From an uncultured Cohaesibacter sp. (GTDB lineage: Bacteria > Pseudomonadota > Alphaproteobacteria > Rhizobiales > Cohaesibacteraceae), in contig NZ_OY781091.1 in assembly GCF_963676275.1 (NCBI RefSeq), positions 1,032,775 through 1,096,774 on the forward strand: DNA of 64,000 nt. The letters are read 5' to 3'. Position 1 is the first letter of the stretch. Every line of letters begins with the position of its first letter. The notes below the pieces were generated by a model. That model did no database searches and was not told the DNA's origin. It worked only from the letters and a program-made list of their open reading frames with translations. Positions 1 to 64,000 of the stretch are shown one piece after another. A program made the position numbers and the translations under genes.

Positions 1-48
1 AGCAAACCTCAACAGGTCGCCTGCCGTTTCGTCTTGAGACATGTTCAT
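1..48 (-). CDS. 5' end of an unidentified gene running off the left edge
   Basis: On the minus strand an ATG at 48-46 overlaps the TGA of the dedA-like gene in an ATGA junction, and the frame stays open for all 16 codons to the window edge. Such an overlap is typical of translationally coupled genes, so this is probably the next gene of the same operon. Sixteen residues are too few to name a product. It could be a chance open frame. Confidence 0.4.
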   Translation of the reverse strand, partial: MNMSQDETAGDLLRFA

Positions 49-677
49 TTTGAACACCTTTTTCTGGAAGTCTGTTGAGTGGATCTGATTTGAAAAAATG
101 CAATTGCCAAAAGCTCCGCCAACACAATCAATGCCAGAGCCGTGAGAGCGTGCGATTGCGTTGTGGGATCTCCGATCCCGCGCCCAATAAGGAAACCGGC
201 TCCGATGAAAATCATGTTCCAATGCATTGAGCCCAGCAATGTGGCAATGACGAACGGCCAGAGTTCGGATCTCAATCCTCCAGAAATACTTGGAGCGATC
301 AGACGGACCATCGGGAGCAGTTGTGAACCAAGCGCAAAGGATTGTTCATGACGCTTCAGGTGATGCAGTGCACTGTCCAAAAGTTCCCCTGTTCCTCCAT
401 GATATTTGGAGAGTTGATGCAGGATGGTTCGGATGCGCTGTTCTCCCAGCTTTGCTCCTATGAAATAGGCAGCCAAACAGCCCCCCACGCTTCCCAGACT
501 CGTTAATGTCAACGCCTGATAGAACTCAATATGGCCGGCAGAGGCGGCTATCCCGACCAATATGAAAAAGGGAAATACCGGAAAGATTGGAACAAGGTGC
601 TCGACAAATGCCATCCCAATTAGACATGTAAACCAGCAGGACCCAAGCCAAATAATCAGGGCATCAATATAAAACAT
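45..677 (-). CDS. DedA/SNARE-associated family membrane protein
   Basis: The 210-residue product is hydrophobic and has the DedA-family layout: an N-terminal membrane segment, a re-entrant hydrophobic stretch with PIFPVFPFFILVG, a GAKLGEQ-type polar stretch, an R-rich loop with PMVRLIAPSISG (the conserved arginine/proline region), and C-terminal membrane segments ending in a short basic tail. Family members are inner-membrane proteins thought to act as lipid flippases or in proton-motive-force homeostasis. The length is normal for the family. The gene diverges from the RND operon over a 450-bp gap, and its stop overlaps the start of another minus-strand gene. The precise function of this member is unknown. 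Confidence 0.8.
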   Translation of the reverse strand: MFYIDALIIWLGSCWFTCLIGMAFVEHLVPIFPVFPFFILVGIAASAGHIEFYQALTLTSLGSVGGCLAAYFIGAKLGEQRIRTILHQLSKYHGGTGELLDSALHHLKRHEQSFALGSQLLPMVRLIAPSISGGLRSELWPFVIATLLGSMHWNMIFIGAGFLIGRGIGDPTTQSHALTALALIVLAELLAIAFFQIRSTQQTSRKRCSK

Positions 678-884
678 TCAACCATTCCGAGTTCACGATT
701 TCTGCCATGACTTAAGCAAATTTTTCGTCTTGTTTTATACGAAATAAGAACAAGTTAGACTAAGTTTGACTTTTGGATTAAGCGAGAACCAGAGATACTA
801 TCCCAATTCTTTGTAATCTCATTGTTGTGGAGTAAAATAGTTGCAATACAATATCAATTTGCGCGTTAAAGTATGTTAATTCTC

Positions 885-940
885 TGTAAAGTTAGGTAAA
901 ACTAGGCATTGAGCAGTCGGAAAATTTACATAACTTTACA
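885..940. promoter_or_regulatory. Putative OmpR-type regulator sites in the dedA/RND divergent region
   Basis: The 678-1128 gap holds no gene. It contains two pairs of hexamers at 10-bp spacing: TGTAAA at 885-890 with GGTAAA at 895-900, and TTTACA at 925-930 with TTTACA at 935-940. Direct repeats one helical turn apart are the usual target of OmpR/PhoB winged-helix regulators. The same TTTACA series occurs before the lipoprotein gene at 7872, on the far side of the regulator genes, so the response regulator at 5750-6445 is the likely binder. TTGAC blocks at 946 and 956 may be part of the pump promoter, but I could not place a convincing -10 box. Confidence 0.5.
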
Positions 941-1128
941 CTGCCTTGACGGTGCTTGACATTTAATGAGCTAGAACAGCGTTTGGTGAGAGTAACGGCC
1001 GGCATTATCAAGGCAAACTTTCAGTGACGAAAAACAATTAGAACCAGCAGACGTGATCAGCATTCAAATTTCACTGTTGCTCCCATGTGATGCGACAACA
1101 CGCTTGTTTGCCGGGAGGGAAACTGCTG

Positions 1129-1296
1129 ATGGGGCTAAGTGATCAACGAAAAGTCTCTGTTGTTCGCAGCATGTACGTTGAGAGGTCTCCAACTCCGTCA
1201 AAGTGGATAGTGCTTATATTTCTGTTCGCATTTGCGGCATGTGTTGGGTGCGGTTTCTTCATCGGTTGGAATTGTATGAAATTGGGCATTTGCTAA
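1129..1296 (+). CDS. Small single-pass membrane protein preceding the RND operon
   Basis: A 55-residue frame starts at an ATG eight bases after GGGAGGG, a strong ribosome site, and ends 14 bases before the membrane fusion protein gene. The product has a basic N-terminal half and one hydrophobic segment (about residues 25-48, WIVLIFLFAFAACVGCGFF), so it should be a one-span inner-membrane protein. I do not recognise a family. Position and ribosome site favour a real gene co-transcribed with the pump; an upstream in-frame ATG at 1087 has no comparable ribosome site. It could be a leader peptide. Confidence 0.5.
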   Translation: MGLSDQRKVSVVRSMYVERSPTPSKWIVLIFLFAFAACVGCGFFIGWNCMKLGIC

Positions 1297-1310
1297 AGGA
1301 CTGATAAAAA

Positions 1311-2480
1311 ATGACAAGAAACGACCAGCCAAGCGAGCCAATCAAACTGAGCTTTGAAGATGAACCAGGTTCATCCAGATCCAAATGGCTCGCGGTAATC
1401 TTTAGCCTGATCTTGGTTGCTTGGATGGGAAGTCGATTTTTCCTACCGGAACGCCAGGATGAGGAAGCCTCTTCACAGGTTGCCAAAATCGTATCTGTCG
1501 CTGTTCAAAGCAGCCAGGCTCAGCAAGTGACGAAAACCTTCACGGCCGAAGGACAGGCGCAGCCTGATAGAAAGGCCAGTGTTCGAGCACAGGCATCCGG
1601 TGAGGTCATCGAACTCAAAGCCGAGAAGGGTGATACACTGGAGGCAAATCAGGACATCGCAATTTTGGCCACGCGAGAGCTGGACGCCAAAGTGCTCGAA
1701 GCACAGGAGGAACTGTCACAGACACAGGAAGACTTTGACGTTGCTCAGTCGCTTTTTGACAAGGGTGTGGCAACGGCCGCCAGATTAAGGGAAGCCAGAG
1801 CGACTCTGGCAACTTCAAAAGCCCAGCTCACACAAGCGGAAGAGGCGCTGAAGGCGGCAATTATTCGGGCTCCCTTTGCGGGCCGGTTGGATACGCTTGA
1901 TCTCGACATTGGCTCCTACGTTTTAATTGGTACCGAGATCGGTGTGATCCTCGATACCAATCCTCTCAAGATTATTATTCAGGTCCCTCAACAGTCCCTT
2001 GCCCAAATCAAGGAAGGTCAAACCGCCACTGTGAAATTCATTACAGGTGAAGAACGACAGGGAACGATCGCTTATGTCAGCCGGGATGCAGATTCTGAAA
2101 CCAGAACATTCAGGGCGGAGATCATTGTAGCAAATCCTGACGGGGCTATTCCCTCCGGCCTTTCTGTTCAGGTCAGGATACCTACGGAACAAGTTGAAGC
2201 ACATTTCATATCGCCAGCCATTTTGTCATTGAGTGAAGATGGAAGACTGGGTTTGAAGGCGATGGATGTAGAGAACAAGGTTATCTTCTATGAGGTTGTT
2301 GTAGAGCGTGCGCAGCAGGACGGAGTCTGGGTCAGCGGATTGCCGGAAAGCGTAGACCTCATCACGATTGGTCAGGGTTTTGTCGCGGAAGGAGAGACGG
2401 TTTCTCCCATTCCCGATGATGGAAGCCTCGCATCCACCAAAGAAACTGCATCGCAGGGTAACGAGTTGGAGAACCAGTAA
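1311..2480 (+). CDS. RND efflux periplasmic adaptor (membrane fusion protein)
   Basis: The 389-residue protein is the periplasmic adaptor that links an inner-membrane RND pump to an outer-membrane channel. It has an N-terminal anchor (about residues 26-45), a biotinyl-lipoyl-like half (around 85-115), an alpha-helical coiled-coil hairpin rich in Glu, Gln and Ala (about 115-170), the second lipoyl half with IIRAPFAGRLD, and beta-barrel and membrane-proximal domains after that. It lacks a lipobox, so it is held by a membrane span and not a lipid. Its TAA stop overlaps the pump ATG by one base, implying coupled translation. No outer-membrane channel gene is nearby, so a shared TolC is likely. 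Confidence 0.9.
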   Translation: MTRNDQPSEPIKLSFEDEPGSSRSKWLAVIFSLILVAWMGSRFFLPERQDEEASSQVAKIVSVAVQSSQAQQVTKTFTAEGQAQPDRKASVRAQASGEVIELKAEKGDTLEANQDIAILATRELDAKVLEAQEELSQTQEDFDVAQSLFDKGVATAARLREARATLATSKAQLTQAEEALKAAIIRAPFAGRLDTLDLDIGSYVLIGTEIGVILDTNPLKIIIQVPQQSLAQIKEGQTATVKFITGEERQGTIAYVSRDADSETRTFRAEIIVANPDGAIPSGLSVQVRIPTEQVEAHFISPAILSLSEDGRLGLKAMDVENKVIFYEVVVERAQQDGVWVSGLPESVDLITIGQGFVAEGETVSPIPDDGSLASTKETASQGNELENQ

Positions 2481-5400
2481 TGGAACGCCTGATTGATGCC
2501 GCTTTTGGACGAACCCGTGCCATCACTGTTTTCCTCATATGTGTGCTTGTGGTAGGCGCTCTTGCCTATGCGACCATTCCAAAGGAAAGCTTTCCTGAGG
2601 TCCAGATCCCTACAGTCTATGTTTCCACGTCTCTGGAAGGAATCTCTCCAGAAGATGCAGAGCGCTTGCTTGTCAAACCGCTTGAGACCGAGCTGGCAGC
2701 GTTGACCGGCCTTGACAGCATGACGGGCACTGCCTCCGAAGGGCATGCAAGCGTCCAGCTCGAGTTCGATCCCGGGTTTGATCCAGATACGGCCCTCGAC
2801 AAGGTGCGCGAAGCAGTCGACAAGGCGTCCAATGAGCTACCGGCGGATGCCACTGATCCGACTGTAACGGAAGTCAACACCGCACTCTTTCCTATTCTGA
2901 CAACGATTCTGTCCGGCCCAGTTCCCGAACGGACGCTTAATTCACTCGCCAACAATCTTAAAGATCGGCTTGAGGGTTTGTCCGGTGTGCTAGAGGTTGA
3001 TATTGCTGGTGAACGGGTTGAGATGTTGGAGGTTCTGATAGATCCGACAGTTTTCGAAACCTACAACCTGTCCTTCTCCGAACTGACCAGCCAAATCAGT
3101 CGCAATAATCTTTTGATTGCTGCTGGTGCCATAGAAAATGGTGCAGGCCGGATGGTCCTCAAGGTCCCTGGCCTCGTCGAGGATTTCAACGATGTCATGG
3201 AAATGCCCGTCAAAATTTCTGGCAAAACCGTTGTCACCTTCGCTGATGTGGCCAAAGTACGGAATACCTTTGAGGATCCTTCCGGATTTGCCCGCATCAA
3301 TGGGCATACGGCTCTTGCTCTTGAAGTGAAAAAACGAAGTGGAGCGAATATCATCGAAACGGTTGATCTGGTGAAATCCGAAATTGCCGCCATGCAGAAA
3401 GATTGGCCGGAAAGCATCGAGATTAACTACATGCAGGACGAGAGCAAGCAGGTGAAAACCATGCTTGCAGACCTTGAAAGCAACGTGATTGCTGCTGTTT
3501 TGCTGGTCATGATCGTGATCGTGTGGGCTCTGGGGCTTCGTTCTTCCATCCTCGTCGGGCTTGCCATTCCGGGAGCATTTCTGGCTGGTGTAACGATCAT
3601 CTACTTTCTAGGCTACACCATGAACATGGTGGTGCTGTTCAGCCTGATCCTGGTAGTGGGCATGCTTGTCGATGGTGCCATCGTGACTGTTGAACTTGCA
3701 GACCGCTTTCTGCATGAGGGCAAGACACCTAAAGAGGCATACTCACAGGCATCCAAGCGCATGGCCTGGCCGATCATCGCTTCAACGGCAACGACCCTTA
3801 GCGTCTTCTTTCCGCTTCTATTCTGGTCTTCGACAGTCGGTCAGTTCATGGTCTTCCTTCCGATCACGGTGATTTTTACGCTGACGGCTTCTCTTTTCAT
3901 GGCGCTGATTTTTATTCCTGTCATGGGTGGACTCATTGGTCGTCGCCAGGCTCAAAGCGCACAACAGCAAATGCAGATCGCCTCTGCCGAATATGGAGAC
4001 CCGAGGGATATTAGGGGTAGCGCTGGTTACTATGTCCATGTCCTGCTTTGGGCACTCAAGCATCCCGGCCAGACCGTCATCTATACGATTATGGTCCTGA
4101 TTGCCTCCTTTCTGGCTTATTCGCAATTCGGCAATGGCATTTCCTTCTTCCCGGATACGGAGCCGGATTTTGTTCAGGTAGAGTTGCGTGCCCGTGACAA
4201 CTTCTCGATCTATGAACAAGACGGTTTGGTTCGGCAGGTTGAAACCCGCCTCCTCAAATACGGGGAACTGGAAAGTGTCTATGCGAGAACTGGTGCCGAC
4301 CGGCAGTCGGACGAAGAGGTGATCGGCAAGATCCAGCTGGAACTGAAGGAGTGGGACACGCGTCGACCTGCTACAGAGATCGTTGAACAGATCAGAGAAG
4401 AAATGCGGCAAATACCGGGGATCGATATTCAGGTTCAGGTTCAATCAGGAGGACCAAATCAAGGAAAGCCAATAACGCTTGAAGTGGAATCTCAGGATAG
4501 AGAAGCGCGCGTTCAAACAATTGAAATTGCGCGACAGGCGATGGAGCGGATTGGCGGATACACTGACGTGACCGACACCACGCCGCTCCCAGGTGTGGAG
4601 TGGGAAATCAGACTTGATCGGTCCGAGGCTGCACGCTTCGGTGCTGACGTCGCTCTTCTGGGCCAAGCTGTTCAATTGCTGACACAGGGCATAACAATTG
4701 CTGACTATCGCCCGGACAATGTTGAAGAGGCCGTTGATATCAAGGTGCGCTTTCCTGCTGACGAGCGGACTCTAGCGGAATTGGAAAGCCTTCGTGTGCC
4801 GACTACCGTCGGGCTTATACCGATATCCAATTTTGTGAGCTTTGCACCAGTTCCGCGAAGTGGAACAATCAAACGCATCGATCAGAAGCGCGTCACGACT
4901 TTGTCCGCTGATGTGGGTCCGGGTCTGCTCGTCAATGATCAGGTGGTTAAGCTCCGCGCTGCCCTGGAGAAGGCAGACCTGCCAAAGAGTGTTTCATGGT
5001 CATTTGCCGGAGAAGCGGAAGATCAGCAGGATGCGATGATCTTTCTTATCAGTGCATTCTTTGCAGCCGTTGGTTCGATGATCCTCGTTCTTCTCGTTCA
5101 GTTCAACAGCTTCTACCACACCTTCGTCATCATGATCTCGATCCTGTTCTCGATTGCAGGTGTCCTACTGGGACTGTTGATTACTGGGCGGCCCTTTGGA
5201 GTTGTTATGGGCGGGATCGGCGTGATTGCCCTCGCTGGTATCGTGGTGAACAATAACATCGTTCTCATCGATACCTATAACGATCTTAAAAAAGCCGGCA
5301 TGGAGGCCATGGAAGCGGCCCTTCGCACCGGGGCGCAGCGCCTTCGGCCAGTCGTTTTGACGTCGGTGACAACGGCGCTTGGGCTGATGCCGATGGTGAT

Positions 5401-5623
5401 AGGAGTCAAAATCGACTTTTTCAGCCGAGAAGTGGTCTATGGTGCGCCTTCAACACAAATGTGGATCGAACTGAGCTCTTCAATCGCCGGAGGTTTGCTA
5501 TTTGCGACACTTCTCACTTTGATCGTGACGCCTGCCATGCTCATACTGGGGGACAAGCTTGAAAAGTGGCGGTGTCGCCGAGCGCGCGTCCTTACACCTG
5601 TGCCCCCTATACCCCAAGGGTGA
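2480..5623 (+). CDS. RND-family efflux permease
   Basis: The 1047-residue inner-membrane pump has the AcrB/MexB-type layout: a first membrane span near the N-terminus, a large periplasmic loop, a block of spans at about 335-500, a second large loop and a second block at about 850-1030. The TM4 region reads GMLVDGAIVTVE, where AcrB-type pumps have two adjacent Asp residues for proton relay; here the second is Gly, as in some less-studied RND branches. The cytoplasmic loop between the halves is short. It works with the adaptor encoded just upstream. Substrates cannot be told from sequence; drugs, lipids or solvents are all possible. The pump is probably controlled by the two-component system that follows. 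Confidence 0.92.
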   Translation: MERLIDAAFGRTRAITVFLICVLVVGALAYATIPKESFPEVQIPTVYVSTSLEGISPEDAERLLVKPLETELAALTGLDSMTGTASEGHASVQLEFDPGFDPDTALDKVREAVDKASNELPADATDPTVTEVNTALFPILTTILSGPVPERTLNSLANNLKDRLEGLSGVLEVDIAGERVEMLEVLIDPTVFETYNLSFSELTSQISRNNLLIAAGAIENGAGRMVLKVPGLVEDFNDVMEMPVKISGKTVVTFADVAKVRNTFEDPSGFARINGHTALALEVKKRSGANIIETVDLVKSEIAAMQKDWPESIEINYMQDESKQVKTMLADLESNVIAAVLLVMIVIVWALGLRSSILVGLAIPGAFLAGVTIIYFLGYTMNMVVLFSLILVVGMLVDGAIVTVELADRFLHEGKTPKEAYSQASKRMAWPIIASTATTLSVFFPLLFWSSTVGQFMVFLPITVIFTLTASLFMALIFIPVMGGLIGRRQAQSAQQQMQIASAEYGDPRDIRGSAGYYVHVLLWALKHPGQTVIYTIMVLIASFLAYSQFGNGISFFPDTEPDFVQVELRARDNFSIYEQDGLVRQVETRLLKYGELESVYARTGADRQSDEEVIGKIQLELKEWDTRRPATEIVEQIREEMRQIPGIDIQVQVQSGGPNQGKPITLEVESQDREARVQTIEIARQAMERIGGYTDVTDTTPLPGVEWEIRLDRSEAARFGADVALLGQAVQLLTQGITIADYRPDNVEEAVDIKVRFPADERTLAELESLRVPTTVGLIPISNFVSFAPVPRSGTIKRIDQKRVTTLSADVGPGLLVNDQVVKLRAALEKADLPKSVSWSFAGEAEDQQDAMIFLISAFFAAVGSMILVLLVQFNSFYHTFVIMISILFSIAGVLLGLLITGRPFGVVMGGIGVIALAGIVVNNNIVLIDTYNDLKKAGMEAMEAALRTGAQRLRPVVLTSVTTALGLMPMVIGVKIDFFSREVVYGAPSTQMWIELSSSIAGGLLFATLLTLIVTPAMLILGDKLEKWRCRRARVLTPVPPIPQG

Positions 5624-5749
5624 GGATGCGCGCTTTGCCTTCAGTCCTGAACAATTGGAATAGTTTTCGAGCTACAGGATTAAAGCAGTTATCGCCAATC
5701 GCGTCGAAGACGTGCATTATTGCTGGAATAACGGAGGAATGGCTGGCTA

Positions 5750-6445
5750 ATGTCTAAAGTGCTTCTGGTCGATGACGATAGAGAATTGACCGCCTTGCTG
5801 CAGGAATATTTGACAGAAGAAGGTTTTGACGTTGAGACGGAAACCGATGGTCGAGCAGCGGTCGCAGCCGCACTCAACAATTCCGTTGATTTGGTCGTTC
5901 TTGATGTGATGATGCCAAGAATGAACGGCACCGAGGTTCTTCAAAGAATTCGCAAGCAGAGCCAGATACCGGTTCTCATGTTAACCGCAAGAGGAGACGA
6001 TGTTGACCGTATCTCCGGCTTGAACCTCGGAGCTGACGATTATGTTCCCAAACCTTGTTCGCCGGGTGAATTGGTCGCTCGTGTTCGAGCCATATTAAGG
6101 CGCGCCAGCCAATCCACCGCTGGAGCAACATTCGGCTCCATTCAGACAGGTCATCTGACGCTTCATCTTGGTAATCGGAAAGCGGAATGGGACGGGAAAC
6201 TCTTAGAATTGACAGGTACCGAGTTCAGTTTGCTTGAGGTTCTTGCTCGTAAGGCTGGCACCTTGATTTCAAAACAGGACATTTCAAAGCAGGCTTTTGG
6301 AAAGCCGTTAACACCGTTTGATCGACGTATCGACGTGCATATCAGCAGCATCCGACAAAAGCTCGGAATGCGTGACGATGGTCAATCATGGATACAATCT
6401 GTCAGAGGCCAGGGTTACCAGCTTTTGGTGGACTCTGATGACTAG
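5750..6445 (+). CDS. OmpR/CpxR-type response regulator
   Basis: This 231-residue protein has a receiver domain (about 1-118) with the acidic pocket VDDD near residues 7-10, the phospho-acceptor Asp52 in VVLDVMMP, the Thr in MLTARGDD and the Lys of YVPKPCSP. A winged-helix DNA-binding domain follows (about 130-228), with LTGTEFSLLEVLA and RRIDVHISSIRQKLG. The start is preceded by GGAGGAATGG. The reading frame overlaps the kinase gene by eight bases. By position it should control the upstream RND operon and perhaps the lipoprotein gene downstream, both of which have TTTACA repeats in front. Confidence 0.93.
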   Translation: MSKVLLVDDDRELTALLQEYLTEEGFDVETETDGRAAVAAALNNSVDLVVLDVMMPRMNGTEVLQRIRKQSQIPVLMLTARGDDVDRISGLNLGADDYVPKPCSPGELVARVRAILRRASQSTAGATFGSIQTGHLTLHLGNRKAEWDGKLLELTGTEFSLLEVLARKAGTLISKQDISKQAFGKPLTPFDRRIDVHISSIRQKLGMRDDGQSWIQSVRGQGYQLLVDSDD

Positions 6446-7724
6446 GATTTTCAAGAAATTCTTTGTTGGGATTTGGCTCACGCTTGCGGCGTCTATTTCC
6501 ATTGTAATTCTGACGCTGCACCTGTTCGAGACAATACCGTACGCCCCCAAGTTGGAGCGTCAAAAGCGGGACATCATCCTCGGTTTGGTCGAATCCGAAC
6601 TCTTGATAAATGGAGAAGATGCGGCGCGGCGTTTTATCGCTTTGAGCCAATTGACTGTTCCATTAAACCTTCAAGTTATCAAAAGCACTTCGTCCTCGGC
6701 CAGTCATTGTTTGGAGAAAAAGTCACCTGACAAAAGAAAGGTATTGCGAGATGATGGATGCTATGAGATTTCCGTCGAAGGCCACGTAAATTCCTTCTTC
6801 AATGACAATGCGCTTTTCTTTCTCGTTTTCGCAATTATCGCGTCCAGCGCTTTGGCCGCTGCCGTGTTGGCGAGATATCTTGTCAAACCAGTTGCTCTTC
6901 TAAGAGATGGGCTTTCAGCCTTGGCTCGAGGTAATTTCGAAAACCGCATAAGCAACAAAATGCCTCGGCACAGAGATGAAATCAGTTCGCTCGCATACGA
7001 TTTGGACGTGACGGCCAATCGATTAAAAGAATTCCAGGCCACGCAACAAAGACTTTTTCACGATGTGTCGCACGAGCTCCGCTCTCCTCTGTCTCGCCTT
7101 CAGGCGGTCGTGGGAGTTCTAAGGCAAAGTCCAGCAAAACTCGAAACCATGCTTGATCGAATTGATCGCGAAGTAGACCGACTTGATGCGTTGGTGGGTG
7201 AAATACTCACTCTGGCCAGACTCTCTCTTGCCACCAATCAACCATTGAAAACCCAATCTATCGATATTTTGGACGTTCTGAATGATATTTTAGCTGATGC
7301 CGCTTTCGAAGCAGAAGCAAAAGGCGTTTCAATCACGAAGGATGTCGCAGGGACTTTTGTTGCTGATGTAGAAGGTGAACTGATTTACAGGGCACTCGAA
7401 AACGTGGTCCGCAACGCCGTCAAATACACAGGCGACGGCACAAATGTTTCCGTGGAGTGCGAGATTTTTGACCATCTACTCCGGATCCGAGTGGTTGATC
7501 AGGGTACCGGCGTCAAAGACACGGAACTTGAACATATATTCCAGCCGTTTTCTCGCGGATCTGATACTCAAACTGGCGTAGGTTATGGGCTTGGTCTTGC
7601 TATCGCCAGGCAAGCGGTCGATCGTCATGGTGGTCAGGTATATGCGTCGAATGAAACTGCAGGCGGTTTAATGCTCCTTGTCGAAATTCCCAGGCATCCA
7701 CCCGAAGAAGGGACGCAAGTCTAA
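6438..7724 (+). CDS. Membrane histidine kinase (CpxA-like)
   Basis: The start at 6438 (MTRIFKKFF) is chosen because it begins with a membrane anchor and overlaps the regulator stop by eight bases; the longer frame from 6318 has no such logic. The 428-residue kinase has a first span (about 9-30), a short periplasmic sensor of roughly 100 residues with two Cys, a second span, a HAMP domain, the H-box FHDVSHELRSPLSRLQA with the phosphorylated His, an N-box (VVRNAVKYT) and the G boxes DQGTGV and GYGLGLAIA. The short sensor suits detection of envelope stress. It is the cognate partner of the regulator upstream. Confidence 0.92.
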   Translation: MTRIFKKFFVGIWLTLAASISIVILTLHLFETIPYAPKLERQKRDIILGLVESELLINGEDAARRFIALSQLTVPLNLQVIKSTSSSASHCLEKKSPDKRKVLRDDGCYEISVEGHVNSFFNDNALFFLVFAIIASSALAAAVLARYLVKPVALLRDGLSALARGNFENRISNKMPRHRDEISSLAYDLDVTANRLKEFQATQQRLFHDVSHELRSPLSRLQAVVGVLRQSPAKLETMLDRIDREVDRLDALVGEILTLARLSLATNQPLKTQSIDILDVLNDILADAAFEAEAKGVSITKDVAGTFVADVEGELIYRALENVVRNAVKYTGDGTNVSVECEIFDHLLRIRVVDQGTGVKDTELEHIFQPFSRGSDTQTGVGYGLGLAIARQAVDRHGGQVYASNETAGGLMLLVEIPRHPPEEGTQV

Positions 7725-7787
7725 GGCAGAGTGGAGCCAACTTGTGTTTTAAGGTACCTAGAGTACGCAAGTTTCCGATCTTGCAAC

Positions 7788-7814
7788 TTTACACGTTTTT
7801 ACATCGCCTTTACA
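7788..7814 (+). promoter_or_regulatory. Three TTTACA repeats before the lipoprotein gene
   Basis: TTTACA occurs at 7788-7793, 7798-7803 and 7809-7814, that is at 10- and 11-bp steps. This matches the pair before the RND operon at 925-940 and looks like a direct-repeat operator for the adjacent OmpR-type regulator. The block lies 58 bp before the lipoprotein GTG start. Confidence 0.5.
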
Positions 7815-7871
7815 GCAGTTAACGCTCGCATCGCTATGACTCTTCATTGAATTGATTGAAGAGGGTGTGGT

Positions 7872-8294
7872 GTGAAACTAACTGATCAAAAAGCTTCAAA
7901 AGCGGTTCCGTCTTTGTATCTTGGCGGGCTTACAGTCGCGCTGTCCGCCTGTACAAGCGTACCTTTGAATCATGGCGGGGCATTAAGCTCTTATTCGGAA
8001 CTAACGCAATCCCGCGGCGTCTTGGCCAATGCAGAAATCCGTCTTGATAAAAGCGAAATTCTGGCGGCCAAGACCATTGCCATAATTCCCACTTCAGCAA
8101 TGGTCAACAACCAGGACTTTGCGCAAGAAGATCTGGTGCTCATTTCAAACTCGATCGACCGAGCGTTATGTACAGGTCTTAGCGAACGTTTCGAGATTGT
8201 AAAGTCAAATCAAAACGCTGACCTGACCGTTCACGCGACCATTACAAATGTTGTGAAAAGCAGTCATGTCCATCGTCGAATGCTTTGGGACTGA
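7872..8294 (+). pseudogene. Lipoprotein gene (DUF3313-like), 3' end removed by an IS
   Basis: Translation from the GTG at 7872 gives a signal peptide ending in a lipobox (VALSAC) and about 120 residues of a mature lipoprotein. The mature part contains an NAEIRLDKSEILAAKTIAIIP stretch and a beta-rich ADLTVHATITNVV segment. This resembles the N-terminal part of DUF3313-type lipoproteins, which are about 200 residues or longer; the assignment is tentative. Sequence identity to the IS end begins at TGGGAC (8286), so the last three residues (LWD) and the TGA come from the IS. The missing 3' part is not found beyond the IS, so it has been deleted. The truncated product may still be made. Confidence 0.65.
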
Positions 8295-8340
8295 TGTGTG
8301 TGGTTATGACTGGAGGGTTCAGCTCATTAGTGTCTGCGAT

Positions 8341-9321
8341 TTAAGCGGCTTGTGATTGATGTTGCAAGCGGCGCCGTTTGATTGTCTTCTGTTTGATCCT
8401 TTTCCTTTGCTCCAGAATTGCCTGTCCTCTTCCGAAGTAGACATCGGCTGGTGTGAGATTTCCAAGGCTCTCATGGTACCGGTGATGATTATAGTGGTTG
8501 ATGAATGCAGCAATCTCATTTTCCAGATCCGCCGGGAAGAAGTAGTTCTCCAGCAGGATCCGGTTCTTGAGTGTCTGATACCAACGCTCGATTTTACCCT
8601 GTGTCTGCGGATGACCTGGCGCACCATGTATCTGTTTCATTGACCGGTCTTCCAGCCAACTTCCCAGATCCTCAGCGATGTAACATGGGCCATTGTCCGA
8701 CAACAGGCGCGGTTTATGTTCAACCTTCACGCTATCGCAGCCAGAAGCCTCAAGGGCCAAATTGAGGGTGTCGGTAACATCATGGACCTTCATGGTGGTG
8801 CACAACTTCCAAGCCACGACATAGCGAGAGAAGTCATCAAGAATGGTGGACAAGTAAAGCCACCCCCAGCCGATAACCTTGAGATAAGTGAAGTCGGTTT
8901 GCCACATCTCGTTGGGACGGGTTGTCTTGTCCCGGAATTCATTATCAGCTTTCATGACGATGAAGGCCGGAGACGTGATCAGGTCATGAGCTTTCAGAAG
9001 ACGATAGACCGAAGCCTCTGAGACAAAATTGCTTTCCGTGTCTGTGAAGGTCACTGCCAGCTCCCGGGGAGACAATTCGGTTTGCTCCAGAGCCAGTTCG
9101 ACGATCTTGTCACGGACATCATCCTCAATCCGGTTCCAGACCCGTGAAGGCGCAGAACTGCGATCTTCCAGCCCTTCAACACCATCGATCAGGAAACGGT
9201 CGTACCAACGATAAAATGTTGATTTAGGAATGCCCAACATCTTCAATGTCCGTGTTACCGGCAGATGGGATTCCTCGACAAGGCGGATGATCTCATGCTT
9301 CTCGGATGCGGGATATCTCAC
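8341..9321 (-). CDS. IS3-family transposase OrfB (DDE integrase core)
   Basis: The 326-residue protein begins with a helix-turn-helix segment (PKSTFYRWYDRFL) and then has the retroviral-integrase-type catalytic core: first Asp in WQTDFTYLKV, second Asp in LSDNGPCY and the Glu in QGKIERWYQTLKNR. The C-terminus carries the family signature NHYNHHRYHESLGNLTPADVYFG. Its ATG overlaps the OrfA stop in ATGA (9318-9321), so it may be expressed by coupling as well as by frameshifting. All catalytic residues are present and the frame is intact, so the element may be active. Confidence 0.93.
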   Translation of the reverse strand: MRYPASEKHEIIRLVEESHLPVTRTLKMLGIPKSTFYRWYDRFLIDGVEGLEDRSSAPSRVWNRIEDDVRDKIVELALEQTELSPRELAVTFTDTESNFVSEASVYRLLKAHDLITSPAFIVMKADNEFRDKTTRPNEMWQTDFTYLKVIGWGWLYLSTILDDFSRYVVAWKLCTTMKVHDVTDTLNLALEASGCDSVKVEHKPRLLSDNGPCYIAEDLGSWLEDRSMKQIHGAPGHPQTQGKIERWYQTLKNRILLENYFFPADLENEIAAFINHYNHHRYHESLGNLTPADVYFGRGQAILEQRKRIKQKTIKRRRLQHQSQAA

Positions 9322-9692
9322 TCTTCTTCGCCCCCATCTTCGATCATGCTTTTTTTAAGCAGACGGAGCTCAAGTGTTTGCTCTGCGACAACTTCCTTAA
9401 GATCCCTAGCCTCCTTGCGCAGCAACTTCACTTCATCGCTGGTGGCTGCACGAGCCGTATCTCCGGCCAGACGCTTCTTGCCAGCTTCAAGGAATTCCTT
9501 CGACCAGGTGTAATAAAGGCTCTCGGAGATACCTTCGCGGCGGCACAGGGCGGCGATGCTGTCTTCGCCACGCAAACCGTCCAACACAATGCGGATCTTC
9601 TCTTCTGCCGAATATTTCTTTCGGGTCTTTCGGCGGATGTCTTTGATGGTCATCTCTGCAGATGGCTTCTGCAGACCAGATTTCTGTCTCAT
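9318..9692 (-). CDS. IS3-family transposase OrfA (helix-turn-helix protein)
   Basis: The 124-residue protein has the OrfA pattern: a basic N-terminus, a helix-turn-helix around residues 30-70 with YSAEEKIRIVLDGLRGE and CRREGISESLYYTWSKEFLEAGK, and a C-terminal leucine-zipper-like helix (LLRKEARDLKEVVAEQTLELRLLKK). It binds the IS ends and multimerises. It lies upstream of and overlaps orfB within the element. Confidence 0.9.
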   Translation of the reverse strand: MRQKSGLQKPSAEMTIKDIRRKTRKKYSAEEKIRIVLDGLRGEDSIAALCRREGISESLYYTWSKEFLEAGKKRLAGDTARAATSDEVKLLRKEARDLKEVVAEQTLELRLLKKSMIEDGGEEE

Positions 9693-9743
9693 CTTTGCTT
9701 CCTTTGATAGAGCTACGATGAGCCAAAATCCTCCTTTGTCAAA

Positions 9744-10358
9744 TCAATCCAATCTGTCCCATAGGTGCTGAGACGGAACACAAAACAACTCGAGATCGGG
9801 CCCGTTGATAAACGGCTCTGCGAACTCATTATTCTCCAGTTCGGCTGCTATCGCACCCGATTGAATGAGCTCAATGCCCTTACTATCGCCGCCATTGATT
9901 GGTTTGCGCACTAGAATTTCCTGAAAATCTGTACCCTTGATTTTCCTAATAGTTTTAGCCACTTTAAATCCGGCGCTTGAAGCAAGATGCTTAGAAATGA
10001 TTTTTTCTTCAGCAATAATCGCAACATCACCTCGGCAGGGAAAGCATGCGATTTGAGACAGCGCCGCAACTGCGGGGATCAGGCCTTCGCACTCCAGGTT
10101 TTTGAAAGCAGCGCAGATATTTACTACAAATGCCGGCTTTGTCGCACCTGAGGCGCTTGCGAGCAAATCGAGTGTTTCATCTAGCGTCAAAACAACGACA
10201 TTCGCGCCGAGATCTCTTAGGGCGTCTGTATATTGGCCTGCTATACGCTCTTCATAAAGATTGTAGAACAGCGAAGGCTGCAGCGCTTGAGTATCATTTG
10301 TGGCAAGAACGACAGTCAATCCCGAAAGGATTTCGCCAATATCTACACAAGTAGCCAT
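9744..10358 (-). pseudogene. Ddl-like ATP-grasp ligase gene, 3' end removed by the IS
   Basis: The product keeps an N-terminal domain (YNLYEERIAGQYTDAL, then CEGLIPAVAALSQIACFPCRGD) and the front of an ATP-grasp fold (EEKIISKHLASSAGFKVAKT, VRKPINGGDSKGIEL, EPFINGPDLELF), closely following the order of D-alanine-D-alanine ligases. The remaining third, which holds the Mg/ATP-binding Glu and Asn residues, is absent. The frame runs into the IS end at 9761 and stops within it, so the protein should be inactive. The start codon sits inside a copy of the site shared with the genes at 11600 and 14230, 15 bases after the recombinase stop. It could have been a peptide-bond-forming ligase in the same accessory pathway as the neighbouring aminotransferase; that is inference. 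Confidence 0.75.
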
Positions 10359-10376
10359 AATTTCGAGTTATCGTCA
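10352..10376 (-). repeat. Site A: diverged third copy of the recombination-site-like repeat
   Basis: Read on the minus strand this 25-bp stretch matches sites B and C at 21 of 25 positions, with the shared core ACGATAACT and the shared AATTATGG over the start codon. It begins with the TGA stop codon of the recombinase gene and ends six bases into the ATP-grasp gene. It has the same orientation as site C, so A and C are direct repeats flanking the recombinase, and B is inverted relative to both. Confidence 0.7.
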
Positions 10377-11321
10377 CCCAGGATCGATCTGCCCCAATGT
10401 GTCAGCCCGAGAAATCGCTTGAATAAGCGAATTGTCCGACACCCGAGTATAAATTTCAGTGGTCGCGATGGAAGCGTGGCCCAGCAAACGCTGCACTATC
10501 CGAATATCAATACCCTCTTCTATGAGCAGAGTGGCTGCGGAATGACGAAAGCGGTGTGGGGTAAGCGTTTCTGGTAATGCCAAGCCTGCAGACAAGTTTT
10601 TGAGGCGTTTTCTAAATGCCGCTTCAGACAACCGTGCTCCACGAATATTCTGAAACAAGAAACTTTCTGGTTGCTCATCCTGCCTTTGCTTGCTGTAGCT
10701 TTTCAGATCAGAAAGCAATCGTAAGTTTGTTACGTAGACCGAGCGTTCTCGATTACCTTTCCCAACAACACGGATCCGCGAGCAATCAGGAGACAGATCT
10801 CTGAGTTTAATGTGAGTAAGCTCTCCAATCCTCAAACCAGTTGCAGTCAAAAGTCTGGTCGCAAGTACGGTCACATAGTCGGAGGAAAAAGGGAGGTCTA
10901 TCCCATATCCGTTGTGGGTTGCAGTGGACGGGAACTGCCGTGGAGCGGAAATAAAAAGTTGCCGAAGTGTCTCGCGATCAATCGGTCTGGGTAGTCTCTT
11001 TGGCACCTTCAAATCGATTTCCAATTGTTCGAAAGGTGTGGGAGCGTTTTGAAGGGATTTTGAAGTCCATTTGAAGAACTTCTTCAAGCAAACAATCCTG
11101 CGTCGTACCGTCGCCGGTGCCAATCCCTGCCGATTGCGCAAATCCTCCATATATTCAAGGATGCAGTCGCCATCTATGCGAGGATCGGTTTCTCTCAAAA
11201 TATACTTGGCAAATGCACGAAGATCCTGACGGTAGCTGAGAATTGTGTTTTCACTCAGATTCTGTTGCGTACGACAATACTCAAGAAAAACTTCAATATG
11301 AGTAGCAAATTGAAAATCCAT
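10374..11321 (-). CDS. Tyrosine recombinase (XerC/D-like integrase)
   Basis: The 315-residue enzyme has an N-terminal SAM-like core-binding domain (about 5-90) and a C-terminal catalytic domain with every active-site residue: Arg164 in TGLRIGEL, Lys188 in VGKGNRER, His256 and Arg259 in PHRFRHSA, His282 in LGHASI and the nucleophile Tyr291 in EIYTRVS. It should cut and rejoin DNA at short sites with inverted arms. It lies between two inverted copies of a candidate site (B, C) and a third copy at its own stop codon (A), so these are the likely substrates. It is not the housekeeping XerC or XerD judged by its context among accessory genes. It may act in inversion, cassette exchange or element excision. 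Confidence 0.92.
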   Translation of the reverse strand: MDFQFATHIEVFLEYCRTQQNLSENTILSYRQDLRAFAKYILRETDPRIDGDCILEYMEDLRNRQGLAPATVRRRIVCLKKFFKWTSKSLQNAPTPFEQLEIDLKVPKRLPRPIDRETLRQLFISAPRQFPSTATHNGYGIDLPFSSDYVTVLATRLLTATGLRIGELTHIKLRDLSPDCSRIRVVGKGNRERSVYVTNLRLLSDLKSYSKQRQDEQPESFLFQNIRGARLSEAAFRKRLKNLSAGLALPETLTPHRFRHSAATLLIEEGIDIRIVQRLLGHASIATTEIYTRVSDNSLIQAISRADTLGQIDPG

Positions 11322-11349
11322 TTTTGGACATATCCTTCAAGCCTAATGG

Positions 11350-11378
11350 CTTATCTTGTTTTGTGTTTTTGTGTCCAA
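11350..11378 (-). promoter_or_regulatory. Candidate promoter of the recombinase gene
   Basis: On the minus strand TTGGAC (11378-11373), a 17-bp spacer and GATAAG (11355-11350) resemble a sigma-70 promoter. It lies 28 bp before the recombinase ATG. Confidence 0.4.
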
Positions 11379-11533
11379 TAAATGAGAGTTCCTAAGCCAA
11401 TCTTTCATGTCTGCCACAAATTGCATTTGGGAATAAGATTTTACGATGAAAATCAATTATTTAGATATGAAGGGCGGAGGACTCGCTTATAGAGAGAATT
11501 GTTCAATGTATGCGGGTGTGTAGTTATTACTGG

Positions 11534-11562
11534 TTGTAACTGTGGTCGAGGCTGACTAGAGT
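11534..11562 (+). promoter_or_regulatory. Candidate promoter facing site B and the aminotransferase gene
   Basis: TTGTAA (11534-11539), a 17-bp spacer and TAGAGT (11557-11562) read toward the gene at 11600 and lie just outside the inverted repeat. If the segment between sites B and C inverts, this promoter would stay in place and drive whichever gene is brought next to it. I saw no comparable promoter outside site C. Assignment is by eye. Confidence 0.35.
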
Positions 11563-11583
11563 AAATTCATTGTTTGATTAGTT

Positions 11584-11623
11584 ACGATAACTGGGAATTA
11601 TGGGTATGGCGGAAAAAGGAATT
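11584..11623 (+). repeat. Site B: left arm of a 40-bp perfect inverted repeat
   Basis: These 40 bases are identical to the reverse complement of 14207-14246 (site C). The repeat covers the ribosome site, the start codon and the first eight codons (MGMAEKGI) of the gene at 11600. The upstream part has short inverted arms, AGTTA and TAACT around CGA, as expected of a tyrosine-recombinase core. Outside the repeat the flanks diverge at once after one further near-match. Confidence 0.9.
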
Positions 11624-12760
11624 TTTTATCCTGACGACATTGATCGCATTACCCAAAAATACTTTTCAGCCCTTCGGGCAGATCGGGGCCACCTCACTGA
11701 TCCTTCCTATTGGTATGAGAATTACTCAGAAACTCTAAAGCGAGAGAAACTGGATCAGATTGGGCGGTATCGAAGTGACTATGGGCTGTCACTCGAGGCG
11801 GAAAAACCGACTATTATTGATGCACTCTGCGATTGGGATCAATCGGAGTATGGCTATGATGACGTCACAATCTGCGCGTCAGCGACAAGTGCTGCGCTGG
11901 TTGTTCTAGCTTACCTAAAAAACTCGCTGAATATTTCGAAAATCTATTTTGAGACCCCTTGCTATTTCGCAACGTTGAGTCAGGCGCGATATTTAGGGTA
12001 CCAACACACCAGAATCCCAACTTATCTAGACACTGGCTTCAAGTTTGATTGCAATTCAATACCTGATGGAGACCCAAAGATCCTTTGGTTGACACAACCA
12101 AGGTACGGATTGGGAATCAATCAAGAAAAAAGCTGCATTTCTGACGTTCTGAATAAATGTGGTCCCAAAGACTTTATAGTCATCGACGAAGCGGCTGAAA
12201 ATCTCTATCCAGCACACCTTGCAAATTTCAGTTTTAGGAACGATCCTCGCATCATAAAAATTCGCAGCCCATTCAAAGGAGCTGGAATCAATGGCCCCCG
12301 GATCTCCACGATAATTCATGGAAACAAGCATCGAAAGGCAATTGAGATCTATCTCGAACAGTTGCAGGGATCTATTGATGTGAATAGTCTTGAGTTTTGT
12401 CTGAGGACCATGGGAGATCAAGCATTCTTTAAATCCTTGCATTGCAGTACAAATCTGCAGATCAAAACATTGAACAAAAAGATCTTTCTTTCCTGTCTCG
12501 GAACGGGGCTGGTTCCCTCGCAAATGGACGGCGGTTACATCGGTTCTATCGCCGTTCCATATTCAGATCCCCAAATGAAGACCTATCACAAGCGCGAGGC
12601 CATCCTTCAATACTGTGCCGAGAACAGAATGCCAGTCATTCTCGGGGCCAACATGAACTTCGCAACTGACCCCAACTATGAGTTTATTAGGATAAGCTAT
12701 TTCAATAAAGAAGATACGCTCAGAAATGCAGTGGAAGTATTAGCTGGTTTTTCCCTCTGA
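11600..12760 (+). CDS. PLP-dependent aminotransferase-like protein (fold type I)
   Basis: The 386-residue protein matches the class I/II aminotransferase fold: a small-domain start, a cofactor-binding loop ASATSAALVVLAYL (about 93-106), Asp196 in VIDEAAENLYP to bind the pyridine nitrogen, the Schiff-base Lys226 in IRSPFKGAGINGPRIS and a C-terminal Arg in EFIRISYF for substrate carboxylate. The usual NPxNPxG segment is altered to TQPRYGLG. The substrate is unknown; histidinol-phosphate- or CobC-like enzymes are the nearest type by look. The first eight codons lie in the inverted repeat shared with the convergent gene at 14230, and the 3' ends overlap by 21 bp. Base composition looks more AT-rich than the flanking housekeeping genes. 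Confidence 0.75.
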   Translation: MGMAEKGIFYPDDIDRITQKYFSALRADRGHLTDPSYWYENYSETLKREKLDQIGRYRSDYGLSLEAEKPTIIDALCDWDQSEYGYDDVTICASATSAALVVLAYLKNSLNISKIYFETPCYFATLSQARYLGYQHTRIPTYLDTGFKFDCNSIPDGDPKILWLTQPRYGLGINQEKSCISDVLNKCGPKDFIVIDEAAENLYPAHLANFSFRNDPRIIKIRSPFKGAGINGPRISTIIHGNKHRKAIEIYLEQLQGSIDVNSLEFCLRTMGDQAFFKSLHCSTNLQIKTLNKKIFLSCLGTGLVPSQMDGGYIGSIAVPYSDPQMKTYHKREAILQYCAENRMPVILGANMNFATDPNYEFIRISYFNKEDTLRNAVEVLAGFSL

Positions 12761-14230
12761 TCCTTCAAGTATGCGCAACAAGAAGCCTCTGATTTTGGTG
12801 ATATGTTTGGTTGATACATGAAGACCAAATTCTAAAAGTAAATCACCAGGAAAAATGGATTTAAGAGTGATGCCATAATCTGTTGGATTTTGGTGATCAA
12901 ACCCGATCTTGAGCTGCACTAGTTTCCTAGTATCTGATGACGGCAGCGGTAGAACTGAATCGGATTGCCCAGGGCCCTGTACCGGCAACCTATCCAGCTT
13001 CAGCCTTTCACCAATGTCGGTGAGTTCGAACTTGAGTCGAGATGCAAAAAACAAGGCGATAACTGGCAAAAGGTGAGTATGTTGACTCCAACCCAACATC
13101 AACTCGTTTGGAGAGTTCATTCTTCTGACATCGGTGATGGTCAGACCCGGAAAACCAAATAGATATGGATACTCATTCACATAGTAGCTTCTATCGACAG
13201 GCCCAAGTACTTGCAAACGAAGCGGGTTTGTAGCACTTTTTGCAGTATTAATGACCTGATCAATGAATTGTTCGACAGTTTTTGCTAGCGCAATATGTAC
13301 GCCATAAACAGTTATCTGGGCGTTCTCAGACAGACGATCACTTCTTACGAGCAATCCGGTCAAGGAGTGAAATCTGATTATGGAATGGTAAAAGCAGCGT
13401 CCGCTGTCGTACAAAAAAAACAGAAACTCCTTGGTTAAGCGAATAAGATTGGCAAAAGTGAGCGGAATTTTTGCTGTTCCAAGCCAAGCCTCAGGCTCAA
13501 ATATGCGATCAAAGGTTTCAGACCCTTCAAGCGTAACTTCCGGATTCAAATAGTATGCAATTTTGAATGCTTCGATATCGGTTGAACATGCAACAGCTGC
13601 AATTTCTTGATCTGACAAAAACCGAAAGTCCTCGCCTATACTGCCATCTCGAATTCGGCAATCGGACAGACTTTTGTTAGCAATTCCAAAATTTCCAACC
13701 AAAGTCTGAACTTGCAAATCCACGTTCTCGAAATTGCAATCGGCTAGCAAACAGAACTCGAACAGTTTGTTCGAAGTTGTGCAGTTTGAGAAATCACAGT
13801 TCCAGAAACGACAGTCTTCGATCACCATGTGATCAAGCGCACAATCGCGAAATTCGACATCAAAAAACTCAACACTGGTTATGGATACATTGTGAAATGT
13901 GCAGTTTGAGAAAACGCAGTTTCTGAACTCACAATTGATGAGTGCCGCAAAATCAAAGCAGCAACCCTTAAATTGAGAATTCTGGAAATACGAATCCTTG
14001 CAATCAACATAGGAGAAGCTGCCGCCGTCCGATACCAGTTCCCGAATGGTGGACAATACAATATTGGCAGGCCGTAACTTATGTCTTTGGGTGTGCTTTC
14101 CAGTCAGAATGCTGTTACGGATTTCTTGAGAATTGGTCGAGAAGCTATTCAGATCAGTAAAATTTAGTTCCACCCCATTTAATTGATCCTGAAGAAAAAC
14201 TGCATCAATTCCTTTTTCCGCCATACCCAT
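12740..14230 (-). CDS. Pentapeptide-repeat protein with unknown C-terminal domain
   Basis: The 496-residue protein shares MGMAEKGI with the aminotransferase at 11600 because both starts lie in the same inverted repeat. After a linker, residues about 71-172 form pentapeptide-type repeats unusually rich in Cys, Phe and Asn (NCEFRNCVFSNCTFHN, DCRFWNCDFSNCTTSN), expected to fold as a right-handed quadrilateral helix. The C-terminal 320 residues form no domain I recognise; they include hydrophobic LTKEFLFFLYD and a beta-rich end. No signal peptide is seen, so it is probably cytoplasmic. Pentapeptide proteins often act by protein contact or DNA mimicry, but no role can be assigned. No clear promoter is seen in front, so it may be silent in this orientation. 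Confidence 0.7.
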   Translation of the reverse strand: MGMAEKGIDAVFLQDQLNGVELNFTDLNSFSTNSQEIRNSILTGKHTQRHKLRPANIVLSTIRELVSDGGSFSYVDCKDSYFQNSQFKGCCFDFAALINCEFRNCVFSNCTFHNVSITSVEFFDVEFRDCALDHMVIEDCRFWNCDFSNCTTSNKLFEFCLLADCNFENVDLQVQTLVGNFGIANKSLSDCRIRDGSIGEDFRFLSDQEIAAVACSTDIEAFKIAYYLNPEVTLEGSETFDRIFEPEAWLGTAKIPLTFANLIRLTKEFLFFLYDSGRCFYHSIIRFHSLTGLLVRSDRLSENAQITVYGVHIALAKTVEQFIDQVINTAKSATNPLRLQVLGPVDRSYYVNEYPYLFGFPGLTITDVRRMNSPNELMLGWSQHTHLLPVIALFFASRLKFELTDIGERLKLDRLPVQGPGQSDSVLPLPSSDTRKLVQLKIGFDHQNPTDYGITLKSIFPGDLLLEFGLHVSTKHITKIRGFLLRILEGSEGKTS

Positions 14231-14246
14231 AATTCCCAGTTATCGT
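14207..14246 (-). repeat. Site C: right arm of the 40-bp inverted repeat
   Basis: Reverse complement of site B (11584-11623) with no mismatch over 40 bases. Read on the minus strand the bases just upstream extend it into CCCAGTAACGATAACTGGG, with 6-bp inverted arms (CCCAGT, ACTGGG) around a 7-bp centre, which is the shape of a tyrosine-recombinase crossover site. It covers the start of the pentapeptide gene. Confidence 0.9.
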
Positions 14247-14395
14247 TACTGGGAGCCGACCTGCTGATGCTGGACCTCTCGGAGCCGTTCAGGCATAGTT
14301 GGTTTAGAAAGGACAGTCTGGCCTTGGGTTGAAAAAAACTTACTCAGTCCAAGGCGTGGATTGCCTCAGCAGATAGTCATTTCCCAAGGAGTTTC

Positions 14396-14932
14396 ATGGC
14401 TGATCCGATTTCCGATCTCATTCTTCGCGTGGCCTTGCGCGATCGGTCGGCCTTTTCTGCGCTTTATGAGGCGACCAGCGCGAAACTTTTTGGCATCTGC
14501 CTGCGTGTCTTGAAAGACAGGGCCGAAGCTGAAGAAGCTTTGCAGGAGGCCTATGTCAAGGTCTGGAACAATGCCTCCCGCTTTTCCATTACGGCAAACA
14601 GTCCGATTTCCTGGCTCGCGGCGATTGCGCGCAACAATGCCATTGATCGGTTAAGAGCGAGACGGCCGGAAACCGTGGAGCTTGATGAAGAGCTGGGTGG
14701 CGCGGACGAGACCCCTGACCCGGAACGGCTGGTTATGAGTAGTGAGACCGGCGCCCGCATTTCGGCCTGTCTCGACGAACTTGAAGCAAACCGAGCTGAT
14801 GCGGTACGAGGTGCCTATCTTGACGGATACAGCTATCAGGAGCTTGCTGAACAGTTCAGCGTGCCCCTTAATACAATGCGAACGTGGCTGCGGCGCAGCC
14901 TCATGTCCTTGCGAAAGTGTCTTGAAACATGA
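14396..14932 (+). CDS. ECF-family RNA polymerase sigma factor (SigK-like)
   Basis: The 178-residue protein has sigma region 2 (about 10-80; AEEALQEAYVKVWNNASRF and WLAAIARNNAIDRLR) and region 4 (about 120-175; GYSYQELAEQFSVPLNTMRTWLRRSL), with no regions 1 or 3, as in ECF sigma factors. AAGGAG precedes the ATG. Its last four bases ATGA are also the start of the anti-sigma gene. With an RskA-like anti-sigma and a fasciclin gene next to it, it resembles the SigK/RskA arrangement known from Mycobacterium. It should direct transcription of its own operon and the fasciclin and msrB genes, which suggests an oxidative or envelope-stress role. Confidence 0.92.
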   Translation: MADPISDLILRVALRDRSAFSALYEATSAKLFGICLRVLKDRAEAEEALQEAYVKVWNNASRFSITANSPISWLAAIARNNAIDRLRARRPETVELDEELGGADETPDPERLVMSSETGARISACLDELEANRADAVRGAYLDGYSYQELAEQFSVPLNTMRTWLRRSLMSLRKCLET

Positions 14933-15648
14933 CGGTGGAAGAGAAAAAGGATCGCGATGACAAGCTGCTGGCGGCGGAATATGCCCTCGGTGTGCTGCCT
15001 CATGCCGAGCGACAGGCCTTTTCCGCACGTCTGGATCACGAGGCCGAGTTGCGCTCAGAGGTCGAGTTCTGGCATGAGCATTATGAGCCATTGACGGAAG
15101 CGATTGACCCGGCAATACCACCGGCAAGGCTGTTTCGTCAGATTGAGCTGCAGCTTTTCGGAGAAGCGACTACGGCGCAGACAACCGCTTCAAATAGCAC
15201 CGGCCTTTGGTCGAGCCTTGGTTTCTGGCGCGGGCTTGCCTTTGCGTCTCTGGTTGGCATGATCGTGATGGCGACACTGGTCTTTGTCCCACTTCGAGTG
15301 CCGGAAAGCCCCGTCCCCACCTATGTCGCAGAGCTTTCTGGTGATGCCGATCTTGTCCAGCTCGTTGCGCTTTATGAAGAGGGCACGGGACGTCTGCGGG
15401 TCAACCGGACAAAGGGCGAAGCGCCCTCTGACCGCGATTTCGAGCTTTGGCTGGTAGAAGGGGGTAACGACCCGGTCTCCCTTGGCGTCTTGCCCAGAGA
15501 ACCCAAAGGCGTGTTGCAGATCCCTGAAGCCCTTAGGGCAAAGATTCCGGGCAGTGTACTGGCGATCAGTGACGAACCGGCTGGCGGTTCGCCCTCCGGC
15601 ATGGCGACTGGTCCGGTGCTTGCCGTCGGTAACGTTTCTGTGATCTGA
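14929..15648 (+). CDS. RskA-like membrane anti-sigma factor
   Basis: The 239-residue protein has an N-terminal cytoplasmic anti-sigma domain (AAEYALGVLPHAERQAFSAR, then WHEHYEPLTEAIDPA), one membrane span at about residues 102-125 (GLAFASLVGMIVMATLVFVPL) and a C-terminal periplasmic anti-sigma-K domain with DFELWLVEGGNDPVSLGVLP and ISDEPAGGSPSG. It should hold the upstream sigma factor at the membrane until a periplasmic signal triggers release. The ATGA overlap makes translation of the pair coupled, keeping the two proteins near equal amounts. Confidence 0.9.
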   Translation: MTVEEKKDRDDKLLAAEYALGVLPHAERQAFSARLDHEAELRSEVEFWHEHYEPLTEAIDPAIPPARLFRQIELQLFGEATTAQTTASNSTGLWSSLGFWRGLAFASLVGMIVMATLVFVPLRVPESPVPTYVAELSGDADLVQLVALYEEGTGRLRVNRTKGEAPSDRDFELWLVEGGNDPVSLGVLPREPKGVLQIPEALRAKIPGSVLAISDEPAGGSPSGMATGPVLAVGNVSVI

Positions 15649-15748
15649 TTTTCTCAAAAAATCTGAAACTCTTTTCGCGACGTTTTCGTGTCTCCTGATG
15701 TCCGCAGAGGAAGCGGACTTGAAAACATATCAATTGGAGAGAGACACA

Positions 15749-16321
15749 ATGACCTTTGCTCGTACGACTAACTTTGTTGCCGCAACTGCCATCGCCCTGA
15801 CGTCAGCCGCAGGTCTTGCCTATGCTGCAAGCGAAAAGAACCCGATGGTGGGTGGCGCAGCAATGTATGAATCCAAGAATATCATCGAGAATGCCGTGAA
15901 CTCCAAGGATCACGAGACCCTTGTTGCTGCCGTGAAGGCTGCCGGGCTTGTCGAGACCCTGTCTGGAGATGGCCCGTTCACGGTCTTTGCGCCAACCGAT
16001 GCCGCCTTTGACGCGCTTCCTGCCGGTACAGTCGAAACGCTCCTGAAGCCGGAAAACAAGGACCAGCTCACAAAGATCCTGACCTGTCATGTGGTGTCTG
16101 CAGATGCCTTGTCCGGAGCGATCATGAAGATGGTCGATGACGACAAGGGAGCTCACCCCGTCAAGACAGTTGGCGGCTGTATCTTCACGGCGATGTATGA
16201 TGGCGACACCATCATGCTCAAGGATGGTCAGGGCAACGTGGCCAACGTCACGATCGCCGACGTTGAGCAGTCCAATGGTGTCATCCATGTGATCGACAAG
16301 GTGCTCCTGCCGGCTTCGTGA
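15749..16321 (+). CDS. Secreted fasciclin (FAS1) domain protein
   Basis: The start at 15749 is chosen over the longer frame from 15698 because it follows GGAGAG and opens a signal peptide (MTFARTTNFVAATAIALTSA, cleavage probably after AYA). The mature protein is one FAS1 domain with the H1 motif GPFTVFAPTDAAFDALPAGT and the H2 motif GVIHVIDKVLLP. It should be periplasmic or extracellular; family members act in adhesion or in the surface stress response. It follows the ECF sigma/anti-sigma pair by 100 bp and is a likely regulon member, like MPT70/83 with SigK in mycobacteria. A strong hairpin separates it from msrB. Confidence 0.9.
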   Translation: MTFARTTNFVAATAIALTSAAGLAYAASEKNPMVGGAAMYESKNIIENAVNSKDHETLVAAVKAAGLVETLSGDGPFTVFAPTDAAFDALPAGTVETLLKPENKDQLTKILTCHVVSADALSGAIMKMVDDDKGAHPVKTVGGCIFTAMYDGDTIMLKDGQGNVANVTIADVEQSNGVIHVIDKVLLPAS

Positions 16322-16335
16322 TTGGCGAGTGATCA

Positions 16336-16368
16336 ACCGGCCGGATATCATTGTATCATCCGGCCGGT
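16336..16368 (+). terminator. Hairpin between fasciclin gene and msrB
   Basis: ACCGGCCGGAT and ATCCGGCCGGT form an 11-bp stem around a loop of about 11 bases. The following bases (GCTTCTC) are not a clean T run, so it may be a partial terminator or a transcript-stabilising hairpin. Confidence 0.55.
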
Positions 16369-16419
16369 GCTTCTCACCGCTCGATATCTGCGATTGAAAG
16401 CAACACAAGGAGGGCTTCA

Positions 16420-16917
16420 ATGAAACGACGCACATTTCTTCTATCCGGAGCTGCTGCACTGCTTGGTGTCACGGGCTATGGCTTTGTGCTTGGCGGTCGT
16501 TCCGATGCGACAGAAGCCGGCACATTCCCACTTCAGCTCAGTGACTCTGAATGGCGCAAGCGGCTGAGCGAGCCACAGTTCGCCGTGCTGCGAAAGCATG
16601 GCACTGAAAAGCCTTTTACGAGCCCGCTCAACAATGAAAAACGCGCGGGGACGTTCCAATGTGCGGGGTGTAAACAGGCGCTCTATTCTTCGGAAACAAA
16701 ATATGACAGTGGCACAGGCTGGCCCAGCTTCTATGAGGCGCTGCCCGATGCAGTCGGAACTCAGGAAGATACAAGCTTCTTCATGACTCGCATCGAGGTG
16801 CATTGCAGCCGCTGCGGCGGGCATTTGGGCCACATCTTCAATGACGGCCCTCAACCAACCGGGAAGCGGCACTGCATCAACGGCGTTGCAATGACGTTCC
16901 AGCCCAAGACCGGATGA
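16420..16917 (+). CDS. msrB: Exported peptide-methionine (R)-S-oxide reductase MsrB
   Basis: The start at 16420 follows AAGGAGGG and opens a twin-arginine-like signal (KRRTFLLSGAAALLG), so the enzyme is probably exported. The 165-residue product has the MsrB fold with two zinc CxxC pairs (CAGC, CSRC), TGWPSF, HLGHIFNDGP and the catalytic Cys in RHCINGVAM. It reduces the R-form of methionine sulfoxide in proteins. Location after the ECF sigma/fasciclin genes suggests repair of oxidised envelope proteins under that sigma factor. Confidence 0.93.
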   Translation: MKRRTFLLSGAAALLGVTGYGFVLGGRSDATEAGTFPLQLSDSEWRKRLSEPQFAVLRKHGTEKPFTSPLNNEKRAGTFQCAGCKQALYSSETKYDSGTGWPSFYEALPDAVGTQEDTSFFMTRIEVHCSRCGGHLGHIFNDGPQPTGKRHCINGVAMTFQPKTG

Positions 16918-17142
16918 TGACAGTCGACGAGCCCAAGGTGACAATCGGGAGCCCTTGGTGTTCAACTTCTGCCTCCTTATAGTCGGGGGGGGCTTCTATC
17001 CTATTGAGCGATGTCGAAGCGGCTTTGGGAGAGGGGGGAGTGCAATTGGGGGGATTTTATATTAAGATCGGTACAACCAGTCGGCTGATCTGGTTGCGCC
17101 TTCTTTCAGCCCCCATTGATTTAAAGCTGAAGGAACGCCGAT

Positions 17143-17967
17143 ATGCGAATGCACTTTGGATGCCGATTTTCTTTTTCCCTTCCTGCTCCCACTCCGATGA
17201 TCCTGCTGCTCAATGTGCACTATTCACGTGCCAGCGATCTCGAACGCCCAGATCTTCTCGTTGTTGATCCTGCTATTCCGATCGAGGCATTCAGGGACTC
17301 GTTTGGAAATTGGGGCAACCGGATTTTGGCACCTGCAGGCTCGGTTACGGTTTCCACTGACGGCATTATCAGAGATTCTGGCACTCCGGATCCCATCAAT
17401 GAAGACGCTCTTCAGATCCCGGTCGAACAGTAGCCAAGTGAGGTGTTGACCTATCTTCTGCCCAGCCGATACTGCGAGTCCGACCTGATATCCGATTTTG
17501 CATGGCAGACCTTTGGTCACACTCCTATGGGATGGCAGCGTGTTCAGGCTGTTTGTGACTATGTTCATAATCAAATTCGTTTCGGTTACCAGTATTCGAG
17601 GCCAACCCGGACTGCTCTTGAAACGCATCAAGAGCGAGTTGGCGTCTGTCGCGACTTTACCCACCTCGCAATAGCCTTTTGCCGTTGCCTCAATATTCCT
17701 GCACGTTACTGTACAGGCTACATTAGCGATGTGGGGCAGGGCGTAGTGGATGCGCCAATGGACTTTGCTGCATGGATGGAGGTTTTCCTAGGAGGACGCT
17801 GGTGGGTGTTCGATCCGCGCAACAACGACCTCCGCTTTGGCCGTGTTCTTATTGCTCGCGGTCGTGATGCGGCTGATGTGCCCATGGCTCACAGTTTCGG
17901 ACAGCACGAACTGACGGGCTTCTCTGTCTGGATAGATGAAGTGCCAGGCAGTAGTTCTTTGTGTTGA
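17143..17967 (+). pseudogene. Transglutaminase-like protein gene with an in-frame stop
   Basis: Two open stretches, 17143-17433 and 17443-17967, lie in one frame and together make a normal-length (about 270 residue) transglutaminase-like protein: PTPMILLLNVHYSR and DSFGNWGNRILAPAG in the first, YLLPSRYCESD, ERVGVCRDFTHLAIAFCR with the nucleophile Cys, and WWVFDPRNNDLRFGR in the second. The only break is TAG at 17431-17433, where relatives usually have Leu, so one base change from TTG would explain it. The usual His of the triad is Ala in MDFAAWMEV. AAGGAA precedes the first ATG. Probably a recent nonsense mutation; a sequencing error is possible. Confidence 0.75.
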
Positions 17968-18268
17968 GGATGTAAAATTAGCTGATATCCATGTTTGAGA
18001 AAATATTATTATTTATGAATATGGAATAATTATTGTATTGATACGATTAGTGAAATTTATTTAGGTCGGAGTCAGTAGGAATTTTATAAGCTTGCAAAAT
18101 AAATATTTATCTCTATATATAGTAAATCCGCAAAGGCGGCGCGAAAAAATCTTTCTGCCTTCCAATTAAAATTTTCAGATTATGAAATCCTGCTCTCCGA
18201 GGCCTATTTGGTTTTGGATGTTTCTCAGAGCAGGTCTGAGTCTGGACATGTTCGAAGAGGCATCAATC
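17968..18268. other. AT-rich gap before the first cold-shock gene
   Basis: About 300 bp with no gene that I can support. The strong AT bias and long distance to the cold-shock start would suit a structured 5' leader, which is common for csp mRNAs, but no specific element is recognised. Confidence 0.4.
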
Positions 18269-18478
18269 ATGACAATTGGTACAGTGAAATACTACAACGC
18301 AACGACGGGCTTCGGCGCTATTACACCAAACAACGGCACCAAAGAGGCTCTCGTTCATATCTCAGACATCAAGCGGGCAGGACTGACCAGCCTGATCGAC
18401 GGCTTACAGCTTTCCTATGACCTGCATAAAAACACTTGCGGCAAACGGCAGGCCGTCAATCTCCAACTCGTTGACTAA
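18269..18478 (+). CDS. Divergent cold-shock-domain protein
   Basis: The start at 18269 gives 69 residues and aligns with the other cold-shock gene at 19010. The RNP1-like segment is KYYNATTGFGAI in place of the usual KWFNxxKGFGFI, and RNP2 is EALVHISDI in place of DVFVHIS, so two of the aromatic nucleic-acid-stacking residues are missing. The C-terminus KRQAVNLQLVD matches the family. It should bind single-stranded RNA or DNA weakly, if at all. GAAGAGG lies upstream. A paralogue with intact motifs is 0.5 kb downstream. Confidence 0.75.
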   Translation: MTIGTVKYYNATTGFGAITPNNGTKEALVHISDIKRAGLTSLIDGLQLSYDLHKNTCGKRQAVNLQLVD

Positions 18479-18528
18479 AAATATAGGAGGCTGCGCATGG
18501 CGCAATCTTCTCAAAAAAGGAAAATTTA

Positions 18529-18738
18529 ATGACAAGTATTGCCAGATCCAAGGCAGAAGCACGGCTCGCCGCTGTTCAGAAGTCTCAAAAGGAGGCTATG
18601 AACGAGCAAGAAGAGCGGACACTAAAAACCCGCGAAAATATCTCAAGACTTAGAGCGCTACGGCTCGCCAAAGAAAGCGAAGACCAAACCCGGATTGCGG
18701 CAAAAAGCCCAGTGCGAAGGCGGCAAAAGGCTCCCTAA
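18529..18738 (+). CDS. Small basic coiled-coil protein
   Basis: A 69-residue frame starts seven bases after AAGGAA and follows the cold-shock gene by 50 bp. The product is Lys/Arg/Glu/Ala-rich and helical with no hydrophobic segment (EARLAAVQKSQKEAMNEQEE, ISRLRALRLAKESE), ending in a basic tail RRRQK. It could be a nucleic-acid-binding or ribosome-associated protein made with the cold-shock proteins. I do not recognise a named family. Confidence 0.6.
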   Translation: MTSIARSKAEARLAAVQKSQKEAMNEQEERTLKTRENISRLRALRLAKESEDQTRIAAKSPVRRRQKAP

Positions 18739-19009
18739 TGAGCTCCCATATCTCAGTCCTGAATTGGTTTGCTTGCAATTATTATCACAATAATTTTTAG
18801 TGAAATGATGTAAAATTATTAAAAATACTATTCGTGAAAATAATATTTTTCCGAATTTGAAAAATAAAGCTATCTATTTCCGGATGGATAGTCTACACAG
18901 CGCGTGCAATTTAATTTCGCAATTCTGTTCCTTTAGGCCCAGCATTCGACGTTGAGGCTGCCAATTCGCCGCATATCGCGGGCGATATATTTATAAGGAA
19001 CACAGTGAT

Positions 19010-19219
19010 ATGATTACTGGTACAGTTAAATTCTTCAATTCCACCAAAGGTTTCGGTTTCATTGCTCCTGATGACGGCGGCAAAGATGCTTTTGTTCACA
19101 TCTCAGCAGTCGAACGCTCTGATATCTTCTCCCTTACCGAAGGCCAGAAGATCTCCTACGAGTTGGAATCCGGTCGGGATGGAAAAAGCTCTGCAGTCAA
19201 TCTGCAAGCAGCTGACTGA
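19010..19219 (+). CDS. Cold-shock protein (CspA family)
   Basis: The 69-residue protein has a standard cold-shock domain: RNP1 KFFNSTKGFGFIAP and RNP2 DAFVHISAV, with the C-terminal SSAVNLQAAD. It binds single-stranded RNA/DNA and acts as an RNA chaperone. AAGGAAC precedes the ATG. The upstream 270 bp is AT-rich and geneless, as expected for a cold-shock leader. A clean terminator follows. It is the intact paralogue of the gene at 18269. Confidence 0.92.
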   Translation: MITGTVKFFNSTKGFGFIAPDDGGKDAFVHISAVERSDIFSLTEGQKISYELESGRDGKSSAVNLQAAD

Positions 19220-19230
19220 TAAGCTACCGA

Positions 19231-19262
19231 GCCGGCATGCATCATGCCGGCTTGATGTTTTT
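19231..19262 (+). terminator. Rho-independent terminator after the cold-shock gene
   Basis: GCCGGCATG and CATGCCGGC form a 9-bp stem with a three-base loop (19231-19251), followed by TTGATGTTTTT. The next 320 bp to the HTH gene at 19584 holds nothing I can support. Confidence 0.8.
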
Positions 19263-19583
19263 AGAGGAACAAAATAGCAACAAAATTACGTTTAGTTACA
19301 ACATTTCCAACCCTTCCCTAGTATCAGGCTCCAGACATTGTATTTCATAATTTCAAACCGATAGTCATGTTCATCGGAAATCAAACGGCCCATCATCCGT
19401 TTCAAACAGCGCGCTTGCCAGCTCGATGGAGGTGTCGTCAATTTGCTTTTTACCGTGATGCGGAAATGGTGGCCAAAGTTTGTCAGTAAGCCGTAATGCG
19501 TTAGGTCTATGGGTATGGTTGAGTTTGCCGTTTTGTAAAGTCTGTGTTACATAATTTGAGATAACGGTAAAAGGGCTTTACAA

Positions 19584-19877
19584 ATGGCGGAGCCAGCCAA
19601 GATATCCCCTGCGACCAAAAGGCAACTTCAGATTATTGGGGGCAAACTCAAGCGAGCAAGGCTTTTGAGACGACTGCCAATGGATCTGGTTGCTGAACGG
19701 GCAAGAACTTCGCGACCAACCTTGCAACGAGTTGAGGCCGGTGATCCCAACGTTCGAATTAGCACCTATCTTATGGTTATGCAGGCTCTGGGCCTTCTTG
19801 ACGAATTTAGCCTGGAAGATCCTCTTGATGCCGAGCTTTCGAACGAGCAATTGCCGAGCAGGATACGGCGGAGATGA
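19584..19877 (+). CDS. HipB-like HTH antitoxin (partner truncated)
   Basis: The 97-residue protein has a Cro/C1-type helix-turn-helix at about 18-75 (LKRARLLRRLPMDLVAERAR and SRPTLQRVEAGDPNVRISTY). Its stop overlaps the next start in ATGA, the usual hipBA arrangement. The hipA gene that follows is only a 5' fragment, so this antitoxin now has no intact local partner and may act as a solitary repressor or be decaying. It differs clearly from the antitoxin at 22291-22515. Confidence 0.8.
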   Translation: MAEPAKISPATKRQLQIIGGKLKRARLLRRLPMDLVAERARTSRPTLQRVEAGDPNVRISTYLMVMQALGLLDEFSLEDPLDAELSNEQLPSRIRRR

Positions 19878-20068
19878 GGAATATCGAAGTCTTTCTCGAT
19901 GCATATGGCAATCTGCGCCGTGTGGGGCTGTTACGCAGACATGCGGGAGCGGGCCGAGAGCGCGTTACTTATGAGCATGATGAGAAATGGCTCGAAATGC
20001 CCGAAGCATTCCAGTTCGATCCGTCTTTGCCACTGACAAGAGGCATCCACTCCATCAATTCTCAGTGA
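19874..20068 (+). pseudogene. hipA 5' fragment
   Basis: The 64-residue product matches only the N-terminal domain of HipA kinases (IEVFLDAYGNLRRVGLLRRH, VTYEHDEKWLEMPEAFQFDP, LPLTRG) and then stops. HipA proteins are normally above 400 residues, and no kinase motifs are present here. The sequence after the fragment is the 3' end of an IS3-type transposase gene on the other strand, so an insertion or deletion cut hipA. Confidence 0.75.
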
Positions 20069-20268
20069 CATTCAACAGCAGTGGGTAGCAGCTCTCTCCG
20101 AAATTGGATGGGAAAAGCGGGCATTCAGACCATTGACCTGCACCCCAAGCCTCTACCAGTTTAAAGGCTGATTGAGCTGCATATTCGTTTGTTGTGAGGT
20201 TAGCTAAAGAAGAATGGGGCCTCTCGGTGTTGTAATCGTCCTTCCAGACCTTGATCTTGTGCCGGGCC
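20055..20268 (-). mobile_element. Remnant of an IS3-family transposase (C-terminal end)
   Basis: Minus-strand translation from about 20268 gives ARHKIKVWKDDYNTERPHSS, then LANLTTNEYA and EAWGAGQWSECPLFPS, ending at a TGA at 20057-20055. The DYN..RPHSSL..LT..EYA block is the C-terminal signature of IS3-type OrfB. An upstream stop closes the frame, so only the 3' end of the transposase remains. It differs from the complete element at 8286. Confidence 0.75.
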
Positions 20269-20675
20269 TACGCCTGTGCGGGAAAAAGGGTTTAGATCAG
20301 GGCTTCTCCCTGAAGCTGCCATTTAGAACGCCTCCGAGAATATCAGAAAAACCTGTCTTCCCCTTTTGCCGTCTTGGTTAAGCCCTCGCTTTGCATTATC
20401 TCGAACCCCCATCATTTCCCGATCTCCTCAAACGGTCTCTCCAATTGGCCTGATTTGGCCGAAGAACGGCTTTTGCCTCGATTGCCTGGGCCGCAATGGT
20501 TCGGATTGGCTTTCTTCCCCTGTCGGCAAACGACATTCCTCGCGAAACAACAAAGCCACTCCTTTCCATCCTCCGCTGTGCTTCGGTCGCAAGGATGCAG
20601 CGGCAATCGTCTTCTGCCTTTTGATCGCCATCGAGACCGCATGGTGCGGGATCGGAAACAAAATGGAGATTTAAA
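20269..20675. other. Stretch without a recognisable gene before the DUF736 gene
   Basis: Several overlapping frames of 77-148 codons are open on both strands but none has a convincing ribosome site or family match. It is probably decayed accessory DNA plus the leader of the DUF736 gene. Confidence 0.4.
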
Positions 20676-21002
20676 ATGGCTACCATCGGCACCTTCAAGA
20701 AGAACGGCACCAACGAATACACCGGCGAAATCGTCACTCTCAGCGTTCAGGCAAAATGCGTCCGCATCATCCCCGACATTCGCGCAACTGGCGATAACGC
20801 TCCCAGCCACCGGGTCCTAGTTGGCCGCGCAGAAATCGGCGCTGCCTGGTCCAAGCAATCCAGCGAAGGTCGTGACTATCTTGGCCTCAAACTGGATGAT
20901 CCCAGCTTCACAGCTCCGATCTACGCCAACCTCTTCGATGACGAAGACGGCGAAAGCTACATCCTGATCTGGTCTCGTCCCGATGGGCACCGTGGCGAAT
21001 GA
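20676..21002 (+). CDS. DUF736 family protein
   Basis: The 108-residue protein matches DUF736: MATIGTFKKNGTNEYTGEI at the start, a central ALNVK-like stretch (TLSVQAKCVRIIP), GRAEIGAAWSKQSSEGRDYL and the C-terminal LFDDEDGESYILIWSRP. The function is unknown. The family is typical of conjugative plasmids and integrative elements of alphaproteobacteria, which, with the IS and hip remnants around it, suggests a decayed mobile element here. No conjugation genes are in the window. Confidence 0.85.
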   Translation: MATIGTFKKNGTNEYTGEIVTLSVQAKCVRIIPDIRATGDNAPSHRVLVGRAEIGAAWSKQSSEGRDYLGLKLDDPSFTAPIYANLFDDEDGESYILIWSRPDGHRGE

Positions 21003-21008
21003 CATCGC

Positions 21009-21036
21009 GAAGGCTCCGGCAACCGCCGGAGCCTTC
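21009..21036. terminator. Bidirectional terminator between DUF736 and hipA
   Basis: GAAGGCTCCGGC and GCCGGAGCCTTC form a perfect 12-bp stem around AACC, placed between the two convergent genes. Confidence 0.8.
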
Positions 21037-21037
21037 T

Positions 21038-22294
21038 TCATGCCTTCTCGAGTTGGTCTCTCACAAGCTTGACGCGCGTGCCAATGATTTTCCTGACGGT
21101 CTTCAGGATCGGATGAAACAGGTCTTCGGCTTGCAGCTCGACGAGCAGATCATCGGCTTCTTCTTCGATCCTGTTGGCCATTGTCGCTAGTTCGGTGCGG
21201 AGCACTCTTTGGGCGGCCTTGGTTGGAGCAGTAAGTGCGTACCATTGTTCAAGCGTGATCGTGTCAGCAAGCCCCCGCTCGCCGATCTGCATGGCCAGCT
21301 TCTTGGTGAGACGCGGATAGGCCGCAGTGCAAACCACATCATAGAGGGGGGCTAGATCCGGTGTGCTGGCGTGATAGAGCAAAGAGAAATTCTTGGCATG
21401 AGCATCTGCATTGCCAACCATATAATGAAACATCACCATACGCTGGAAAGCGAGCCTGTCAGCTGCAGGGCGACGCGTGTGTTTTTGGATCAAGCCTGCA
21501 GACTGAGCGATCCCCGGTCCTCCTTCTTCTTCATATTTGAGTTCGGGCGGCACGCTGAGAGCCTGACAGAAGTCTTCCTGATGCAGTTTGGCAATGGAGC
21601 CATCGTCTTCCTGAACGCGGTCATAGCGTTCCACCAGAATGAAGTCGGTGTTTCCTGCTGAGGACTTGAAGACATGCGGAGCCTGAAGCCCGACGCGGTT
21701 TGCGAGACGCATGCAGAAGAGTTCATTCTCAACCGTACCGTCCAGCCCTTCAATGAAGGGTTTCAGGATATGGGTCGTCGGCTTGCCGGCTTTGGGGAGC
21801 GAGATTTGACCGTCTGTCACGCACACCGCCAGCTTGTCTTGTGCTCCGGCAAGAGACAAGCGCACACCTTCCTCTCCAGCGAGCAAAGGGCGCTCCCGCA
21901 ACAAATCAAGGATCTGGCTCAGACGCTTCTCGTCTAGCGGTTCGATGTCCTGAGAGCTGAAGTCTGGAGGGTCTGATCCCTGTGGCAAGAGCGAGAGGGC
22001 ACCAGCGCATTCACCACCGATGATTTCCAGTAGCCCAAAGGCATTTTGCTGCGAAACGCCAAGGGCGGCTGCGAGTCTTTTGCGCGCGCGCTCATCTGGT
22101 AGCAATCCAGAAAAGAAAGGCCGGGCTACCGCATCAGGGTAGGGGGCCTCTTGCAGGGGCATTGAGACTGAAAGAGCGGCTCCGTTGGAAGACAGATAGT
22201 CAGAGTCATAGAAGAAGCAGAGTTGTCCATCATCCATCTGAATTAGGGAGCCTGCCAAACTCTGGCGCAAATAGACATCAAGAGAGCGGCTCAT
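21038..22294 (-). CDS. hipA: HipA-type serine/threonine kinase toxin
   Basis: The 418-residue protein follows HipA: an N-terminal domain (1-95), the glycine-rich SLAGAQDKLAV loop near 147, the ATP-binding Lys in THILKPF, KLHQEDFCQAL, the catalytic loop MVGNADAHAKNFSLL with its Asp and Asn, and the metal-binding APLYDVV. All kinase residues are present, so it should be active. HipA toxins phosphorylate targets such as glutamyl-tRNA synthetase and induce growth arrest and persistence. Its ATG overlaps the antitoxin stop by four bases, so the antitoxin is made first. Confidence 0.92.
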   Translation of the reverse strand: MSRSLDVYLRQSLAGSLIQMDDGQLCFFYDSDYLSSNGAALSVSMPLQEAPYPDAVARPFFSGLLPDERARKRLAAALGVSQQNAFGLLEIIGGECAGALSLLPQGSDPPDFSSQDIEPLDEKRLSQILDLLRERPLLAGEEGVRLSLAGAQDKLAVCVTDGQISLPKAGKPTTHILKPFIEGLDGTVENELFCMRLANRVGLQAPHVFKSSAGNTDFILVERYDRVQEDDGSIAKLHQEDFCQALSVPPELKYEEEGGPGIAQSAGLIQKHTRRPAADRLAFQRMVMFHYMVGNADAHAKNFSLLYHASTPDLAPLYDVVCTAAYPRLTKKLAMQIGERGLADTITLEQWYALTAPTKAAQRVLRTELATMANRIEEEADDLLVELQAEDLFHPILKTVRKIIGTRVKLVRDQLEKA

Positions 22295-22515
22295 GCATCA
22301 TTGTCCCGGTTGTTGACCGTGAAGGTAAGGCCAAGGGTCTGCATGACTGTGAGAGCCAGTCCCACTTGGCAACTCTCCTTGCCATGCTCCAGCTCACGCA
22401 CAAAGCGCACGCCGACCCCCGAAAGGGCTGCCAGTTGTTCTTGTGTCAGCGCCTGCCGTTTGCGCTCTTCTCGAATGAGCGTTCCAAGATCTTGAGAATT
22501 ATCTATGATGGCCAT
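22291..22515 (-). CDS. hipB: HipB-type antitoxin and autorepressor
   Basis: The second ATG (22515) is preferred because AAAGGG lies eight bases before it; the first ATG at 22521 would be almost on top of that site. The 74-residue protein is one Xre-type helix-turn-helix domain (LGTLIREERKRQALTQEQLA, LSGVGVRFVRELEHGKES). It should neutralise HipA and repress the operon, and three palindromes lie at and upstream of its start. Its stop overlaps hipA in ATGA. Confidence 0.88.
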   Translation of the reverse strand: MAIIDNSQDLGTLIREERKRQALTQEQLAALSGVGVRFVRELEHGKESCQVGLALTVMQTLGLTFTVNNRDNDA

Positions 22516-22519
22516 GATC

Positions 22520-22633
22520 ATCCCTTTCGGGACGAATTTAACACAACTAACTTAAAAATGCACGAAAAAGACCCGAACGGGATGAAAGGTGCCATCAGAG
22601 TGTTGATGTGACAGAAAACATCCCGAACGGGAT
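22520..22633. promoter_or_regulatory. Three HipB operator palindromes
   Basis: Related palindromes lie at 22520-22533 (ATCCCTTTCGGGAC), 22570-22584 (around ACCCGAACGGGAT) and 22620-22633 (ATCCCGAACGGGAT). They sit before hipB at about 50-bp steps. HipB of E. coli binds TATCC/GGATA half-sites in the same position, so these are probable autoregulation sites. Confidence 0.7.
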
Positions 22634-23144
22634 GATGCAAGAAAAATGAGATTTGTTCCTATCTCGGGCTATCGGATAGAATGGAGAAAGACGTTCGCAT
22701 TTCGAATCCACCGATTGGAAGACGTTGAGCCGAAATTTTCAGGTTGAGCTGGAAGCGAGCCTGACCTAGCCTAAGGTCTAGTGCCTAAAACGGTGCCATC
22801 CACAGGCATGAAATTTTTGGTTGCAATTTTTTTATATCGAAATTTCAATCGGTTACGCCTCTGAAAATGACATCCGCCTCTGGGAATGAGCCGTTATTTA
22901 GAAAGGTCACCGAAGAGTTCAAAGCAACCTAGTGCAGCGTATCATCAATCAGAAACGGCCATGAAGCCAACATTTTAAAATGGCGGCCCTCTGTGGTCAT
23001 TCGACAGCCGTCAACTGGGGCAAGTCCACTTCTCCATTGCGGCCATTCGAGCGAAGTGCAGCATTTCCTGTGACGATGCAACCGGAGAGCGGACGAAGGG
23101 GACATTGGGTGCAACGATGTGAAGACACTCTGTCCGTTTACTCA
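22634..23144. other. Stretch without a recognisable gene
   Basis: About 500 bp between the hip operators and the 3' end of the membrane-protein gene. Short open frames here have no ribosome site or recognisable product, and I see no clear repeat or RNA. Confidence 0.4.
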
Positions 23145-23867
23145 TCAGCTTGTGCTGCACAGAGAACTCAATTTGGAAGGTAAATCGCGTAGCAGGTAAT
23201 CATTTCCAAAAGAGTTCGAGAACTCTTGAGATCCATAATGAAATAGAAAGGCTCTATCGTCTTGAACCTTTGCAACCCTTGGGGAATGCTCTCCAATAAA
23301 GGGACCCAGCTTCAATTCAGACGGAGAGTGAATTCGCTCTACCGCGATTTTGTTCCATTCCACGCGATCAATACGATAGATGCAAGTTGACTGTTCTTCG
23401 GCATTTGCAAATTCAGTTTTCAAAGGAATGGCTACAGCAAAATACACATAAACCGTTACAACGACAAACATGGCAGGAAGAGCGATAGCCGCAATTACCC
23501 GCTCTCTAGGCAAGATCTGCGCGATAGCCAGATAGTTGATCAGTCCTATCTCGGCAAAAGAATCTTCAAAGTGGTTGCCATATCGCCCATCAATTCCCGG
23601 AAAAGCGTCAATCACACTGAGAAAACCACAGACCAGCATTGCGAGCAGAAACAAGAAGTTCAAACCAAGAACCCATTTCCGTTTTGAGTTCGCAATAATG
23701 GCAAAGGCAAGCAGGTTGATCGCGAAGCCCGCATTTTTGGCAGCGTTCAGGGCTTGTATCGCCCATGTCTCGCCATCCGTACCAATGAATACATATAGTA
23801 TGAGCGATGCTGCAATAGCCATGAACAGCCAAGTCGTAGAACGTACCAACAAAGGGAGCGAAGGCAT
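23145..23867 (-). CDS. Unidentified multi-span membrane protein
   Basis: From the ATG at 23867 the protein has 240 residues with about five hydrophobic spans in the first 160 (for example WLFMAIAASLILYVFIG, AINLLAFAIIA, LGLNFLFLLAMLVCGFL, VIAAIALPAMFVVVTVYVYF), then a soluble tail of about 90 residues. The frame is open further upstream to 23960, but that extension is polar with Cys residues and has no better ribosome site. I do not recognise a family. The neighbours (hipBA on one side, tpsB on the other) do not hint at a role. The 200 bp to tpsB holds no gene. Confidence 0.55.
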   Translation of the reverse strand: MPSLPLLVRSTTWLFMAIAASLILYVFIGTDGETWAIQALNAAKNAGFAINLLAFAIIANSKRKWVLGLNFLFLLAMLVCGFLSVIDAFPGIDGRYGNHFEDSFAEIGLINYLAIAQILPRERVIAAIALPAMFVVVTVYVYFAVAIPLKTEFANAEEQSTCIYRIDRVEWNKIAVERIHSPSELKLGPFIGEHSPRVAKVQDDRAFLFHYGSQEFSNSFGNDYLLRDLPSKLSSLCSTS

Positions 23868-24173
23868 TCCTGCTTTTCCAATCCAGTTTTTTCGGCTGCA
23901 AATGAAATCCACACACCCAAAGGGTGTGTCTAAAGCAACACTATTTTGACCTGAGCACAATCAATTCCAAAGTCCCAAAAGGGCTCAAACCGGCCTGCCG
24001 CCCCATCCCACAACATCTTGTGCGCAGGGCTTCATGGTGTTCGTGCCCATTTGTTTTGCCTCTCGACAAGGTTAGAGCTTTCCAAATTGATAAACTTGCT
24101 CACCAAAAGCTGAAATTGCTGGGCACCAGCGGCTCTGTTGAGGGCGAGAGAACCAAAGCGGTCCTTCCAGTCA

Positions 24174-25910
24174 TCAGAATTTTCCGGTTAGGCTGATGTT
24201 GAAGCGGTTTTCGCCATTTTCGTGACTTGCATTGCCGTGCGCATATTCAAGCGTCAATATGGCGGTCTCGGAGCGTTGTTTGCTTGCCAGGGCAAAGCGC
24301 AGACCGGCTCCAACGGCAAACGCCCGGGTGATATCCTCCTCCGCTATCGTGGGCTGCTCAAGCGAAACAATCCCTGCTGCCCCGAACAGATAGGGCGAGA
24401 CCTCTGTGCCGAGATCGGGATAAGCGCTGAACAGGGACAATTTTCTGGGCAGAGCAAGCTCGGCACGCGCCATCAGGCCACTGTCCCCCACCATGGCACC
24501 GCTGTCATAGGCCGAAAGCATCGACATACCGCCAAGGCCAATCTGTTCGGAAGCAACCAGCGGATCACCGAACGAATATTGTGCCTTTGCAGCCAGCGAG
24601 AAGGCCGCAACATTTCCGCCAAAGGCCTGCTGGAAGCGGGCTTCGAGACCGAGCTTGGTAAAGTCGGGTGCGGCACCGTCCCGGGAAAGAGGGACAGACG
24701 CTGTCCCCTCTCGCGCTCCAAGCACATCCAGCCCCTGAGACAGCGCCACGCAGCCGGAGAGGTGGCTGTTGTCGGAGAGATAGATATCGCCCTGCTGGAC
24801 GAGACGCAGAACCCGCAACTGATCCTCACTGAAGTCACTGAGGCTGCCACTCATTTCCAGCTGCTGGAGTTCGCGTGACACATCAAAAGACAACTGGGTT
24901 GCCAGATTGGCGTTGCGGCTGCGCAGCCAGTGATGGCCAAGCCGGGCAGACAGGCGCTGATAATGGTCCGGCAGACGATAGGACTGATCACTTTTAGCAT
25001 TGGTCCGGCTATCCACCGCTTCCATGTTAAGCCAGTAGCCGCGGGTCCCCAGAGGCACGGAGAAACCGGCGACCAGCTGGCGACTGCGAGGCAGGCTGTC
25101 AAAGATTGACCCGCCCGCACCACCGGGATAGCCACCAACACGGGCATAGATCACCTCACTATGACCTGTCGGGCTGTTGAGATCAGCTCCGTAGGTAACA
25201 TGTGCCGTGCCAAGCTCGGAGGAATAGCCATTGTCGACCATAACCGTCGAGGTCACCAGATCGTGCTTTCCCTCGACCACGATGATGGCCCCACCCGGTG
25301 TCTTGCCAGCCTTGAGCACCGAACGCAGCATCAGACCCGGAGTATCTCCAGCCAGCAGCAACTGGCGTTCTATCTGTTGGCGGGTCACCCCCTTCTGACC
25401 GACCAGCGGTGCCAACAGGCGAGCGACATGGCGCCCGACCCGGTCGGAAAGGGCTGAATTGTCAACGGATTCGATGAAGCCATATGTAACCGTGAGGCGC
25501 AGCGGCTGGCCGTCATTGATGGTTTGGGGAGGCACCGAGACGCGGGCCAGAATGAACCCGGCTCTTGCATAGGCTGCCTCCAGATCTCTTGCTGCCTTGA
25601 AGAGGTCTGCGGCGGTGACCCGCTTGCCAGCAATCTGTGCCTCGATCGCCGCAGTGTCTTCGGCCATCTCGGGCATCCCTCCATCAACATTGAGCTTGGA
25701 GGGGGTAATCTGCAGTTTCTCGGCGCCGGCAGGCGTAGCCTGACCACTCCCTCCAACGATCCTCACGCCATGACCTGATGACTGGATCACATCCGGGGCG
25801 TAGCTGTCGTCGGTGATCTGGCTGGCTGTCTGGGCAAAGGCTGGCAGCGCCGTAACGCAGAACAGAACAGCGACACAAGAAATCCCGTTGACTTTATTGG
25901 ACATGATCAT
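24174..25910 (-). CDS. TpsB outer-membrane transporter (ShlB/FhaC/HecB family)
   Basis: The 578-residue protein has a signal peptide ending near AFAQ, a periplasmic region with POTRA-type sequence (AADLFKAARDLEAAYARAGF, VSVPPQTINDGQPLRLTVTY, then VTRQQIERQLLLAGDTPGL), and a C-terminal 16-strand-type barrel ending in RFNISLTGKF with a terminal Phe. Such proteins export one large exoprotein across the outer membrane. Its gene begins 15 bp after the end of the adhesin gene in the same direction, so this is the second gene of a two-partner-secretion operon. FhaC-family barrels normally have a VRG(Y/F) motif; I did not find a clean copy. Confidence 0.88.
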   Translation of the reverse strand: MIMSNKVNGISCVAVLFCVTALPAFAQTASQITDDSYAPDVIQSSGHGVRIVGGSGQATPAGAEKLQITPSKLNVDGGMPEMAEDTAAIEAQIAGKRVTAADLFKAARDLEAAYARAGFILARVSVPPQTINDGQPLRLTVTYGFIESVDNSALSDRVGRHVARLLAPLVGQKGVTRQQIERQLLLAGDTPGLMLRSVLKAGKTPGGAIIVVEGKHDLVTSTVMVDNGYSSELGTAHVTYGADLNSPTGHSEVIYARVGGYPGGAGGSIFDSLPRSRQLVAGFSVPLGTRGYWLNMEAVDSRTNAKSDQSYRLPDHYQRLSARLGHHWLRSRNANLATQLSFDVSRELQQLEMSGSLSDFSEDQLRVLRLVQQGDIYLSDNSHLSGCVALSQGLDVLGAREGTASVPLSRDGAAPDFTKLGLEARFQQAFGGNVAAFSLAAKAQYSFGDPLVASEQIGLGGMSMLSAYDSGAMVGDSGLMARAELALPRKLSLFSAYPDLGTEVSPYLFGAAGIVSLEQPTIAEEDITRAFAVGAGLRFALASKQRSETAILTLEYAHGNASHENGENRFNISLTGKF

Positions 25911-25925
25911 GCTTTTATCCGTCTT

Positions 25926-28287
25926 CTAGTTGCCGGATCCGCAATAAAGGGCATTGATGCTGCCGACAAAACAGACCGCTCTGCTTAGCTGGAGGTCTTC
26001 GAGCAGAAGGCCTTCGGAATTGCTGATAGCCGCCTCGTCGTCACTTCCACCCAACGGTCCGCCCAAAGACACCACCTGCCTATTGGATCCGGTGGACAAG
26101 GCGCCAGTTTCATGATCGGGTGAGTTGCTATAGAGCAAGCCTGCAAGCGCGTCCCCATACAGATTTCCTACAGTCAACAGACCGGAGACATAGGTGATCG
26201 TGTAGTTGGAAAGCCCAGTCCCGGACGCGCTGCTGGCAGCGATGGCATAGCTGCCGACATTGGCGCTGGCATCAGTTCCCAAAGAGCTGAGACTGACCGA
26301 GGTGACCTCGTCATCATTGAACAAGCCGGAGACCGAGTAGCCAGAAAGATTTGCCACCGCACCATAGATCTTGCTCGCATTGGACGCTGAGATGATCAGG
26401 GGGGCAGGATCGACGGAGAGGGTTCCCGCATTATAGGTGATCGTGTAATTGGACAGACCCGTTCCTGACGCGCTGCTGGCAGCGATGGCATAGCTGCCGA
26501 CATTGGCGCTGGCATCTGCACCATACGAACTGAGACTGACCGAGGTGACTTCGTCATTATTGAACAAGCCGGAGACCGAGTAGCCAGAAAGATTTGCCGC
26601 CGCACCATATGTCTTGGTCGCATCAGATGCGGTGATGATGAGAGAGGCAGGATCAACGGAGAGGGTTCCTGCATTATAGGTAATCGTATAATTGGAAAGC
26701 CCAGTCCCAGACGCGCTGCTGGCAGCGATGGCATAGCTGCCGACATTGGCGCTGGCATCTGCACCAACAGAGCTGAGACTGACCGAGGTTACCTCGTCAT
26801 CATTGAGCAAGCCGGAGATCGAGTAGCCAGAAAGATTTGCCACCTCACCATAGGTCTTGGTCGCATCAGATGCTGTGATGATGAGAGAAGCAGGATCAAC
26901 GCTCAGAATTCCGTCATTGTAGGTGATCGTGTAATTGGACAGACCCGTTCCGGACGCGCTGCTGGCAGCGATGACATAGCTGCCGACATTGGAGCTGGCA
27001 TCGGCGCCATCTGAACTCAGGCTGACCGAGGTTACCTCGTCATCGTTGAACAAGCCGGAGACCGAATATCCAGAAAGATTTGCCACCTCACCATAGGTCT
27101 TGGTCGCATCAGATGCAGTGATGATGAGGGAAGCTGGATCAACGGAGAGGGTTCCTGCATTATAAGTGATCGTGTAGTTGGACAGACCCGTTCCCGACGC
27201 GCTGCTGGCAGCGATGGAATAGCTGCCGACATTGGCGCTGGCATCAGCGCCAACAGAGCTGAGACTGACCGATCTGACCTCGTCATCGTTGAACAACCCA
27301 GAGACTGAGTAACCAGAAAGATTTGCCACCGCACCATAGGTCTTGGTCGCATCAGATGCGGTGATAATGAGAGAAGCAGGATCGACGGTCAGGGTTCCAG
27401 CATTGTAGCTAATGATATAATTGGAATTGCCAAGCGTTCCCAACCCGATGGCATAGGTGCCAACATTTGCATCAGCCGCAGTCCCGTTGCTGGACAAGGA
27501 TCCTGTCAGACTATCTCCATTGAGCAGCCCCGAGGTTGTGTAGGTCAGCGAAGCGCTTTGGCCATAGGTCTTGGTAACATCAGATGCCGTGATGATGAGA
27601 GCAGCCTTGTCGATTATTGCACTGTCCGAGCCATAATAGACGACGCGATAGGTGACGCCATTTGTGCTGGTTGCGGTCCCGTTGCCGCCATTCACGGTTA
27701 TCGTATTTGTCCCTGCATCAGCGGTTTCGTCAAAGGAGATATCTATATCCGCCAATGTGAGACTGTCGCCACTTTCACCAAAAACATAACTGTCTGTACC
27801 GCCAACATATGAGGTAACAGCGTCAAGAGTGGCCGTGCTGTCACCATAGGTGGATGAGGTTGACCCCGCGGTGACCCAGACAACAGCAGACAGGGCATAA
27901 AGCTCCGGATAATAGCCTTCGCTCGATGGAGCCCAGTTGGTGGCAAAGTTCCATCCTGCAGCTGAAGCCAGCGTATAAAAATAGTCGCTATCCTGAAACT
28001 TGGCCGTGGTCAGGCCGGTGACGCCACTGCTTGTTCCGCTACCGAGTGCTGTAGTGGTTCCGGTCGTGTCGGTGTCAAAATAGGAGGCGATAATCACACC
28101 TGAACTATTGCCAACAAATCCACCGACATTCGCGTTGCCTGACACCGCTCCCGTCGCATAGGAATAGCTGATATAGACGCCACCCTGGCCAACCAAGCCG
28201 CCAACATCATTTCCTGTCCCCGTAACAGAGCCTGTTGCATAGCTATAGCTGATGGAACCTTCCGAAGCCCAGCCGACAAGCCCCCCC
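25926..28287 (-). CDS. TpsA exoprotein, 3' portion (after the frameshift)
   Basis: This frame continues the adhesin interrupted at the G7 tract (28281-28287). It opens with further GLUG-type repeats (GGLVGWASEGSISYSYATGS), then has one divergent and five near-identical 81-residue MBG/YDG-type beta domains (TKTYGAVANLSGYSVSGLF, ASSASGTGLSNYTITYNAGT), and ends in a short unique tail with two Cys (CFVGSINALYCGSGN). The open frame extends to 28424 but the part before the tract is out of phase with the adhesin. If the tract had six G, the two portions would join into one protein of about 1,680 residues. As read, this portion has no signal and would not be exported. Confidence 0.85.
26175..27600 (-). 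repeat. Tandem 243-bp repeats encoding MBG/YDG domains
   Basis: Equivalent points recur every 243 bp (for example GAGACCGAGTAGCC at 26329 and 26572), giving 81 codons per unit. Five units are nearly identical and one at the N-terminal side is divergent. Such identity allows copy-number change by recombination. Confidence 0.9.
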
Positions 28288-30960
28288 GACTTGACTTGGA
28301 CCAGAAACGTTTGCTGAGGCAAAGGCATAGCTGATCGAGCCCATTTGCCAACCAACCAGCCCCCCGATATCATTTCTGATACCCTCGACGTCGCCTGTCG
28401 CATAAGAATATTCAATGGTGCCATTGCTGGAGTTTTGACCTACCAGTCCTCCAACGACGCCGCCACCTGAAACAGATGATGTTGAGTAAGAAAAGCTGAT
28501 TGTGCCATCGTTACAGCCAACCAACCCGCCAGCATCGTCTTCGGTTGAGGTGATCGTTCCGCTCGCGTAACTATAGCTGATCGTTCCCTCATTATAGCCG
28601 ACCAGCCCGCCGATATAGTAACCAGAACCTGTCGCAGCACCCGTCGCGTAGGAATAGCTGATTGTCCCTGTATTTTCGCCAACAAGGCCACCAATCTTTT
28701 GAGTGCTAGAGCCACCCGTAACCGCACCTGTTGCATAGGAATTGCTTATTGATCCCGAATTGTAGGCTACCAGCCCGCCGGCCACGTCATCACTGGTCAC
28801 ATTTCCCGTCGCATAGGAATTGCTGATCGTTCCCGTATTGTAGCCGACCAGCCCACCGACATAGGAATCTCCAGTCACCTTCCCGGTCACATAGGAATAA
28901 GAGACTTCTCCAGTATTATAGCCAACCAATCCGCTAACATAATTAGAGCCTGTAATGTCGGTATCCACCAGCCCGATATTGCGAATGGTTCCAGTGGAAT
29001 AGCCAAACAGAGCGGCATAGTCGCCACTACCATCAACCTTCAGATTGGAAATCGTGTGGCCAAGGCCTGTGAAGGTGCCGGTAAATTGATTGGAACTAGT
29101 CCCTATGAGGCCATCAGTATAGGTCCATATAGAGAGATCAATATCTTCGATCAGAGCGTAATAGCCTGAAAGGCCGACAACATCGATATAGTCTATAAGC
29201 GTATAGGCTTGAGCGTTGATGGCAAGCGAGGAATCCGTATCGCCAAAGCTGATCGCGGCATCTGAGGCCAGCACATAGTCGCCATCTGAGCCATAGGACA
29301 TGCTTAGACTCGCCGTGTCTCCCGACATGGTGATGTCGGAATTGATATTGATGCTTCCGGTGCCATCGCCGTCGGAATCCGCCTCCAGAACCAGACCGGC
29401 CGCATCGCCCGTTGCCGTGATGGTGGCATCGACAGTGATGTCATTGGCCGCCTCAAGGGTCAGCGTTGTGGCGGCATCCCAGGTGATGGCGCTGGCCACC
29501 GTGATGTCGCCATCCTGTGTCCCGCTGGAGCCCGTGTCGATGGTGACATTAGAACTTCCCAGCAAGGTTATCAGCGTCGAAACATCAATAACGGAATCTT
29601 CGGCAGATGCGGTATAGCCGCCGCTGATGGTGTCTCCTCCATCCGTGATGGTGACATTGTAGGGATCGAGCAGCAGGGTGCCATAGGTGCCACTCGCGGC
29701 GCTGAGATCAACAGTGCCGGTAAAGGCCAAGAGGGCCTTGCCTGATACTTCCACATCACCACCAGAACCGTCGCCTGCGCCAAGGGCGGTGATGGAACCG
29801 GCATATGTGGTCAGATCGTCCGACCAGATGACGATATCCCCGCCATCGCCATCCTCTGTTGCATCTGCGCTGATGGTGGTGCCCTCATCAACCGTCGTGG
29901 TGGTTGACGTCTGGAGGCCATCCGCCCCATGCTTGAGCCCGCCGATATTGATCGTGCCGCCACCGGTCGCACCCGAGGCATCGAGTGTCGCGTCGGTCAG
30001 CTCGATCACGTCACCTGTGATCTCGATGCTGCCGCCGGAACCGCTTTTTGAGCTGGCATTGACCTTGCCCGAAACAGAGACCGAACCACCGGCGCCACCG
30101 CCAATGACAATCGAGCCATTATGACCGGAAACAGACTTGGCCTCGATTACGCCGGACATGTTGATCGCCTGTCGGGCGGCTTGCCGGGCCGTGGCCGCAG
30201 ACATGATCACCGTGCCGCCATTGGCGCTGATGGTGCCGGAATTGCTGACGAGAGCATCATCGCCCTCGCTGTCGGTTGGAAGAGCCACCTGCATGAAGCC
30301 GTCTCCGGACAGATCAAGCGTAATCTGCTCGCCCGAGCCCAGCCCGACCGTGCCCAATGGTACGGCGACGGTGCCGGAATTGTCGACCGATCCGCCCAGC
30401 AAGGCGGCATAGCCACCGCGGCCGATGGTAATCACGCCTTCATTGCTGACAGATGCCGAGGATCCGTCACCGGAGAAGACCAGATTGCCGGATAGATAAT
30501 CCTCGTCCGAGATGTCCAGCGTCGAGGCAACAAAGCCGCCGCCGACTTTGACCGATCCGGTCGGGGTGATGGCAATGCCATTGGGGTTGATCAGATAAAC
30601 CTGCCCGTTGGCGGACAATGTCCCGGCGATGGTGGAGGTGGTATCTCCCGTTACCCGGTTGAGAATGGATGATGAGACATCCGGCTGCACGAAGGTAACC
30701 GAATTGTTCTTTCCGATGGAGAAGCTGTTCCAGTTGACGATGGCGTTTGAAGAGCTCTGGGTGATGGTCATGGCAGAGCGGTTCGAACTGATGCCGACCG
30801 AGCCGGAAGCCACGCTAGCCCCGGTGGGCAGACTATCGCCAGCAACAGCAGCTCCCGGCGCGAGCGCCGAGGAAGCCAGAAGAACTGCGGTCAGCATACA
30901 AGGCCGCGTAAAGACATGCTTGGATGACTGAAGGCTAGCAGAGCAAGGAAGGTGCTGCAT
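28243..30960 (-). CDS. TpsA filamentous-haemagglutinin-like exoprotein, 5' portion
   Basis: The 905-residue frame has an extended signal peptide (to about residue 40, AGAAVAGD) and a TPS secretion domain with NWNSFSIGKNNSVTFVQP, SSILNRVTGD and LINPNGIAITPTG, the NPNGI motif recognised by TpsB. It then has long beta-helix repeats and about nine GLUG-type repeats (GGLVGYNTG...SYATG). It loses frame at a run of seven G and ends 14 residues later. The protein should be a surface or secreted adhesin. It starts the operon with tpsB. As read, it would yield a shorter adhesin without the MBG domains. Confidence 0.88.
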   Translation of the reverse strand: MQHLPCSASLQSSKHVFTRPCMLTAVLLASSALAPGAAVAGDSLPTGASVASGSVGISSNRSAMTITQSSSNAIVNWNSFSIGKNNSVTFVQPDVSSSILNRVTGDTTSTIAGTLSANGQVYLINPNGIAITPTGSVKVGGGFVASTLDISDEDYLSGNLVFSGDGSSASVSNEGVITIGRGGYAALLGGSVDNSGTVAVPLGTVGLGSGEQITLDLSGDGFMQVALPTDSEGDDALVSNSGTISANGGTVIMSAATARQAARQAINMSGVIEAKSVSGHNGSIVIGGGAGGSVSVSGKVNASSKSGSGGSIEITGDVIELTDATLDASGATGGGTINIGGLKHGADGLQTSTTTTVDEGTTISADATEDGDGGDIVIWSDDLTTYAGSITALGAGDGSGGDVEVSGKALLAFTGTVDLSAASGTYGTLLLDPYNVTITDGGDTISGGYTASAEDSVIDVSTLITLLGSSNVTIDTGSSGTQDGDITVASAITWDAATTLTLEAANDITVDATITATGDAAGLVLEADSDGDGTGSININSDITMSGDTASLSMSYGSDGDYVLASDAAISFGDTDSSLAINAQAYTLIDYIDVVGLSGYYALIEDIDLSIWTYTDGLIGTSSNQFTGTFTGLGHTISNLKVDGSGDYAALFGYSTGTIRNIGLVDTDITGSNYVSGLVGYNTGEVSYSYVTGKVTGDSYVGGLVGYNTGTISNSYATGNVTSDDVAGGLVAYNSGSISNSYATGAVTGGSSTQKIGGLVGENTGTISYSYATGAATGSGYYIGGLVGYNEGTISYSYASGTITSTEDDAGGLVGCNDGTISFSYSTSSVSGGGVVGGLVGQNSSNGTIEYSYATGDVEGIRNDIGGLVGWQMGSISYAFASANVSGPSQVGGACRLGFGRFHQL

Positions 30961-31200
30961 GGTGAGGCTCTCCCGGAAGGATTAGTGCGAGCGGGACCGG
31001 AAAAGAAGACTCACTTCTCGGCATGTGCGCGCAATTGTAAATTACACAAGCACAACCAATACACTTGAACCATTGTAAGATTTCTGGAAGTCCCAAGGGT
31101 TTCTGGGAACATTGGATGCATATTCTAGTTGGTGCGACAAAATGACGCGATAACTGGAAAAATCAGAAATAGAAACTGGCGAAAAATGCAGCAGCACTGC
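30961..31200. other. Intergenic region between sitD 3' end and tpsA 5' end
   Basis: About 240 bp holding the presumed tpsA promoter. I see no clear promoter, operator or terminator here. Confidence 0.35.
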
Positions 31201-32043
31201 CTATGCCATAGGCAGCATCGAGCTGGCTTTGACGAGGATGATCTTGCGGATGAAGGAGGCAAGAAACAGGACTGTCAGAATCAGGATGATGGTTGGGGCC
31301 GGGGCGCTGTCGAGAAAGAAGCTCAGATAGGTGCCGCAAAGCATGGCGACCATGCAGACCGCAACGGCCACCCAGAGCATTGTTTTGAATTGGCGGACCA
31401 GCAGAAAGGCAATGGCTCCCGGCGCAATCAGCAGACCGACGGCCAGAATGAGCCCGGCTGCGGACAGGGTTGCCACGATTGTGAGCGACAGCAAGGTCAG
31501 CAGGCCATAATGCAGCAACTGCACCGGCAGGCCTGAAACACGAGCCTGCGCCGGGTCAAAGCTGTGCAGCAGCAGATCCTTCCACTTGAACAGCAGGCAG
31601 GCTGCAACGACAAGGGAAATGATGCCGGCATTGAACAGATCGCTCCGGTCAACCCCGAGCATGTTGCCAAACAGGATATGGTCGAGATGCACGTCGCTAT
31701 GGACCCAGACATAGAGCACAAGGCCGATTGCAAACATGCCCGAGAAGACAACGCCCATCACCGTATCATGCTTGACGCGGCTGTTGGCGGACAGATAGCC
31801 GGTAGACAGCGCACAAATCATCCCGGCGCAAAAGGCACCCAGAAGCAGCGGAAAACCGAATATATAGGCCAGAACGATACCGGGCAGAATGGCGTGGCTG
31901 ACGGAGTCGCCCATCAAGGCCCAGCCTTTGAGCACGAGGAAGCAGGAGAGCAGGGCGGTCGGCACCGAGACGATCAGCGCAATGAGAAAGGCATTCTGCA
32001 TGAAGCCGAACTGGAAGGGGAGGAGCAACGCTTCAATCGTCAT
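31201..32043 (-). CDS. sitD: Metal ABC transporter permease (SitD-like)
   Basis: The 280-residue membrane protein belongs to the ABC-3 permease family for Mn/Fe/Zn, with about eight spans, an early KGWALMGDSVSHAILPGIV motif and GLILAVGLLIAPGAIAFLL. It is the last gene of a four-gene operon and overlaps the preceding permease by four bases. With the sister permease it forms the membrane channel. Manganese or ferrous iron is the likely substrate given the operon type. Confidence 0.88.
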   Translation of the reverse strand: MTIEALLLPFQFGFMQNAFLIALIVSVPTALLSCFLVLKGWALMGDSVSHAILPGIVLAYIFGFPLLLGAFCAGMICALSTGYLSANSRVKHDTVMGVVFSGMFAIGLVLYVWVHSDVHLDHILFGNMLGVDRSDLFNAGIISLVVAACLLFKWKDLLLHSFDPAQARVSGLPVQLLHYGLLTLLSLTIVATLSAAGLILAVGLLIAPGAIAFLLVRQFKTMLWVAVAVCMVAMLCGTYLSFFLDSAPAPTIILILTVLFLASFIRKIILVKASSMLPMA

Positions 32044-32933
32044 GGCTGGTGCCCTCCTTCACTTTGAGCCGAGCCACCCAGCTCCGCAAGGGCCTCTTTG
32101 GCCTTGCGTCTCGCTGCCAGCAAACCGTGTTTTGGGGCAAGCAGGAAGGCGAGCAGGAAAATTGCCGTTTGCAGGGTCACGATGACACCTCCGGTGGCGC
32201 CGTCCAGAAAATAGCTGATATAGGCACCCAAGAAGCCGGTAAGCGCTCCGATCAGGATTGACATGAGGATGAGGCGGGGAAAACGATCGCAGAAGAGATA
32301 GGCCGTCGCCCCCGGTGTGACCACCATGGCAATCACAAGGAAAGCCCCCACCGTCTGCATCGCCGCGACCACCGAGGCGGAAAGCAACACGAAGAAAATC
32401 GCCTTCAGCAAGGGCGGGTTGAGGCCAATGGTGCGGGCATGACTCTCATCGAAGAAGGTGACCATAAGATCCTTCCATTTGGCGGACAGAATGATCAGGG
32501 AAATAATGCCGATAAGCACCAGCTGAAGGGTGTCTTCGGGCGTAATGGCCAGAATGTTGCCCATGGTGATGGTCTGTATGCTGATCGCCATCGGATTGAT
32601 GGAAACCATGAACAGGCCAAGCCCGAAGAAGGAGGTAAAGATAAGGCCGATGATCACATCAATCTTGAGACCCGAGCGCTCGGACAGGAAAAGCATGCTG
32701 CCTGCCGCCAGTCCTCCGGCGATGAAGGCCCCCAGCGCAAAGGGCAGGCCCAGCATATAGGCCCCGGCCACCCCCGGCACAACGGAGTGGGACAAGGCAT
32801 CGCCGATCAGCGACCAGCCCTTGAGCATGAGAAAGGCAGACAGGAAAGCGCAAACGCATCCGACCAGCGCCGAAACCCACATGGCGTTGGTCATGTAGCT
32901 ATAGCCAAAGGGCTCCAGCAGGAGATCGATCAT
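32040..32933 (-). CDS. sitC: Metal ABC transporter permease (SitC-like)
   Basis: The 297-residue protein is a second ABC-3 permease and aligns with its neighbour: [22 protein letters not shown] early, then [20 protein letters not shown]. The C-terminus is a cytosolic Lys/Ala/Glu-rich tail. Four-base overlaps with the ATPase gene on one side and sitD on the other mark a tightly coupled operon. Confidence 0.88.
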
Positions 32934-33826
32934 GACTCCTCCTCGTTGACCATGGTCTTGTGGCCATATTGGACCAGAGGTCTCTCGTCATCCGACAGGA
33001 TGGTAACCTCACGTTTGTCCGGATCTTCGTGCAGATTTTGTCCACCCAGAGTGAAATGCCGCAACACGCCGCCAAAGGCCTTTTCAAGATTGGCGCGGGT
33101 GAAGGTGGTCTCTGTCGGGCCATATCCCAGCACCGTGCCCTTGACCAGCACCGTCCGGTCGCAGAATTCCGGCACCGAGCCCAGATTATGGGTGGAGACC
33201 AGCATGACCCGCCCTTCCTCGCGCAGTTCGCGCAGAAGGGCAATAATCTGGTCTTCGGTTTTCACATCGACGCCGGTAAAGGGCTCGTCGAGCAAGATGA
33301 CCATGCCATTCTGGGCTAGCGCTCTGGCCAGAAACACGCGTTTGCGCTGCCCGCCGGAAAGCTCGCCAATCTGGCGATGGCGAAATTCAAGCATATTGAC
33401 GCGGGCCAGAGCGTCATTCACCGCGTCATGATCCACTTTCCTGGGGCGGCGAAAAAAGCCCATATGGCCGTACCGGCCCATCATGACCACATCTTCCACC
33501 AGCACCGGAAAGGCCCAATCCACCTCTTCAGCCTGCGGCACATAGGCAACCAGATTGCGCTTGAGCGCCTGTTTGACATCCATGCCCCAAAGGGAAATCT
33601 CCCCGGCGGCCACAGGCACAAATCCCATGATGGCCTTGAAAAGGGTAGACTTGCCCGATCCGTTCACCCCCACCAGTGCGGTAATCGTGCCTCTTGGAAT
33701 TTCAAAGGAGGCATCGTGAAGCGCTGTATGTCCGTTGCGATAGGTGACGGTTACGCCATTTGCGCGAAGCCCTGAGGACTGGTTATCCAGCCTTTTGCGA
33801 TGAATATGTGGTTTCTGGATGATCAT
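32930..33826 (-). CDS. sitB: Metal ABC transporter ATP-binding protein (SitB-like)
   Basis: The 298-residue ATPase has Walker [10 protein letters not shown], a Q-loop ([13 protein letters not shown], the segment typical of Mn/Zn importers), signature LSGGQRKR, Walker B VILLDEPF and H-loop STHNL. A tail of about 50 residues beyond the core ([20 protein letters not shown]) is longer than usual and of unknown role. It powers uptake with the two permeases and the binding protein encoded 20 bp upstream. Confidence 0.92.
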
Positions 33827-33846
33827 CTATAATCAGGCCTTCGGCT

Positions 33847-34764
33847 TCATTGTTTGCTCAAACCCGCAGCAATGGTGCTTGAGGTGACGCGGAGCAGATC
33901 AAGATAGGTTGGCACGGGTCCATCTGCGGCGCTCAAGGAATCCACATAAAGCACGCCGCCGAAGCTGGCCCCCGTTTCTCTGGCCACCTGCTTTGCCGGA
34001 TCGGTGTTGACCGTGCTCTCGCAGAAGACCACCGGAATTTGATGTTCCCTGACACCGTCAATGACCTTCTTCACCTGCCTTGGCGTGCCCACCTGATCCG
34101 CATTCATTGGCCAGAGATAAAGCTCCTTCATCTGGAAGTCGCGGGCGAGATAGCTGAAGGCTCCTTCACATGTCACAAGCCAGCGCTTGTCTTGCGGAAT
34201 TTCTGCGATGGTCTTGCGCAAAGGATCAAGGCTGCTGCGCAACTGGTCTTTATATCTGGCCGCATTGTGCGCATAGCTGGCCGCATTCTCCGGGTCATGT
34301 TCGGCGAAGGCCCGAGCGATATTGTCGATATAGATCTGCGCATTGTCGAGCCCCATCCATGCATGGGGATTGGGCTTGCCCTGATAGTCACCCTCGGCGA
34401 TGGCCACCGGTTCGATACCCTCTGTCAGAATGGCCGAGGGGACATCTCCCAGCTGCCTGACAAACTGCTCGAACCAACGCTCCAGATTGAGGCCGTTCCA
34501 CAAAATGAGATCCGCATCATGCGCGCGCACGATATCCTGTGGTGTTGGCTCATAGCCATGGATTTCGGCACCCGGTTTTGTGATCGAGACCACGTCTGCA
34601 ACATCCCCTGCCACATTGGAGGCCATGTCTGCCAGAATGGTGAAAGTGGTAACCACCTTCATTTTCTCTCCGGCATGCGCCGCAGAGGACGCGCCCGCGC
34701 CTGTCAGCATAAAGGCAATGGAGGAGAGGAGAGCTGTTACCGGATGGCATTTTCTATGAGGCAT
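33847..34764 (-). CDS. sitA: Periplasmic metal-binding protein (SitA-like)
   Basis: The 305-residue protein has a signal peptide (cleavage near SSAAHAGE) and the cluster A-I metal-binding fold: the first ligand His in GAEIHGYEPTPQD, second in PNPHAWMGL, a Glu in FCESTVNTDP and the Asp in LYVDSLSAADGPVPTYLDLL. These four (His, His, Glu, Asp) suit Mn(II) or Fe(II) over zinc. There is no His-rich loop of the ZnuA kind. It is the first gene of the operon, and a Fur/Mur-like palindrome lies 31 bp before its start. Confidence 0.92.
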   Translation of the reverse strand: MPHRKCHPVTALLSSIAFMLTGAGASSAAHAGEKMKVVTTFTILADMASNVAGDVADVVSITKPGAEIHGYEPTPQDIVRAHDADLILWNGLNLERWFEQFVRQLGDVPSAILTEGIEPVAIAEGDYQGKPNPHAWMGLDNAQIYIDNIARAFAEHDPENAASYAHNAARYKDQLRSSLDPLRKTIAEIPQDKRWLVTCEGAFSYLARDFQMKELYLWPMNADQVGTPRQVKKVIDGVREHQIPVVFCESTVNTDPAKQVARETGASFGGVLYVDSLSAADGPVPTYLDLLRVTSSTIAAGLSKQ

Positions 34765-34791
34765 TCAAGGCTCCTGCCTGATCGCAACAAT

Positions 34792-34811
34792 TAGTTGCGA
34801 ATGATTTGCAA
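34792..34811 (-). promoter_or_regulatory. Fur/Mur-like operator before sitABCD
   Basis: TTGCGAATGATTTGCAA (34795-34811) is an inverted repeat with one mismatch around a central G. The 15 bases TAGTTGCGAATGATT at 34792-34806 recur exactly before feoA (38266-38280). Shared use by a Mn/Fe importer and a ferrous importer implies a Fur-family repressor. Confidence 0.65.
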
Positions 34812-35145
34812 TAGCATAAAGGCACGATGCAGAGAGATTTTCAAGTCAATTCAGCAGCAGACGCATGGAAAGTTGCGAAAAATCAGCCGATTGAAGCTTG
34901 AGCTTTAAAATGGGAATGACGCCATATTGGCAATCTTGGCAATAAGCACAAAGTAGGAGCCAGCTGGTTTGCAGCCAGAATCATGCAAGGTCCGACCCCG
35001 ACCTCCGACCCGGATGGGCCAGAAACCTGACCGGGCGGAGAATGCCGCACGCTTCAGCTTGGCCCGTTTGGCCGGACCGACAGCAGATCAGCACTGGCAA
35101 CAGATTAGCGATGGCGATATCCGCCCCAATCCTTTTGAGGCATGG
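34812..35145. other. Gap between the sitA operator and the feo operon end
   Basis: About 330 bp. One plus-strand frame (34969-35241) is open, but it runs antisense into the small Cys-rich gene and lacks a ribosome site. I see no gene, terminator or repeat. Confidence 0.35.
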
Positions 35146-35397
35146 TCAGTCATCTTCACCAGAGGTCTGACGCTTTTGCAGAGGAGATATATCGAACTTG
35201 AATTTGTCAGGCTGGCAGGAGGCGCAAGCGCCACCGCCTGATGCACAGTCCGAGCAGGAGTCGCGTTTGACCCACAGTTTGAGAAAAAGATAGATCAGGG
35301 CAATCAGCAGGACACCGCAAGGCAGAAAGATATCCCAAATGCTGCCATTCGCAGCGCCAACCAGCGTTGATGTTGATGTTAACACGTCACTTTCCAC
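35146..35397 (-). CDS. Small Cys-rich membrane protein linked to FeoB
   Basis: From a GTG at 35397, two bases after the feoB stop, 83 residues are encoded. There is one span (IFLPCGVLLIALIYLFLKLWV) followed by a Cys cluster (DSCSDCASGGGACASC) and a polar tail. This is the pattern of the small FeoB-associated Cys-rich membrane proteins found after feoB in many bacteria; the Cys cluster could bind iron or an Fe-S centre. Longer frames upstream overlap feoB and are unlikely. It completes a feoA-feoB-small gene operon. Confidence 0.75.
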   Translation of the reverse strand: MESDVLTSTSTLVGAANGSIWDIFLPCGVLLIALIYLFLKLWVKRDSCSDCASGGGACASCQPDKFKFDISPLQKRQTSGEDD

Positions 35398-35399
35398 GA

Positions 35400-37925
35400 T
35401 CAGCCAGCCCCTGCACCGGTGGAAGTTCTCCCCTCGGGGGCCATGCTCAAGGCGCGTTCCTGTCGTCCGCTGTAAAAGCCGACGATAATGAGCAGGACAA
35501 GGGCCGAGAGATAGACGATGGTCATCATCTCGATGCCACCAAGAGCGGCGGCATTGCCGATCGTATAGACAAGGCTGGAAACCCCAAGTCCCAGAGCCGT
35601 GGGGAACAGAATGGAGAAAAGCATCCATTTGTAGGAGCCGGTCTGAACCTTGACCATGACCGTGGTTGCCAGACAGGGCGGGTAGAGAGCAAAGAACAGG
35701 ATCATCGAGACCGCGAGCAGGCTGGTTGCGCCACCCGCCTTTGTCTCCGCTCCCATGCGATCCTCCAGAGTGGCATTCTGGTCTTCATCCTGCTGGAACA
35801 AGACCCCCAGAGTGGCAACCGAGCTTTCGCGCGCCGCAAAGGAAGACAGCAGGGCCACATTGATCTTCCAGTCAAAGCCGGCAAATTGGGTGACCGGTTC
35901 CAACCCATGGCCGATCATGCCCAGAACCGAACTGGTTATGCGTTCCTCCTTCATTTCCCTGCGGATGGACTTGCGGGCCGAGACCAGTTTTTTCAGATTG
36001 CGCCCTGCCTTCTTTGCATCCGCATCACCCTTGGGTGGCGTGACAAAGGGGTAGAAGTTGGCATTGCGCGCCAGAAAGGCCTTGTCGACGGCTTTGGATC
36101 CGGCCGCCCCTCCTGCATTCAGTTTGGCGCGTTTGTAATCGCTGTAATAATTGACCAGCGGGATAATATTGTCCTTACCCGACAAGTTCTCATAGGCGTT
36201 GCCCTTCATGCTTTTCTGGAAGGCTTCGATGGCCTTTATGCCATTGGCTTCATGTCGCTGCATGCGATCCTCCGGCAGGCCGGGAAACTGCAACAGGGCA
36301 AACACGACGACAGCAACCGCCACAACGATCGTTCCCACCTTCTTGATATAGATCCATGTCCGCTCAAATGATCGCCGCATGACGGCCAGCGCACCCGGCA
36401 TATGATAGGCGGGCAGTTCCATCACGAAAGGAGAGGTCTCATGTCCATGGAGCACGGTGACCGTCAGAAGCTTGGAGACCAGAAGGGCGAAGATGACGGT
36501 CATGGTGGAGATGTAAAACATCATCAATGGCCGGTCTTCGACAAAGAAGATGCCAAGCAGCAGCGTATATAGGGGCACCTTGGCCAGACAATTCATGAAG
36601 GGCACGGCAAAGATGGTCGCCATGCGGGCGCGATTGTCCGGAATGCCCTTGGTTGCCATGATGCCCGGAACGGCGCAGCCTCCGGCAAACACGCCTCCGA
36701 GAATGAGCGGCAATGTGCTTTGGCCATGCAGACCGAAGCGATGCAGCACCTTGTCGAGAATGAAGGCAATGCGTGCCATATAACCCGAATCTTCAAGGAT
36801 CGCGATCAGGGCGAACAAGATGATGAAGATCGGTACATAGTTGAGCAATGTATTGGCGGAATCGACAAGCCAAAGCCCCATTGAACGGGTATAGGGATCC
36901 TCGAGAAAACCGGCATTTGGAAGCAGATTGGCGACAATCTCCCTGAATTTGGCCAGTATGGGCCAAGTGACGTTGGTCAGTTGGTAACCCCACACGATCG
37001 AAATCTGATAGATCATGTAAACCGTGAAAATCAGGACAACGGGAGCGGCCCAGCGGTTGAGCACGAAACGGTCTATCTTGCTTGTGACGGATTCCTTCTC
37101 GCTCTGTTCGCTCGCAATGCATCCCTCCAGCAGGTCTGCAACATGGCGATCGCGCATGAAAATGATGTAATCGGAGGGGCTCATTCCCTCGCTTTGCTCA
37201 AAGCTCTGGGCCAGCTGCCCGGCCTTCGTGATGACATCATCGGCCCATTCAAATCCTGCGCTCTGTTTGATCAGGGCCTGAGCCTGTTCGTCCTTTTCCA
37301 ACAATTTGATCGCCAGCCAGCGGGCCGGGAGTTGCCATTCTCTGGCGGGATCGCGCAGCATCAGGCAAAGGTCGGCTATCATTGGTTCGAGCGTTGCATA
37401 GTCGATGGTGGCAGGCCGCTTTCCGGCGCATCGGGCTTCTTCCATGATTGCGCGCCGCAAATGATCCCGCCCGATGCCTTTCGAGCCAATGGTTTCGACA
37501 ACACTAAGGCCGAGCCTGCGGGCCAGTTCTTCCCCATGGATCGAAAGCCCGTGGCGGCTGGCAATATCCATCATGTTGAGCACCAGCACCGACTTGAAGC
37601 CCATTTCCAGCAACTGGATGGTGAGATGGAGAGAGCGGCGCAGATTGGAAGCATCCACAACATTGACTGCGACATCGGGTCGCTCTGTGATCAGAAAGTC
37701 TCGCGCCACCCTTTCTTCCAGCGAAAAGGAGGTCAGGCTGTAGGTGCCGGGCAGGTCGACTGCCGTAACTGCTGTGCCTTCGAATTTGTAGCTGCCATAT
37801 TTCTTGTCAACGGTAACGCCGGGATAGTTGGCGACATGTTGGCGCGCACCTGTCAGCAGATTGAAGAGCGTTGATTTGCCTGCGTTTTGTTGACCTGCCA
37901 GTGCAACTTTTATCTGTTCAGTCAT
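35400..37925 (-). CDS. feoB: Ferrous iron transport protein FeoB
   Basis: The 841-residue protein has an N-terminal GTPase domain with G1 GQQNAGKST, G2 GVTVDKK, G3 DLPGTYSL and G4 NMMD, then a helical spacer, and a membrane domain with two Gate motifs (IMATKGIPDNRARMATIFAVPF and a later PPCLATTVM). A polar insert of about 150 residues lies between spans (around 555-690). It imports Fe(II) across the inner membrane. Its start overlaps feoA by eight bases. A Fur-like site lies before feoA. Confidence 0.95.
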   Translation of the reverse strand: MTEQIKVALAGQQNAGKSTLFNLLTGARQHVANYPGVTVDKKYGSYKFEGTAVTAVDLPGTYSLTSFSLEERVARDFLITERPDVAVNVVDASNLRRSLHLTIQLLEMGFKSVLVLNMMDIASRHGLSIHGEELARRLGLSVVETIGSKGIGRDHLRRAIMEEARCAGKRPATIDYATLEPMIADLCLMLRDPAREWQLPARWLAIKLLEKDEQAQALIKQSAGFEWADDVITKAGQLAQSFEQSEGMSPSDYIIFMRDRHVADLLEGCIASEQSEKESVTSKIDRFVLNRWAAPVVLIFTVYMIYQISIVWGYQLTNVTWPILAKFREIVANLLPNAGFLEDPYTRSMGLWLVDSANTLLNYVPIFIILFALIAILEDSGYMARIAFILDKVLHRFGLHGQSTLPLILGGVFAGGCAVPGIMATKGIPDNRARMATIFAVPFMNCLAKVPLYTLLLGIFFVEDRPLMMFYISTMTVIFALLVSKLLTVTVLHGHETSPFVMELPAYHMPGALAVMRRSFERTWIYIKKVGTIVVAVAVVVFALLQFPGLPEDRMQRHEANGIKAIEAFQKSMKGNAYENLSGKDNIIPLVNYYSDYKRAKLNAGGAAGSKAVDKAFLARNANFYPFVTPPKGDADAKKAGRNLKKLVSARKSIRREMKEERITSSVLGMIGHGLEPVTQFAGFDWKINVALLSSFAARESSVATLGVLFQQDEDQNATLEDRMGAETKAGGATSLLAVSMILFFALYPPCLATTVMVKVQTGSYKWMLFSILFPTALGLGVSSLVYTIGNAAALGGIEMMTIVYLSALVLLIIVGFYSGRQERALSMAPEGRTSTGAGAG

Positions 37926-38202
37926 CCTGTTCCTCGATCACTTCAACTGTCGCGGCCTCTCGTCTGCGCAAGGTGATGTCTGTCGCCTCAAGGCGCAGCT
38001 CAATCGGGTCGTTGAGCGGGGCGGCGCGCACCACCAGAATCGAGACATTGGGCATGACCCCAAGGTCAAGCAGGCGTTGCCGCACTGGGCCGGTTGCGTT
38101 GTGGCGTTTAATCCTGACCCGCAAGCCGGGAAGAATGTCATTTAACGTCAACGGCTTGTCTGGTTTTGGCAATTGGTTTGTATCGGTCATTATCACTGCC
38201 AT
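37918..38202 (-). CDS. feoA: FeoA, cytosolic partner of FeoB
   Basis: The 94-residue protein is an SH3-like FeoA domain (LNDILPGLRVRIKRHNATGP, QRLLDLGVMPNVSILVVRAAPLNDPIELRLEATDITLRR). FeoA is needed for full FeoB activity. Start is at 38202 or the in-frame ATG at 38190. It is the first gene of the feo operon, 63 bp after the Fur-like operator sequence. Confidence 0.92.
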   Translation of the reverse strand: MAVIMTDTNQLPKPDKPLTLNDILPGLRVRIKRHNATGPVRQRLLDLGVMPNVSILVVRAAPLNDPIELRLEATDITLRRREAATVEVIEEQDD

Positions 38203-38265
38203 TTTCTAAGGTTGGTAGCCGGCAGGATGAGGAGGGACATTTCGATGCTGTCCCGTGATGGCGGC

Positions 38266-38280
38266 TAGTTGCGAATGATT
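38266..38280 (-). promoter_or_regulatory. Fur/Mur-like operator before feoAB
   Basis: TAGTTGCGAATGATT is identical to 34792-34806 before sitA. Here the right half-site is weaker (ACTATTTACAAC follows). Confidence 0.6.
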
Positions 38281-38451
38281 ACTATTTACAACAAGACCTT
38301 CCGATAATAAAGTAAAAAGTTGAAAGACAAATTCAGAATATTTGTTTTTCGGAATAAAGCATCAATTTTTATTTTGATTCTAAAGTAGAATCTTTGTAAT
38401 TTTGGTGCGACAATTTAGCGCAAATGAAGATATGAGGGAGTTATTCTTGAT

Positions 38452-38766
38452 ATGTGGCGATTTGTAGCATTCTCTACATTTTGGTTACTTACTTTCACCA
38501 GTGTCTCGTTGGCACACACACCGATCTGCGCCTGTTATGACAATGGCGATGGGACGGTTCTGTGTGAGGGCGGCTTCTCCGATGGGTCTTCTGCATCAGG
38601 CGTTGCCATGAAGGTCTATGACGAAAACAAGAATCTCATTCTTGAAGGCAAGATGAGCGAAGACAGCGAGTTCGAGTTCGACAAACCGGATGGCGATTAT
38701 AGCGTTCTTTTCGATGCTGGCCCGGGCCATGAAATCGAAATCAGCGGCAGCGAAATCGTCGAATAG
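38452..38766 (+). CDS. Small periplasmic protein beside a DUF4198 gene
   Basis: The 104-residue product has a signal peptide (cleavage near SLAHT) and a compact beta-rich body with CACYDNGDGTVLCEGGFSDG and VKVYDENKN-like segments (AMKVYDENKNLILEGKMSED), ending in GPGHEIEISGSEIVE. It contains three Cys and several acidic patches. This fits small partners of DUF4198 proteins found near metal transporters. It is read away from feoA and toward the DUF4198 gene 155 bp downstream. No function is known to me. Confidence 0.7.
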   Translation: MWRFVAFSTFWLLTFTSVSLAHTPICACYDNGDGTVLCEGGFSDGSSASGVAMKVYDENKNLILEGKMSEDSEFEFDKPDGDYSVLFDAGPGHEIEISGSEIVE

Positions 38767-38921
38767 GATCCTGTGCGTTCCCTGATCCCGGAACGTGAGA
38801 ATAACCAACATTTGATTGCAGACCATGCCAGGGAGATGCCAGGGAGACGAATGTGTCTCGCTCCTTGCAAGGGAGCCTATTGTCCAAATTCCTCTGGCAT
38901 GCTGCATAAGGGAGATGATCA

Positions 38922-39707
38922 ATGAAGAAACTGCTGATGGCTGCTGCGGCGGCAACAATTGGCTTTGCAGGCGCAGCTCAGGCCCATTTTCAGCTGCTCT
39001 ATACCCCCAATGTGATGCTGAGCAATGCCGAGGAAATCCCGCTCAAGCTGATGTTCGGCCATCCCATGGAAAATGGCCACGCCATGGATATGGGCCAGCC
39101 GGAAATATTCGATGTCTATTTCAAGGACAGCAAAACCGATCTGCTGCCAACGCTCAAGCCGATTGTCTGGCAGGGCGCGCATAACCAGTCGAAGGCCTTC
39201 GAGACCTCCTACAAGATCAGGCGCAATGGTGACTATGTCTTCGCCCTGACGCCAGCGCCCTATTATGAAGAGAGCGAGGACATCTATATCCAGCAGATCA
39301 CCAAGGCCTATGTCAACAAGGCCATGCCGACAACATGGAGTGAACCCCTCGGATTGCCTGCCGAGATCGTACCGCTTAACAAGCCTTACCAGAATTATGT
39401 CGGCGGAACCTTCTCCGGCCAGTTGCTCTCTAATGGCAAGCCCGCGGCTGGCGTCGAGTGCGAAATCGAATATATCAATCCTGTTGTCGATCTGGCGGCA
39501 AATGCCTTTGCCAAGGACGTGTCAGGTCCGGTGCCGGACAGCGCCATAGTCGCGATCACAGATCCGAATGGTGTCTTCACATTCGGCATTCCGCGTGCTG
39601 GAAAATGGGGATTTGCCTGCCTTGGTGCAGGGCCGGTCACTGAATATCAAGGCAAGGAACTGTCTCAGGATGCCGTGATCTGGATCGATGTCAAAGACAT
39701 GAAGTGA
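38922..39707 (+). CDS. DUF4198 periplasmic protein
   Basis: AAGGGAGATG precedes a 261-residue protein with a signal peptide (cleavage at AQA-HF). The mature N-terminus begins with His, as in DUF4198 proteins and some copper-binding proteins. It has two beta domains: one with LMFGHPMENGHAMDM (three His/Met-rich positions that could bind metal), and a second with GGTFSGQLLSNGKPAAGVECEIEYIN and DPNGVFTFGIPRAGKWGFA. Family members are often next to nickel, cobalt or iron transporters, and here FeoAB diverges. A role in periplasmic metal binding is plausible, not shown. Confidence 0.8.
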   Translation: MKKLLMAAAAATIGFAGAAQAHFQLLYTPNVMLSNAEEIPLKLMFGHPMENGHAMDMGQPEIFDVYFKDSKTDLLPTLKPIVWQGAHNQSKAFETSYKIRRNGDYVFALTPAPYYEESEDIYIQQITKAYVNKAMPTTWSEPLGLPAEIVPLNKPYQNYVGGTFSGQLLSNGKPAAGVECEIEYINPVVDLAANAFAKDVSGPVPDSAIVAITDPNGVFTFGIPRAGKWGFACLGAGPVTEYQGKELSQDAVIWIDVKDMK

Positions 39708-39747
39708 TCCTGCAAAGCCTTTGAATATCAACGGCTTCCAAAAAACT

Positions 39748-39775
39748 GAAATGGACAGTTCCATCTGTCCATTTC
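39748..39775 (+). terminator. Terminator after the DUF4198 gene
   Basis: GAAATGGACAG and CTGTCCATTTC form an 11-bp stem with a six-base loop (39748-39775), followed by a pyrimidine-rich stretch. Confidence 0.65.
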
Positions 39776-40077
39776 TCTCGCCCTTGTTGGCGTGGGCAAA
39801 ACGGCGCTTGTTCCAAATCAGCAAGAAGCGCATCTCCCGACAGGGCGGGGAGGGCTACCTATGATTGCGCCATGGCAAGTCGCGAGGCGGGTTTTTATCC
39901 CGTCTGCACACCGCTTTGCCACCCTCAGACCTTAGGGAAAGCACGGAATGGCTCAATTTTCCTGTTCATTATTTCAAGAAAAAAATTATTCAACTTTAGG
40001 ATGACACAATTGGGGTGTAATTGAGGCAAGAGGGACTGTGGCGCTCATGTGCCAAAATACAAGAAGAGGAGGTTGCA

Positions 40078-40545
40078 GTGCCTTGTAAAGACGCAATGAT
40101 TGATACCGTCATCTCTCTGAGACCGCAGCAGACAGTAGAGGAAGCCATGAGCATCCTTGAAGCAAAGCGGATCAGATATGCTCCAGTTCTCTCCGAAGAT
40201 AATATTCTGATGGGCATGTTTGGCTTCATGACCGTTTTGGGGGAGATTTTGCCCGTTTCAGTCACGATGACCGATGGTCTCGAACATCTTGACTTTGCAC
40301 GCGGTGCCAAACCGGATATTGCCCAACGCCTGAAGGCCCTCAAGGCCCAGACGGTGGAGAAGGCAATGGAAGAAAAGCCTGTAACCCTCAACCCTGAACT
40401 TTCGGTATGGGAGGGAATCCGAAAGCTGACCAAACACGGCAGCCCCTTGCCGGTCGTCGAGAGCGGGACAAACAAGTTCCTCGGCATTCTGACGGAACAG
40501 TCCGCCATTACCGAATTGGAACGCATCACGTCCAGTTCTTCCTGA
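40078..40545 (+). CDS. CBS-domain protein
   Basis: A GTG start at 40078 is preferred because GAGGAGG ends six bases before it; the ATG-like start at 40021 lacks such a site. The 155-residue protein is a CBS pair (AMIDTVISLRPQQTVEEAMS, IRYAPVLSEDN, then KPVTLNPELSVWEGIRKL and GSPLPVVESGTNKFLGILTE). Such Bateman modules bind adenosyl nucleotides and regulate partners. The transporter gene starts 87 bp later in the same direction, so it may regulate or sense for that transporter. Confidence 0.85.
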   Translation: MPCKDAMIDTVISLRPQQTVEEAMSILEAKRIRYAPVLSEDNILMGMFGFMTVLGEILPVSVTMTDGLEHLDFARGAKPDIAQRLKALKAQTVEKAMEEKPVTLNPELSVWEGIRKLTKHGSPLPVVESGTNKFLGILTEQSAITELERITSSSS

Positions 40546-40632
40546 TCGACAGCTTAGCATATTCAACAAGTCTGACGGGGTGGAGGAGGCCTTGGTCGAA
40601 CCATCCGTCTTTAGAAAAGCGATAGTTGATCA

Positions 40633-41976
40633 ATGGAAAATGCCAGTGAAATAGCCTCAAGTGCTATTTTCGGATGGCCGCCCATGATTGTGGCGACGGT
40701 CATTCTCGTAGCAGCCTACTTCTTCATTATCACTGAAAAGATCAACCGGGCGATCGTCTCCCTTCTGGGTGCCGGGTTGCTGGTTCTGCTCGGTGTATTG
40801 AACTTTGAACTTGTCGTTCACGGTATCGACTTCAACACCATCTTCCTGCTGACAGGCATGATGGTGATTGTGGCCATTACCAAGGAATCCGGCGTCTTCC
40901 AGTTTGTTGCGATCTATACCGCCAAACTGGTCAAGGCCAATCCCCGGATGCTGCTGATCGCCCTTGCGGTTGTAACCGCATTCTTCTCGGCCCTGCTTGA
41001 CAACGTGACCACGGTGCTGCTCGTGGTACCTGTCACGCTTTTGCTGACTGACCAGCTCAAGCTCAAGGCCTATCCTTTCCTGTTTTCGCAGATTTTCGCG
41101 TCCAATATCGGTGGCACCGCCACCCTGATCGGTGACCCGCCGAACATTCTGATCGGCTCGGCCGTCGGCCTCAGCTTCATGGATTTCGTCAGGTGGGTCA
41201 GCCCGATCGCGATTATCGTTCTTCTGGTATGCCTTGTCATTTTCGACTTCATCTGGGGTCGCAAGATGGTCGCGGCCGAAGAAGACAAGCAGGCGATGAT
41301 GAAATATAACGCCTTCGAGGCGATCGAGGACAAGGTTCTGCTGACCAAGTCCCTGTTCACTCTGGCGCTTGTCCTGTTCGGCTTCATCTATGGCCATGGT
41401 CAGGGCTGGGAGCCCGGCACCATCGCGCTGACCGGCGCCGCCTTCCTCTTGCTGCTGCATACCTTTGGCGGTAAACCCGAAGAGCAGTCCCATGCGGTTC
41501 ATTCCGCCTTCAATCAGGTTGAATGGGAAACCATCTTCTTCTTCCTTGGCCTGTTCGTTCTGGTGTCTGGCGTTGAGCATACCGGTCTGCTGAAGATCAT
41601 TGCGGGTAAGCTGCTTGCCATCACTGGCACCAACATCGAGCTGGCTGGCATGATCGTGCTGTTCGCATCGGCGATCCTGTCTTCCATCGTCGACAACATC
41701 CCCTTTGTGGCAACCATGATCCCGCTGCTCAAGGCCATGCAGACAGATCTTGGCGGCCCTCAGGCCATCGAGCCATTATGGTGGTGTCTGTCTCTGGGCG
41801 CCTGCCTTGGTGGCAACGGCACCCTGATCGGTGCCAGTGCCAACGTCATGGTGGCCAGCTTCTCGGAACGCGCCGGACAGCGCATTTCCTTCATGCAGTT
41901 CCTAAAGCTGTCTTTCCCCCTGATGATGCTGACGACGGTGATCTCAGCGATCTACGCCTATATCGTCTATTTCTAG
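40633..41976 (+). CDS. ArsB/NhaD (ion transporter superfamily) permease
   Basis: The 447-residue protein has about twelve spans in two homologous halves. It carries FFSALLDNVTTVLLVVPVT with SNIGGTATLIGDPPN in the first half, and LSSIVDNIPFVATMIPLL with LGGNGTLIGASANVM in the second: the paired DN and GGT/GNGTLIG hairpins are the signature of the ArsB/NhaD/SLC13 group. It should move an anion or exchange Na+/H+. The exact substrate cannot be told. It follows a CBS-domain gene and is ended by a terminator. Confidence 0.9.
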   Translation: MENASEIASSAIFGWPPMIVATVILVAAYFFIITEKINRAIVSLLGAGLLVLLGVLNFELVVHGIDFNTIFLLTGMMVIVAITKESGVFQFVAIYTAKLVKANPRMLLIALAVVTAFFSALLDNVTTVLLVVPVTLLLTDQLKLKAYPFLFSQIFASNIGGTATLIGDPPNILIGSAVGLSFMDFVRWVSPIAIIVLLVCLVIFDFIWGRKMVAAEEDKQAMMKYNAFEAIEDKVLLTKSLFTLALVLFGFIYGHGQGWEPGTIALTGAAFLLLLHTFGGKPEEQSHAVHSAFNQVEWETIFFFLGLFVLVSGVEHTGLLKIIAGKLLAITGTNIELAGMIVLFASAILSSIVDNIPFVATMIPLLKAMQTDLGGPQAIEPLWWCLSLGACLGGNGTLIGASANVMVASFSERAGQRISFMQFLKLSFPLMMLTTVISAIYAYIVYF

Positions 41977-42025
41977 CAAAAGCTTCAGGCCGGCTTTCAA
42001 AAACGGAATCTGACACAGCACGTGA

Positions 42026-42057
42026 ACCGTCACCGGATAACCAGTGGCGGTTTTTTT
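42026..42057 (+). terminator. Terminator after the transporter gene
   Basis: ACCGTCAC and GTGGCGGT form an 8-bp stem with a 10-base loop, followed by seven T. Confidence 0.8.
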
Positions 42058-42448
42058 GTGCATTATTAACAGAATGTAAAAATATTGTTTCAAAGGGCTT
42101 TCTATTTATTAAATTTGATGAGAGTATTTATATAGAATACTATTATAGATTGTATTTTTGATTGTGTTTATTTGAATGTCAATTTTGATTGTGGCCGTGT
42201 CGAAGGGCGTAGGAGAGAGCCTCATCCAGATTGTCGGGGAACAGGATATGGGCATTGGTCGGGGGGGCAAACCGCCCCTGATGAAAGCTTCCCGGCCTTG
42301 TTGCTTGACAGGATTGTCTGATTTTCTGGCTGATTACCGTCATTTTTTATCGTCGGCTTATATTGATCTTGATCTTATTTTGATCTGGGTGATTTCAGAA
42401 TTTATTGGGCGAGAGCGATTTTGATCTCTCTTTCAGTGGAGCATTTTC
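42058..42448. other. AT-rich leader region before the first RTX gene
   Basis: About 390 bp, strongly AT-rich at 42060-42180. An 82-codon frame (42176-42424) is open but has no ribosome site or recognisable product. It probably holds the RTX promoter; I could not assign one box pair with confidence. Confidence 0.4.
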
Positions 42449-45400
42449 ATGACCAAAACGATTACTTTTTCAGAATATAGCCTTTACACCGTCAACCCGA
42501 CATTCAAGTTTAGCGACAATGTTGTAACAACCAGAGGTGTTATTGTTGAGGATGGGGCGCAGCCAAATTCGCCGGTCATTGCGGCCAATAGCTCCTATGA
42601 AGGGCCGGTCTTCATCTATTTTGACGTGCCGGTAACCGATGCAAGCCTTGCTGCTGGCTATTTTGATAATATCGGTTCTACCCGTATCGAATTTCGAAAT
42701 GCGGCCGGAGAGCTTCTGAAAAGCTATCACAACAGCTCTTATGGCGTTGTGACCTTCTCCTGCCAGAGCGATGAGGGAATTGCCTCCATTGCAGTGATAA
42801 ACGAGTCCTCCGATGAGAGTGGTTTCTCGGTTGATACTATCAAGTTTGATGGCGAAGTCTCCGAGCTTGATCCGCCCGATGTCGCCATCGTCAAAACGGC
42901 CGGAAGCGTCGACAAGATATATGGCCAGATTGACGGGGATTCCGAGCTCGTTTTTCACAATTCTGTGGGCACTGCAGATGAGCGGGACTTCATCAAGCTG
43001 ACGGTCTCCGATGACACAACGGCAAGGATCTCGATCTATCTGGATGACAATAAGGACAATGTCAAAGAGGTCACAGTCGATTTGACTGCGGGCGTGAATA
43101 TTCTGAGCTTTTCGGCGCTGGATGGCTATGACAGTCTGGAAAACTATACCGCTGTGATCAAGGTGACCGACTATGTCGATCCGGACAAGGAATTTCTTGA
43201 TGACCTTATAGCAGGCATAGCAGAAGGCGTGTTGAGCTATGACAAGGTGCAGGAGCAGATTGCATCCTATTTGAAAGAGGCCTTCTCCAACAAGGCCAGT
43301 GCTCTGAAATTTCTCGGCAAATATAGTGACAAGCTGTCGAATTTCGGGTTTGGCATCAATATCGCCAATAGGATCGATAGCATTCAGGCTGCGGGCAACT
43401 GGAAGCGTCAGGCGGTGATTGAAGTGACCGACATGTTTGTTGAGTTCGCTTTGACCAAGGGTGTCAAATACGCTTCATTCATCGCTGGTACGGCGCTCTC
43501 CGGGCCCTTTGGAGCAATCGCGGCTGAGGTCGGAGACAAGGCCATAAGCGTCATCTATAGCAGCTTTATCTCGGACTATGTGCGCGATCTCACCGGTGAT
43601 GCCTATGACAGCCTTACGCAAGATGCTCTGCTCCAAGCGCTCTCTCTTGATTCCATCAACGATTTTGCCCTTCAGGCGGCAGCCGATACCGACGTTGATT
43701 TCTCCTCACTGGTCTTTGATGAGAAATGGTATCTTGAGACCTACAAGGACGCAGCAGATGCCGTGGCTTCAGGGCAAGCTGTTTCCGGTATCGCCTATTA
43801 TCTGAAATATGGCGCCGCTAAGGGCCACGCCATCAATGAGCAGGGAACCGTTGTTGCCGAGAGCGAAAGGACTGGAGGCCTGTCCATTCTGGATGCCGGG
43901 GATGTGGTTACCAGCAACCTGAACACTCTGGAGCTGGGCGAGCGCGCCGGTGATCTGGTAAGCCAGAGCGAAGCTGCTCTCACCGACTATATCAACGACG
44001 AGATCAGGACCGAAGGCACGGAGCTCAATGTCAATGCGGCCCTGTCGGCGCTGGCAAACCGAATAGCTGCGGACTGGATGTTCAATCATGACGGTTCGAT
44101 CGAGCTGGAAATCATCGATGGTGGAGAAAATTGGGCGGAAACCCTGAGCAACGGCGAAAGCTATCAGGAATTCCTTGAGGAACTGGCTACGGAAGCAGGC
44201 ATAGATTTGTCGGAAACGACGCTTCTTGCGAGCTGGACCACAGCAGAAACACCAAAAGACATCTATGCGCAATTTGCCACCCTGATTGACGGTGCTGGCA
44301 CGCTTGCCGGGATTGATTTCAACTCCGTCGGCATTGCCCAGATTGGCGGCCTTTGGATCCTGCTGGTTTCAACAGAAAACCTAGCCGATGATGCCAGTCA
44401 ATTGGATGACGCTACGCTTCATATTTCCGGTGATGACTATGCCAACGACATCTCCGGAACCCATCAGGATGACTATATCGATGGCAATGGAGGCAATGAC
44501 CATCTGGAGGGCTTGCGCGGCAATGACACCATTCTGGGCGCTGATGGCAATGACTGGATCAGCGGTGAAAAGGGCAATGACCAGATTCTGGGTGGTGCTG
44601 GCAATGACACCATTTATGGTGGCGCCGGGCTGGATAGCCTGTCGGGTGGAAGCGGCAACGACACGCTCTCTGGTGGCGATGGCAAGGACCGCATCTTCGG
44701 TGGTCAGGGGGCTGACAGCCTGAATGGTGGCTGGGGTGACGACTATCTTGATGGAGGAGCCGGTGCCGACGATATGACCGGGGCTGCCGGTAATGATGTC
44801 TATATTGTCGATAATGCAGGCGACAAGCTGCATGAAAAGGCCAACGAAGGCACGGATCTGGTAAAAAGCTCGGTGACCTTCTCGCTCAAGGCACATAGTC
44901 AGCATATCGAAAATCTGACACTGACAGGAAACCGCGCCATCAATGGCACGGGCAACGCTCTGGGCAATCAGATCATTGGCAATATGCAGAATAACAGTCT
45001 CAATGGTCTGGATGGCAATGACAATCTGACCGGCAATGCCGGAGCAGACAAGCTCTTCGGTGGCAATGGCCATGACATATTGGCCGGTGGTTCCGGCAAT
45101 GATCTCCTCTATGGTGGCAATGGCGACGATCAGGCATTTGGCAATCTGGGCAATGACCGGCTGTTTGGTGGTCAGGGCAACGACCTGCTTGATGGGGGAG
45201 CAGGAGTGGACATCATGACCGGCAATGTCGGCAATGATGTCTATATTGTCGACAATGGGAACGACAAGGCTGTCGAACTGGCCGGGCAGGGGACCGATTT
45301 GGTCAAAAGTTCGGTGACCTTCTCTCTTCAGACCAACGGGCAGCAAGTGGAGAATCTGACCCTCACCGGCAACGCTGCCATCAATGGCACTGGCAATGGT

Positions 45401-46090
45401 CTGGGCAATGTCGTGAATGGCAATATGAGCGGCAATATCCTCAATGGTCTGGCAGGCAATGACAAACTGTTTGGCAAGGGCGGCGCCGACACGATCAATG
45501 GCGGCAACGGCAATGATGCCCTGCATGGCGGCAATGGCAACGACCTGCTGCGGGGAGCCAATGGCAATGATATCCTCAATGGCAATGCCGGAGCCGACAA
45601 TCTGAATGGCGGCCTTGGCAATGATCAGCTCAATGGCGGGGTTGGCAATGATGTCCTCAATGGGATGGCTGGCTCGGACAGGCTCGTCGGTGCGGCCGGG
45701 GCCGACAGGATGTATGGCGCAGCTGGTGCAGATAGCTTCATCGGCGGCTTGGGCGCAGACAGCATGTATGCAGGCAATGACAATGCGGTGGACAGCTTCA
45801 TCTTCAACAGTGTGAATGACAGCAAGGCCGGTCTCGCCCATGACAAGATCTATTTGTTCGACAGCGGCGAGGATGTGCTCGATCTCTCCCATATTGATGC
45901 CAACACCAGCGTGGCGGGCAATCAGACCTTCGCTTTTGCCGGGACCCAAGCTGCAGCCCATTCTGTCTGGCTGGAAGCGGACGGATCGGACCTGCTCGTC
46001 TTTGCTGACAACAATGGCGACGCTGTTGCCGATTTCGAACTTCAGCTGATGGACAAGGCCTCTGTGGTTGCCGGAGATTTCCTGCTCTAG
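42449..46090 (+). CDS. Large RTX (haemolysin-type calcium-binding) exoprotein
   Basis: The 1213-residue protein has a unique N-terminal region (1-650) that includes beta-sandwich-like domains, an Ala/Gly-rich helical stretch (FVEFALTKGVKYASFIAGTA) and an EKWYLETYKDAADAVASGQA segment. RTX nonapeptides fill about residues 670-1100 (GGAGNDTIYGGAGLDSLSGG), interspersed with IVDNAGDKLHEKANEGTDLV-type spacers, and the C-terminus ends in a beta-roll cap with DVLDLSHID and DGSDLLVFAD. There is no N-terminal signal, as expected for type I secretion. No ABC/HlyD secretion genes lie nearby. No catalytic domain was recognised; adhesin or S-layer-like roles are possible. Its last 285 residues are repeated in the next gene. 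Confidence 0.88.
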   Translation: MTKTITFSEYSLYTVNPTFKFSDNVVTTRGVIVEDGAQPNSPVIAANSSYEGPVFIYFDVPVTDASLAAGYFDNIGSTRIEFRNAAGELLKSYHNSSYGVVTFSCQSDEGIASIAVINESSDESGFSVDTIKFDGEVSELDPPDVAIVKTAGSVDKIYGQIDGDSELVFHNSVGTADERDFIKLTVSDDTTARISIYLDDNKDNVKEVTVDLTAGVNILSFSALDGYDSLENYTAVIKVTDYVDPDKEFLDDLIAGIAEGVLSYDKVQEQIASYLKEAFSNKASALKFLGKYSDKLSNFGFGINIANRIDSIQAAGNWKRQAVIEVTDMFVEFALTKGVKYASFIAGTALSGPFGAIAAEVGDKAISVIYSSFISDYVRDLTGDAYDSLTQDALLQALSLDSINDFALQAAADTDVDFSSLVFDEKWYLETYKDAADAVASGQAVSGIAYYLKYGAAKGHAINEQGTVVAESERTGGLSILDAGDVVTSNLNTLELGERAGDLVSQSEAALTDYINDEIRTEGTELNVNAALSALANRIAADWMFNHDGSIELEIIDGGENWAETLSNGESYQEFLEELATEAGIDLSETTLLASWTTAETPKDIYAQFATLIDGAGTLAGIDFNSVGIAQIGGLWILLVSTENLADDASQLDDATLHISGDDYANDISGTHQDDYIDGNGGNDHLEGLRGNDTILGADGNDWISGEKGNDQILGGAGNDTIYGGAGLDSLSGGSGNDTLSGGDGKDRIFGGQGADSLNGGWGDDYLDGGAGADDMTGAAGNDVYIVDNAGDKLHEKANEGTDLVKSSVTFSLKAHSQHIENLTLTGNRAINGTGNALGNQIIGNMQNNSLNGLDGNDNLTGNAGADKLFGGNGHDILAGGSGNDLLYGGNGDDQAFGNLGNDRLFGGQGNDLLDGGAGVDIMTGNVGNDVYIVDNGNDKAVELAGQGTDLVKSSVTFSLQTNGQQVENLTLTGNAAINGTGNGLGNVVNGNMSGNILNGLAGNDKLFGKGGADTINGGNGNDALHGGNGNDLLRGANGNDILNGNAGADNLNGGLGNDQLNGGVGNDVLNGMAGSDRLVGAAGADRMYGAAGADSFIGGLGADSMYAGNDNAVDSFIFNSVNDSKAGLAHDKIYLFDSGEDVLDLSHIDANTSVAGNQTFAFAGTQAAAHSVWLEADGSDLLVFADNNGDAVADFELQLMDKASVVAGDFLL

Positions 46091-46151
46091 CAGCCATGGC
46101 CCCGATGCGCTGAAAGATCAACAAGGCCGGATATCATGGTGATATCCGGCT
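45140..46151 (+). repeat. First copy of a 1-kb direct duplication (second at 46981-47992)
   Basis: The two copies are 1841 bp apart and remain in register to the end, covering the last 285 codons, the 3' untranslated bases and the terminator hairpin. A patch at 47023-47093 in the second copy instead matches 44741-44811 in the first gene. Confidence 0.9.
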
Positions 46152-46158
46152 ATTTTTC
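46126..46158 (+). terminator. Terminator after the first RTX gene
   Basis: GCCGGATATCA and TGATATCCGGC form an 11-bp stem around TGG (46126-46150), followed by TATTTTTC. The same hairpin ends the second RTX gene. Confidence 0.85.
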
Positions 46159-46272
46159 TTGAAATATTTGGAAAAAGAAAAATACATATAGAAGCAAAAT
46201 TATTTTGTACCACTTCAGATAAATATTGAAGGTGGGAAAGTCATAATCGGTTTTATATTGGGAGAGACAAAA

Positions 46273-47931
46273 TTGCTGCAACTTGGAAGCAACGTTACCA
46301 TTTCGCTCAGCGAGTTTAATTTTTCATATCCGCTAACTCAATTGGAAACCCATATGGTTTTCGGGGACGACGATCCAAATGACGGATTTTACTATACACC
46401 AGCGACAGAAACCGGAGCATACACTTATTTCGGCACAGCTGAAGCGGATCTGGGCTATGATCTCTATTCTGTGTTTTGGGACTATAATGGTGAAATTTAT
46501 ATCCTGAATTTTATCGGGACCGATATCGACTGGGTAGAAAGTGGCCCGGACGAGATCGCGGGTACCGTATATGGTATTGAGTTGCGCCACACAGACCCAG
46601 CAAATATGACCGTGTTAGGCGCGACAGAGTCCGATTTTGACTGGTATGTCAGCGGTCTGTCACTGGACCTGACGGAAATCTATGCTGCCATGGAAACATC
46701 GGATATTTCCGATGATGCTTTTATTTTCAATGCAATTAACAGTGTGATCAATACCGTCTCATATGGGACTGCTGCCAGTGATACACTTCAGGGCACGGAT
46801 GAAGCGGATCGCATCTTTGGTCGGGCTGGAAATGATGTCATTTCCGGAGGCGGCGGAAATGATGTCCTCAACGGCGAAGCCGGAAATGACCATATTTATG
46901 GACAAGCTGGTGCCGACAAGCTCTATGGTGGCCTAGGCAATGACTTTTTGAGTGGCGGCGCAGGCAATGACAAATTATACGGCAATCTGGGCAATGACCG
47001 GCTGTTTGGTGGTCAGGGCAACGACTATCTTGATGGAGGAGCCGGTGCCGACGATATGACCGGGGCTGCCGGCAATGATGTCTATATTGTCGACAATGGC
47101 AACGACAAGGCTGTCGAACTGGCCGGGCAGGGGACCGATCTGGTCAAAAGTTCGGTGACCTTCTCTCTTCAGACCAACGGGCAGCAAGTGGAGAATCTGA
47201 CTCTCACCGGCAACGCAGCGATCAATGGCACCGGCAACGGTTTGGGCAATGTCGTGAATGGCAATATGAGCGGCAATATCCTCAATGGACTGGCAGGCAA
47301 TGACAAGCTGTTTGGCAAGGGCGGCGCCGACACGATCAATGGCGGCAACGGCAATGACGCCCTGCATGGTGGCAATGGCAACGACCTGCTGCGGGGAGCC
47401 AATGGCAATGATATCCTCAATGGCAATGCCGGAGCCGACAATCTGAATGGCGGCCTTGGCAATGATCAGCTCAATGGCGGGGTTGGCAATGATGTCCTCA
47501 ATGGGATGGCTGGCTCGGACAGGCTCGTCGGCGCGGCCGGAGCCGACAGGATGTATGGCGCGGCTGGTGCAGACAGCTTCATCGGCGGCCTGGGCGCAGA
47601 CAGCATGTATGCTGGCAATGACAATGCGGTGGACAGCTTCATCTTCAACAGTGTGAATGACAGCAAGGCCGGTCTCGCCCATGACAAGATCTATTTGTTC
47701 GACAGCGGCGAGGATGTGCTCGATCTCTCCCATATTGATGCCAACACCAGCGTGGCGGGCAATCAGACCTTCGCTTTTGCCGGGACCCAAGCTGCAGCCC
47801 ATTCTGTCTGGCTGGAAGCGGACGGATCGGACCTGCTCGTCTTTGCTGACAACAATGGCGACGCTGTTGCCGATTTCGAACTTCAGCTGATGGACAAGGC
47901 CTCTGTGGTTGCCGGAGATTTCCTGCTCTAG
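46273..47931 (+). CDS. Second RTX exoprotein
   Basis: The start is probably TTG at 46273, six bases after GGGAGAG; the frame is open from another TTG at 46258. The 552-residue protein has a unique N-terminal domain (1-180; FSYPLTQLETHMVFGDDD, YDLYSVFWDYNGEIYILNF) resembling small surface-protein beta domains. It then has RTX nonapeptides and the same C-terminal 285 residues as the first protein. The shared C-terminus probably carries the type I secretion signal. It thus looks like the RTX/secretion cassette of the first gene joined to a different passenger. It follows the first gene by 180 bp, after a terminator, so it needs its own promoter. Confidence 0.88.
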   Translation: MLQLGSNVTISLSEFNFSYPLTQLETHMVFGDDDPNDGFYYTPATETGAYTYFGTAEADLGYDLYSVFWDYNGEIYILNFIGTDIDWVESGPDEIAGTVYGIELRHTDPANMTVLGATESDFDWYVSGLSLDLTEIYAAMETSDISDDAFIFNAINSVINTVSYGTAASDTLQGTDEADRIFGRAGNDVISGGGGNDVLNGEAGNDHIYGQAGADKLYGGLGNDFLSGGAGNDKLYGNLGNDRLFGGQGNDYLDGGAGADDMTGAAGNDVYIVDNGNDKAVELAGQGTDLVKSSVTFSLQTNGQQVENLTLTGNAAINGTGNGLGNVVNGNMSGNILNGLAGNDKLFGKGGADTINGGNGNDALHGGNGNDLLRGANGNDILNGNAGADNLNGGLGNDQLNGGVGNDVLNGMAGSDRLVGAAGADRMYGAAGADSFIGGLGADSMYAGNDNAVDSFIFNSVNDSKAGLAHDKIYLFDSGEDVLDLSHIDANTSVAGNQTFAFAGTQAAAHSVWLEADGSDLLVFADNNGDAVADFELQLMDKASVVAGDFLL

Positions 47932-47992
47932 CAGCCATGGCCCCGATGCGCTGAAGGATCAACAAGGCCGGATATCATGGTGATATCCGGCC
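46981..47992 (+). repeat. Second copy of the 1-kb RTX duplication
   Basis: Partner of 45140-46151. Scattered single-base differences are visible (for example 45357-45420 against 47198-47261), so the copies are not recent identical duplicates. Confidence 0.9.
47967..47991. terminator. Terminator between the second RTX gene and the convergent malY-like gene
   Basis: The same GCCGGATATCA/TGATATCCGGC hairpin as at 46126, here lengthened by flanking AAG/CTT bases so that it can act in both directions. Confidence 0.8.
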
Positions 47993-48031
47993 TTTGCCAT
48001 TTGTCAGACTTGCAAGAAATGCAAGCAATTG

Positions 48032-49195
48032 TCAGGCAAACAGCGCCTTTTGCATGCGCGCAAGGCCATCGAGCAGCAGCGGGCGCGGGCAGGCCATGTT
48101 CAGCCTGATATAGCCTTCACCTGCCGCGCCATAGAGCCTGCCGCTATTGACCAGCAAATGGCCCGAGCTTGCCAGTCTCTCGGTGATCGCGTCCGAGGAA
48201 AGCCCCAGCGCGCGGCAATCGATCCAGGCAAGATAGGTAGCCTCCTGTCTGGCAAGACGCAGGGTGGGCATGGAGCATGTGATGAAATCAAGAACCGTCT
48301 GATAATTGCCGAACAGATAGGCCCGTAATTCATCGAGCCACGCTTCTCCCTTCCCATAGGCCGCAATCAAGGCTTCCACGCCGAAGGGATTGACGTCGCA
48401 AACCTCGTGAATATTGATGGCCCTGTCGATGCGCTTGCGCAGGCTCGGATCGGCCACGACGATGTTGGCGATTTGCAGTCCGGCGAGATTGAAGGCCTTG
48501 CTGGGCGACGAACATGTCACGCAATTTGCAAGAAATTCGGGCTTGATCATCGCGAAGGGGTGGTGACGCTGACCGGGAAAGGTCAGATCGCAATGGATCT
48601 CGTCACTGACTACCGTGACGCCATGCCGAAGGCAGATATCACCCAGTCGGTGCAATTCTTCCATGGACCAACTGCGCCCTACCGGATTATGCGGATTGCA
48701 CAGCAGCATCGCCCGGACATCCGGTTCTGATGCCTTGGCTTCCAGATCGTCAAAGTCGATCTCATAGCGGCCATCCTCGGCGGCGATGAGCCTGTTTTCG
48801 GCAGGACGGCATCCCATGTTGGCGATGGAGGAATAGAAGCAATTATAGACCGGTGTCTGGATCAACACCCGCTCGCCCGGATGTGTGATGGCTTTGAGGA
48901 TCGCAGATATGGCCGGAACGACTCCCGATGTATAAATCACCCAGTCGCGTTCAATGGCAAAACCGTGACGGCGGGAAAACCAGCTGCCCAGCGCTTCATA
49001 ATAGTGATCCGGCACCTTGCTATAGCCAAAGACACCGTGGGCAACACGGCACGAAAGGGCGTCAATGATGGCTGGTGCCGTTCTGAAATCCATGTCCGCC
49101 ACCCACATGGGCAGGCAATCAGGGTCAGGCGAGCTGTCCCATTTATAGGAACCGGTTCCGCGCCTTGGAACGATGAGATCAAATTGGCAGGACAT
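48032..49195 (-). CDS. MalY/PatB-type PLP-dependent C-S lyase or aminotransferase
   Basis: The 387-residue protein matches the MalY/PatB branch: N-terminal PRRGTGSYKWDSS and LPMWVADMDFRTAPAI, VIYTSGVVPAISAILKA, NPHNPVGRSWS, Asp in VSDEIHCDL, and the Schiff-base Lys in SSPSKAFNLAGLQIANIV. These enzymes cleave cystathionine or cysteine conjugates. Its start lies three bases after the end of the DUF3737 gene, with which it forms an operon. Confidence 0.9.
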   Translation of the reverse strand: MSCQFDLIVPRRGTGSYKWDSSPDPDCLPMWVADMDFRTAPAIIDALSCRVAHGVFGYSKVPDHYYEALGSWFSRRHGFAIERDWVIYTSGVVPAISAILKAITHPGERVLIQTPVYNCFYSSIANMGCRPAENRLIAAEDGRYEIDFDDLEAKASEPDVRAMLLCNPHNPVGRSWSMEELHRLGDICLRHGVTVVSDEIHCDLTFPGQRHHPFAMIKPEFLANCVTCSSPSKAFNLAGLQIANIVVADPSLRKRIDRAINIHEVCDVNPFGVEALIAAYGKGEAWLDELRAYLFGNYQTVLDFITCSMPTLRLARQEATYLAWIDCRALGLSSDAITERLASSGHLLVNSGRLYGAAGEGYIRLNMACPRPLLLDGLARMQKALFA

Positions 49196-49198
49196 GGC

Positions 49199-50074
49199 CT
49201 AGGCGACATCCTCAAGTCCGGTTTCAATGCGGCAGGCACCCGGTGTGATACAATGCTCATCCATTATGATTTCTCCGATGCTGCGGGCCTTGATATGGCC
49301 GCTCTTCGGATTTTTGACGCTGAGAATATCGGAGTTTATCTCTGCCTCGAGCGTTGAATATTCAAAGCAGAGATCGGTTTCTTCCATGCGGCAATTTTCC
49401 ATGACCAGATTGCTTGCATAGCAAAGCGGCTGCTCGCCGCGGATGGTGCAATTGACCAGACGCAGATTGCGCGAATGCCAGCCCAGATACTCGCCATCAA
49501 TCACGCTGTCATGAACGGTGACATTTTCCGCCCCCCAGAAAGCATCCTTGGACGCCAGATGCGAATTGCGGATGGTGACATTTTGGGCATCCTGAAAGGA
49601 ATAATTGCCTTCCAGCTTCATATTGTCGATCTCGATATCCTGACCATTCATGAAGACATAGTCAGCAGCCTTGAGCTCCACATTCTCAAGGTTGATCCGG
49701 TTGCAGCTCCAGAGGGTCTCTCCGGCATTGGTAAAGCGGCTATTCTCGATGGCGAGATTGGACACCCGGCGGAACATCTTGGGCGCTTCAATGAGGCAAT
49801 TGCGCACGGTCACGCCTTGGGTGTACCAGATCGCGGCGCGCGCATAGACCGTGAAATGGCTGTCTTCGATCAGCACATGGTCACTATGCCAGAGAGGATA
49901 TTTGCCCATGAAAGAGCAATCGCGGATCAAAAGGTCACGGCTGTGTTTGAGCGGCGATTCTCCGGGATAGAAACGCACATGGTTGAGTTCTGTATCAGCG
50001 AGGGCATAAAGCGGTCTTTCGCCTTCATAAAAACAGTCTGTGATGGTCTTTTTGGCATTGATTGAGCTTGTCAT
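49199..50074 (-). CDS. DUF3737 family right-handed beta-helix protein
   Basis: The ATG at 50074 (MTSSINAKK) is chosen because family members start near this point; the frame extends to 50125. The 291-residue protein is made of short strands repeating every 20-24 residues (LLIRDCSFMGKYPLWHSDHV, VTVRNCLIEAPKMFRRVSNL), the DUF3737 pattern, predicted to form a parallel beta-helix. No signal peptide is seen, so it is cytoplasmic. DUF3737 genes are commonly beside malY-like lyase genes, as here, but the function is unknown. Confidence 0.85.
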   Translation of the reverse strand: MTSSINAKKTITDCFYEGERPLYALADTELNHVRFYPGESPLKHSRDLLIRDCSFMGKYPLWHSDHVLIEDSHFTVYARAAIWYTQGVTVRNCLIEAPKMFRRVSNLAIENSRFTNAGETLWSCNRINLENVELKAADYVFMNGQDIEIDNMKLEGNYSFQDAQNVTIRNSHLASKDAFWGAENVTVHDSVIDGEYLGWHSRNLRLVNCTIRGEQPLCYASNLVMENCRMEETDLCFEYSTLEAEINSDILSVKNPKSGHIKARSIGEIIMDEHCITPGACRIETGLEDVA

Positions 50075-50336
50075 TTTATATCTGATTTTCTGTTTGGTCG
50101 GCCGCGCCAGCAAGCAGGCAACCATCAGGGCAAGGGGGCCTGTGGTTCACATGGCCTGATGCTGGTCCGCCCGCTTTGAAAAGAAGAGCAATCGTGGTGC
50201 GGGGCTTGGTCCGTTGCATGTGATGCAGCAAATCTAGGGTGGGCGGCATAAGCCGTGTAGTGGCTCAGAAAGACAAGCTCATATGAATGCCATTCATCAA
50301 TTGCTATTGCCGCAAGCCCCTGCCGTCGAGGCTGGT

Positions 50337-50714
50337 TCAGCTATCGGTTGGAGCGATCTCCAAATGTGCCTGACAGGCCCCGCTTGCCAGCAGGGGAGCC
50401 AGAGAGCCTTCAATCCGGCCCAGACGAACCAGACCGCGAGCGCTGGGGAAGGGTTTGTAGAAAATGGCCAGATTGCCCCATGGTGCATAATAGGTGATGT
50501 CGCCAATGGAGGCGGCGTGGCTGCGCGGAGCCCCATCCGTGGTCAGTCGGCCCGGCAGGTCGGCGACCTTTTCTGTCTGGCTGTAATCGTTAAGGGTCAG
50601 CGCCAGAGGCATCATGGCTGCGAAAGCGCGCCCGGAAGGCGTATCATCCAATAGCGCTGACACAGTTTCATTTCCCACTGTGATAAGCAGTCTGGTTGCT
50701 GCCTTTGCTGACAT
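50337..50714 (-). CDS. Cyclophilin-like fold protein, cytoplasmic
   Basis: The start at 50714 gives a 125-residue protein aligned with cyclophilin-like (DUF-type) proteins: LLITVGNETVSALLDDTPSG, FAAMMPLALTLNDYSQTEK, then GDITYYAPWGNLAIFYKPF and LVRLGRIEG. The longer frame to 50888 adds unrelated basic sequence. It diverges from the LysR gene at 51110. A secreted paralogue lies at 55022-55525 at the other end of the same cluster. Confidence 0.8.
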   Translation of the reverse strand: MSAKAATRLLITVGNETVSALLDDTPSGRAFAAMMPLALTLNDYSQTEKVADLPGRLTTDGAPRSHAASIGDITYYAPWGNLAIFYKPFPSARGLVRLGRIEGSLAPLLASGACQAHLEIAPTDS

Positions 50715-51109
50715 GATCTGAATATCCCATATTTGAAAGAGCCGGAGACAAGCTGTAGAAGGCGCGGGCAAGCAAGGCCGGAGCCAGCCGAGATCTCCAC
50801 TCTCCGTTCTCTGGCTTTTCTCAATATAGCGATATCTCGCTGCAGAACTATGAGGCCGGGCGCGATAATATTCATGACACCAGATCATGGATTTGATCTG
50901 CGGAACGGTGACAAAGGCACCCCGGAACCGATGTCATTGCAAGACGGGTAAGAATTATTTGATGAATCTCATTCATGATAGAATTCAATATAACGACATT
51001 AATCCCAATCTCGAAGGTGATAAGTTCATAACGAGGCGCGATGGCCCTGCTGTGACATGAAACAGGTAACAAGGAGCCATTGTCACACGTCCTCCTTTGC
51101 AAAGGAAAT

Positions 51110-52060
51110 ATGATCAGAATGCCGGAACTGGGCGATTTCAGTGGCCAGCGGGACATGTCGCTGCTGCTGAGGGAAAATATCAATGATCTTATTGCTCTGA
51201 TGGCCGTTGCCGAGGAGCGCAGCTTTACCCGCGCCGCCGCGCGCCTGAATGTCTCGCAATCTGCATTGAGCCACACCATCAAGGGGTTGGAGAACCGGCT
51301 GGGCCTGCGGCTTTTGACCAGAACAACGCGCTCGGTTGCGCCCACAATCGAGGGGGAAGATCTGTTGTCGACTCTCGCGCCCGCTCTGGAGACCATTCAG
51401 TTGCGCCTGATGGCCCTGACGGATAATCAGTCTAGCCCGACCGGTACGGTGCGGATCGTGGCCACTGATTATGCGATCGATAGCCTGCTCTGGCCCAAGA
51501 TCGCCCCGGTGATCAAGAATTACCCCGCTGTCCATGTCGAATTCGTCAATGACTATGGTTATACCGATCTTGCCACCGCGCAATGCGACGCTGGGGTGCG
51601 ATATGGCGAACAGGTCAGCGATGGCATGATTTCCATGCGCATAGGGCCTGACGAACGCATGATATGCATTGGAACCCCGGCCTATTTTGCCGAACATGGC
51701 AGGCCGGAAACGCCCGCCGATCTGGGCAAGCATGAATGCATCAATCTGCGCCTGTCGACCCATGGTGCGCTCTATGCGTGGGAATTTGAGGACAGCAACG
51801 GGCGTGAGGTCAGGGTCAAGGTTTCCGGCCAGCTCTGTTTCGATACCATCGTGGGAATCTATCGGGCGACGCTGGATGGTCACGGCCTGTCGCTGGTGCC
51901 CGAAAGGTTGGCGGAGAAGGATCTTGCTGACGGGCGGCTGGAAATGTGCCTTCAGGACTATTCGCCTTATTTTGACGGTTTCCATCTTTATTATCCAAGC
52001 CGCCTGAAACCGTCTTCGGCCTTTCAGGTGGTGCTGGATGCCCTCAGAAATGGAATATGA
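51110..52060 (+). CDS. LysR-family transcriptional regulator
   Basis: The protein has an N-terminal winged helix (INDLIALMAVAEERSFTRAA, RLNVSQSALSHTIKGLENRL) and a periplasmic-binding-type effector domain (GTVRIVATDYAIDSLLWPKI, HVEFVNDYGYTDLATAQCDA, DGHGLSLVPERLAEKDLADG). The start is uncertain: an ATG at 51110 has AAAGGA three bases before it, and 51119 is an alternative. It lies between the divergent cyclophilin-like gene and the CMD-cupin-dehydrogenase group, and probably controls both directions. Confidence 0.9.
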   Translation: MIRMPELGDFSGQRDMSLLLRENINDLIALMAVAEERSFTRAAARLNVSQSALSHTIKGLENRLGLRLLTRTTRSVAPTIEGEDLLSTLAPALETIQLRLMALTDNQSSPTGTVRIVATDYAIDSLLWPKIAPVIKNYPAVHVEFVNDYGYTDLATAQCDAGVRYGEQVSDGMISMRIGPDERMICIGTPAYFAEHGRPETPADLGKHECINLRLSTHGALYAWEFEDSNGREVRVKVSGQLCFDTIVGIYRATLDGHGLSLVPERLAEKDLADGRLEMCLQDYSPYFDGFHLYYPSRLKPSSAFQVVLDALRNGI

Positions 52061-52230
52061 GAAATCGCATATGCGCGCGAGGCGTAAGGCGGGCCGGTGA
52101 GGGGATAGGATCCGGATGATTAAGCAATCCCACTCATGACTATATTGGCCTGTGAGCCTATTAATTCGGAGGTCTTTGTGAACCAGATATAGGGCTGACA
52201 ATAACCAGTCCGGTTCTGAGGAGACATTCG

Positions 52231-53001
52231 ATGCAAAAGGTCAAGGCAATCATCGCCGCTTCTACACTTTCCCTGCTGTCCGGTGGCGCAGTGGCTGAGG
52301 AAGTCGAAAAGACCATTCCCGGCGCTGTCGCCCGGGTATCCCCGGCGCTACAGGCATATTCGACGAATGATCTTGTCGGCAAGGTCTGGCAGAATGAAAC
52401 CCTCGCTGTGCGCGATCGGGCGCTGGTAACCTTTGCTGCCCTGATGACCCGGCATGAAACGGAAAATCTGGGCAGCTTTGTGGAACTCGCCCTTGATGCA
52501 GGCGTTACGCCCATGGAGCTTTCCGAGGCCATCACCCATCTTGCATTCTACACCGGCTGGGGCAACGCAACCGCCGCCGCCGAGGCTGCGGCTCCGGTTT
52601 TTGAAGCGCGCGGCATTGCCACTGGCCAACTCGCCCCTGACGCGCCGCAATTGCTGGAACTGGATGAAGAAGCCGAGGCCAACCGCCAGAATTTCGTCTC
52701 CAGCACCTTTGGCAATGTCAGTCCCGGTGTGGTTCTTCATACCGAACAGCTTCTCTTTCGCGATCTCTGGCTCCGCCCCGGACTGGCACCGCGCGACCGC
52801 AGTCTGATCACCGTTGCGGCACTAATCGCTGCAGGGCAGCCCGAGCAGATGAGCTTCCATCTCAACAAGGCGATGGATAATGGCCTGACAAGAGAGGAAG
52901 CCGGAGAGCTGCTCTCCCATCTGGCATTCTATGCCGGTTGGCCAAAGGTCTTTTCCGCCATGCCGGTTGCCAAACAGGTTTTCGAAGCGCGCTCTGAATA
53001 G
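52231..53001 (+). CDS. Secreted carboxymuconolactone-decarboxylase-like protein
   Basis: The 256-residue protein has a signal peptide (cleavage near GGAVAEE) and two tandem CMD domains, each with a conserved helix pair: [20 protein letters not shown] with [20 protein letters not shown], and [20 protein letters not shown] with [20 protein letters not shown]. The CxxC pair of AhpD-type members is absent, so a thiol peroxidase role is unlikely. The partners (cupin and Tat dehydrogenase) follow in the same direction. Confidence 0.87.
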
Positions 53002-53105
53002 TCAGCCAGCGGCTGTCTTGCCATGATGCGGCAAGGCATTTCCATAAGTCCTGCTGCCCACCAGCGGGCCTTTTGATCTTCACTAAAACAAGAAAGAAAA
53101 ATGCG

Positions 53106-53504
53106 ATGAAAATCATCCGTGGAGGCTCTGCCTCCTCATTTGCCGGACCACAAGACTGGTTCACCGGCACCGTGCGTGTCGATCCTCTTTTTCAGGCTGA
53201 AGAGCCGGGGCGCACGGGTGGTGCGCATGTGACTTTCGAACCCGGTGCCCGTACCGCATGGCACTCCCATCCGGCTGGCCAGACCATTCTGATCACATTC
53301 GGTCGTGGTCGGGTACAGCGCGAGGGGGGAGAAATTGAAGAAGTGACACAGGGCGATGTGGTCTGGTTCCCGGCTGGAGAAAAACACTGGCATGGGGCAT
53401 CCCCTGAAACAGCAATGAGTCACATTGCCATTCAGGAAAGCATCGATGGTTCGCCGGTTACCTGGATGGAAAAGGTGTCCGAGGAGGATTATCAGGGCAA
53501 TTGA
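53106..53504 (+). CDS. Small cupin protein
   Basis: The start at 53106 ([12 protein letters not shown]) gives 132 residues with one cupin barrel. Metal ligands of motif 1 are seen in [20 protein letters not shown] and of motif 2 in [19 protein letters not shown]. There is no signal peptide. Such cupins are commonly beside CMD-like and aldo-keto or alcohol dehydrogenase genes, as here, but the substrate is unknown. Confidence 0.87.
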
Positions 53505-53759
53505 GGTCGAAATCGCAAATTCGTCAAGGGGACATGCCGATGATCATGGCCGGGTTTCACAAGGTGGCTGTGTCATAGGATCTACGGCATAAAACAGGAA
53601 CAACGGATTGCCGGTGGTATGAATCTGGGCATACCACCGGGACTCGTCTCTTGCGATCAATCCGTGAGGAATAGCGAAAATTGCTCGACACTCGCTAAAT
53701 AAAAGACATTTCAATGAACGGCAATCGCAATAAACTGGGACATATTGAGGGAAATAGCC

Positions 53760-54965
53760 ATGTGTGAAAAATGCAAGAACGGTCATGCGCATCAGCATGA
53801 AATGATCGATCTTGGTCGGCGTGATCTATTGCTTGGCAGTGCAGGGTTGGCTGCCGGTGTGGCGCTTGGCACAGCTTTCGGCGCGACTGAGGCCTTGGCC
53901 CAAGAGGCAGATCCTATGGCGGTGGAAGCTGTTGAAGCCTTTGCCTTCAGTGAACCAAATGGTATGGCCAAGGCCATGTCCATCACCCGCCGTGCTGTTG
54001 GCCCGAATGACGTTAAGATGGACGTTATGTTCGCCGGTATCTGCCATTCCGATATTCACACCATCAATGGCGACTGGGGGCGCGCGGGACCGTTCCCTCT
54101 GGTGCCTGGCCATGAGATTATCGGGCGCGTTACCGCTGTTGGCAGCAATGTGACCCGCTTCAAAGTCGGGGATATCGGCGGTGTAGGCTGCATGGTGGAT
54201 TCCTGTGGTGAATGCGAAAACTGCCTCAATGACCGTGAACAGAACTGCCTCAACGGGACGACCTGGACTTATGGTGCGGAAGACAAGGTCCTCGGTGGTC
54301 AGACTTTTGGTGGCTATTCCCGCAAGATCGTCGTGAAAGACCATTTCGTAGTCAATGTGCCGGATAGCCTCGATCTGTCTCGCGCCGCTCCCCTGATGTG
54401 CGCAGGCATCACCACTTACTCTCCGATGCAGTTCTGGAAACTGGAAAAAGGCCAGCGCGTTGGAGTGATCGGTATTGGCGGACTCGGCCACATGGCGGTC
54501 AAGCTCGGTGTCGCTCGCGGGGCTGACGTGACTGCTTTCACGACATCGGACTATAAAATACCGCTGATTGAGGCAATGGGTGCGAAGGCCGTGCTTGCCA
54601 GCGATGTCGACAAGATGCGGAGCATGATGAACAGCTTTGATCTGATGATCGCAGCGGTTCCCTATGCATTTGACATGCAGAAATTCATCAATCTTCTGAA
54701 GCTGGATGCAACGCTTGTGAATGTTGGCCAGCTTGCCCAGATCGACGGTCTGTCTGGAATGATGATGGGGTTTGGCCGCAAGAGCCTTGCCGGTTCGATG
54801 ATTGGTGGTATGGCGGAAACCCAGGAACTGGTCAATTATTGTGCCAGTCACAATATTCAGCCGGACGTGGAAATCATCAAGCCGGAACAGATTTCCGAAG
54901 CCATTTCCCGCGTGATCGACAAGGATGTCAAATTCCGTTTCGTTATTGATATGCGCACTGCCTGA
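53760..54965 (+). CDS. Tat-exported zinc-dependent alcohol dehydrogenase
   Basis: The ATG at 53760 follows GAGGGA. The N-terminus has MCEKCKNGHAHQH, then a twin-arginine signal (DLGRRDLLLGSAGLAAGVAL) and a probable cleavage at ALAQE. The body is a YahK/CAD-type medium-chain dehydrogenase: catalytic zinc ligands GICHSDIH and GHEIIG, structural zinc Cys residues (DSCGECENCLNDREQNC), and an NAD(P) fold GIGGLGHMAVKLG. Export of a nicotinamide-dependent enzyme is unusual, since free NAD(P) is scarce outside the cytoplasm. The Cys/His-rich leader before the RR motif is also odd. Confidence 0.88.
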   Translation: MCEKCKNGHAHQHEMIDLGRRDLLLGSAGLAAGVALGTAFGATEALAQEADPMAVEAVEAFAFSEPNGMAKAMSITRRAVGPNDVKMDVMFAGICHSDIHTINGDWGRAGPFPLVPGHEIIGRVTAVGSNVTRFKVGDIGGVGCMVDSCGECENCLNDREQNCLNGTTWTYGAEDKVLGGQTFGGYSRKIVVKDHFVVNVPDSLDLSRAAPLMCAGITTYSPMQFWKLEKGQRVGVIGIGGLGHMAVKLGVARGADVTAFTTSDYKIPLIEAMGAKAVLASDVDKMRSMMNSFDLMIAAVPYAFDMQKFINLLKLDATLVNVGQLAQIDGLSGMMMGFGRKSLAGSMIGGMAETQELVNYCASHNIQPDVEIIKPEQISEAISRVIDKDVKFRFVIDMRTA

Positions 54966-54989
54966 GGTATTCACCAAAGCGTAAAGTTA

Positions 54990-55020
54990 AAAGGTCGGAG
55001 CAGTAAACTGCCCGGCCTTT
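54990..55020. terminator. Bidirectional terminator
   Basis: An imperfect stem of AAAGGTCGGAGCAG and CTGCCCGGCCTTT around TAAA lies between the convergent dehydrogenase and cyclophilin-like genes, with A and T runs at either side. Confidence 0.7.
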
Positions 55021-55021
55021 G

Positions 55022-55525
55022 TCATTTTGCAGGCACATCCTGTAGGGAAGGGCGCTTGTCTATGACCTCGATCCGCACCCTGAGCGAACCCGGGCTGGAT
55101 AGCCAAGCCATGGCACCATCATCAAAATGCCCGAGACGTACCAGACCGGCCGCGTAACCGAAGTCACGATAAAAGAGTGCCACATTACCCCAAGGTGCAT
55201 AATAGGTGATATCTCCGGGTTCCGGATCCAAACCATCTGGTACATTGATCGTTGAGAGCCTTGGGGCGGGATAAAAGATCTTCTCATTGCTGGCATAGTC
55301 TTTCATCACCACTTCGACCGGCAGCATGGCCAGAAAATCGCGACTTGCCGAATTGTCTTCCAATGTGGCGGTGAGGATGCGCTCGTCGATGATGAAACGC
55401 ACGCGGGCTCCTTCAGCCGAGGCCTGTTGGGCCACAGATGAAAGGGAACTCAGCAACAGCATTGCCAGTCCGAAGCAAAGGGCCAGACCTGAACATATAG
55501 TGCAAGGATGGGGCGAAGCTTTCAA
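55022..55525 (-). CDS. Secreted cyclophilin-like fold protein
   Basis: The 167-residue protein has a signal peptide (to about residue 35, SSVAQQASA) followed by the same domain as at 50337: VRFIIDERILTATLEDNSAS, FLAMLPVEVVMKDYASNEK, GDITYYAPWGNVALFYRDFG and LVRLGHFDD. The two paralogues bracket the LysR-CMD-cupin-dehydrogenase group, one cytoplasmic and one exported. Function is unknown; a peptidyl-prolyl isomerase activity is not assured for this branch. Confidence 0.85.
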   Translation of the reverse strand: MKASPHPCTICSGLALCFGLAMLLLSSLSSVAQQASAEGARVRFIIDERILTATLEDNSASRDFLAMLPVEVVMKDYASNEKIFYPAPRLSTINVPDGLDPEPGDITYYAPWGNVALFYRDFGYAAGLVRLGHFDDGAMAWLSSPGSLRVRIEVIDKRPSLQDVPAK

Positions 55526-55740
55526 GATAGTATTCCTGATTGGCCAAATACAGTCGTCAGGATAACCGCTTTAGGGCGTTTGACACAATGGTGCTGTGGC
55601 GGAAGCCACTCATGACAGCAACGCACTAATCTGGCTTGTGTCATCCGCAGTCTCCTGACAAAAAAACACCGACCCGCAACAGGAGGAGGCGAGCCGGTGT
55701 CTGTAGTTCATTGTTATTATTATTGTTTGCTTATCGTTGT

Positions 55741-57327
55741 TTATTGGCAGCTATAGCTGTCAATGCTGGTTGGATCGCCCCCTTCATAGCGGGCTTCCTT
55801 TGGATAGGCACAGATTGGCTGGGTCGTGCCTTCAAAGCTCTTGCCGGTTGCGGCCATCTGTTCGGGTGCCTTGTTGGTTTCGATCCATTGTTCCATGACG
55901 GTGAGCGGGTCGAAATCATCCAGAGCCGGTCCACCGCCGCAATGGGTCATGCCGGGCACCATGAACAGCCGCGAGAAATCCTTGTCGCCCGTGTTGGCTT
56001 CTGCCTTTTCATACCAGTTCATCAGGTCATTGGCCGAGAAGACCGGATCGGACATGCCATGGAAAACAAGCAGCTTGCCGCCCCGGTTGGCATAGCTGGT
56101 CATGAAGGTCGAGTTGGCGTCGAAATAGCCGCCGACTTCACGAGTAGCTTCCTCTGCCTTACCGAAATCCAGCTTTGCCAGATCGACACTTGGGGTCGGA
56201 GGCGTTAAGAACAGTTGAGAGAAAGAGGCCATGCCAAGAATAACATTCAGGGCGTTGGATTGTCCGGTTTCAGAGGTGCCCAGCTTCCACATCCGCCAGC
56301 CCGGAGCATTGACGCCGGCATCAACGGGCCAGTCGCTGTAAACAGCGTTGCCCGCAGCGTCGACCGGTCCGGCCATGATGGTCTTGAGCCCGTCCAGCTT
56401 CTTGTCCTCAAGCTTGCCGCGCAGGCTTTCAAGATCGAACTCGCAACTGCGGTAGGCATTGATCAGCCCGTCCTTGAGGCCATCAAGATCGTCACAGGCC
56501 GCAAGCACCGCATCGGAGACCAGATCAAGATCATCCTGCGTCAGGGCCTTGGCAAGAATTGTCTCGCCATTCTCTTTCGGTGCGATGGCCATCAGATGCT
56601 TGACATCCCACAGCTCGGCCAGCGGGGCATGGGAGAGATGGAAGCCGGGATTGCCCGCCACCACGCCATCAAATTCCAGCGGAAAGCGCTGAGCTGCCAT
56701 CAGGGCTTCGCGTCCGCCATTCGAGCAGCCCATGAACAGCGAATGATCCGGCTGCTTGTCGTAGAAATCATCAATCAGCGACTTGGCTACATTGGTCACC
56801 TTGCCAATCGAGGCAAAGCCGAGGTCGAGCCGCGCCTGCTGGTCCTGGGCAAAGGAAGCGTCGCGCCCGTCATGGCCGCCATCCATGCTGACAACAGCAT
56901 AGCCGCGAGCAAGGGCAGGGGTGGCCGTGGTGGTGTTGACCGGAATGGAACCGATGGCAGGCGCTATGAAGCCATCCATGCCGCCGCCGCCCTGAAACAG
57001 GAAGCGCCCGTTCCAGTCGATCGGCGCGCGGAACTGGAAGCGGATGCCATATTGTCCACCAACGCCGGCCCGATCCTCGATCTTGCCCTCAACAAGACAA
57101 TGGCTGCCTACGGAAAGAGCGCGCCTGGAGCCTCCGGTCATGGCCGAGTTGGGATCTGCGGGCAGCTCGCCTGCCGGAACGAGGCTGGCATTGTCGATCC
57201 TGACATTACGCATGGAAAAATTGGCAAGCGCCTCGCATCTGGCAGACATGTCATCTGCATGAGCCAGAGACGGCAGCGCCGTGCTTCCCATCAGCGCGAG
57301 CGATAGACCAAGAAAACGCAGTGACAT
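55741..57327 (-). CDS. Secreted tannase/feruloyl-esterase family hydrolase
   Basis: The 528-residue protein has a signal peptide (cleavage near AHADD) and the tannase-family alpha/beta fold: nucleophile Ser in LFMGCSNGGREALMAAQRFP, acid Asp in VFHGMSDPVFSANDL and catalytic His in VPGMTHCGGGPALDDFDP. The flanking Cys pair (GCS and HCGG) is the conserved disulfide of this family. It should hydrolyse ester bonds of gallate or hydroxycinnamate esters outside the cytoplasm. A divergent LysR gene probably controls it. Confidence 0.92.
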   Translation of the reverse strand: MSLRFLGLSLALMGSTALPSLAHADDMSARCEALANFSMRNVRIDNASLVPAGELPADPNSAMTGGSRRALSVGSHCLVEGKIEDRAGVGGQYGIRFQFRAPIDWNGRFLFQGGGGMDGFIAPAIGSIPVNTTTATPALARGYAVVSMDGGHDGRDASFAQDQQARLDLGFASIGKVTNVAKSLIDDFYDKQPDHSLFMGCSNGGREALMAAQRFPLEFDGVVAGNPGFHLSHAPLAELWDVKHLMAIAPKENGETILAKALTQDDLDLVSDAVLAACDDLDGLKDGLINAYRSCEFDLESLRGKLEDKKLDGLKTIMAGPVDAAGNAVYSDWPVDAGVNAPGWRMWKLGTSETGQSNALNVILGMASFSQLFLTPPTPSVDLAKLDFGKAEEATREVGGYFDANSTFMTSYANRGGKLLVFHGMSDPVFSANDLMNWYEKAEANTGDKDFSRLFMVPGMTHCGGGPALDDFDPLTVMEQWIETNKAPEQMAATGKSFEGTTQPICAYPKEARYEGGDPTSIDSYSCQ

Positions 57328-57488
57328 TCTAATACCTCTGTCTGTGTGAAACCATGGTTCGGCTTGTTGAACTGGGGGCAGTCTATCTTCAAGAATTTTG
57401 ATTAAATAGCGCGAATTTCTGTGCTAAAAGAACTGAAAATTTGTTCAATTGAGTATTTTGATCAGGGAAAGACGAGAGGGAAGGGGCC

Positions 57489-58367
57489 ATGCAAATCCCA
57501 AGAACGACCGTGGAACAATGGGTTGTCCTGCATAATGTGGTACAGTTGGGCTCTTTTGCGCTGGCCGCGCAGACCCTGCATCGCAGCCCGTCTTCAATCA
57601 GTTACACGGTTAACAAATTGCAACAGAATCTGGGTGCCGAATTGATGAAGATCGATGGCCGCAAGGCAGTGCTGACCGAATTGGGGCGCGAGTTGCTGGA
57701 TGCCGCCACTCCCATGATCGAGGATTTCATCGAACTGGAAGCGCAGGTGCGCAGCCGCGATGCAGAATTTCCGCAAAGGATGAATATCCGGGTCGATAGC
57801 CTCTTTCCCTCGGACCTGTTGTTCGAAGCCTTGTCGAAATTTTCCCGGCACTATCCCGATTATCGTGTCGACCTTCAGGAACTGGTCCGAAGGGCCATCG
57901 TGGCCGAGGCGGGAGCCGACTGGGATCTGGCCATCTCGCTGCCATCCTCCAATCTGCGCTCGGTGCAGCGGCTCTATGAGAGCCCCTTCGCGCAGGTTGC
58001 CCGTCATGATCATCCTCTGGTGCAGCGCAAGCCGACCCGCTCGGCAATGATGCGTCATACAAGAGTGATCATCGGCGGGGATACGGTGATTGCCGGAGCG
58101 GATTCGCCGCAGGAGGGGCGCTTCTGGGTGGTGGAGAGCGTCGCAGCAGCCAAGGCCGCAATCCTGCAGGGGAACTGCTATGGCTGGATATCCGAAGAGG
58201 CTGTGAGCGGAGAATTGCAAAGCGGCAAATTGCGCATTCTCGATCTCGGCCCGGCAGCCCGAGGCGCGATCCCGCTGGACCTCTTTATGCGCGAAGAGGG
58301 CGACGCCCGCGCCCCCGTGCGCTATCTGGCTGAATGTCTGATCGCTTTGACGTCCGAGCTGCGGTGA
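57489..58367 (+). CDS. LysR-family regulator, divergent from the tannase gene
   Basis: The 292-residue protein has a LysR-type winged helix (VVLHNVVQLGSFALAAQTLH, RSPSSISYTVNKLQQNLGAE) and an effector domain (FPQRMNIRVDSLFPSDLLFE, VDLQELVRRAIVAEAGADWD). GAGGGAAGGGGCC precedes the ATG. The 160-bp divergent gap to the tannase gene is AT-rich and should hold the operator. An aromatic acid or ester product is the likely effector by context. Confidence 0.9.
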   Translation: MQIPRTTVEQWVVLHNVVQLGSFALAAQTLHRSPSSISYTVNKLQQNLGAELMKIDGRKAVLTELGRELLDAATPMIEDFIELEAQVRSRDAEFPQRMNIRVDSLFPSDLLFEALSKFSRHYPDYRVDLQELVRRAIVAEAGADWDLAISLPSSNLRSVQRLYESPFAQVARHDHPLVQRKPTRSAMMRHTRVIIGGDTVIAGADSPQEGRFWVVESVAAAKAAILQGNCYGWISEEAVSGELQSGKLRILDLGPAARGAIPLDLFMREEGDARAPVRYLAECLIALTSELR

Positions 58368-58423
58368 CAAGGACGCTTCAGCCGGGATCGCTACGGCTTC
58401 GATCAACCTTCTGCACCGCCCTT

Positions 58424-59335
58424 TTAGCCGCAATCGCTAAGTGAAAGGCTTCTGGAATCCCGTGATGGTGCTATGCCGAAAGTGCGGGAATATTCGCGAC
58501 TGAACTGAGAGGCGCTTTCGTAGCCCACGGCATAGGCGGCGCGGCTTACCTCGGTCCCGGCCAGAATGGCGCGTCGGGCGGCCTGCAGGCGCAGGGTCTT
58601 CTGATATTGCAATGGGCTCATGCCGGTTGCAACGCGAAAATGACGACGGAAAGATGGCTCACTCATGCCTGCGCAATTGGCCATGTCGGCAATCGGCACT
58701 GTCTGGTCGAGATTGCTGCGAATCCATGTGAGAGCCCGCCTGATCTGCTGAATTCTGGGGTCGGACAGCACGATCTGGTGTATGGCGGCCGCCTGAGGGC
58801 CACGCAGCAGGCGATAGAGCATTTCACGCCGGATCATTGGCCCCATCACCGGTATATCCTCCGGTCTGGAGGCCAGTTGCAACAACCGGCCAGCCGCCTC
58901 CAGCAGCTCCGTCGTCGCTTGTCCCAAGGCATAGCATTTGCCCTGTTCGGGCTCATGATCCAAGGCTTCCGCGACCAGATCGGCCAGACTGTCCCGCTCA
59001 AGCTGCAAATGGATGGCGCGATAGGGCTTTGCCGGGCTGGCCGCTGTGATGCGACTGGTGATCGGCAGATCTATTGAACCGACAAAACAGGCACCCGGGT
59101 CATAATGCAGCATGACCTGCCCAATCGACACTTCCATGCTCCCTTGCAGAACGATGCTCGCCATCGGGGCATAGACATCTGACATGATGGTTTGCGGCGT
59201 GCCAGCGGTGATCAGTTCAGCGCCAGTGATGATCGCATGGCTGCTGACCTCAGACGCGAGCCCCGGAGCAATTCTGTCGGCCAGATTGCGCAAATGGGTG
59301 AGCAATTCTTTCTTGGAAATTTCCTGCAGGAGCAA
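58424..59335 (-). CDS. AraC-family transcriptional regulator
   Basis: The 303-residue protein has an N-terminal cupin-like ligand domain of the AraC_N type (VYAPMASIVLQGSMEVSIGQ, FVGSIDLPITSRI) and a C-terminal double helix-turn-helix (about 200-300; VPIADMANCAGMSEPSFRRH and GYESASQFSREYSRTFGIAP). It diverges from the oxidoreductase gene at 59639 across 300 bp and probably activates it. Confidence 0.92.
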   Translation of the reverse strand: MLLQEISKKELLTHLRNLADRIAPGLASEVSSHAIITGAELITAGTPQTIMSDVYAPMASIVLQGSMEVSIGQVMLHYDPGACFVGSIDLPITSRITAASPAKPYRAIHLQLERDSLADLVAEALDHEPEQGKCYALGQATTELLEAAGRLLQLASRPEDIPVMGPMIRREMLYRLLRGPQAAAIHQIVLSDPRIQQIRRALTWIRSNLDQTVPIADMANCAGMSEPSFRRHFRVATGMSPLQYQKTLRLQAARRAILAGTEVSRAAYAVGYESASQFSREYSRTFGIAPSRDSRSLSLSDCG

Positions 59336-59638
59336 CTCGAACCTCCGGTAAAGCTGGTGTCGATCATTTGCTATTTGATCAAATTAGGCAAGTCTCGGAT
59401 CGAAAGCAGCAAACGAAATGACAAGTCAACTTCTTATATATCAAGCAGAAAAGGCAAACAACGGTCAAGAGAGTGCCTCAAGAGCCAAGGCGTGTTCGCA
59501 GAATTTTAGGCATGTAAATTCAAGGCATGTATTCGGTATGCAAAAGCACTCGAGGGACCAAGAGGCAAAGTCGCTAAGGTCGGCTTTTTCAATCCAACAG
59601 ACACTCAAGATGGATATTACCATTCAAGGAGACAAGAG
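59336..59638. other. Divergent regulatory region between araC-type and oxidoreductase genes
   Basis: About 300 bp without a gene. AAGGAGAC lies just before the oxidoreductase start. I see no clear operator repeat by eye. Confidence 0.4.
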
Positions 59639-60727
59639 ATGAGCAATACCCCCATTCGTGTTGGCTTTATTGGCCTTAACCCGGATAAAAACTGGGCCAA
59701 CATGGCCCATCTGCCTGCGCTGAAGTCGCTGGGTGATCGCTTTGAGATCATCGGAGTGGCCAACAGCTCGGCACAAAGCGCCAAACACACCGCAGAGGCC
59801 CTTGGCCTCAAATATGCTTTTGAGACACCAGATGCATTGGTCGCCTCCGATGAGGTCGATCTGGTGGTTGTCACTGTCAAGGTGCCTTATCATTTCGAAC
59901 TGGTCAGCAAGGCCTTGAATGCTGGCAAGCATGTTTATTGCGAATGGCCACTGGGCAACGGATTGGAAGAAGCGCGGCAACTCGCAGCACTGGCCGAAAG
60001 GAAGGGAGTGGTCGCTGTTGCGGGAACGCAGGCGCGTACCGCCCAAGAGATTCTCCACCTCAAAAAGCTGATCGCAGATGGATATGCCGGGAAAATTCTC
60101 TCCACAAGCATCATTGGGACTGGCGGCAACTGGGCGGATCAGACCAGCGAAGCGCTCTATTATCTCTTTGACAAGAAAAATGGCGCGACCATGGAGGACA
60201 TTCCGATGGGGCATACATTGGCAGCTGTCAGGGACGTACTTGGCGATTTTGCCTCGCTTGATGCGACCAAACTGTTCAATTTCGACAAGGTGACCGTTGC
60301 TGAAACCGGCGAGCAGAGGGTCAAGTCGTCTCCTGATCAGGTCATGGTGCAGGGAGCGCTTGACAGCGGTGCGGCTTTTTCGCTGCATTACAAGGGTGGA
60401 ACCAATCGGGGGAACAATTTCCTGTGGGAGATCAACGGCACCGAAGGTGACATTCTGGTGACCGCAGATCTTGGTCACGCCCAGATGGTTCAATTGACCA
60501 TAAAGGGAGCGCGCGGCGAGGAGAAGGTTATGACGGATCTCATGCCGGATGCTTCCCTTTATGTAGGCCAGCCGGAATTTCCCGGCGCGCGCAATGTGGC
60601 CGGAATATATGCCCGCCTTGCCGATGACCTAGCCAACGGAACCCGCACGGCACCAACTTTTGCCGATGCAGTGGTGCTGCATGATGTTCTCGACAAGATT
60701 GAAAAATCCGCAGCTGCCAAGGGCTAG
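59639..60727 (+). CDS. Gfo/Idh/MocA-family oxidoreductase (Gal80-like branch)
   Basis: The 362-residue protein has the NAD(P)-binding fold at the N-terminus (VGFIGLNPDKNWANMAHLPA, IIGVANSSAQSAK, VDLVVVTVKVPYHFELVSKA) and the C-terminal Gfo/Idh domain (GATMEDIPMGHTLAAVRDVL). In place of the usual EKP catalytic-lysine motif it reads HVYCEWPLGNG, as in Gal80-like members, so classic dehydrogenase chemistry is doubtful. It may bind nucleotide or sugar as a sensor, or use another residue. AAGGAGAC precedes the ATG and a terminator follows. Confidence 0.87.
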   Translation: MSNTPIRVGFIGLNPDKNWANMAHLPALKSLGDRFEIIGVANSSAQSAKHTAEALGLKYAFETPDALVASDEVDLVVVTVKVPYHFELVSKALNAGKHVYCEWPLGNGLEEARQLAALAERKGVVAVAGTQARTAQEILHLKKLIADGYAGKILSTSIIGTGGNWADQTSEALYYLFDKKNGATMEDIPMGHTLAAVRDVLGDFASLDATKLFNFDKVTVAETGEQRVKSSPDQVMVQGALDSGAAFSLHYKGGTNRGNNFLWEINGTEGDILVTADLGHAQMVQLTIKGARGEEKVMTDLMPDASLYVGQPEFPGARNVAGIYARLADDLANGTRTAPTFADAVVLHDVLDKIEKSAAAKG

Positions 60728-60770
60728 GATTTTTCCGCCAGCAAATATGAGTTGGCGTCAGGAACAAAAA

Positions 60771-60799
60771 GCCCCCAAAGAGAGACACTCTTTGGGGGC
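60771..60799. terminator. Bidirectional terminator
   Basis: GCCCCCAAAGAG and CTCTTTGGGGGC form a perfect 12-bp stem around AGACA between convergent genes; AACAAAAA precedes it. Confidence 0.88.
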
Positions 60800-60851
60800 A
60801 AGGGAGTGGCGGACATCAGGGCCGCCTTTTCGGCTCTCTTGTCACGTGCCA

Positions 60852-62201
60852 TTAGCGCACGAGGCAAGGCCGTTTGTTATCGAATGTCCAGTTCGGAATG
60901 AGAAACTGCATGCCGATGGCATCGTCACGGGCACCCAGTCCCTTTTTCTTGTAAAGGTCATGTGCTGCCATGATGGCGTCGATATCGGCTTCGATGCCGA
61001 GGCCGGGGCGTTCTGGCACGGCAATTTCGCCGCCCTTGATCTGCAGGGGTTCCTTGGTCAGATGTTGCCCATCCTGCCAGATCCAGTGGGTGTCAATCGG
61101 GGTGATGCGCCCCGGCGCCGCTGCTGCCGCATGGGTGAACATGGCCAGCGAAATGTCGAAATGATTGTTGGAATGGGAGCCCCAGATCAAGCCCCAGTCG
61201 CGACACATCTGGGCGACGCGCACGGTGCCCTGCATGGTCCAGAAATGAGGGTCGGCCAGCGGAATATCCACCGATTGCAACATCACCGAATGGCCCATCT
61301 GCCGCCAGTCGGTGGCGATCATGTTGGTGGCGGTCTGAAGGCCGGTCGCGCGGCGGAATTCGGACATGATCTCGCGGCCCGAATAGCCATTTTCGGCGCC
61401 GCAAGGATCTTCTGCATAGGCCAGAATGTGATCCTGCCCCTTGCAAAGGGCAATCGCTTCATCCAGCGACCATGCCCCATTGGGGTCGACGGAGATGCGC
61501 CCCTGCGGGAAGCGCTGCTTGAGGGCTGCGGCTGCCTGCATTTCCTCTTCGCCAGCCAGAACGCCGCCCTTGAGCTTGAAATCCTCAAAGCCATAGCGTT
61601 CATAGGAGGCTTCCGCTAGCCGAACCACAGCGTCCGGCGTCATGGCTTCCTCGTTGCGCAGGCGCAGCCAGTCGTCCTTTGCCTCTGTCTCCGAGCGATA
61701 GGGCAGGTTGGTCTTGTTGCGATCGGCAATATAGAAAAGATAGCCCAGCATGCGCACCTTGTCGCGCTGCTGACCCTCGCCCAGAAGGGCGGCAACGGGC
61801 AGATTGACAAATTGTCCCATCAGATCCAGCAGCGCCGCTTCCACAGCCGTTATCGCATGAATGGTGATGCGCAAGTCGAAGGTCTGGGTGCCTCGCCCCC
61901 CCTTGTCGCGATTGGCAAAGCTGTCATTCATCGCCTTGAGGATGGAATTGATGCGGGCGATCGGTTGTCCGGTGACGAGCGGGATTGCATCTTCCAGCGT
62001 TTGTCTGATCTTCTCGCCGCCGGGGACTTCGCCCACGCCGGTCCTTCCGGTTTCATCTTCCAGCAAAACAACATTGCGCGTGAAATAGGGGGCGTGTGCT
62101 CCGCTCAAATTCAGCAACATGCTGTCCTGACCGGCAACGGGCACTACGCGCATGGATGTGACCTTCGGGGATCCTGTCCCGAATGCATCTGGCGCTACCA
62201 T
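60852..62201 (-). CDS. gudD: Glucarate dehydratase
   Basis: The ATG at 62201 is chosen since GGAGGAAA lies seven bases before it; this gives 449 residues, close to E. coli GudD. The enolase-superfamily barrel shows the KxK base in FKLKGGVL, metal ligands in [34 protein letters not shown] and ATNMIATDW, and the His/Asp dyad in [20 protein letters not shown]. It dehydrates D-glucarate (and perhaps L-idarate) to 5-keto-4-deoxyglucarate. It diverges from the tripartite transporter genes, which probably import the substrate. Confidence 0.93.
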
Positions 62202-62650
62202 CTTGATTTTCCTCCGAATTGTCGTCTCTTCTGGCTGTTTCCCCGCCAACAGGAGACCTGCTTCCTATTTCGACAAACAATTAGTGAAAGCGCAACCATT
62301 ATTTTCTGATGCAAATGATTTTGTGGAAATAACCTCGAATATTAGACTAAATACCTAGGATTTCGGCCATATATATAGAATGTCTGCATGAGTTGAACGG
62401 GGTGCTTGACAGCATAATGTCTGTGAACTTACTATAAAATGACAGCGTTTTCATTCGGAGGAAATTTGAAGGCGCTGGTCGGTCTGGTTTGCTGCTTGCC
62501 AAAGGCAGGCATCTGGCAGGCTGACAATAAAAGGAGGAAAGGCGGTCGCTGAGCGACGCCGAAATCTGAATGCGTGGGATTTGCCGCCGGATGGCAGCAG
62601 GGAAGCTGATCGCGGCAATGATCTCTGGCGTTCCATTAGGGAGAGAAAAG

Positions 62651-63694
62651 ATGAAGTTTCTGAAAAGCGGGCTTGCGGTTGCTATGGCTGCCTTCATGGG
62701 CCTGGCGGCATCGCAAACGATGGCGGCAGATGTCGAGATCGCCAAGAATTTGCGTATCGTGATCGGCTCGAAATCGACCGGTGGTGACACCTATCAGAAC
62801 TCCGCCATCGTGGCACAGGCTCTGGCTGAAAAGCTTGGCAATAATGTCAAGGTCGATGCTGTCGGCTCCAGCGCCGCCTTCAAGGCTCTGGCCCGTATTT
62901 CCAATGGCAGCACGATCATGATCTTCCATGATCAGTCCTATCTGGGCTATCTGTATGGCGTGAAGGGCTATTTCGATATCTTTGAAGATTTCACCGTAGG
63001 GCCGACCGTCGCGATTAATCCGGGTAACGCCTATCTGGTGCCGAAAAAGTCACCCTATCAGAGCATTGAAGACATCATTCAGGCTTGCGCCAAGGATACC
63101 AAGATCCGCGTGGCCATTCAGCCCGGCGGCGTCTCCGAAATTGGCTATTCTGCTTTGAAAAACGCCATCAAATTGCGCTATCCGGGCAAGGAAGGCAATC
63201 TGGTTGCGGTCAATACCGGTTCCCAGTCCGACAAGAACCAGCTGCTGTTTGATGGACAGGCTGATCTGATTCAGGGCTCTGTACAGGCCAACGAGCAATA
63301 TACCCAGCTGCCAGCCGAAGACCAGAAAGCCATGCGCTTTGTCTGGCTGACCGCCCGCGAAGAAACCATCAAGCAGACCAAGCCCGAAGGCATGGGCAAC
63401 ACCACTCAGGCACATCTGCTTGATTACGTCTCGCCGAAGGTTTCTGTTACGCTTGATGGCAATCAGGATTTCACCTTCGATAAGGAATTCTTCTTCCTCT
63501 ACAACAAGAAGATGGATCCTGCCATCGTCGATATTCTCGACAAGGCTCTGGGCGAAATCTACGCTGAAGGCAAAATCCAGGAAACCCAGAAGAATTCTTT
63601 CTTCATTCCAAACTTCAAGCCATCTGCTGAAGCTGCAGCCTATCTGAAAGACAAGATGGAAAAATATGCAGTGATCATCGAAAGCATCAAATAG
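62651..63694 (+). CDS. TctC-family periplasmic solute-binding protein
   Basis: The start at 62651 follows GGGAGAG and opens a signal peptide (cleavage at TMAAD). The 347-residue protein matches the tripartite tricarboxylate transporter binding proteins: NLRIVIGSKSTGGDTYQNSA near the mature N-terminus, FEDFTVGPTVAINPGNAYLV and RVAIQPGGVSEIGYSALKNA. It delivers a carboxylate to a TctA/TctB membrane complex, of which tctB begins just downstream. With gudD divergent, glucarate or a related sugar acid is the likely substrate. Confidence 0.9.
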   Translation: MKFLKSGLAVAMAAFMGLAASQTMAADVEIAKNLRIVIGSKSTGGDTYQNSAIVAQALAEKLGNNVKVDAVGSSAAFKALARISNGSTIMIFHDQSYLGYLYGVKGYFDIFEDFTVGPTVAINPGNAYLVPKKSPYQSIEDIIQACAKDTKIRVAIQPGGVSEIGYSALKNAIKLRYPGKEGNLVAVNTGSQSDKNQLLFDGQADLIQGSVQANEQYTQLPAEDQKAMRFVWLTAREETIKQTKPEGMGNTTQAHLLDYVSPKVSVTLDGNQDFTFDKEFFFLYNKKMDPAIVDILDKALGEIYAEGKIQETQKNSFFIPNFKPSAEAAAYLKDKMEKYAVIIESIK

Positions 63695-63710
63695 ACCCGA
63701 AGCTCATGTC

Positions 63711-63746
63711 AGACCCGGTATATCCGCCCAACGGGAAACCGGGTCT
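63711..63746 (+). terminator. Hairpin between tctC-like and tctB-like genes
   Basis: AGACCCGGT and ACCGGGTCT form a 9-bp stem with an 18-base loop, followed by GTCTTTGCG. It could lower expression of the membrane genes relative to the binding protein. Confidence 0.55.
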
Positions 63747-63829
63747 GTCTTTGCGCCCAATCGGCATTCTGAGGGCAATCTTCCGGTTGCCTGCAGGATG
63801 TCTGCAGCAGGCTCTCTGGAGAAACCGCA

Positions 63830-64000
63830 ATGGCAGATGGTAGTTCTCTGTTCAAGGTGTCGATCGACTTCAGTCAGTCGCACCTGTTCTTTCCCAATAT
63901 CATTCACTGGATCCTTCTGATCCTAGCCCTGTTGATCGCCCTGACCGAAGGCCCGAGATATCTGCGCAAGAGACGTGCACTGGCGCTTGAGGGCAATGGC
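63830..64000 (+). CDS. TctB-family small permease, 5' end, cut by the window edge
   Basis: Fifty-seven codons are visible from the ATG at 63830. The sequence has a short polar start, then a membrane span (IIHWILLILALLIALTEG) and a basic segment (PRYLRKRRAL). This is the look of the small TctB subunit of tripartite tricarboxylate transporters, as expected 135 bp after a tctC-like gene. A large tctA gene should follow beyond the window. Confidence 0.7.
   Translation, partial: MADGSSLFKVSIDFSQSHLFFPNIIHWILLILALLIALTEGPRYLRKRRALALEGNG

Follow-up and report, generated by a model that had tools for sequence, protein, structure and literature searches.

DNA inversion switches usually toggle a promoter or exchange the ends of related genes. 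In shufflons and invertible hsdS loci (R64 Rci, PsrA/cod), a tyrosine recombinase carries out the inversion and gene ends are exchanged. The locus described here differs in that whole unrelated genes would be swapped, with a shared coding part of zero to few codons in its family and of eight codons in the window, the 64-kb stretch of DNA that was analyzed. Similar in organization are the Xer1-type Vpma and Vsp loci of Mycoplasma agalactiae and M. bovis, which are described as having a tyrosine recombinase in the locus, inversion that joins another ORF to one promoter, and Vpma recombination sites at −1 to −72 of the start codons (PMC2268961). Those switches act on a related family of surface lipoproteins, whereas here each pair consists of unrelated genes, usually with their 3′ ends facing, carried by cassettes that can be exchanged, and the recombinase may be flanked by as many as two arms. 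A gene-family switch of the Vpma/Vsp type was rejected for the window, as its two genes come from different families and separate homology clusters. Xer-type sites also bound the mobile pdif/dif gene modules of Acinetobacter, in which a 6-bp stretch separates the two 11-bp motifs of each site; as described there, the modules have no dedicated recombinase gene between them and include no convergent alternative pair, in contrast to the present locus (PMC12907356). Within the literature searched (open-licence papers, preprints excluded), we found nothing that describes pairs of unrelated, convergent genes enclosed by recombinase sites. The family to which the locus belongs appears to exchange two whole genes that are unrelated in sequence and recurrently paired.

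A proposed invertible two-gene cassette beside a tyrosine recombinase

The first-pass annotation proposed that recombination between two inverted repeats swaps a pair of genes behind one shared start, and most of its description stands. The repeat arms lie at 11580-11623 and 14207-14250 (44 nt, 98% complementary), and contain the perfect 40-nt repeat that had been reported (11584-11623 and 14207-14246). Two inverted pairs of at least 22 nt were reported within the window, and this is the longer one. The 28-nt core of the repeat has two occurrences in the 5.03-Mb single-contig genome with up to three mismatches, both at these arms. Two convergent ORFs, at 11600-12760 (+, 386 aa) and 12740-14230 (−, 496 aa), share the opening MGMAEKGI, and 21 bp at the 3′ end are common to both. 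In silico inversion between the arms leaves both frames intact, again as anticipated, and gives a single product for any crossover point in the 40 nt. The proposed invertible cassette spans 11584-14246 (2663 bp, no strand).

One part of the original proposal needs revision: crossover probably does not take place within the shared coding end, since the conserved core extends to the ATG from just in front of it. The right-arm proximal site (11584-11601, +) has the core ACGATAAC-TGGG-AATTAT, the final two bases of which are the AT of the start codon, and the right-arm distal site (14229-14246, −) has the identical spacer TGGG. Crossover at this locus most likely occurs in the GATAAC-NNNN-AATTAT core ending at the ATG. 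Sharing of eight codons is peculiar to this locus and not a family trait.

The adjacent recombinase gene (10374-11321, −) is intact, as first noted, and encodes an Xer-like tyrosine recombinase of 315 aa (Pfam Phage_integrase, 4e-34). Residues R164, K188, H256, R259, H282 and Y291, which we take to be the catalytic residues (R-K-HxxR-H-Y), are invariant across six aligned relatives and, together with the Pfam match, identify an integrase catalytic domain. Housekeeping XerC/XerD and integron IntI-type integrases were both rejected as identities, with scores under the NCBIfam cut-offs for the former (193 against 335 bits and 183 against 330) and model scores of 93 against a cut-off of 265 bits and 56 against 435 for the latter. 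Searching viral contigs with the recombinase returned three weak relatives (25, 25 and 32%), so nothing in the viral collection searched points to a phage origin. The site geometry of the family, given below, indicates that the repeats would be the recombinase's own sites, and we propose that this enzyme acts on all sites of the locus.

We consider it very likely that the adjacent recombinase operates the locus as a site-specific inversion switch. Acting at pairs of GATAAC-NNNN-AATTAT sites whose spacers match, the enzyme would flip the 2663-bp cassette, each flip bringing the other gene against the recombinase-side DNA and so into expression, while the far gene would face outward DNA and presumably be silent. 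Only the proximal gene would then be expressed, and in the one state found in the single contig of the window organism the gene at 11600-12760 is presumed to be ON and that at 12740-14230 OFF. The stretch between the recombinase start and the right-arm proximal site (11322-11579, no strand, defined by position only) presumably holds promoters for the recombinase and the proximal gene. A sigma-70 consensus match is absent from it, and counts of promoter-like sites against shuffles, at 3 versus 5.9 in the window, 23 versus 19.0 in L078, 28 versus 28.2 in L082, 20 versus 14.4 in L097 and 21 versus 13.6 in L095, were given no weight as evidence.

A family of loci with paired sites

The family was met here mainly in Alphaproteobacteria. 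Its site is GATAAC-NNNN-AATTAT, with the start codon contained in or abutting it, and in 30 of 60 gene ends the ATG uses the last two bases of the core. The core thus appears to combine a recombination site with a start codon and perhaps a ribosome-binding site, and on one side also with the stop codon of the recombinase. Upstream sites are located 175-264 bp from the recombinase in 19 of 21 loci and are directed away from it in 20 of the 21, with L037 having the one site in reverse direction. Sites at the stop codon are directed away from the recombinase in every case (20/20), and 17 of them lie between −5 and +10 bp relative to that codon. As sites can occur upstream of the recombinase, at its stop codon, or at both, some loci have two invertible arms; in the arm on the 3′ side, the site at the stop codon would make the proximal gene part of the recombinase operon.

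Of 32 pairs, 31 have matching spacers (30/30 tabulated pairs, with 0.11 expected by chance, plus L057), a count biased toward matching by the L038, L047, L084 and L057 pairs having been located via exact repeats. L055 has a pair adjoining the recombinase with unlike spacers. Spacers differ between arms in all seven loci compared (7/7), and 19 of 30 gene pairs have tail-to-tail overlaps of 4-64 bp. Another opposed couple with unlike spacers is present in G416 C7, and further matches to the site pattern occur in G543, G614, G675, G709, G832, G1104 and G1147.

This geometry recurs in 34 of 65 non-Bacillota recombinase loci, while 31 of the 65, including one clade of 15, have no site within 500 bp; six Bacillota site labels were left out of the counts because the pattern is loose in AT-rich DNA. 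That the window repeat is a chance occurrence or an assembly artefact might be argued from the indirect nature of the evidence for inversion. Such an explanation is extremely improbable in view of the single-contig genome, the confinement of the core to the two arms, the recurrence of the geometry across loci, and a reversed-pattern control with 0 matches in 33 genomes.

Cassette orientation and exchange among relatives

Orientations in relatives contradict the idea that homologous loci always stand one way round with diverged repeats: five types of pair, homologous in each of the two genes, are found either way round with respect to the recombinase in different species. Contigs end at sites in eight of 30 draft loci, compared with 0.24 expected at edges, and also in G1161, which suggests that both orientations exist. 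Genomes with such contig ends include those of Ruegeria halocynthiae DSM 27839, Hoeflea marina DSM 16791, Roseobacter sp. MH60115, Palleronia caenipelagi JBTF-M29 and Nereida sp. MMG025. Together with the site geometry, spacer matching and borders at sites, these observations strongly support the swap as first proposed, with a segment that would invert to exchange two whole genes behind one start; for the window organism itself, we infer that inversion would occur. Distant comparisons gave pN of 0.20-0.53 and pS of 0.73-0.90 for both genes, from which it may roughly be judged that both genes of most pairs are constrained, with synonymous sites near saturation.

Cassettes have been exchanged as well. 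The recombinase unit is 97% alike in the window and L014, the match includes the stretch 11322-11579 and stops at the two sites, and the cassettes next to it differ. L026 and L076 share a cassette at 99% identity, bordered by sites in unrelated contexts, with the rest of those loci showing no match. Three identical Phaeobacter plasmids checked for orientation differences all have a single orientation. These three findings would fit an integron- or pdif-like platform on which the recombinase mainly gains or swaps two-gene cassettes and inversion is rare or incidental, but we regard this as unlikely, because start codons in or beside the site and recurring convergent pairs fit repeated inversion, and because most cassettes keep both genes, with both orientations and contig ends at sites. 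Exchange may coexist with inversion, and an inversion switch remains our preferred reading.

Recurring gene pairs and a possible link to immunity

Gene pairs recur over large distances and consist of an enzyme and a partner, which may be a P-loop ATPase, a membrane protein, a pentapeptide protein or of unknown type. Many of the enzymes belong to lipid-, glycan- or small-molecule-modifying families, as would be expected if phase variation served as ordinary bet-hedging between two functions, surface or metabolic, unconnected with immunity, and 11 alphaproteobacterial partner proteins gave nothing beyond a marginal match in PADLOC. We hold this explanation to be possible but short of probable, since several partners are P-loop ATPases, one partner has an Mrr domain and one has TPRs, and since a cassette in Blautia (L095) opposes a ThsA-like SIR2-STALD protein to a TIR protein. 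Similar cassettes at other repeats are carried by Lachnospiraceae and one Gammaproteobacteria MAG. The L082 ATPase has no match to that of L038 (E 0.53), and thus the link between the L082 cassette and those of Alphaproteobacteria is limited to its ATP-grasp half.

In Thoeris, a known anti-phage immune system, the ThsA and ThsB genes are normally co-directional and their products made together. The L095 cassette resembles them in content, with a ThsA model match of 4.2e-182 over residues 8-473 of 475 and STALD and SIR2_2 in Pfam, yet its genes are opposed, inverted repeats lie at its borders, and the TIR protein is closer to PDC-S66 (6.6e-25) than to ThsB (1.6e-15, residues 3-106 of 257). The best reading is that each inversion would switch between two genes belonging to a single system, of which the window's cassette genes would likewise be alternating parts, and perhaps the system is an immune one. 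Tentatively, we suggest widespread inversion-gated two-component immune systems, in which an enzyme making a signal or product would be opposed to a sensor or effector and one half expressed at a time. An active combination would arise only if a flip occurs while the first protein persists, or if a sender meets a receiver cell, and a hub would hold at most two cassettes and be able to trade them. If the paired genes are immune parts, as the ThsA/TIR cassette suggests, a dangerous pair would be kept apart until the DNA rearranges. The sites also offer a genomic handle on undescribed enzyme-partner couples, through inspection of the DNA between them.

The two cassette genes of the window

The proximal gene, originally labelled a PLP aminotransferase, retains that label only in the looser form of a PLP-dependent aminotransferase-like enzyme: a weak NCBIfam DapC match (1.1e-6) favors it, but the score is 28 bits against a cut-off of 454. 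No Pfam family was above cut-off, and a PDB search found no relative at 0.1. Relatives of the protein occur in L035 (2.8e-6) and L169 (26%), and the same architecture was recovered in G235 with this protein as the sole query. The distal gene encodes a pentapeptide-repeat protein (Pfam Pentapeptide_4, 5.3e-13, above the cut-off) with relatives in L015, L035 and L169. The description of the two genes as unrelated is accurate as to sequence but not as to pairing, since related pairs in L035, L015 and L169 show that they are not an arbitrary couple. Neither protein had a plasmid match at 0.001 or a PADLOC match at 0.01.

The pentapeptide repeats give the distal protein a likeness to Hailong HalA (HalA model, 1.3e-8). 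Identity with HalA was rejected, with 34 bits against a cut-off of 250, a match confined to the repeats and no hydrophobic stretch at the threshold applied. The relatives in L015, L035 and L169 have one hydrophobic C-terminal stretch apiece and the window protein has none at an equal threshold, for which reason a membrane-spanning window protein was dropped. AlphaFold models, made from three-row alignments, are poor (mean pLDDT 42.5 and 34.0), and the C-terminal part of the pentapeptide protein may be helical in its low-confidence model.

The left arm of the locus

A third site, the left-arm proximal site (10357-10374, −; core ACGATAAC-TCGA-AATTAT), is located at the recombinase stop codon and also carries the ATG of the next gene. 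That gene (9744-10358, −) encodes a truncated ATP-grasp-like enzyme (weak Pfam match, 0.11) of 204 aa, versus 332-365 aa in relatives. The transposase ORFs of a two-ORF insertion sequence (8341-9692, −; rve integrase core and HTH_Tnp_1 in Pfam) lie 50 bp beyond the truncated gene, and the site-pattern search found no distal left-arm site. The left arm of the window is probably dead, broken beside this element. Its enzyme is akin to the cassette enzymes of L057, L036 and L016 (3e-8 to 5e-4).

A two-gene cassette beside a Xer-like recombinase

The window carries an exact 40-bp inverted repeat (11584-11623 and 14207-14246) that encloses two convergent genes whose 3' ends share 21 bp, one for a PLP-enzyme-like protein (386 aa, forward strand) and the other for a pentapeptide-repeat protein (496 aa, reverse strand). 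An intact gene for a Xer-like recombinase of 315 aa (10374-11321, reverse strand) adjoins this cassette, in agreement with the first-pass annotation, which had proposed a segment whose inversion exchanges the two genes without damage to either frame. Reversal in silico bears this out, yielding the same two proteins, swapped, at any crossover within the 40 nt. A 28-nt core of the repeat has no further copy in the single-contig genome (5.03 Mb), three mismatches allowed. Each repeat copy contains a putative recombination site, two half-sites separated by a 4-base spacer (GATAAC-NNNN-AATTAT).

On the left arm, a further site at the recombinase stop codon supplies the ATG of an ATP-grasp-like gene. 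This gene is shortened (204 aa versus 332-365) and its end lies 50 bp from an insertion sequence at 8341-9692, whose two transposase ORFs match rve and HTH_Tnp_1. A partner gene and a distal left site were sought in this arm and not found, and the arm looks dead. The window has a second long inverted repeat (46110-46150 and 47967-48007; 41 nt, 78%), which carries a GCCGGATATCA motif.

Distribution and geometry of the sites

The recombinase is uncommon: with its own genome counted, it has matches in 4 of 20 genomes of its family (at 1e-40) and, at 1e-75, in 6 of the 397 genomes of its order. Scanning genome contigs with a profile uncovered 87 recombinase relatives, of which 80 loci (L-numbers) were retained; plasmid relatives were taken in as six of the 30 matches listed. 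Sites found with the pattern ACGATAAC-NNNN-AATTAT, at most two mismatches allowed, adjoin many of these recombinases, compared with three matches in 1.14 Mb of shuffled sequence. Among 33 genomes selected because each has a recombinase relative, the exact pattern is present in 25, one to four times each and in 53 places in total, 46 of them within loci of the set and four on contigs of the same cases (genomes G400, G407 and G408), while the reversed pattern occurs in none of the 33. A narrower pattern matched seven of 385 genomes of the class, including the window's own, with no control matches.

Geometry was assessed for 75 recombinase rows, 10 of them from Bacillota, and the figures rest on the other 65. 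A site lies within 500 bp in 34 of these (21 upstream, 20 downstream, seven both). Upstream sites are directed away from the recombinase in 20 of 21 cases, the exception being the reversed site of L037; 19 lie at 175-264 bp and that of L061 at 80 bp. All 20 downstream sites are directed away as well; relative to the stop-codon end, 17 lie at -5 to +10 bp and three at 64-67 bp. At -5, the recombinase stop is the TAA within GATAAC. L014, L015 and L016 have four sites that form two inverted pairs, one per side. The remaining 31 rows have no site within 500 bp, which counts against the inversion reading; some belong to a clade of 15 rows, and others include gene fragments and loci with a contig that stops before that distance. 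This well-supported clade (L011, L013, L041, L044-L046, L048, L050-L054, L056, L059 and L062) has none of these sites within 500 bp, and L044 and L052 have one several kb off.

Eight loci (L009, L010, L023, L026, L027, L033, L035 and L049) have conserved blocks in common in the stretch from recombinase to site, where GCAAC(A/T)GT words recur, and a GCGGCC...GGCCGC-like inverted repeat immediately outside the core; these are possibly a promoter or an accessory site.

Matched spacers and gene starts

When each pair was assigned by us as the nearest opposed sites, the 4-base spacer was identical in 30 of 30 tabulated pairs (chance 0.11), and also in L057. Matching was favoured in L038, L047 and L084 (three of the 30) and in L057 because these needed an exact-repeat search; the remaining tabulated pairs were identified independently of the spacer. 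L055 is an exception (TCGG and TAGG), and another opposed couple has unlike spacers (genome G416, C7 56629/60363). The two arms differ in spacer in all seven loci with sites on both sides (the window, L014, L015, L016, L025, L028 and L061), of which the window and L014 are close kin. Tyrosine recombinases use matching spacers to direct recombination, and by analogy they would do so in this family too.

The last two core bases help form the ATG at 30 of the 60 gene ends; at the other 30, three of which are short ORFs rather than genes (L014 twice, L084), the first usable start codon is predicted at -1 to +21 nt. The spacer itself can often be read as a short ribosome-binding sequence ahead of the ATG. 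Tail-to-tail overlaps of 4-64 bp are found in 19 of 30 pairs and gaps of 0-30 bp in five, and six pairs are decayed or have extra genes.

Genes carried by the cassettes

A Pfam scan of 16 cassettes placed one gene above the cut-off of an enzyme family in 14: SHMT, D-Ala-D-Ala-ligase-type ATP-grasp, carbamoyltransferase, glycosyltransferase, methyltransferase, cyclopropane synthase, CDP-alcohol transferase, UbiA, PAP2 or lycopene cyclase. The enzyme assignment is weaker in the other two, the window and L036. Four partners pass the cut-off for AAA-type ATPases (L009, which additionally matches Mrr, L015, L021 and L047) and two match below it (L016 and L038); we read these ATPases as STAND-type. 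The window partner has pentapeptide repeats, and the remaining partners have no passing Pfam family. Seven partners (L019, L020, L022, L024, L064, L068 and L076), each with 5-7 hydrophobic stretches, are likely membrane proteins. A single such stretch occurs in each pentapeptide partner of L015, L035 and L169; none was detected in that of the window, which is accordingly not read as a membrane protein.

With the window PLP protein as sole query against 397 genomes at 1e-12, the only genome matched besides the window's was G235. There, a recombinase (39% identity) precedes two opposed sites that enclose, in this order, the PLP gene and a convergent pentapeptide gene.

Both orientations across species

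The first-pass annotation had proposed to compare orientations in other genomes, and five pair types with both members homologous do occur both ways round relative to the recombinase. The recombinase-side gene of the PLP/pentapeptide pair is the enzyme in the window, L015 and L169 and the partner in L035; that of the methyltransferase/428-aa pair is the enzyme in L030 and L061 and the partner in L026 and L065. The enzyme likewise lies on this side in L014 (CDP-alcohol transferase/membrane pair), L036 and L078 (ATP-grasp-like/553-aa pair) and L047 (ATP-grasp/ATPase pair), and the partner in L068, L057 and L038, respectively. As these cassettes belong to different species, the comparison shows evolutionary change and not change in culture. 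Homologous pairs were compared in eight cases, and their two genes have identities of 67.2/67.9, 53.9/63.6, 43.9/44.1, 42.6/34.0, 99.1/98.9, 30.5/29.3, 26.4/28.7 and 29.6/33.3%, a gap of at most 4 points in six and of 9.7 and 8.6 in the other two. The seven distant comparisons have pN of 0.20-0.53 and pS of 0.73-0.90, the latter close to saturation.

Draft contigs stop at sites in eight of 30 draft loci, where contig ends no more than 12 nt from one of up to four sites would be expected in 0.24 loci. Seven of the eight ends fall at the repeat edge, with Ruegeria halocynthiae counted through its segment contig, a 4983-bp contig that is exactly repeat-segment-repeat and shares a 95-nt overlap with the recombinase contig. 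Roseobacter sp. MH60115 has one contig that stops at the outer repeat edge and a second that overlaps it by 127 nt; both overlaps look like assembler k-mers. Both flanking contigs stop at AATTAT in Palleronia, and in Hoeflea marina, the eighth case, both do so at the same distance, 95 nt beyond the first base of GATAAC. Contigs end 6 nt past the core in Ruegeria atlantica and 2 nt past it in a Sphingorhabdus MAG, after a further site in L061, and in Nereida where the site begins in its relatives; both flanks in a Lachnospiraceae genome likewise stop 4 nt after the site. Such breaks may reflect mixed orientations, and duplication of the cassette would produce them too. Three identical Phaeobacter plasmids are all in one orientation, which counts against the inversion reading, as do the exceptions L037 and L055.

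The sites, their geometry, the matching spacers, the frames, the recurring pairs and the two orientations across species are established observations. They make it likely that the recombinase flips the cassette; the recombinase-side gene would then be expressed, on one arm out of the intergenic stretch and on the other as part of the recombinase operon, and the far gene would be silent. The lack of a consensus promoter in the window's intergenic stretch counts against this. A further step would make enzyme and partner one system whose members are not to be active simultaneously.

Vpma switching is the nearest precedent (PMC2268961), pdif modules are alike in mobility (PMC12907356), and a survey of inversions in sequence data has none of four alphaproteobacterial samples positive (PMC5903667). 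No published account of this recombinase and cassette family was found in the literature searched.

Cassette exchange and decay

Around the recombinase, the window and L014 match at 97%; the match starts 1 nt outside the left core and stops 12 nt outside the right core, and beyond it the cassettes differ. Window 20370-22884 is 93% identical to L014 14316-16831, and the two loci therefore seem to be in the same chromosomal neighbourhood despite different cassettes. L026 and L076 share a 1.79-kb cassette at 99% identity, its borders no more than 4 nt from the cores, and blastn at 1e-20 matches nothing else between these loci. The nearest detected recombinase gene is ~6 kb from the whole cassette at L026 16904-18691, which is either an orphan or served in trans. 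The L061 contig terminates in an additional site (13957-13973) whose spacer, CAGG, is a different one; this site hints at tandem cassettes.

Decayed cassettes, in L014 and the window left arm, count against the proposed working. In the decayed methyltransferase cassette of L014 (8552-10520), both opposed ORFs finish in near-identical coding sequence, as though an inverted copy of one gene's 3' part had overwritten the other.

Pairs beyond Alphaproteobacteria

A different repeat encloses the methyltransferase pair of L065, a gammaproteobacterial MAG. Among 23 Bacillota loci examined, nine have an inverted repeat of at least 15 nt near the recombinase; four (L078, L082, L095 and L097) enclose an opposed unrelated gene pair, and the other five repeats are long or flank the recombinase. 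L078 has the ATP-grasp-like/553-aa pair, and L097 a TIR protein opposed to a P-loop protein. In L082, an ATPase with TPRs, without a match to the L038 ATPase, opposes a relative of the L016 ATP-grasp enzyme. L095 (Blautia) pairs a ThsA-like SIR2-STALD protein (PADLOC 4.2e-182) with a TIR protein (PDC-S66 6.6e-25, ThsB 1.6e-15). The genomes of L082, L095 and L097 have their own site pattern once per direction and in no other place; the same genome-wide check gave none for L078 and L065, which have other repeats. The L095 pattern matches six of 387 genomes of its family.

Recombinases often adjoin anti-phage genes, where their function is unknown, according to a 2025 paper (PMC12529663). We regard an immune role for the cassettes as tentative and rather doubtful, because the ThsA/TIR cassette is the sole one found with both genes resembling a known immune system and the best PADLOC match among 11 alphaproteobacterial partners is no better than 0.002.

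In a Lachnospiraceae locus (L195 4047-9367), where a second site was not found, a 1141-aa ORF comes after a site and faces a glycosyltransferase-like ORF, a pair reminiscent of the alphaproteobacterial glycosyltransferase/ATPase cassettes.
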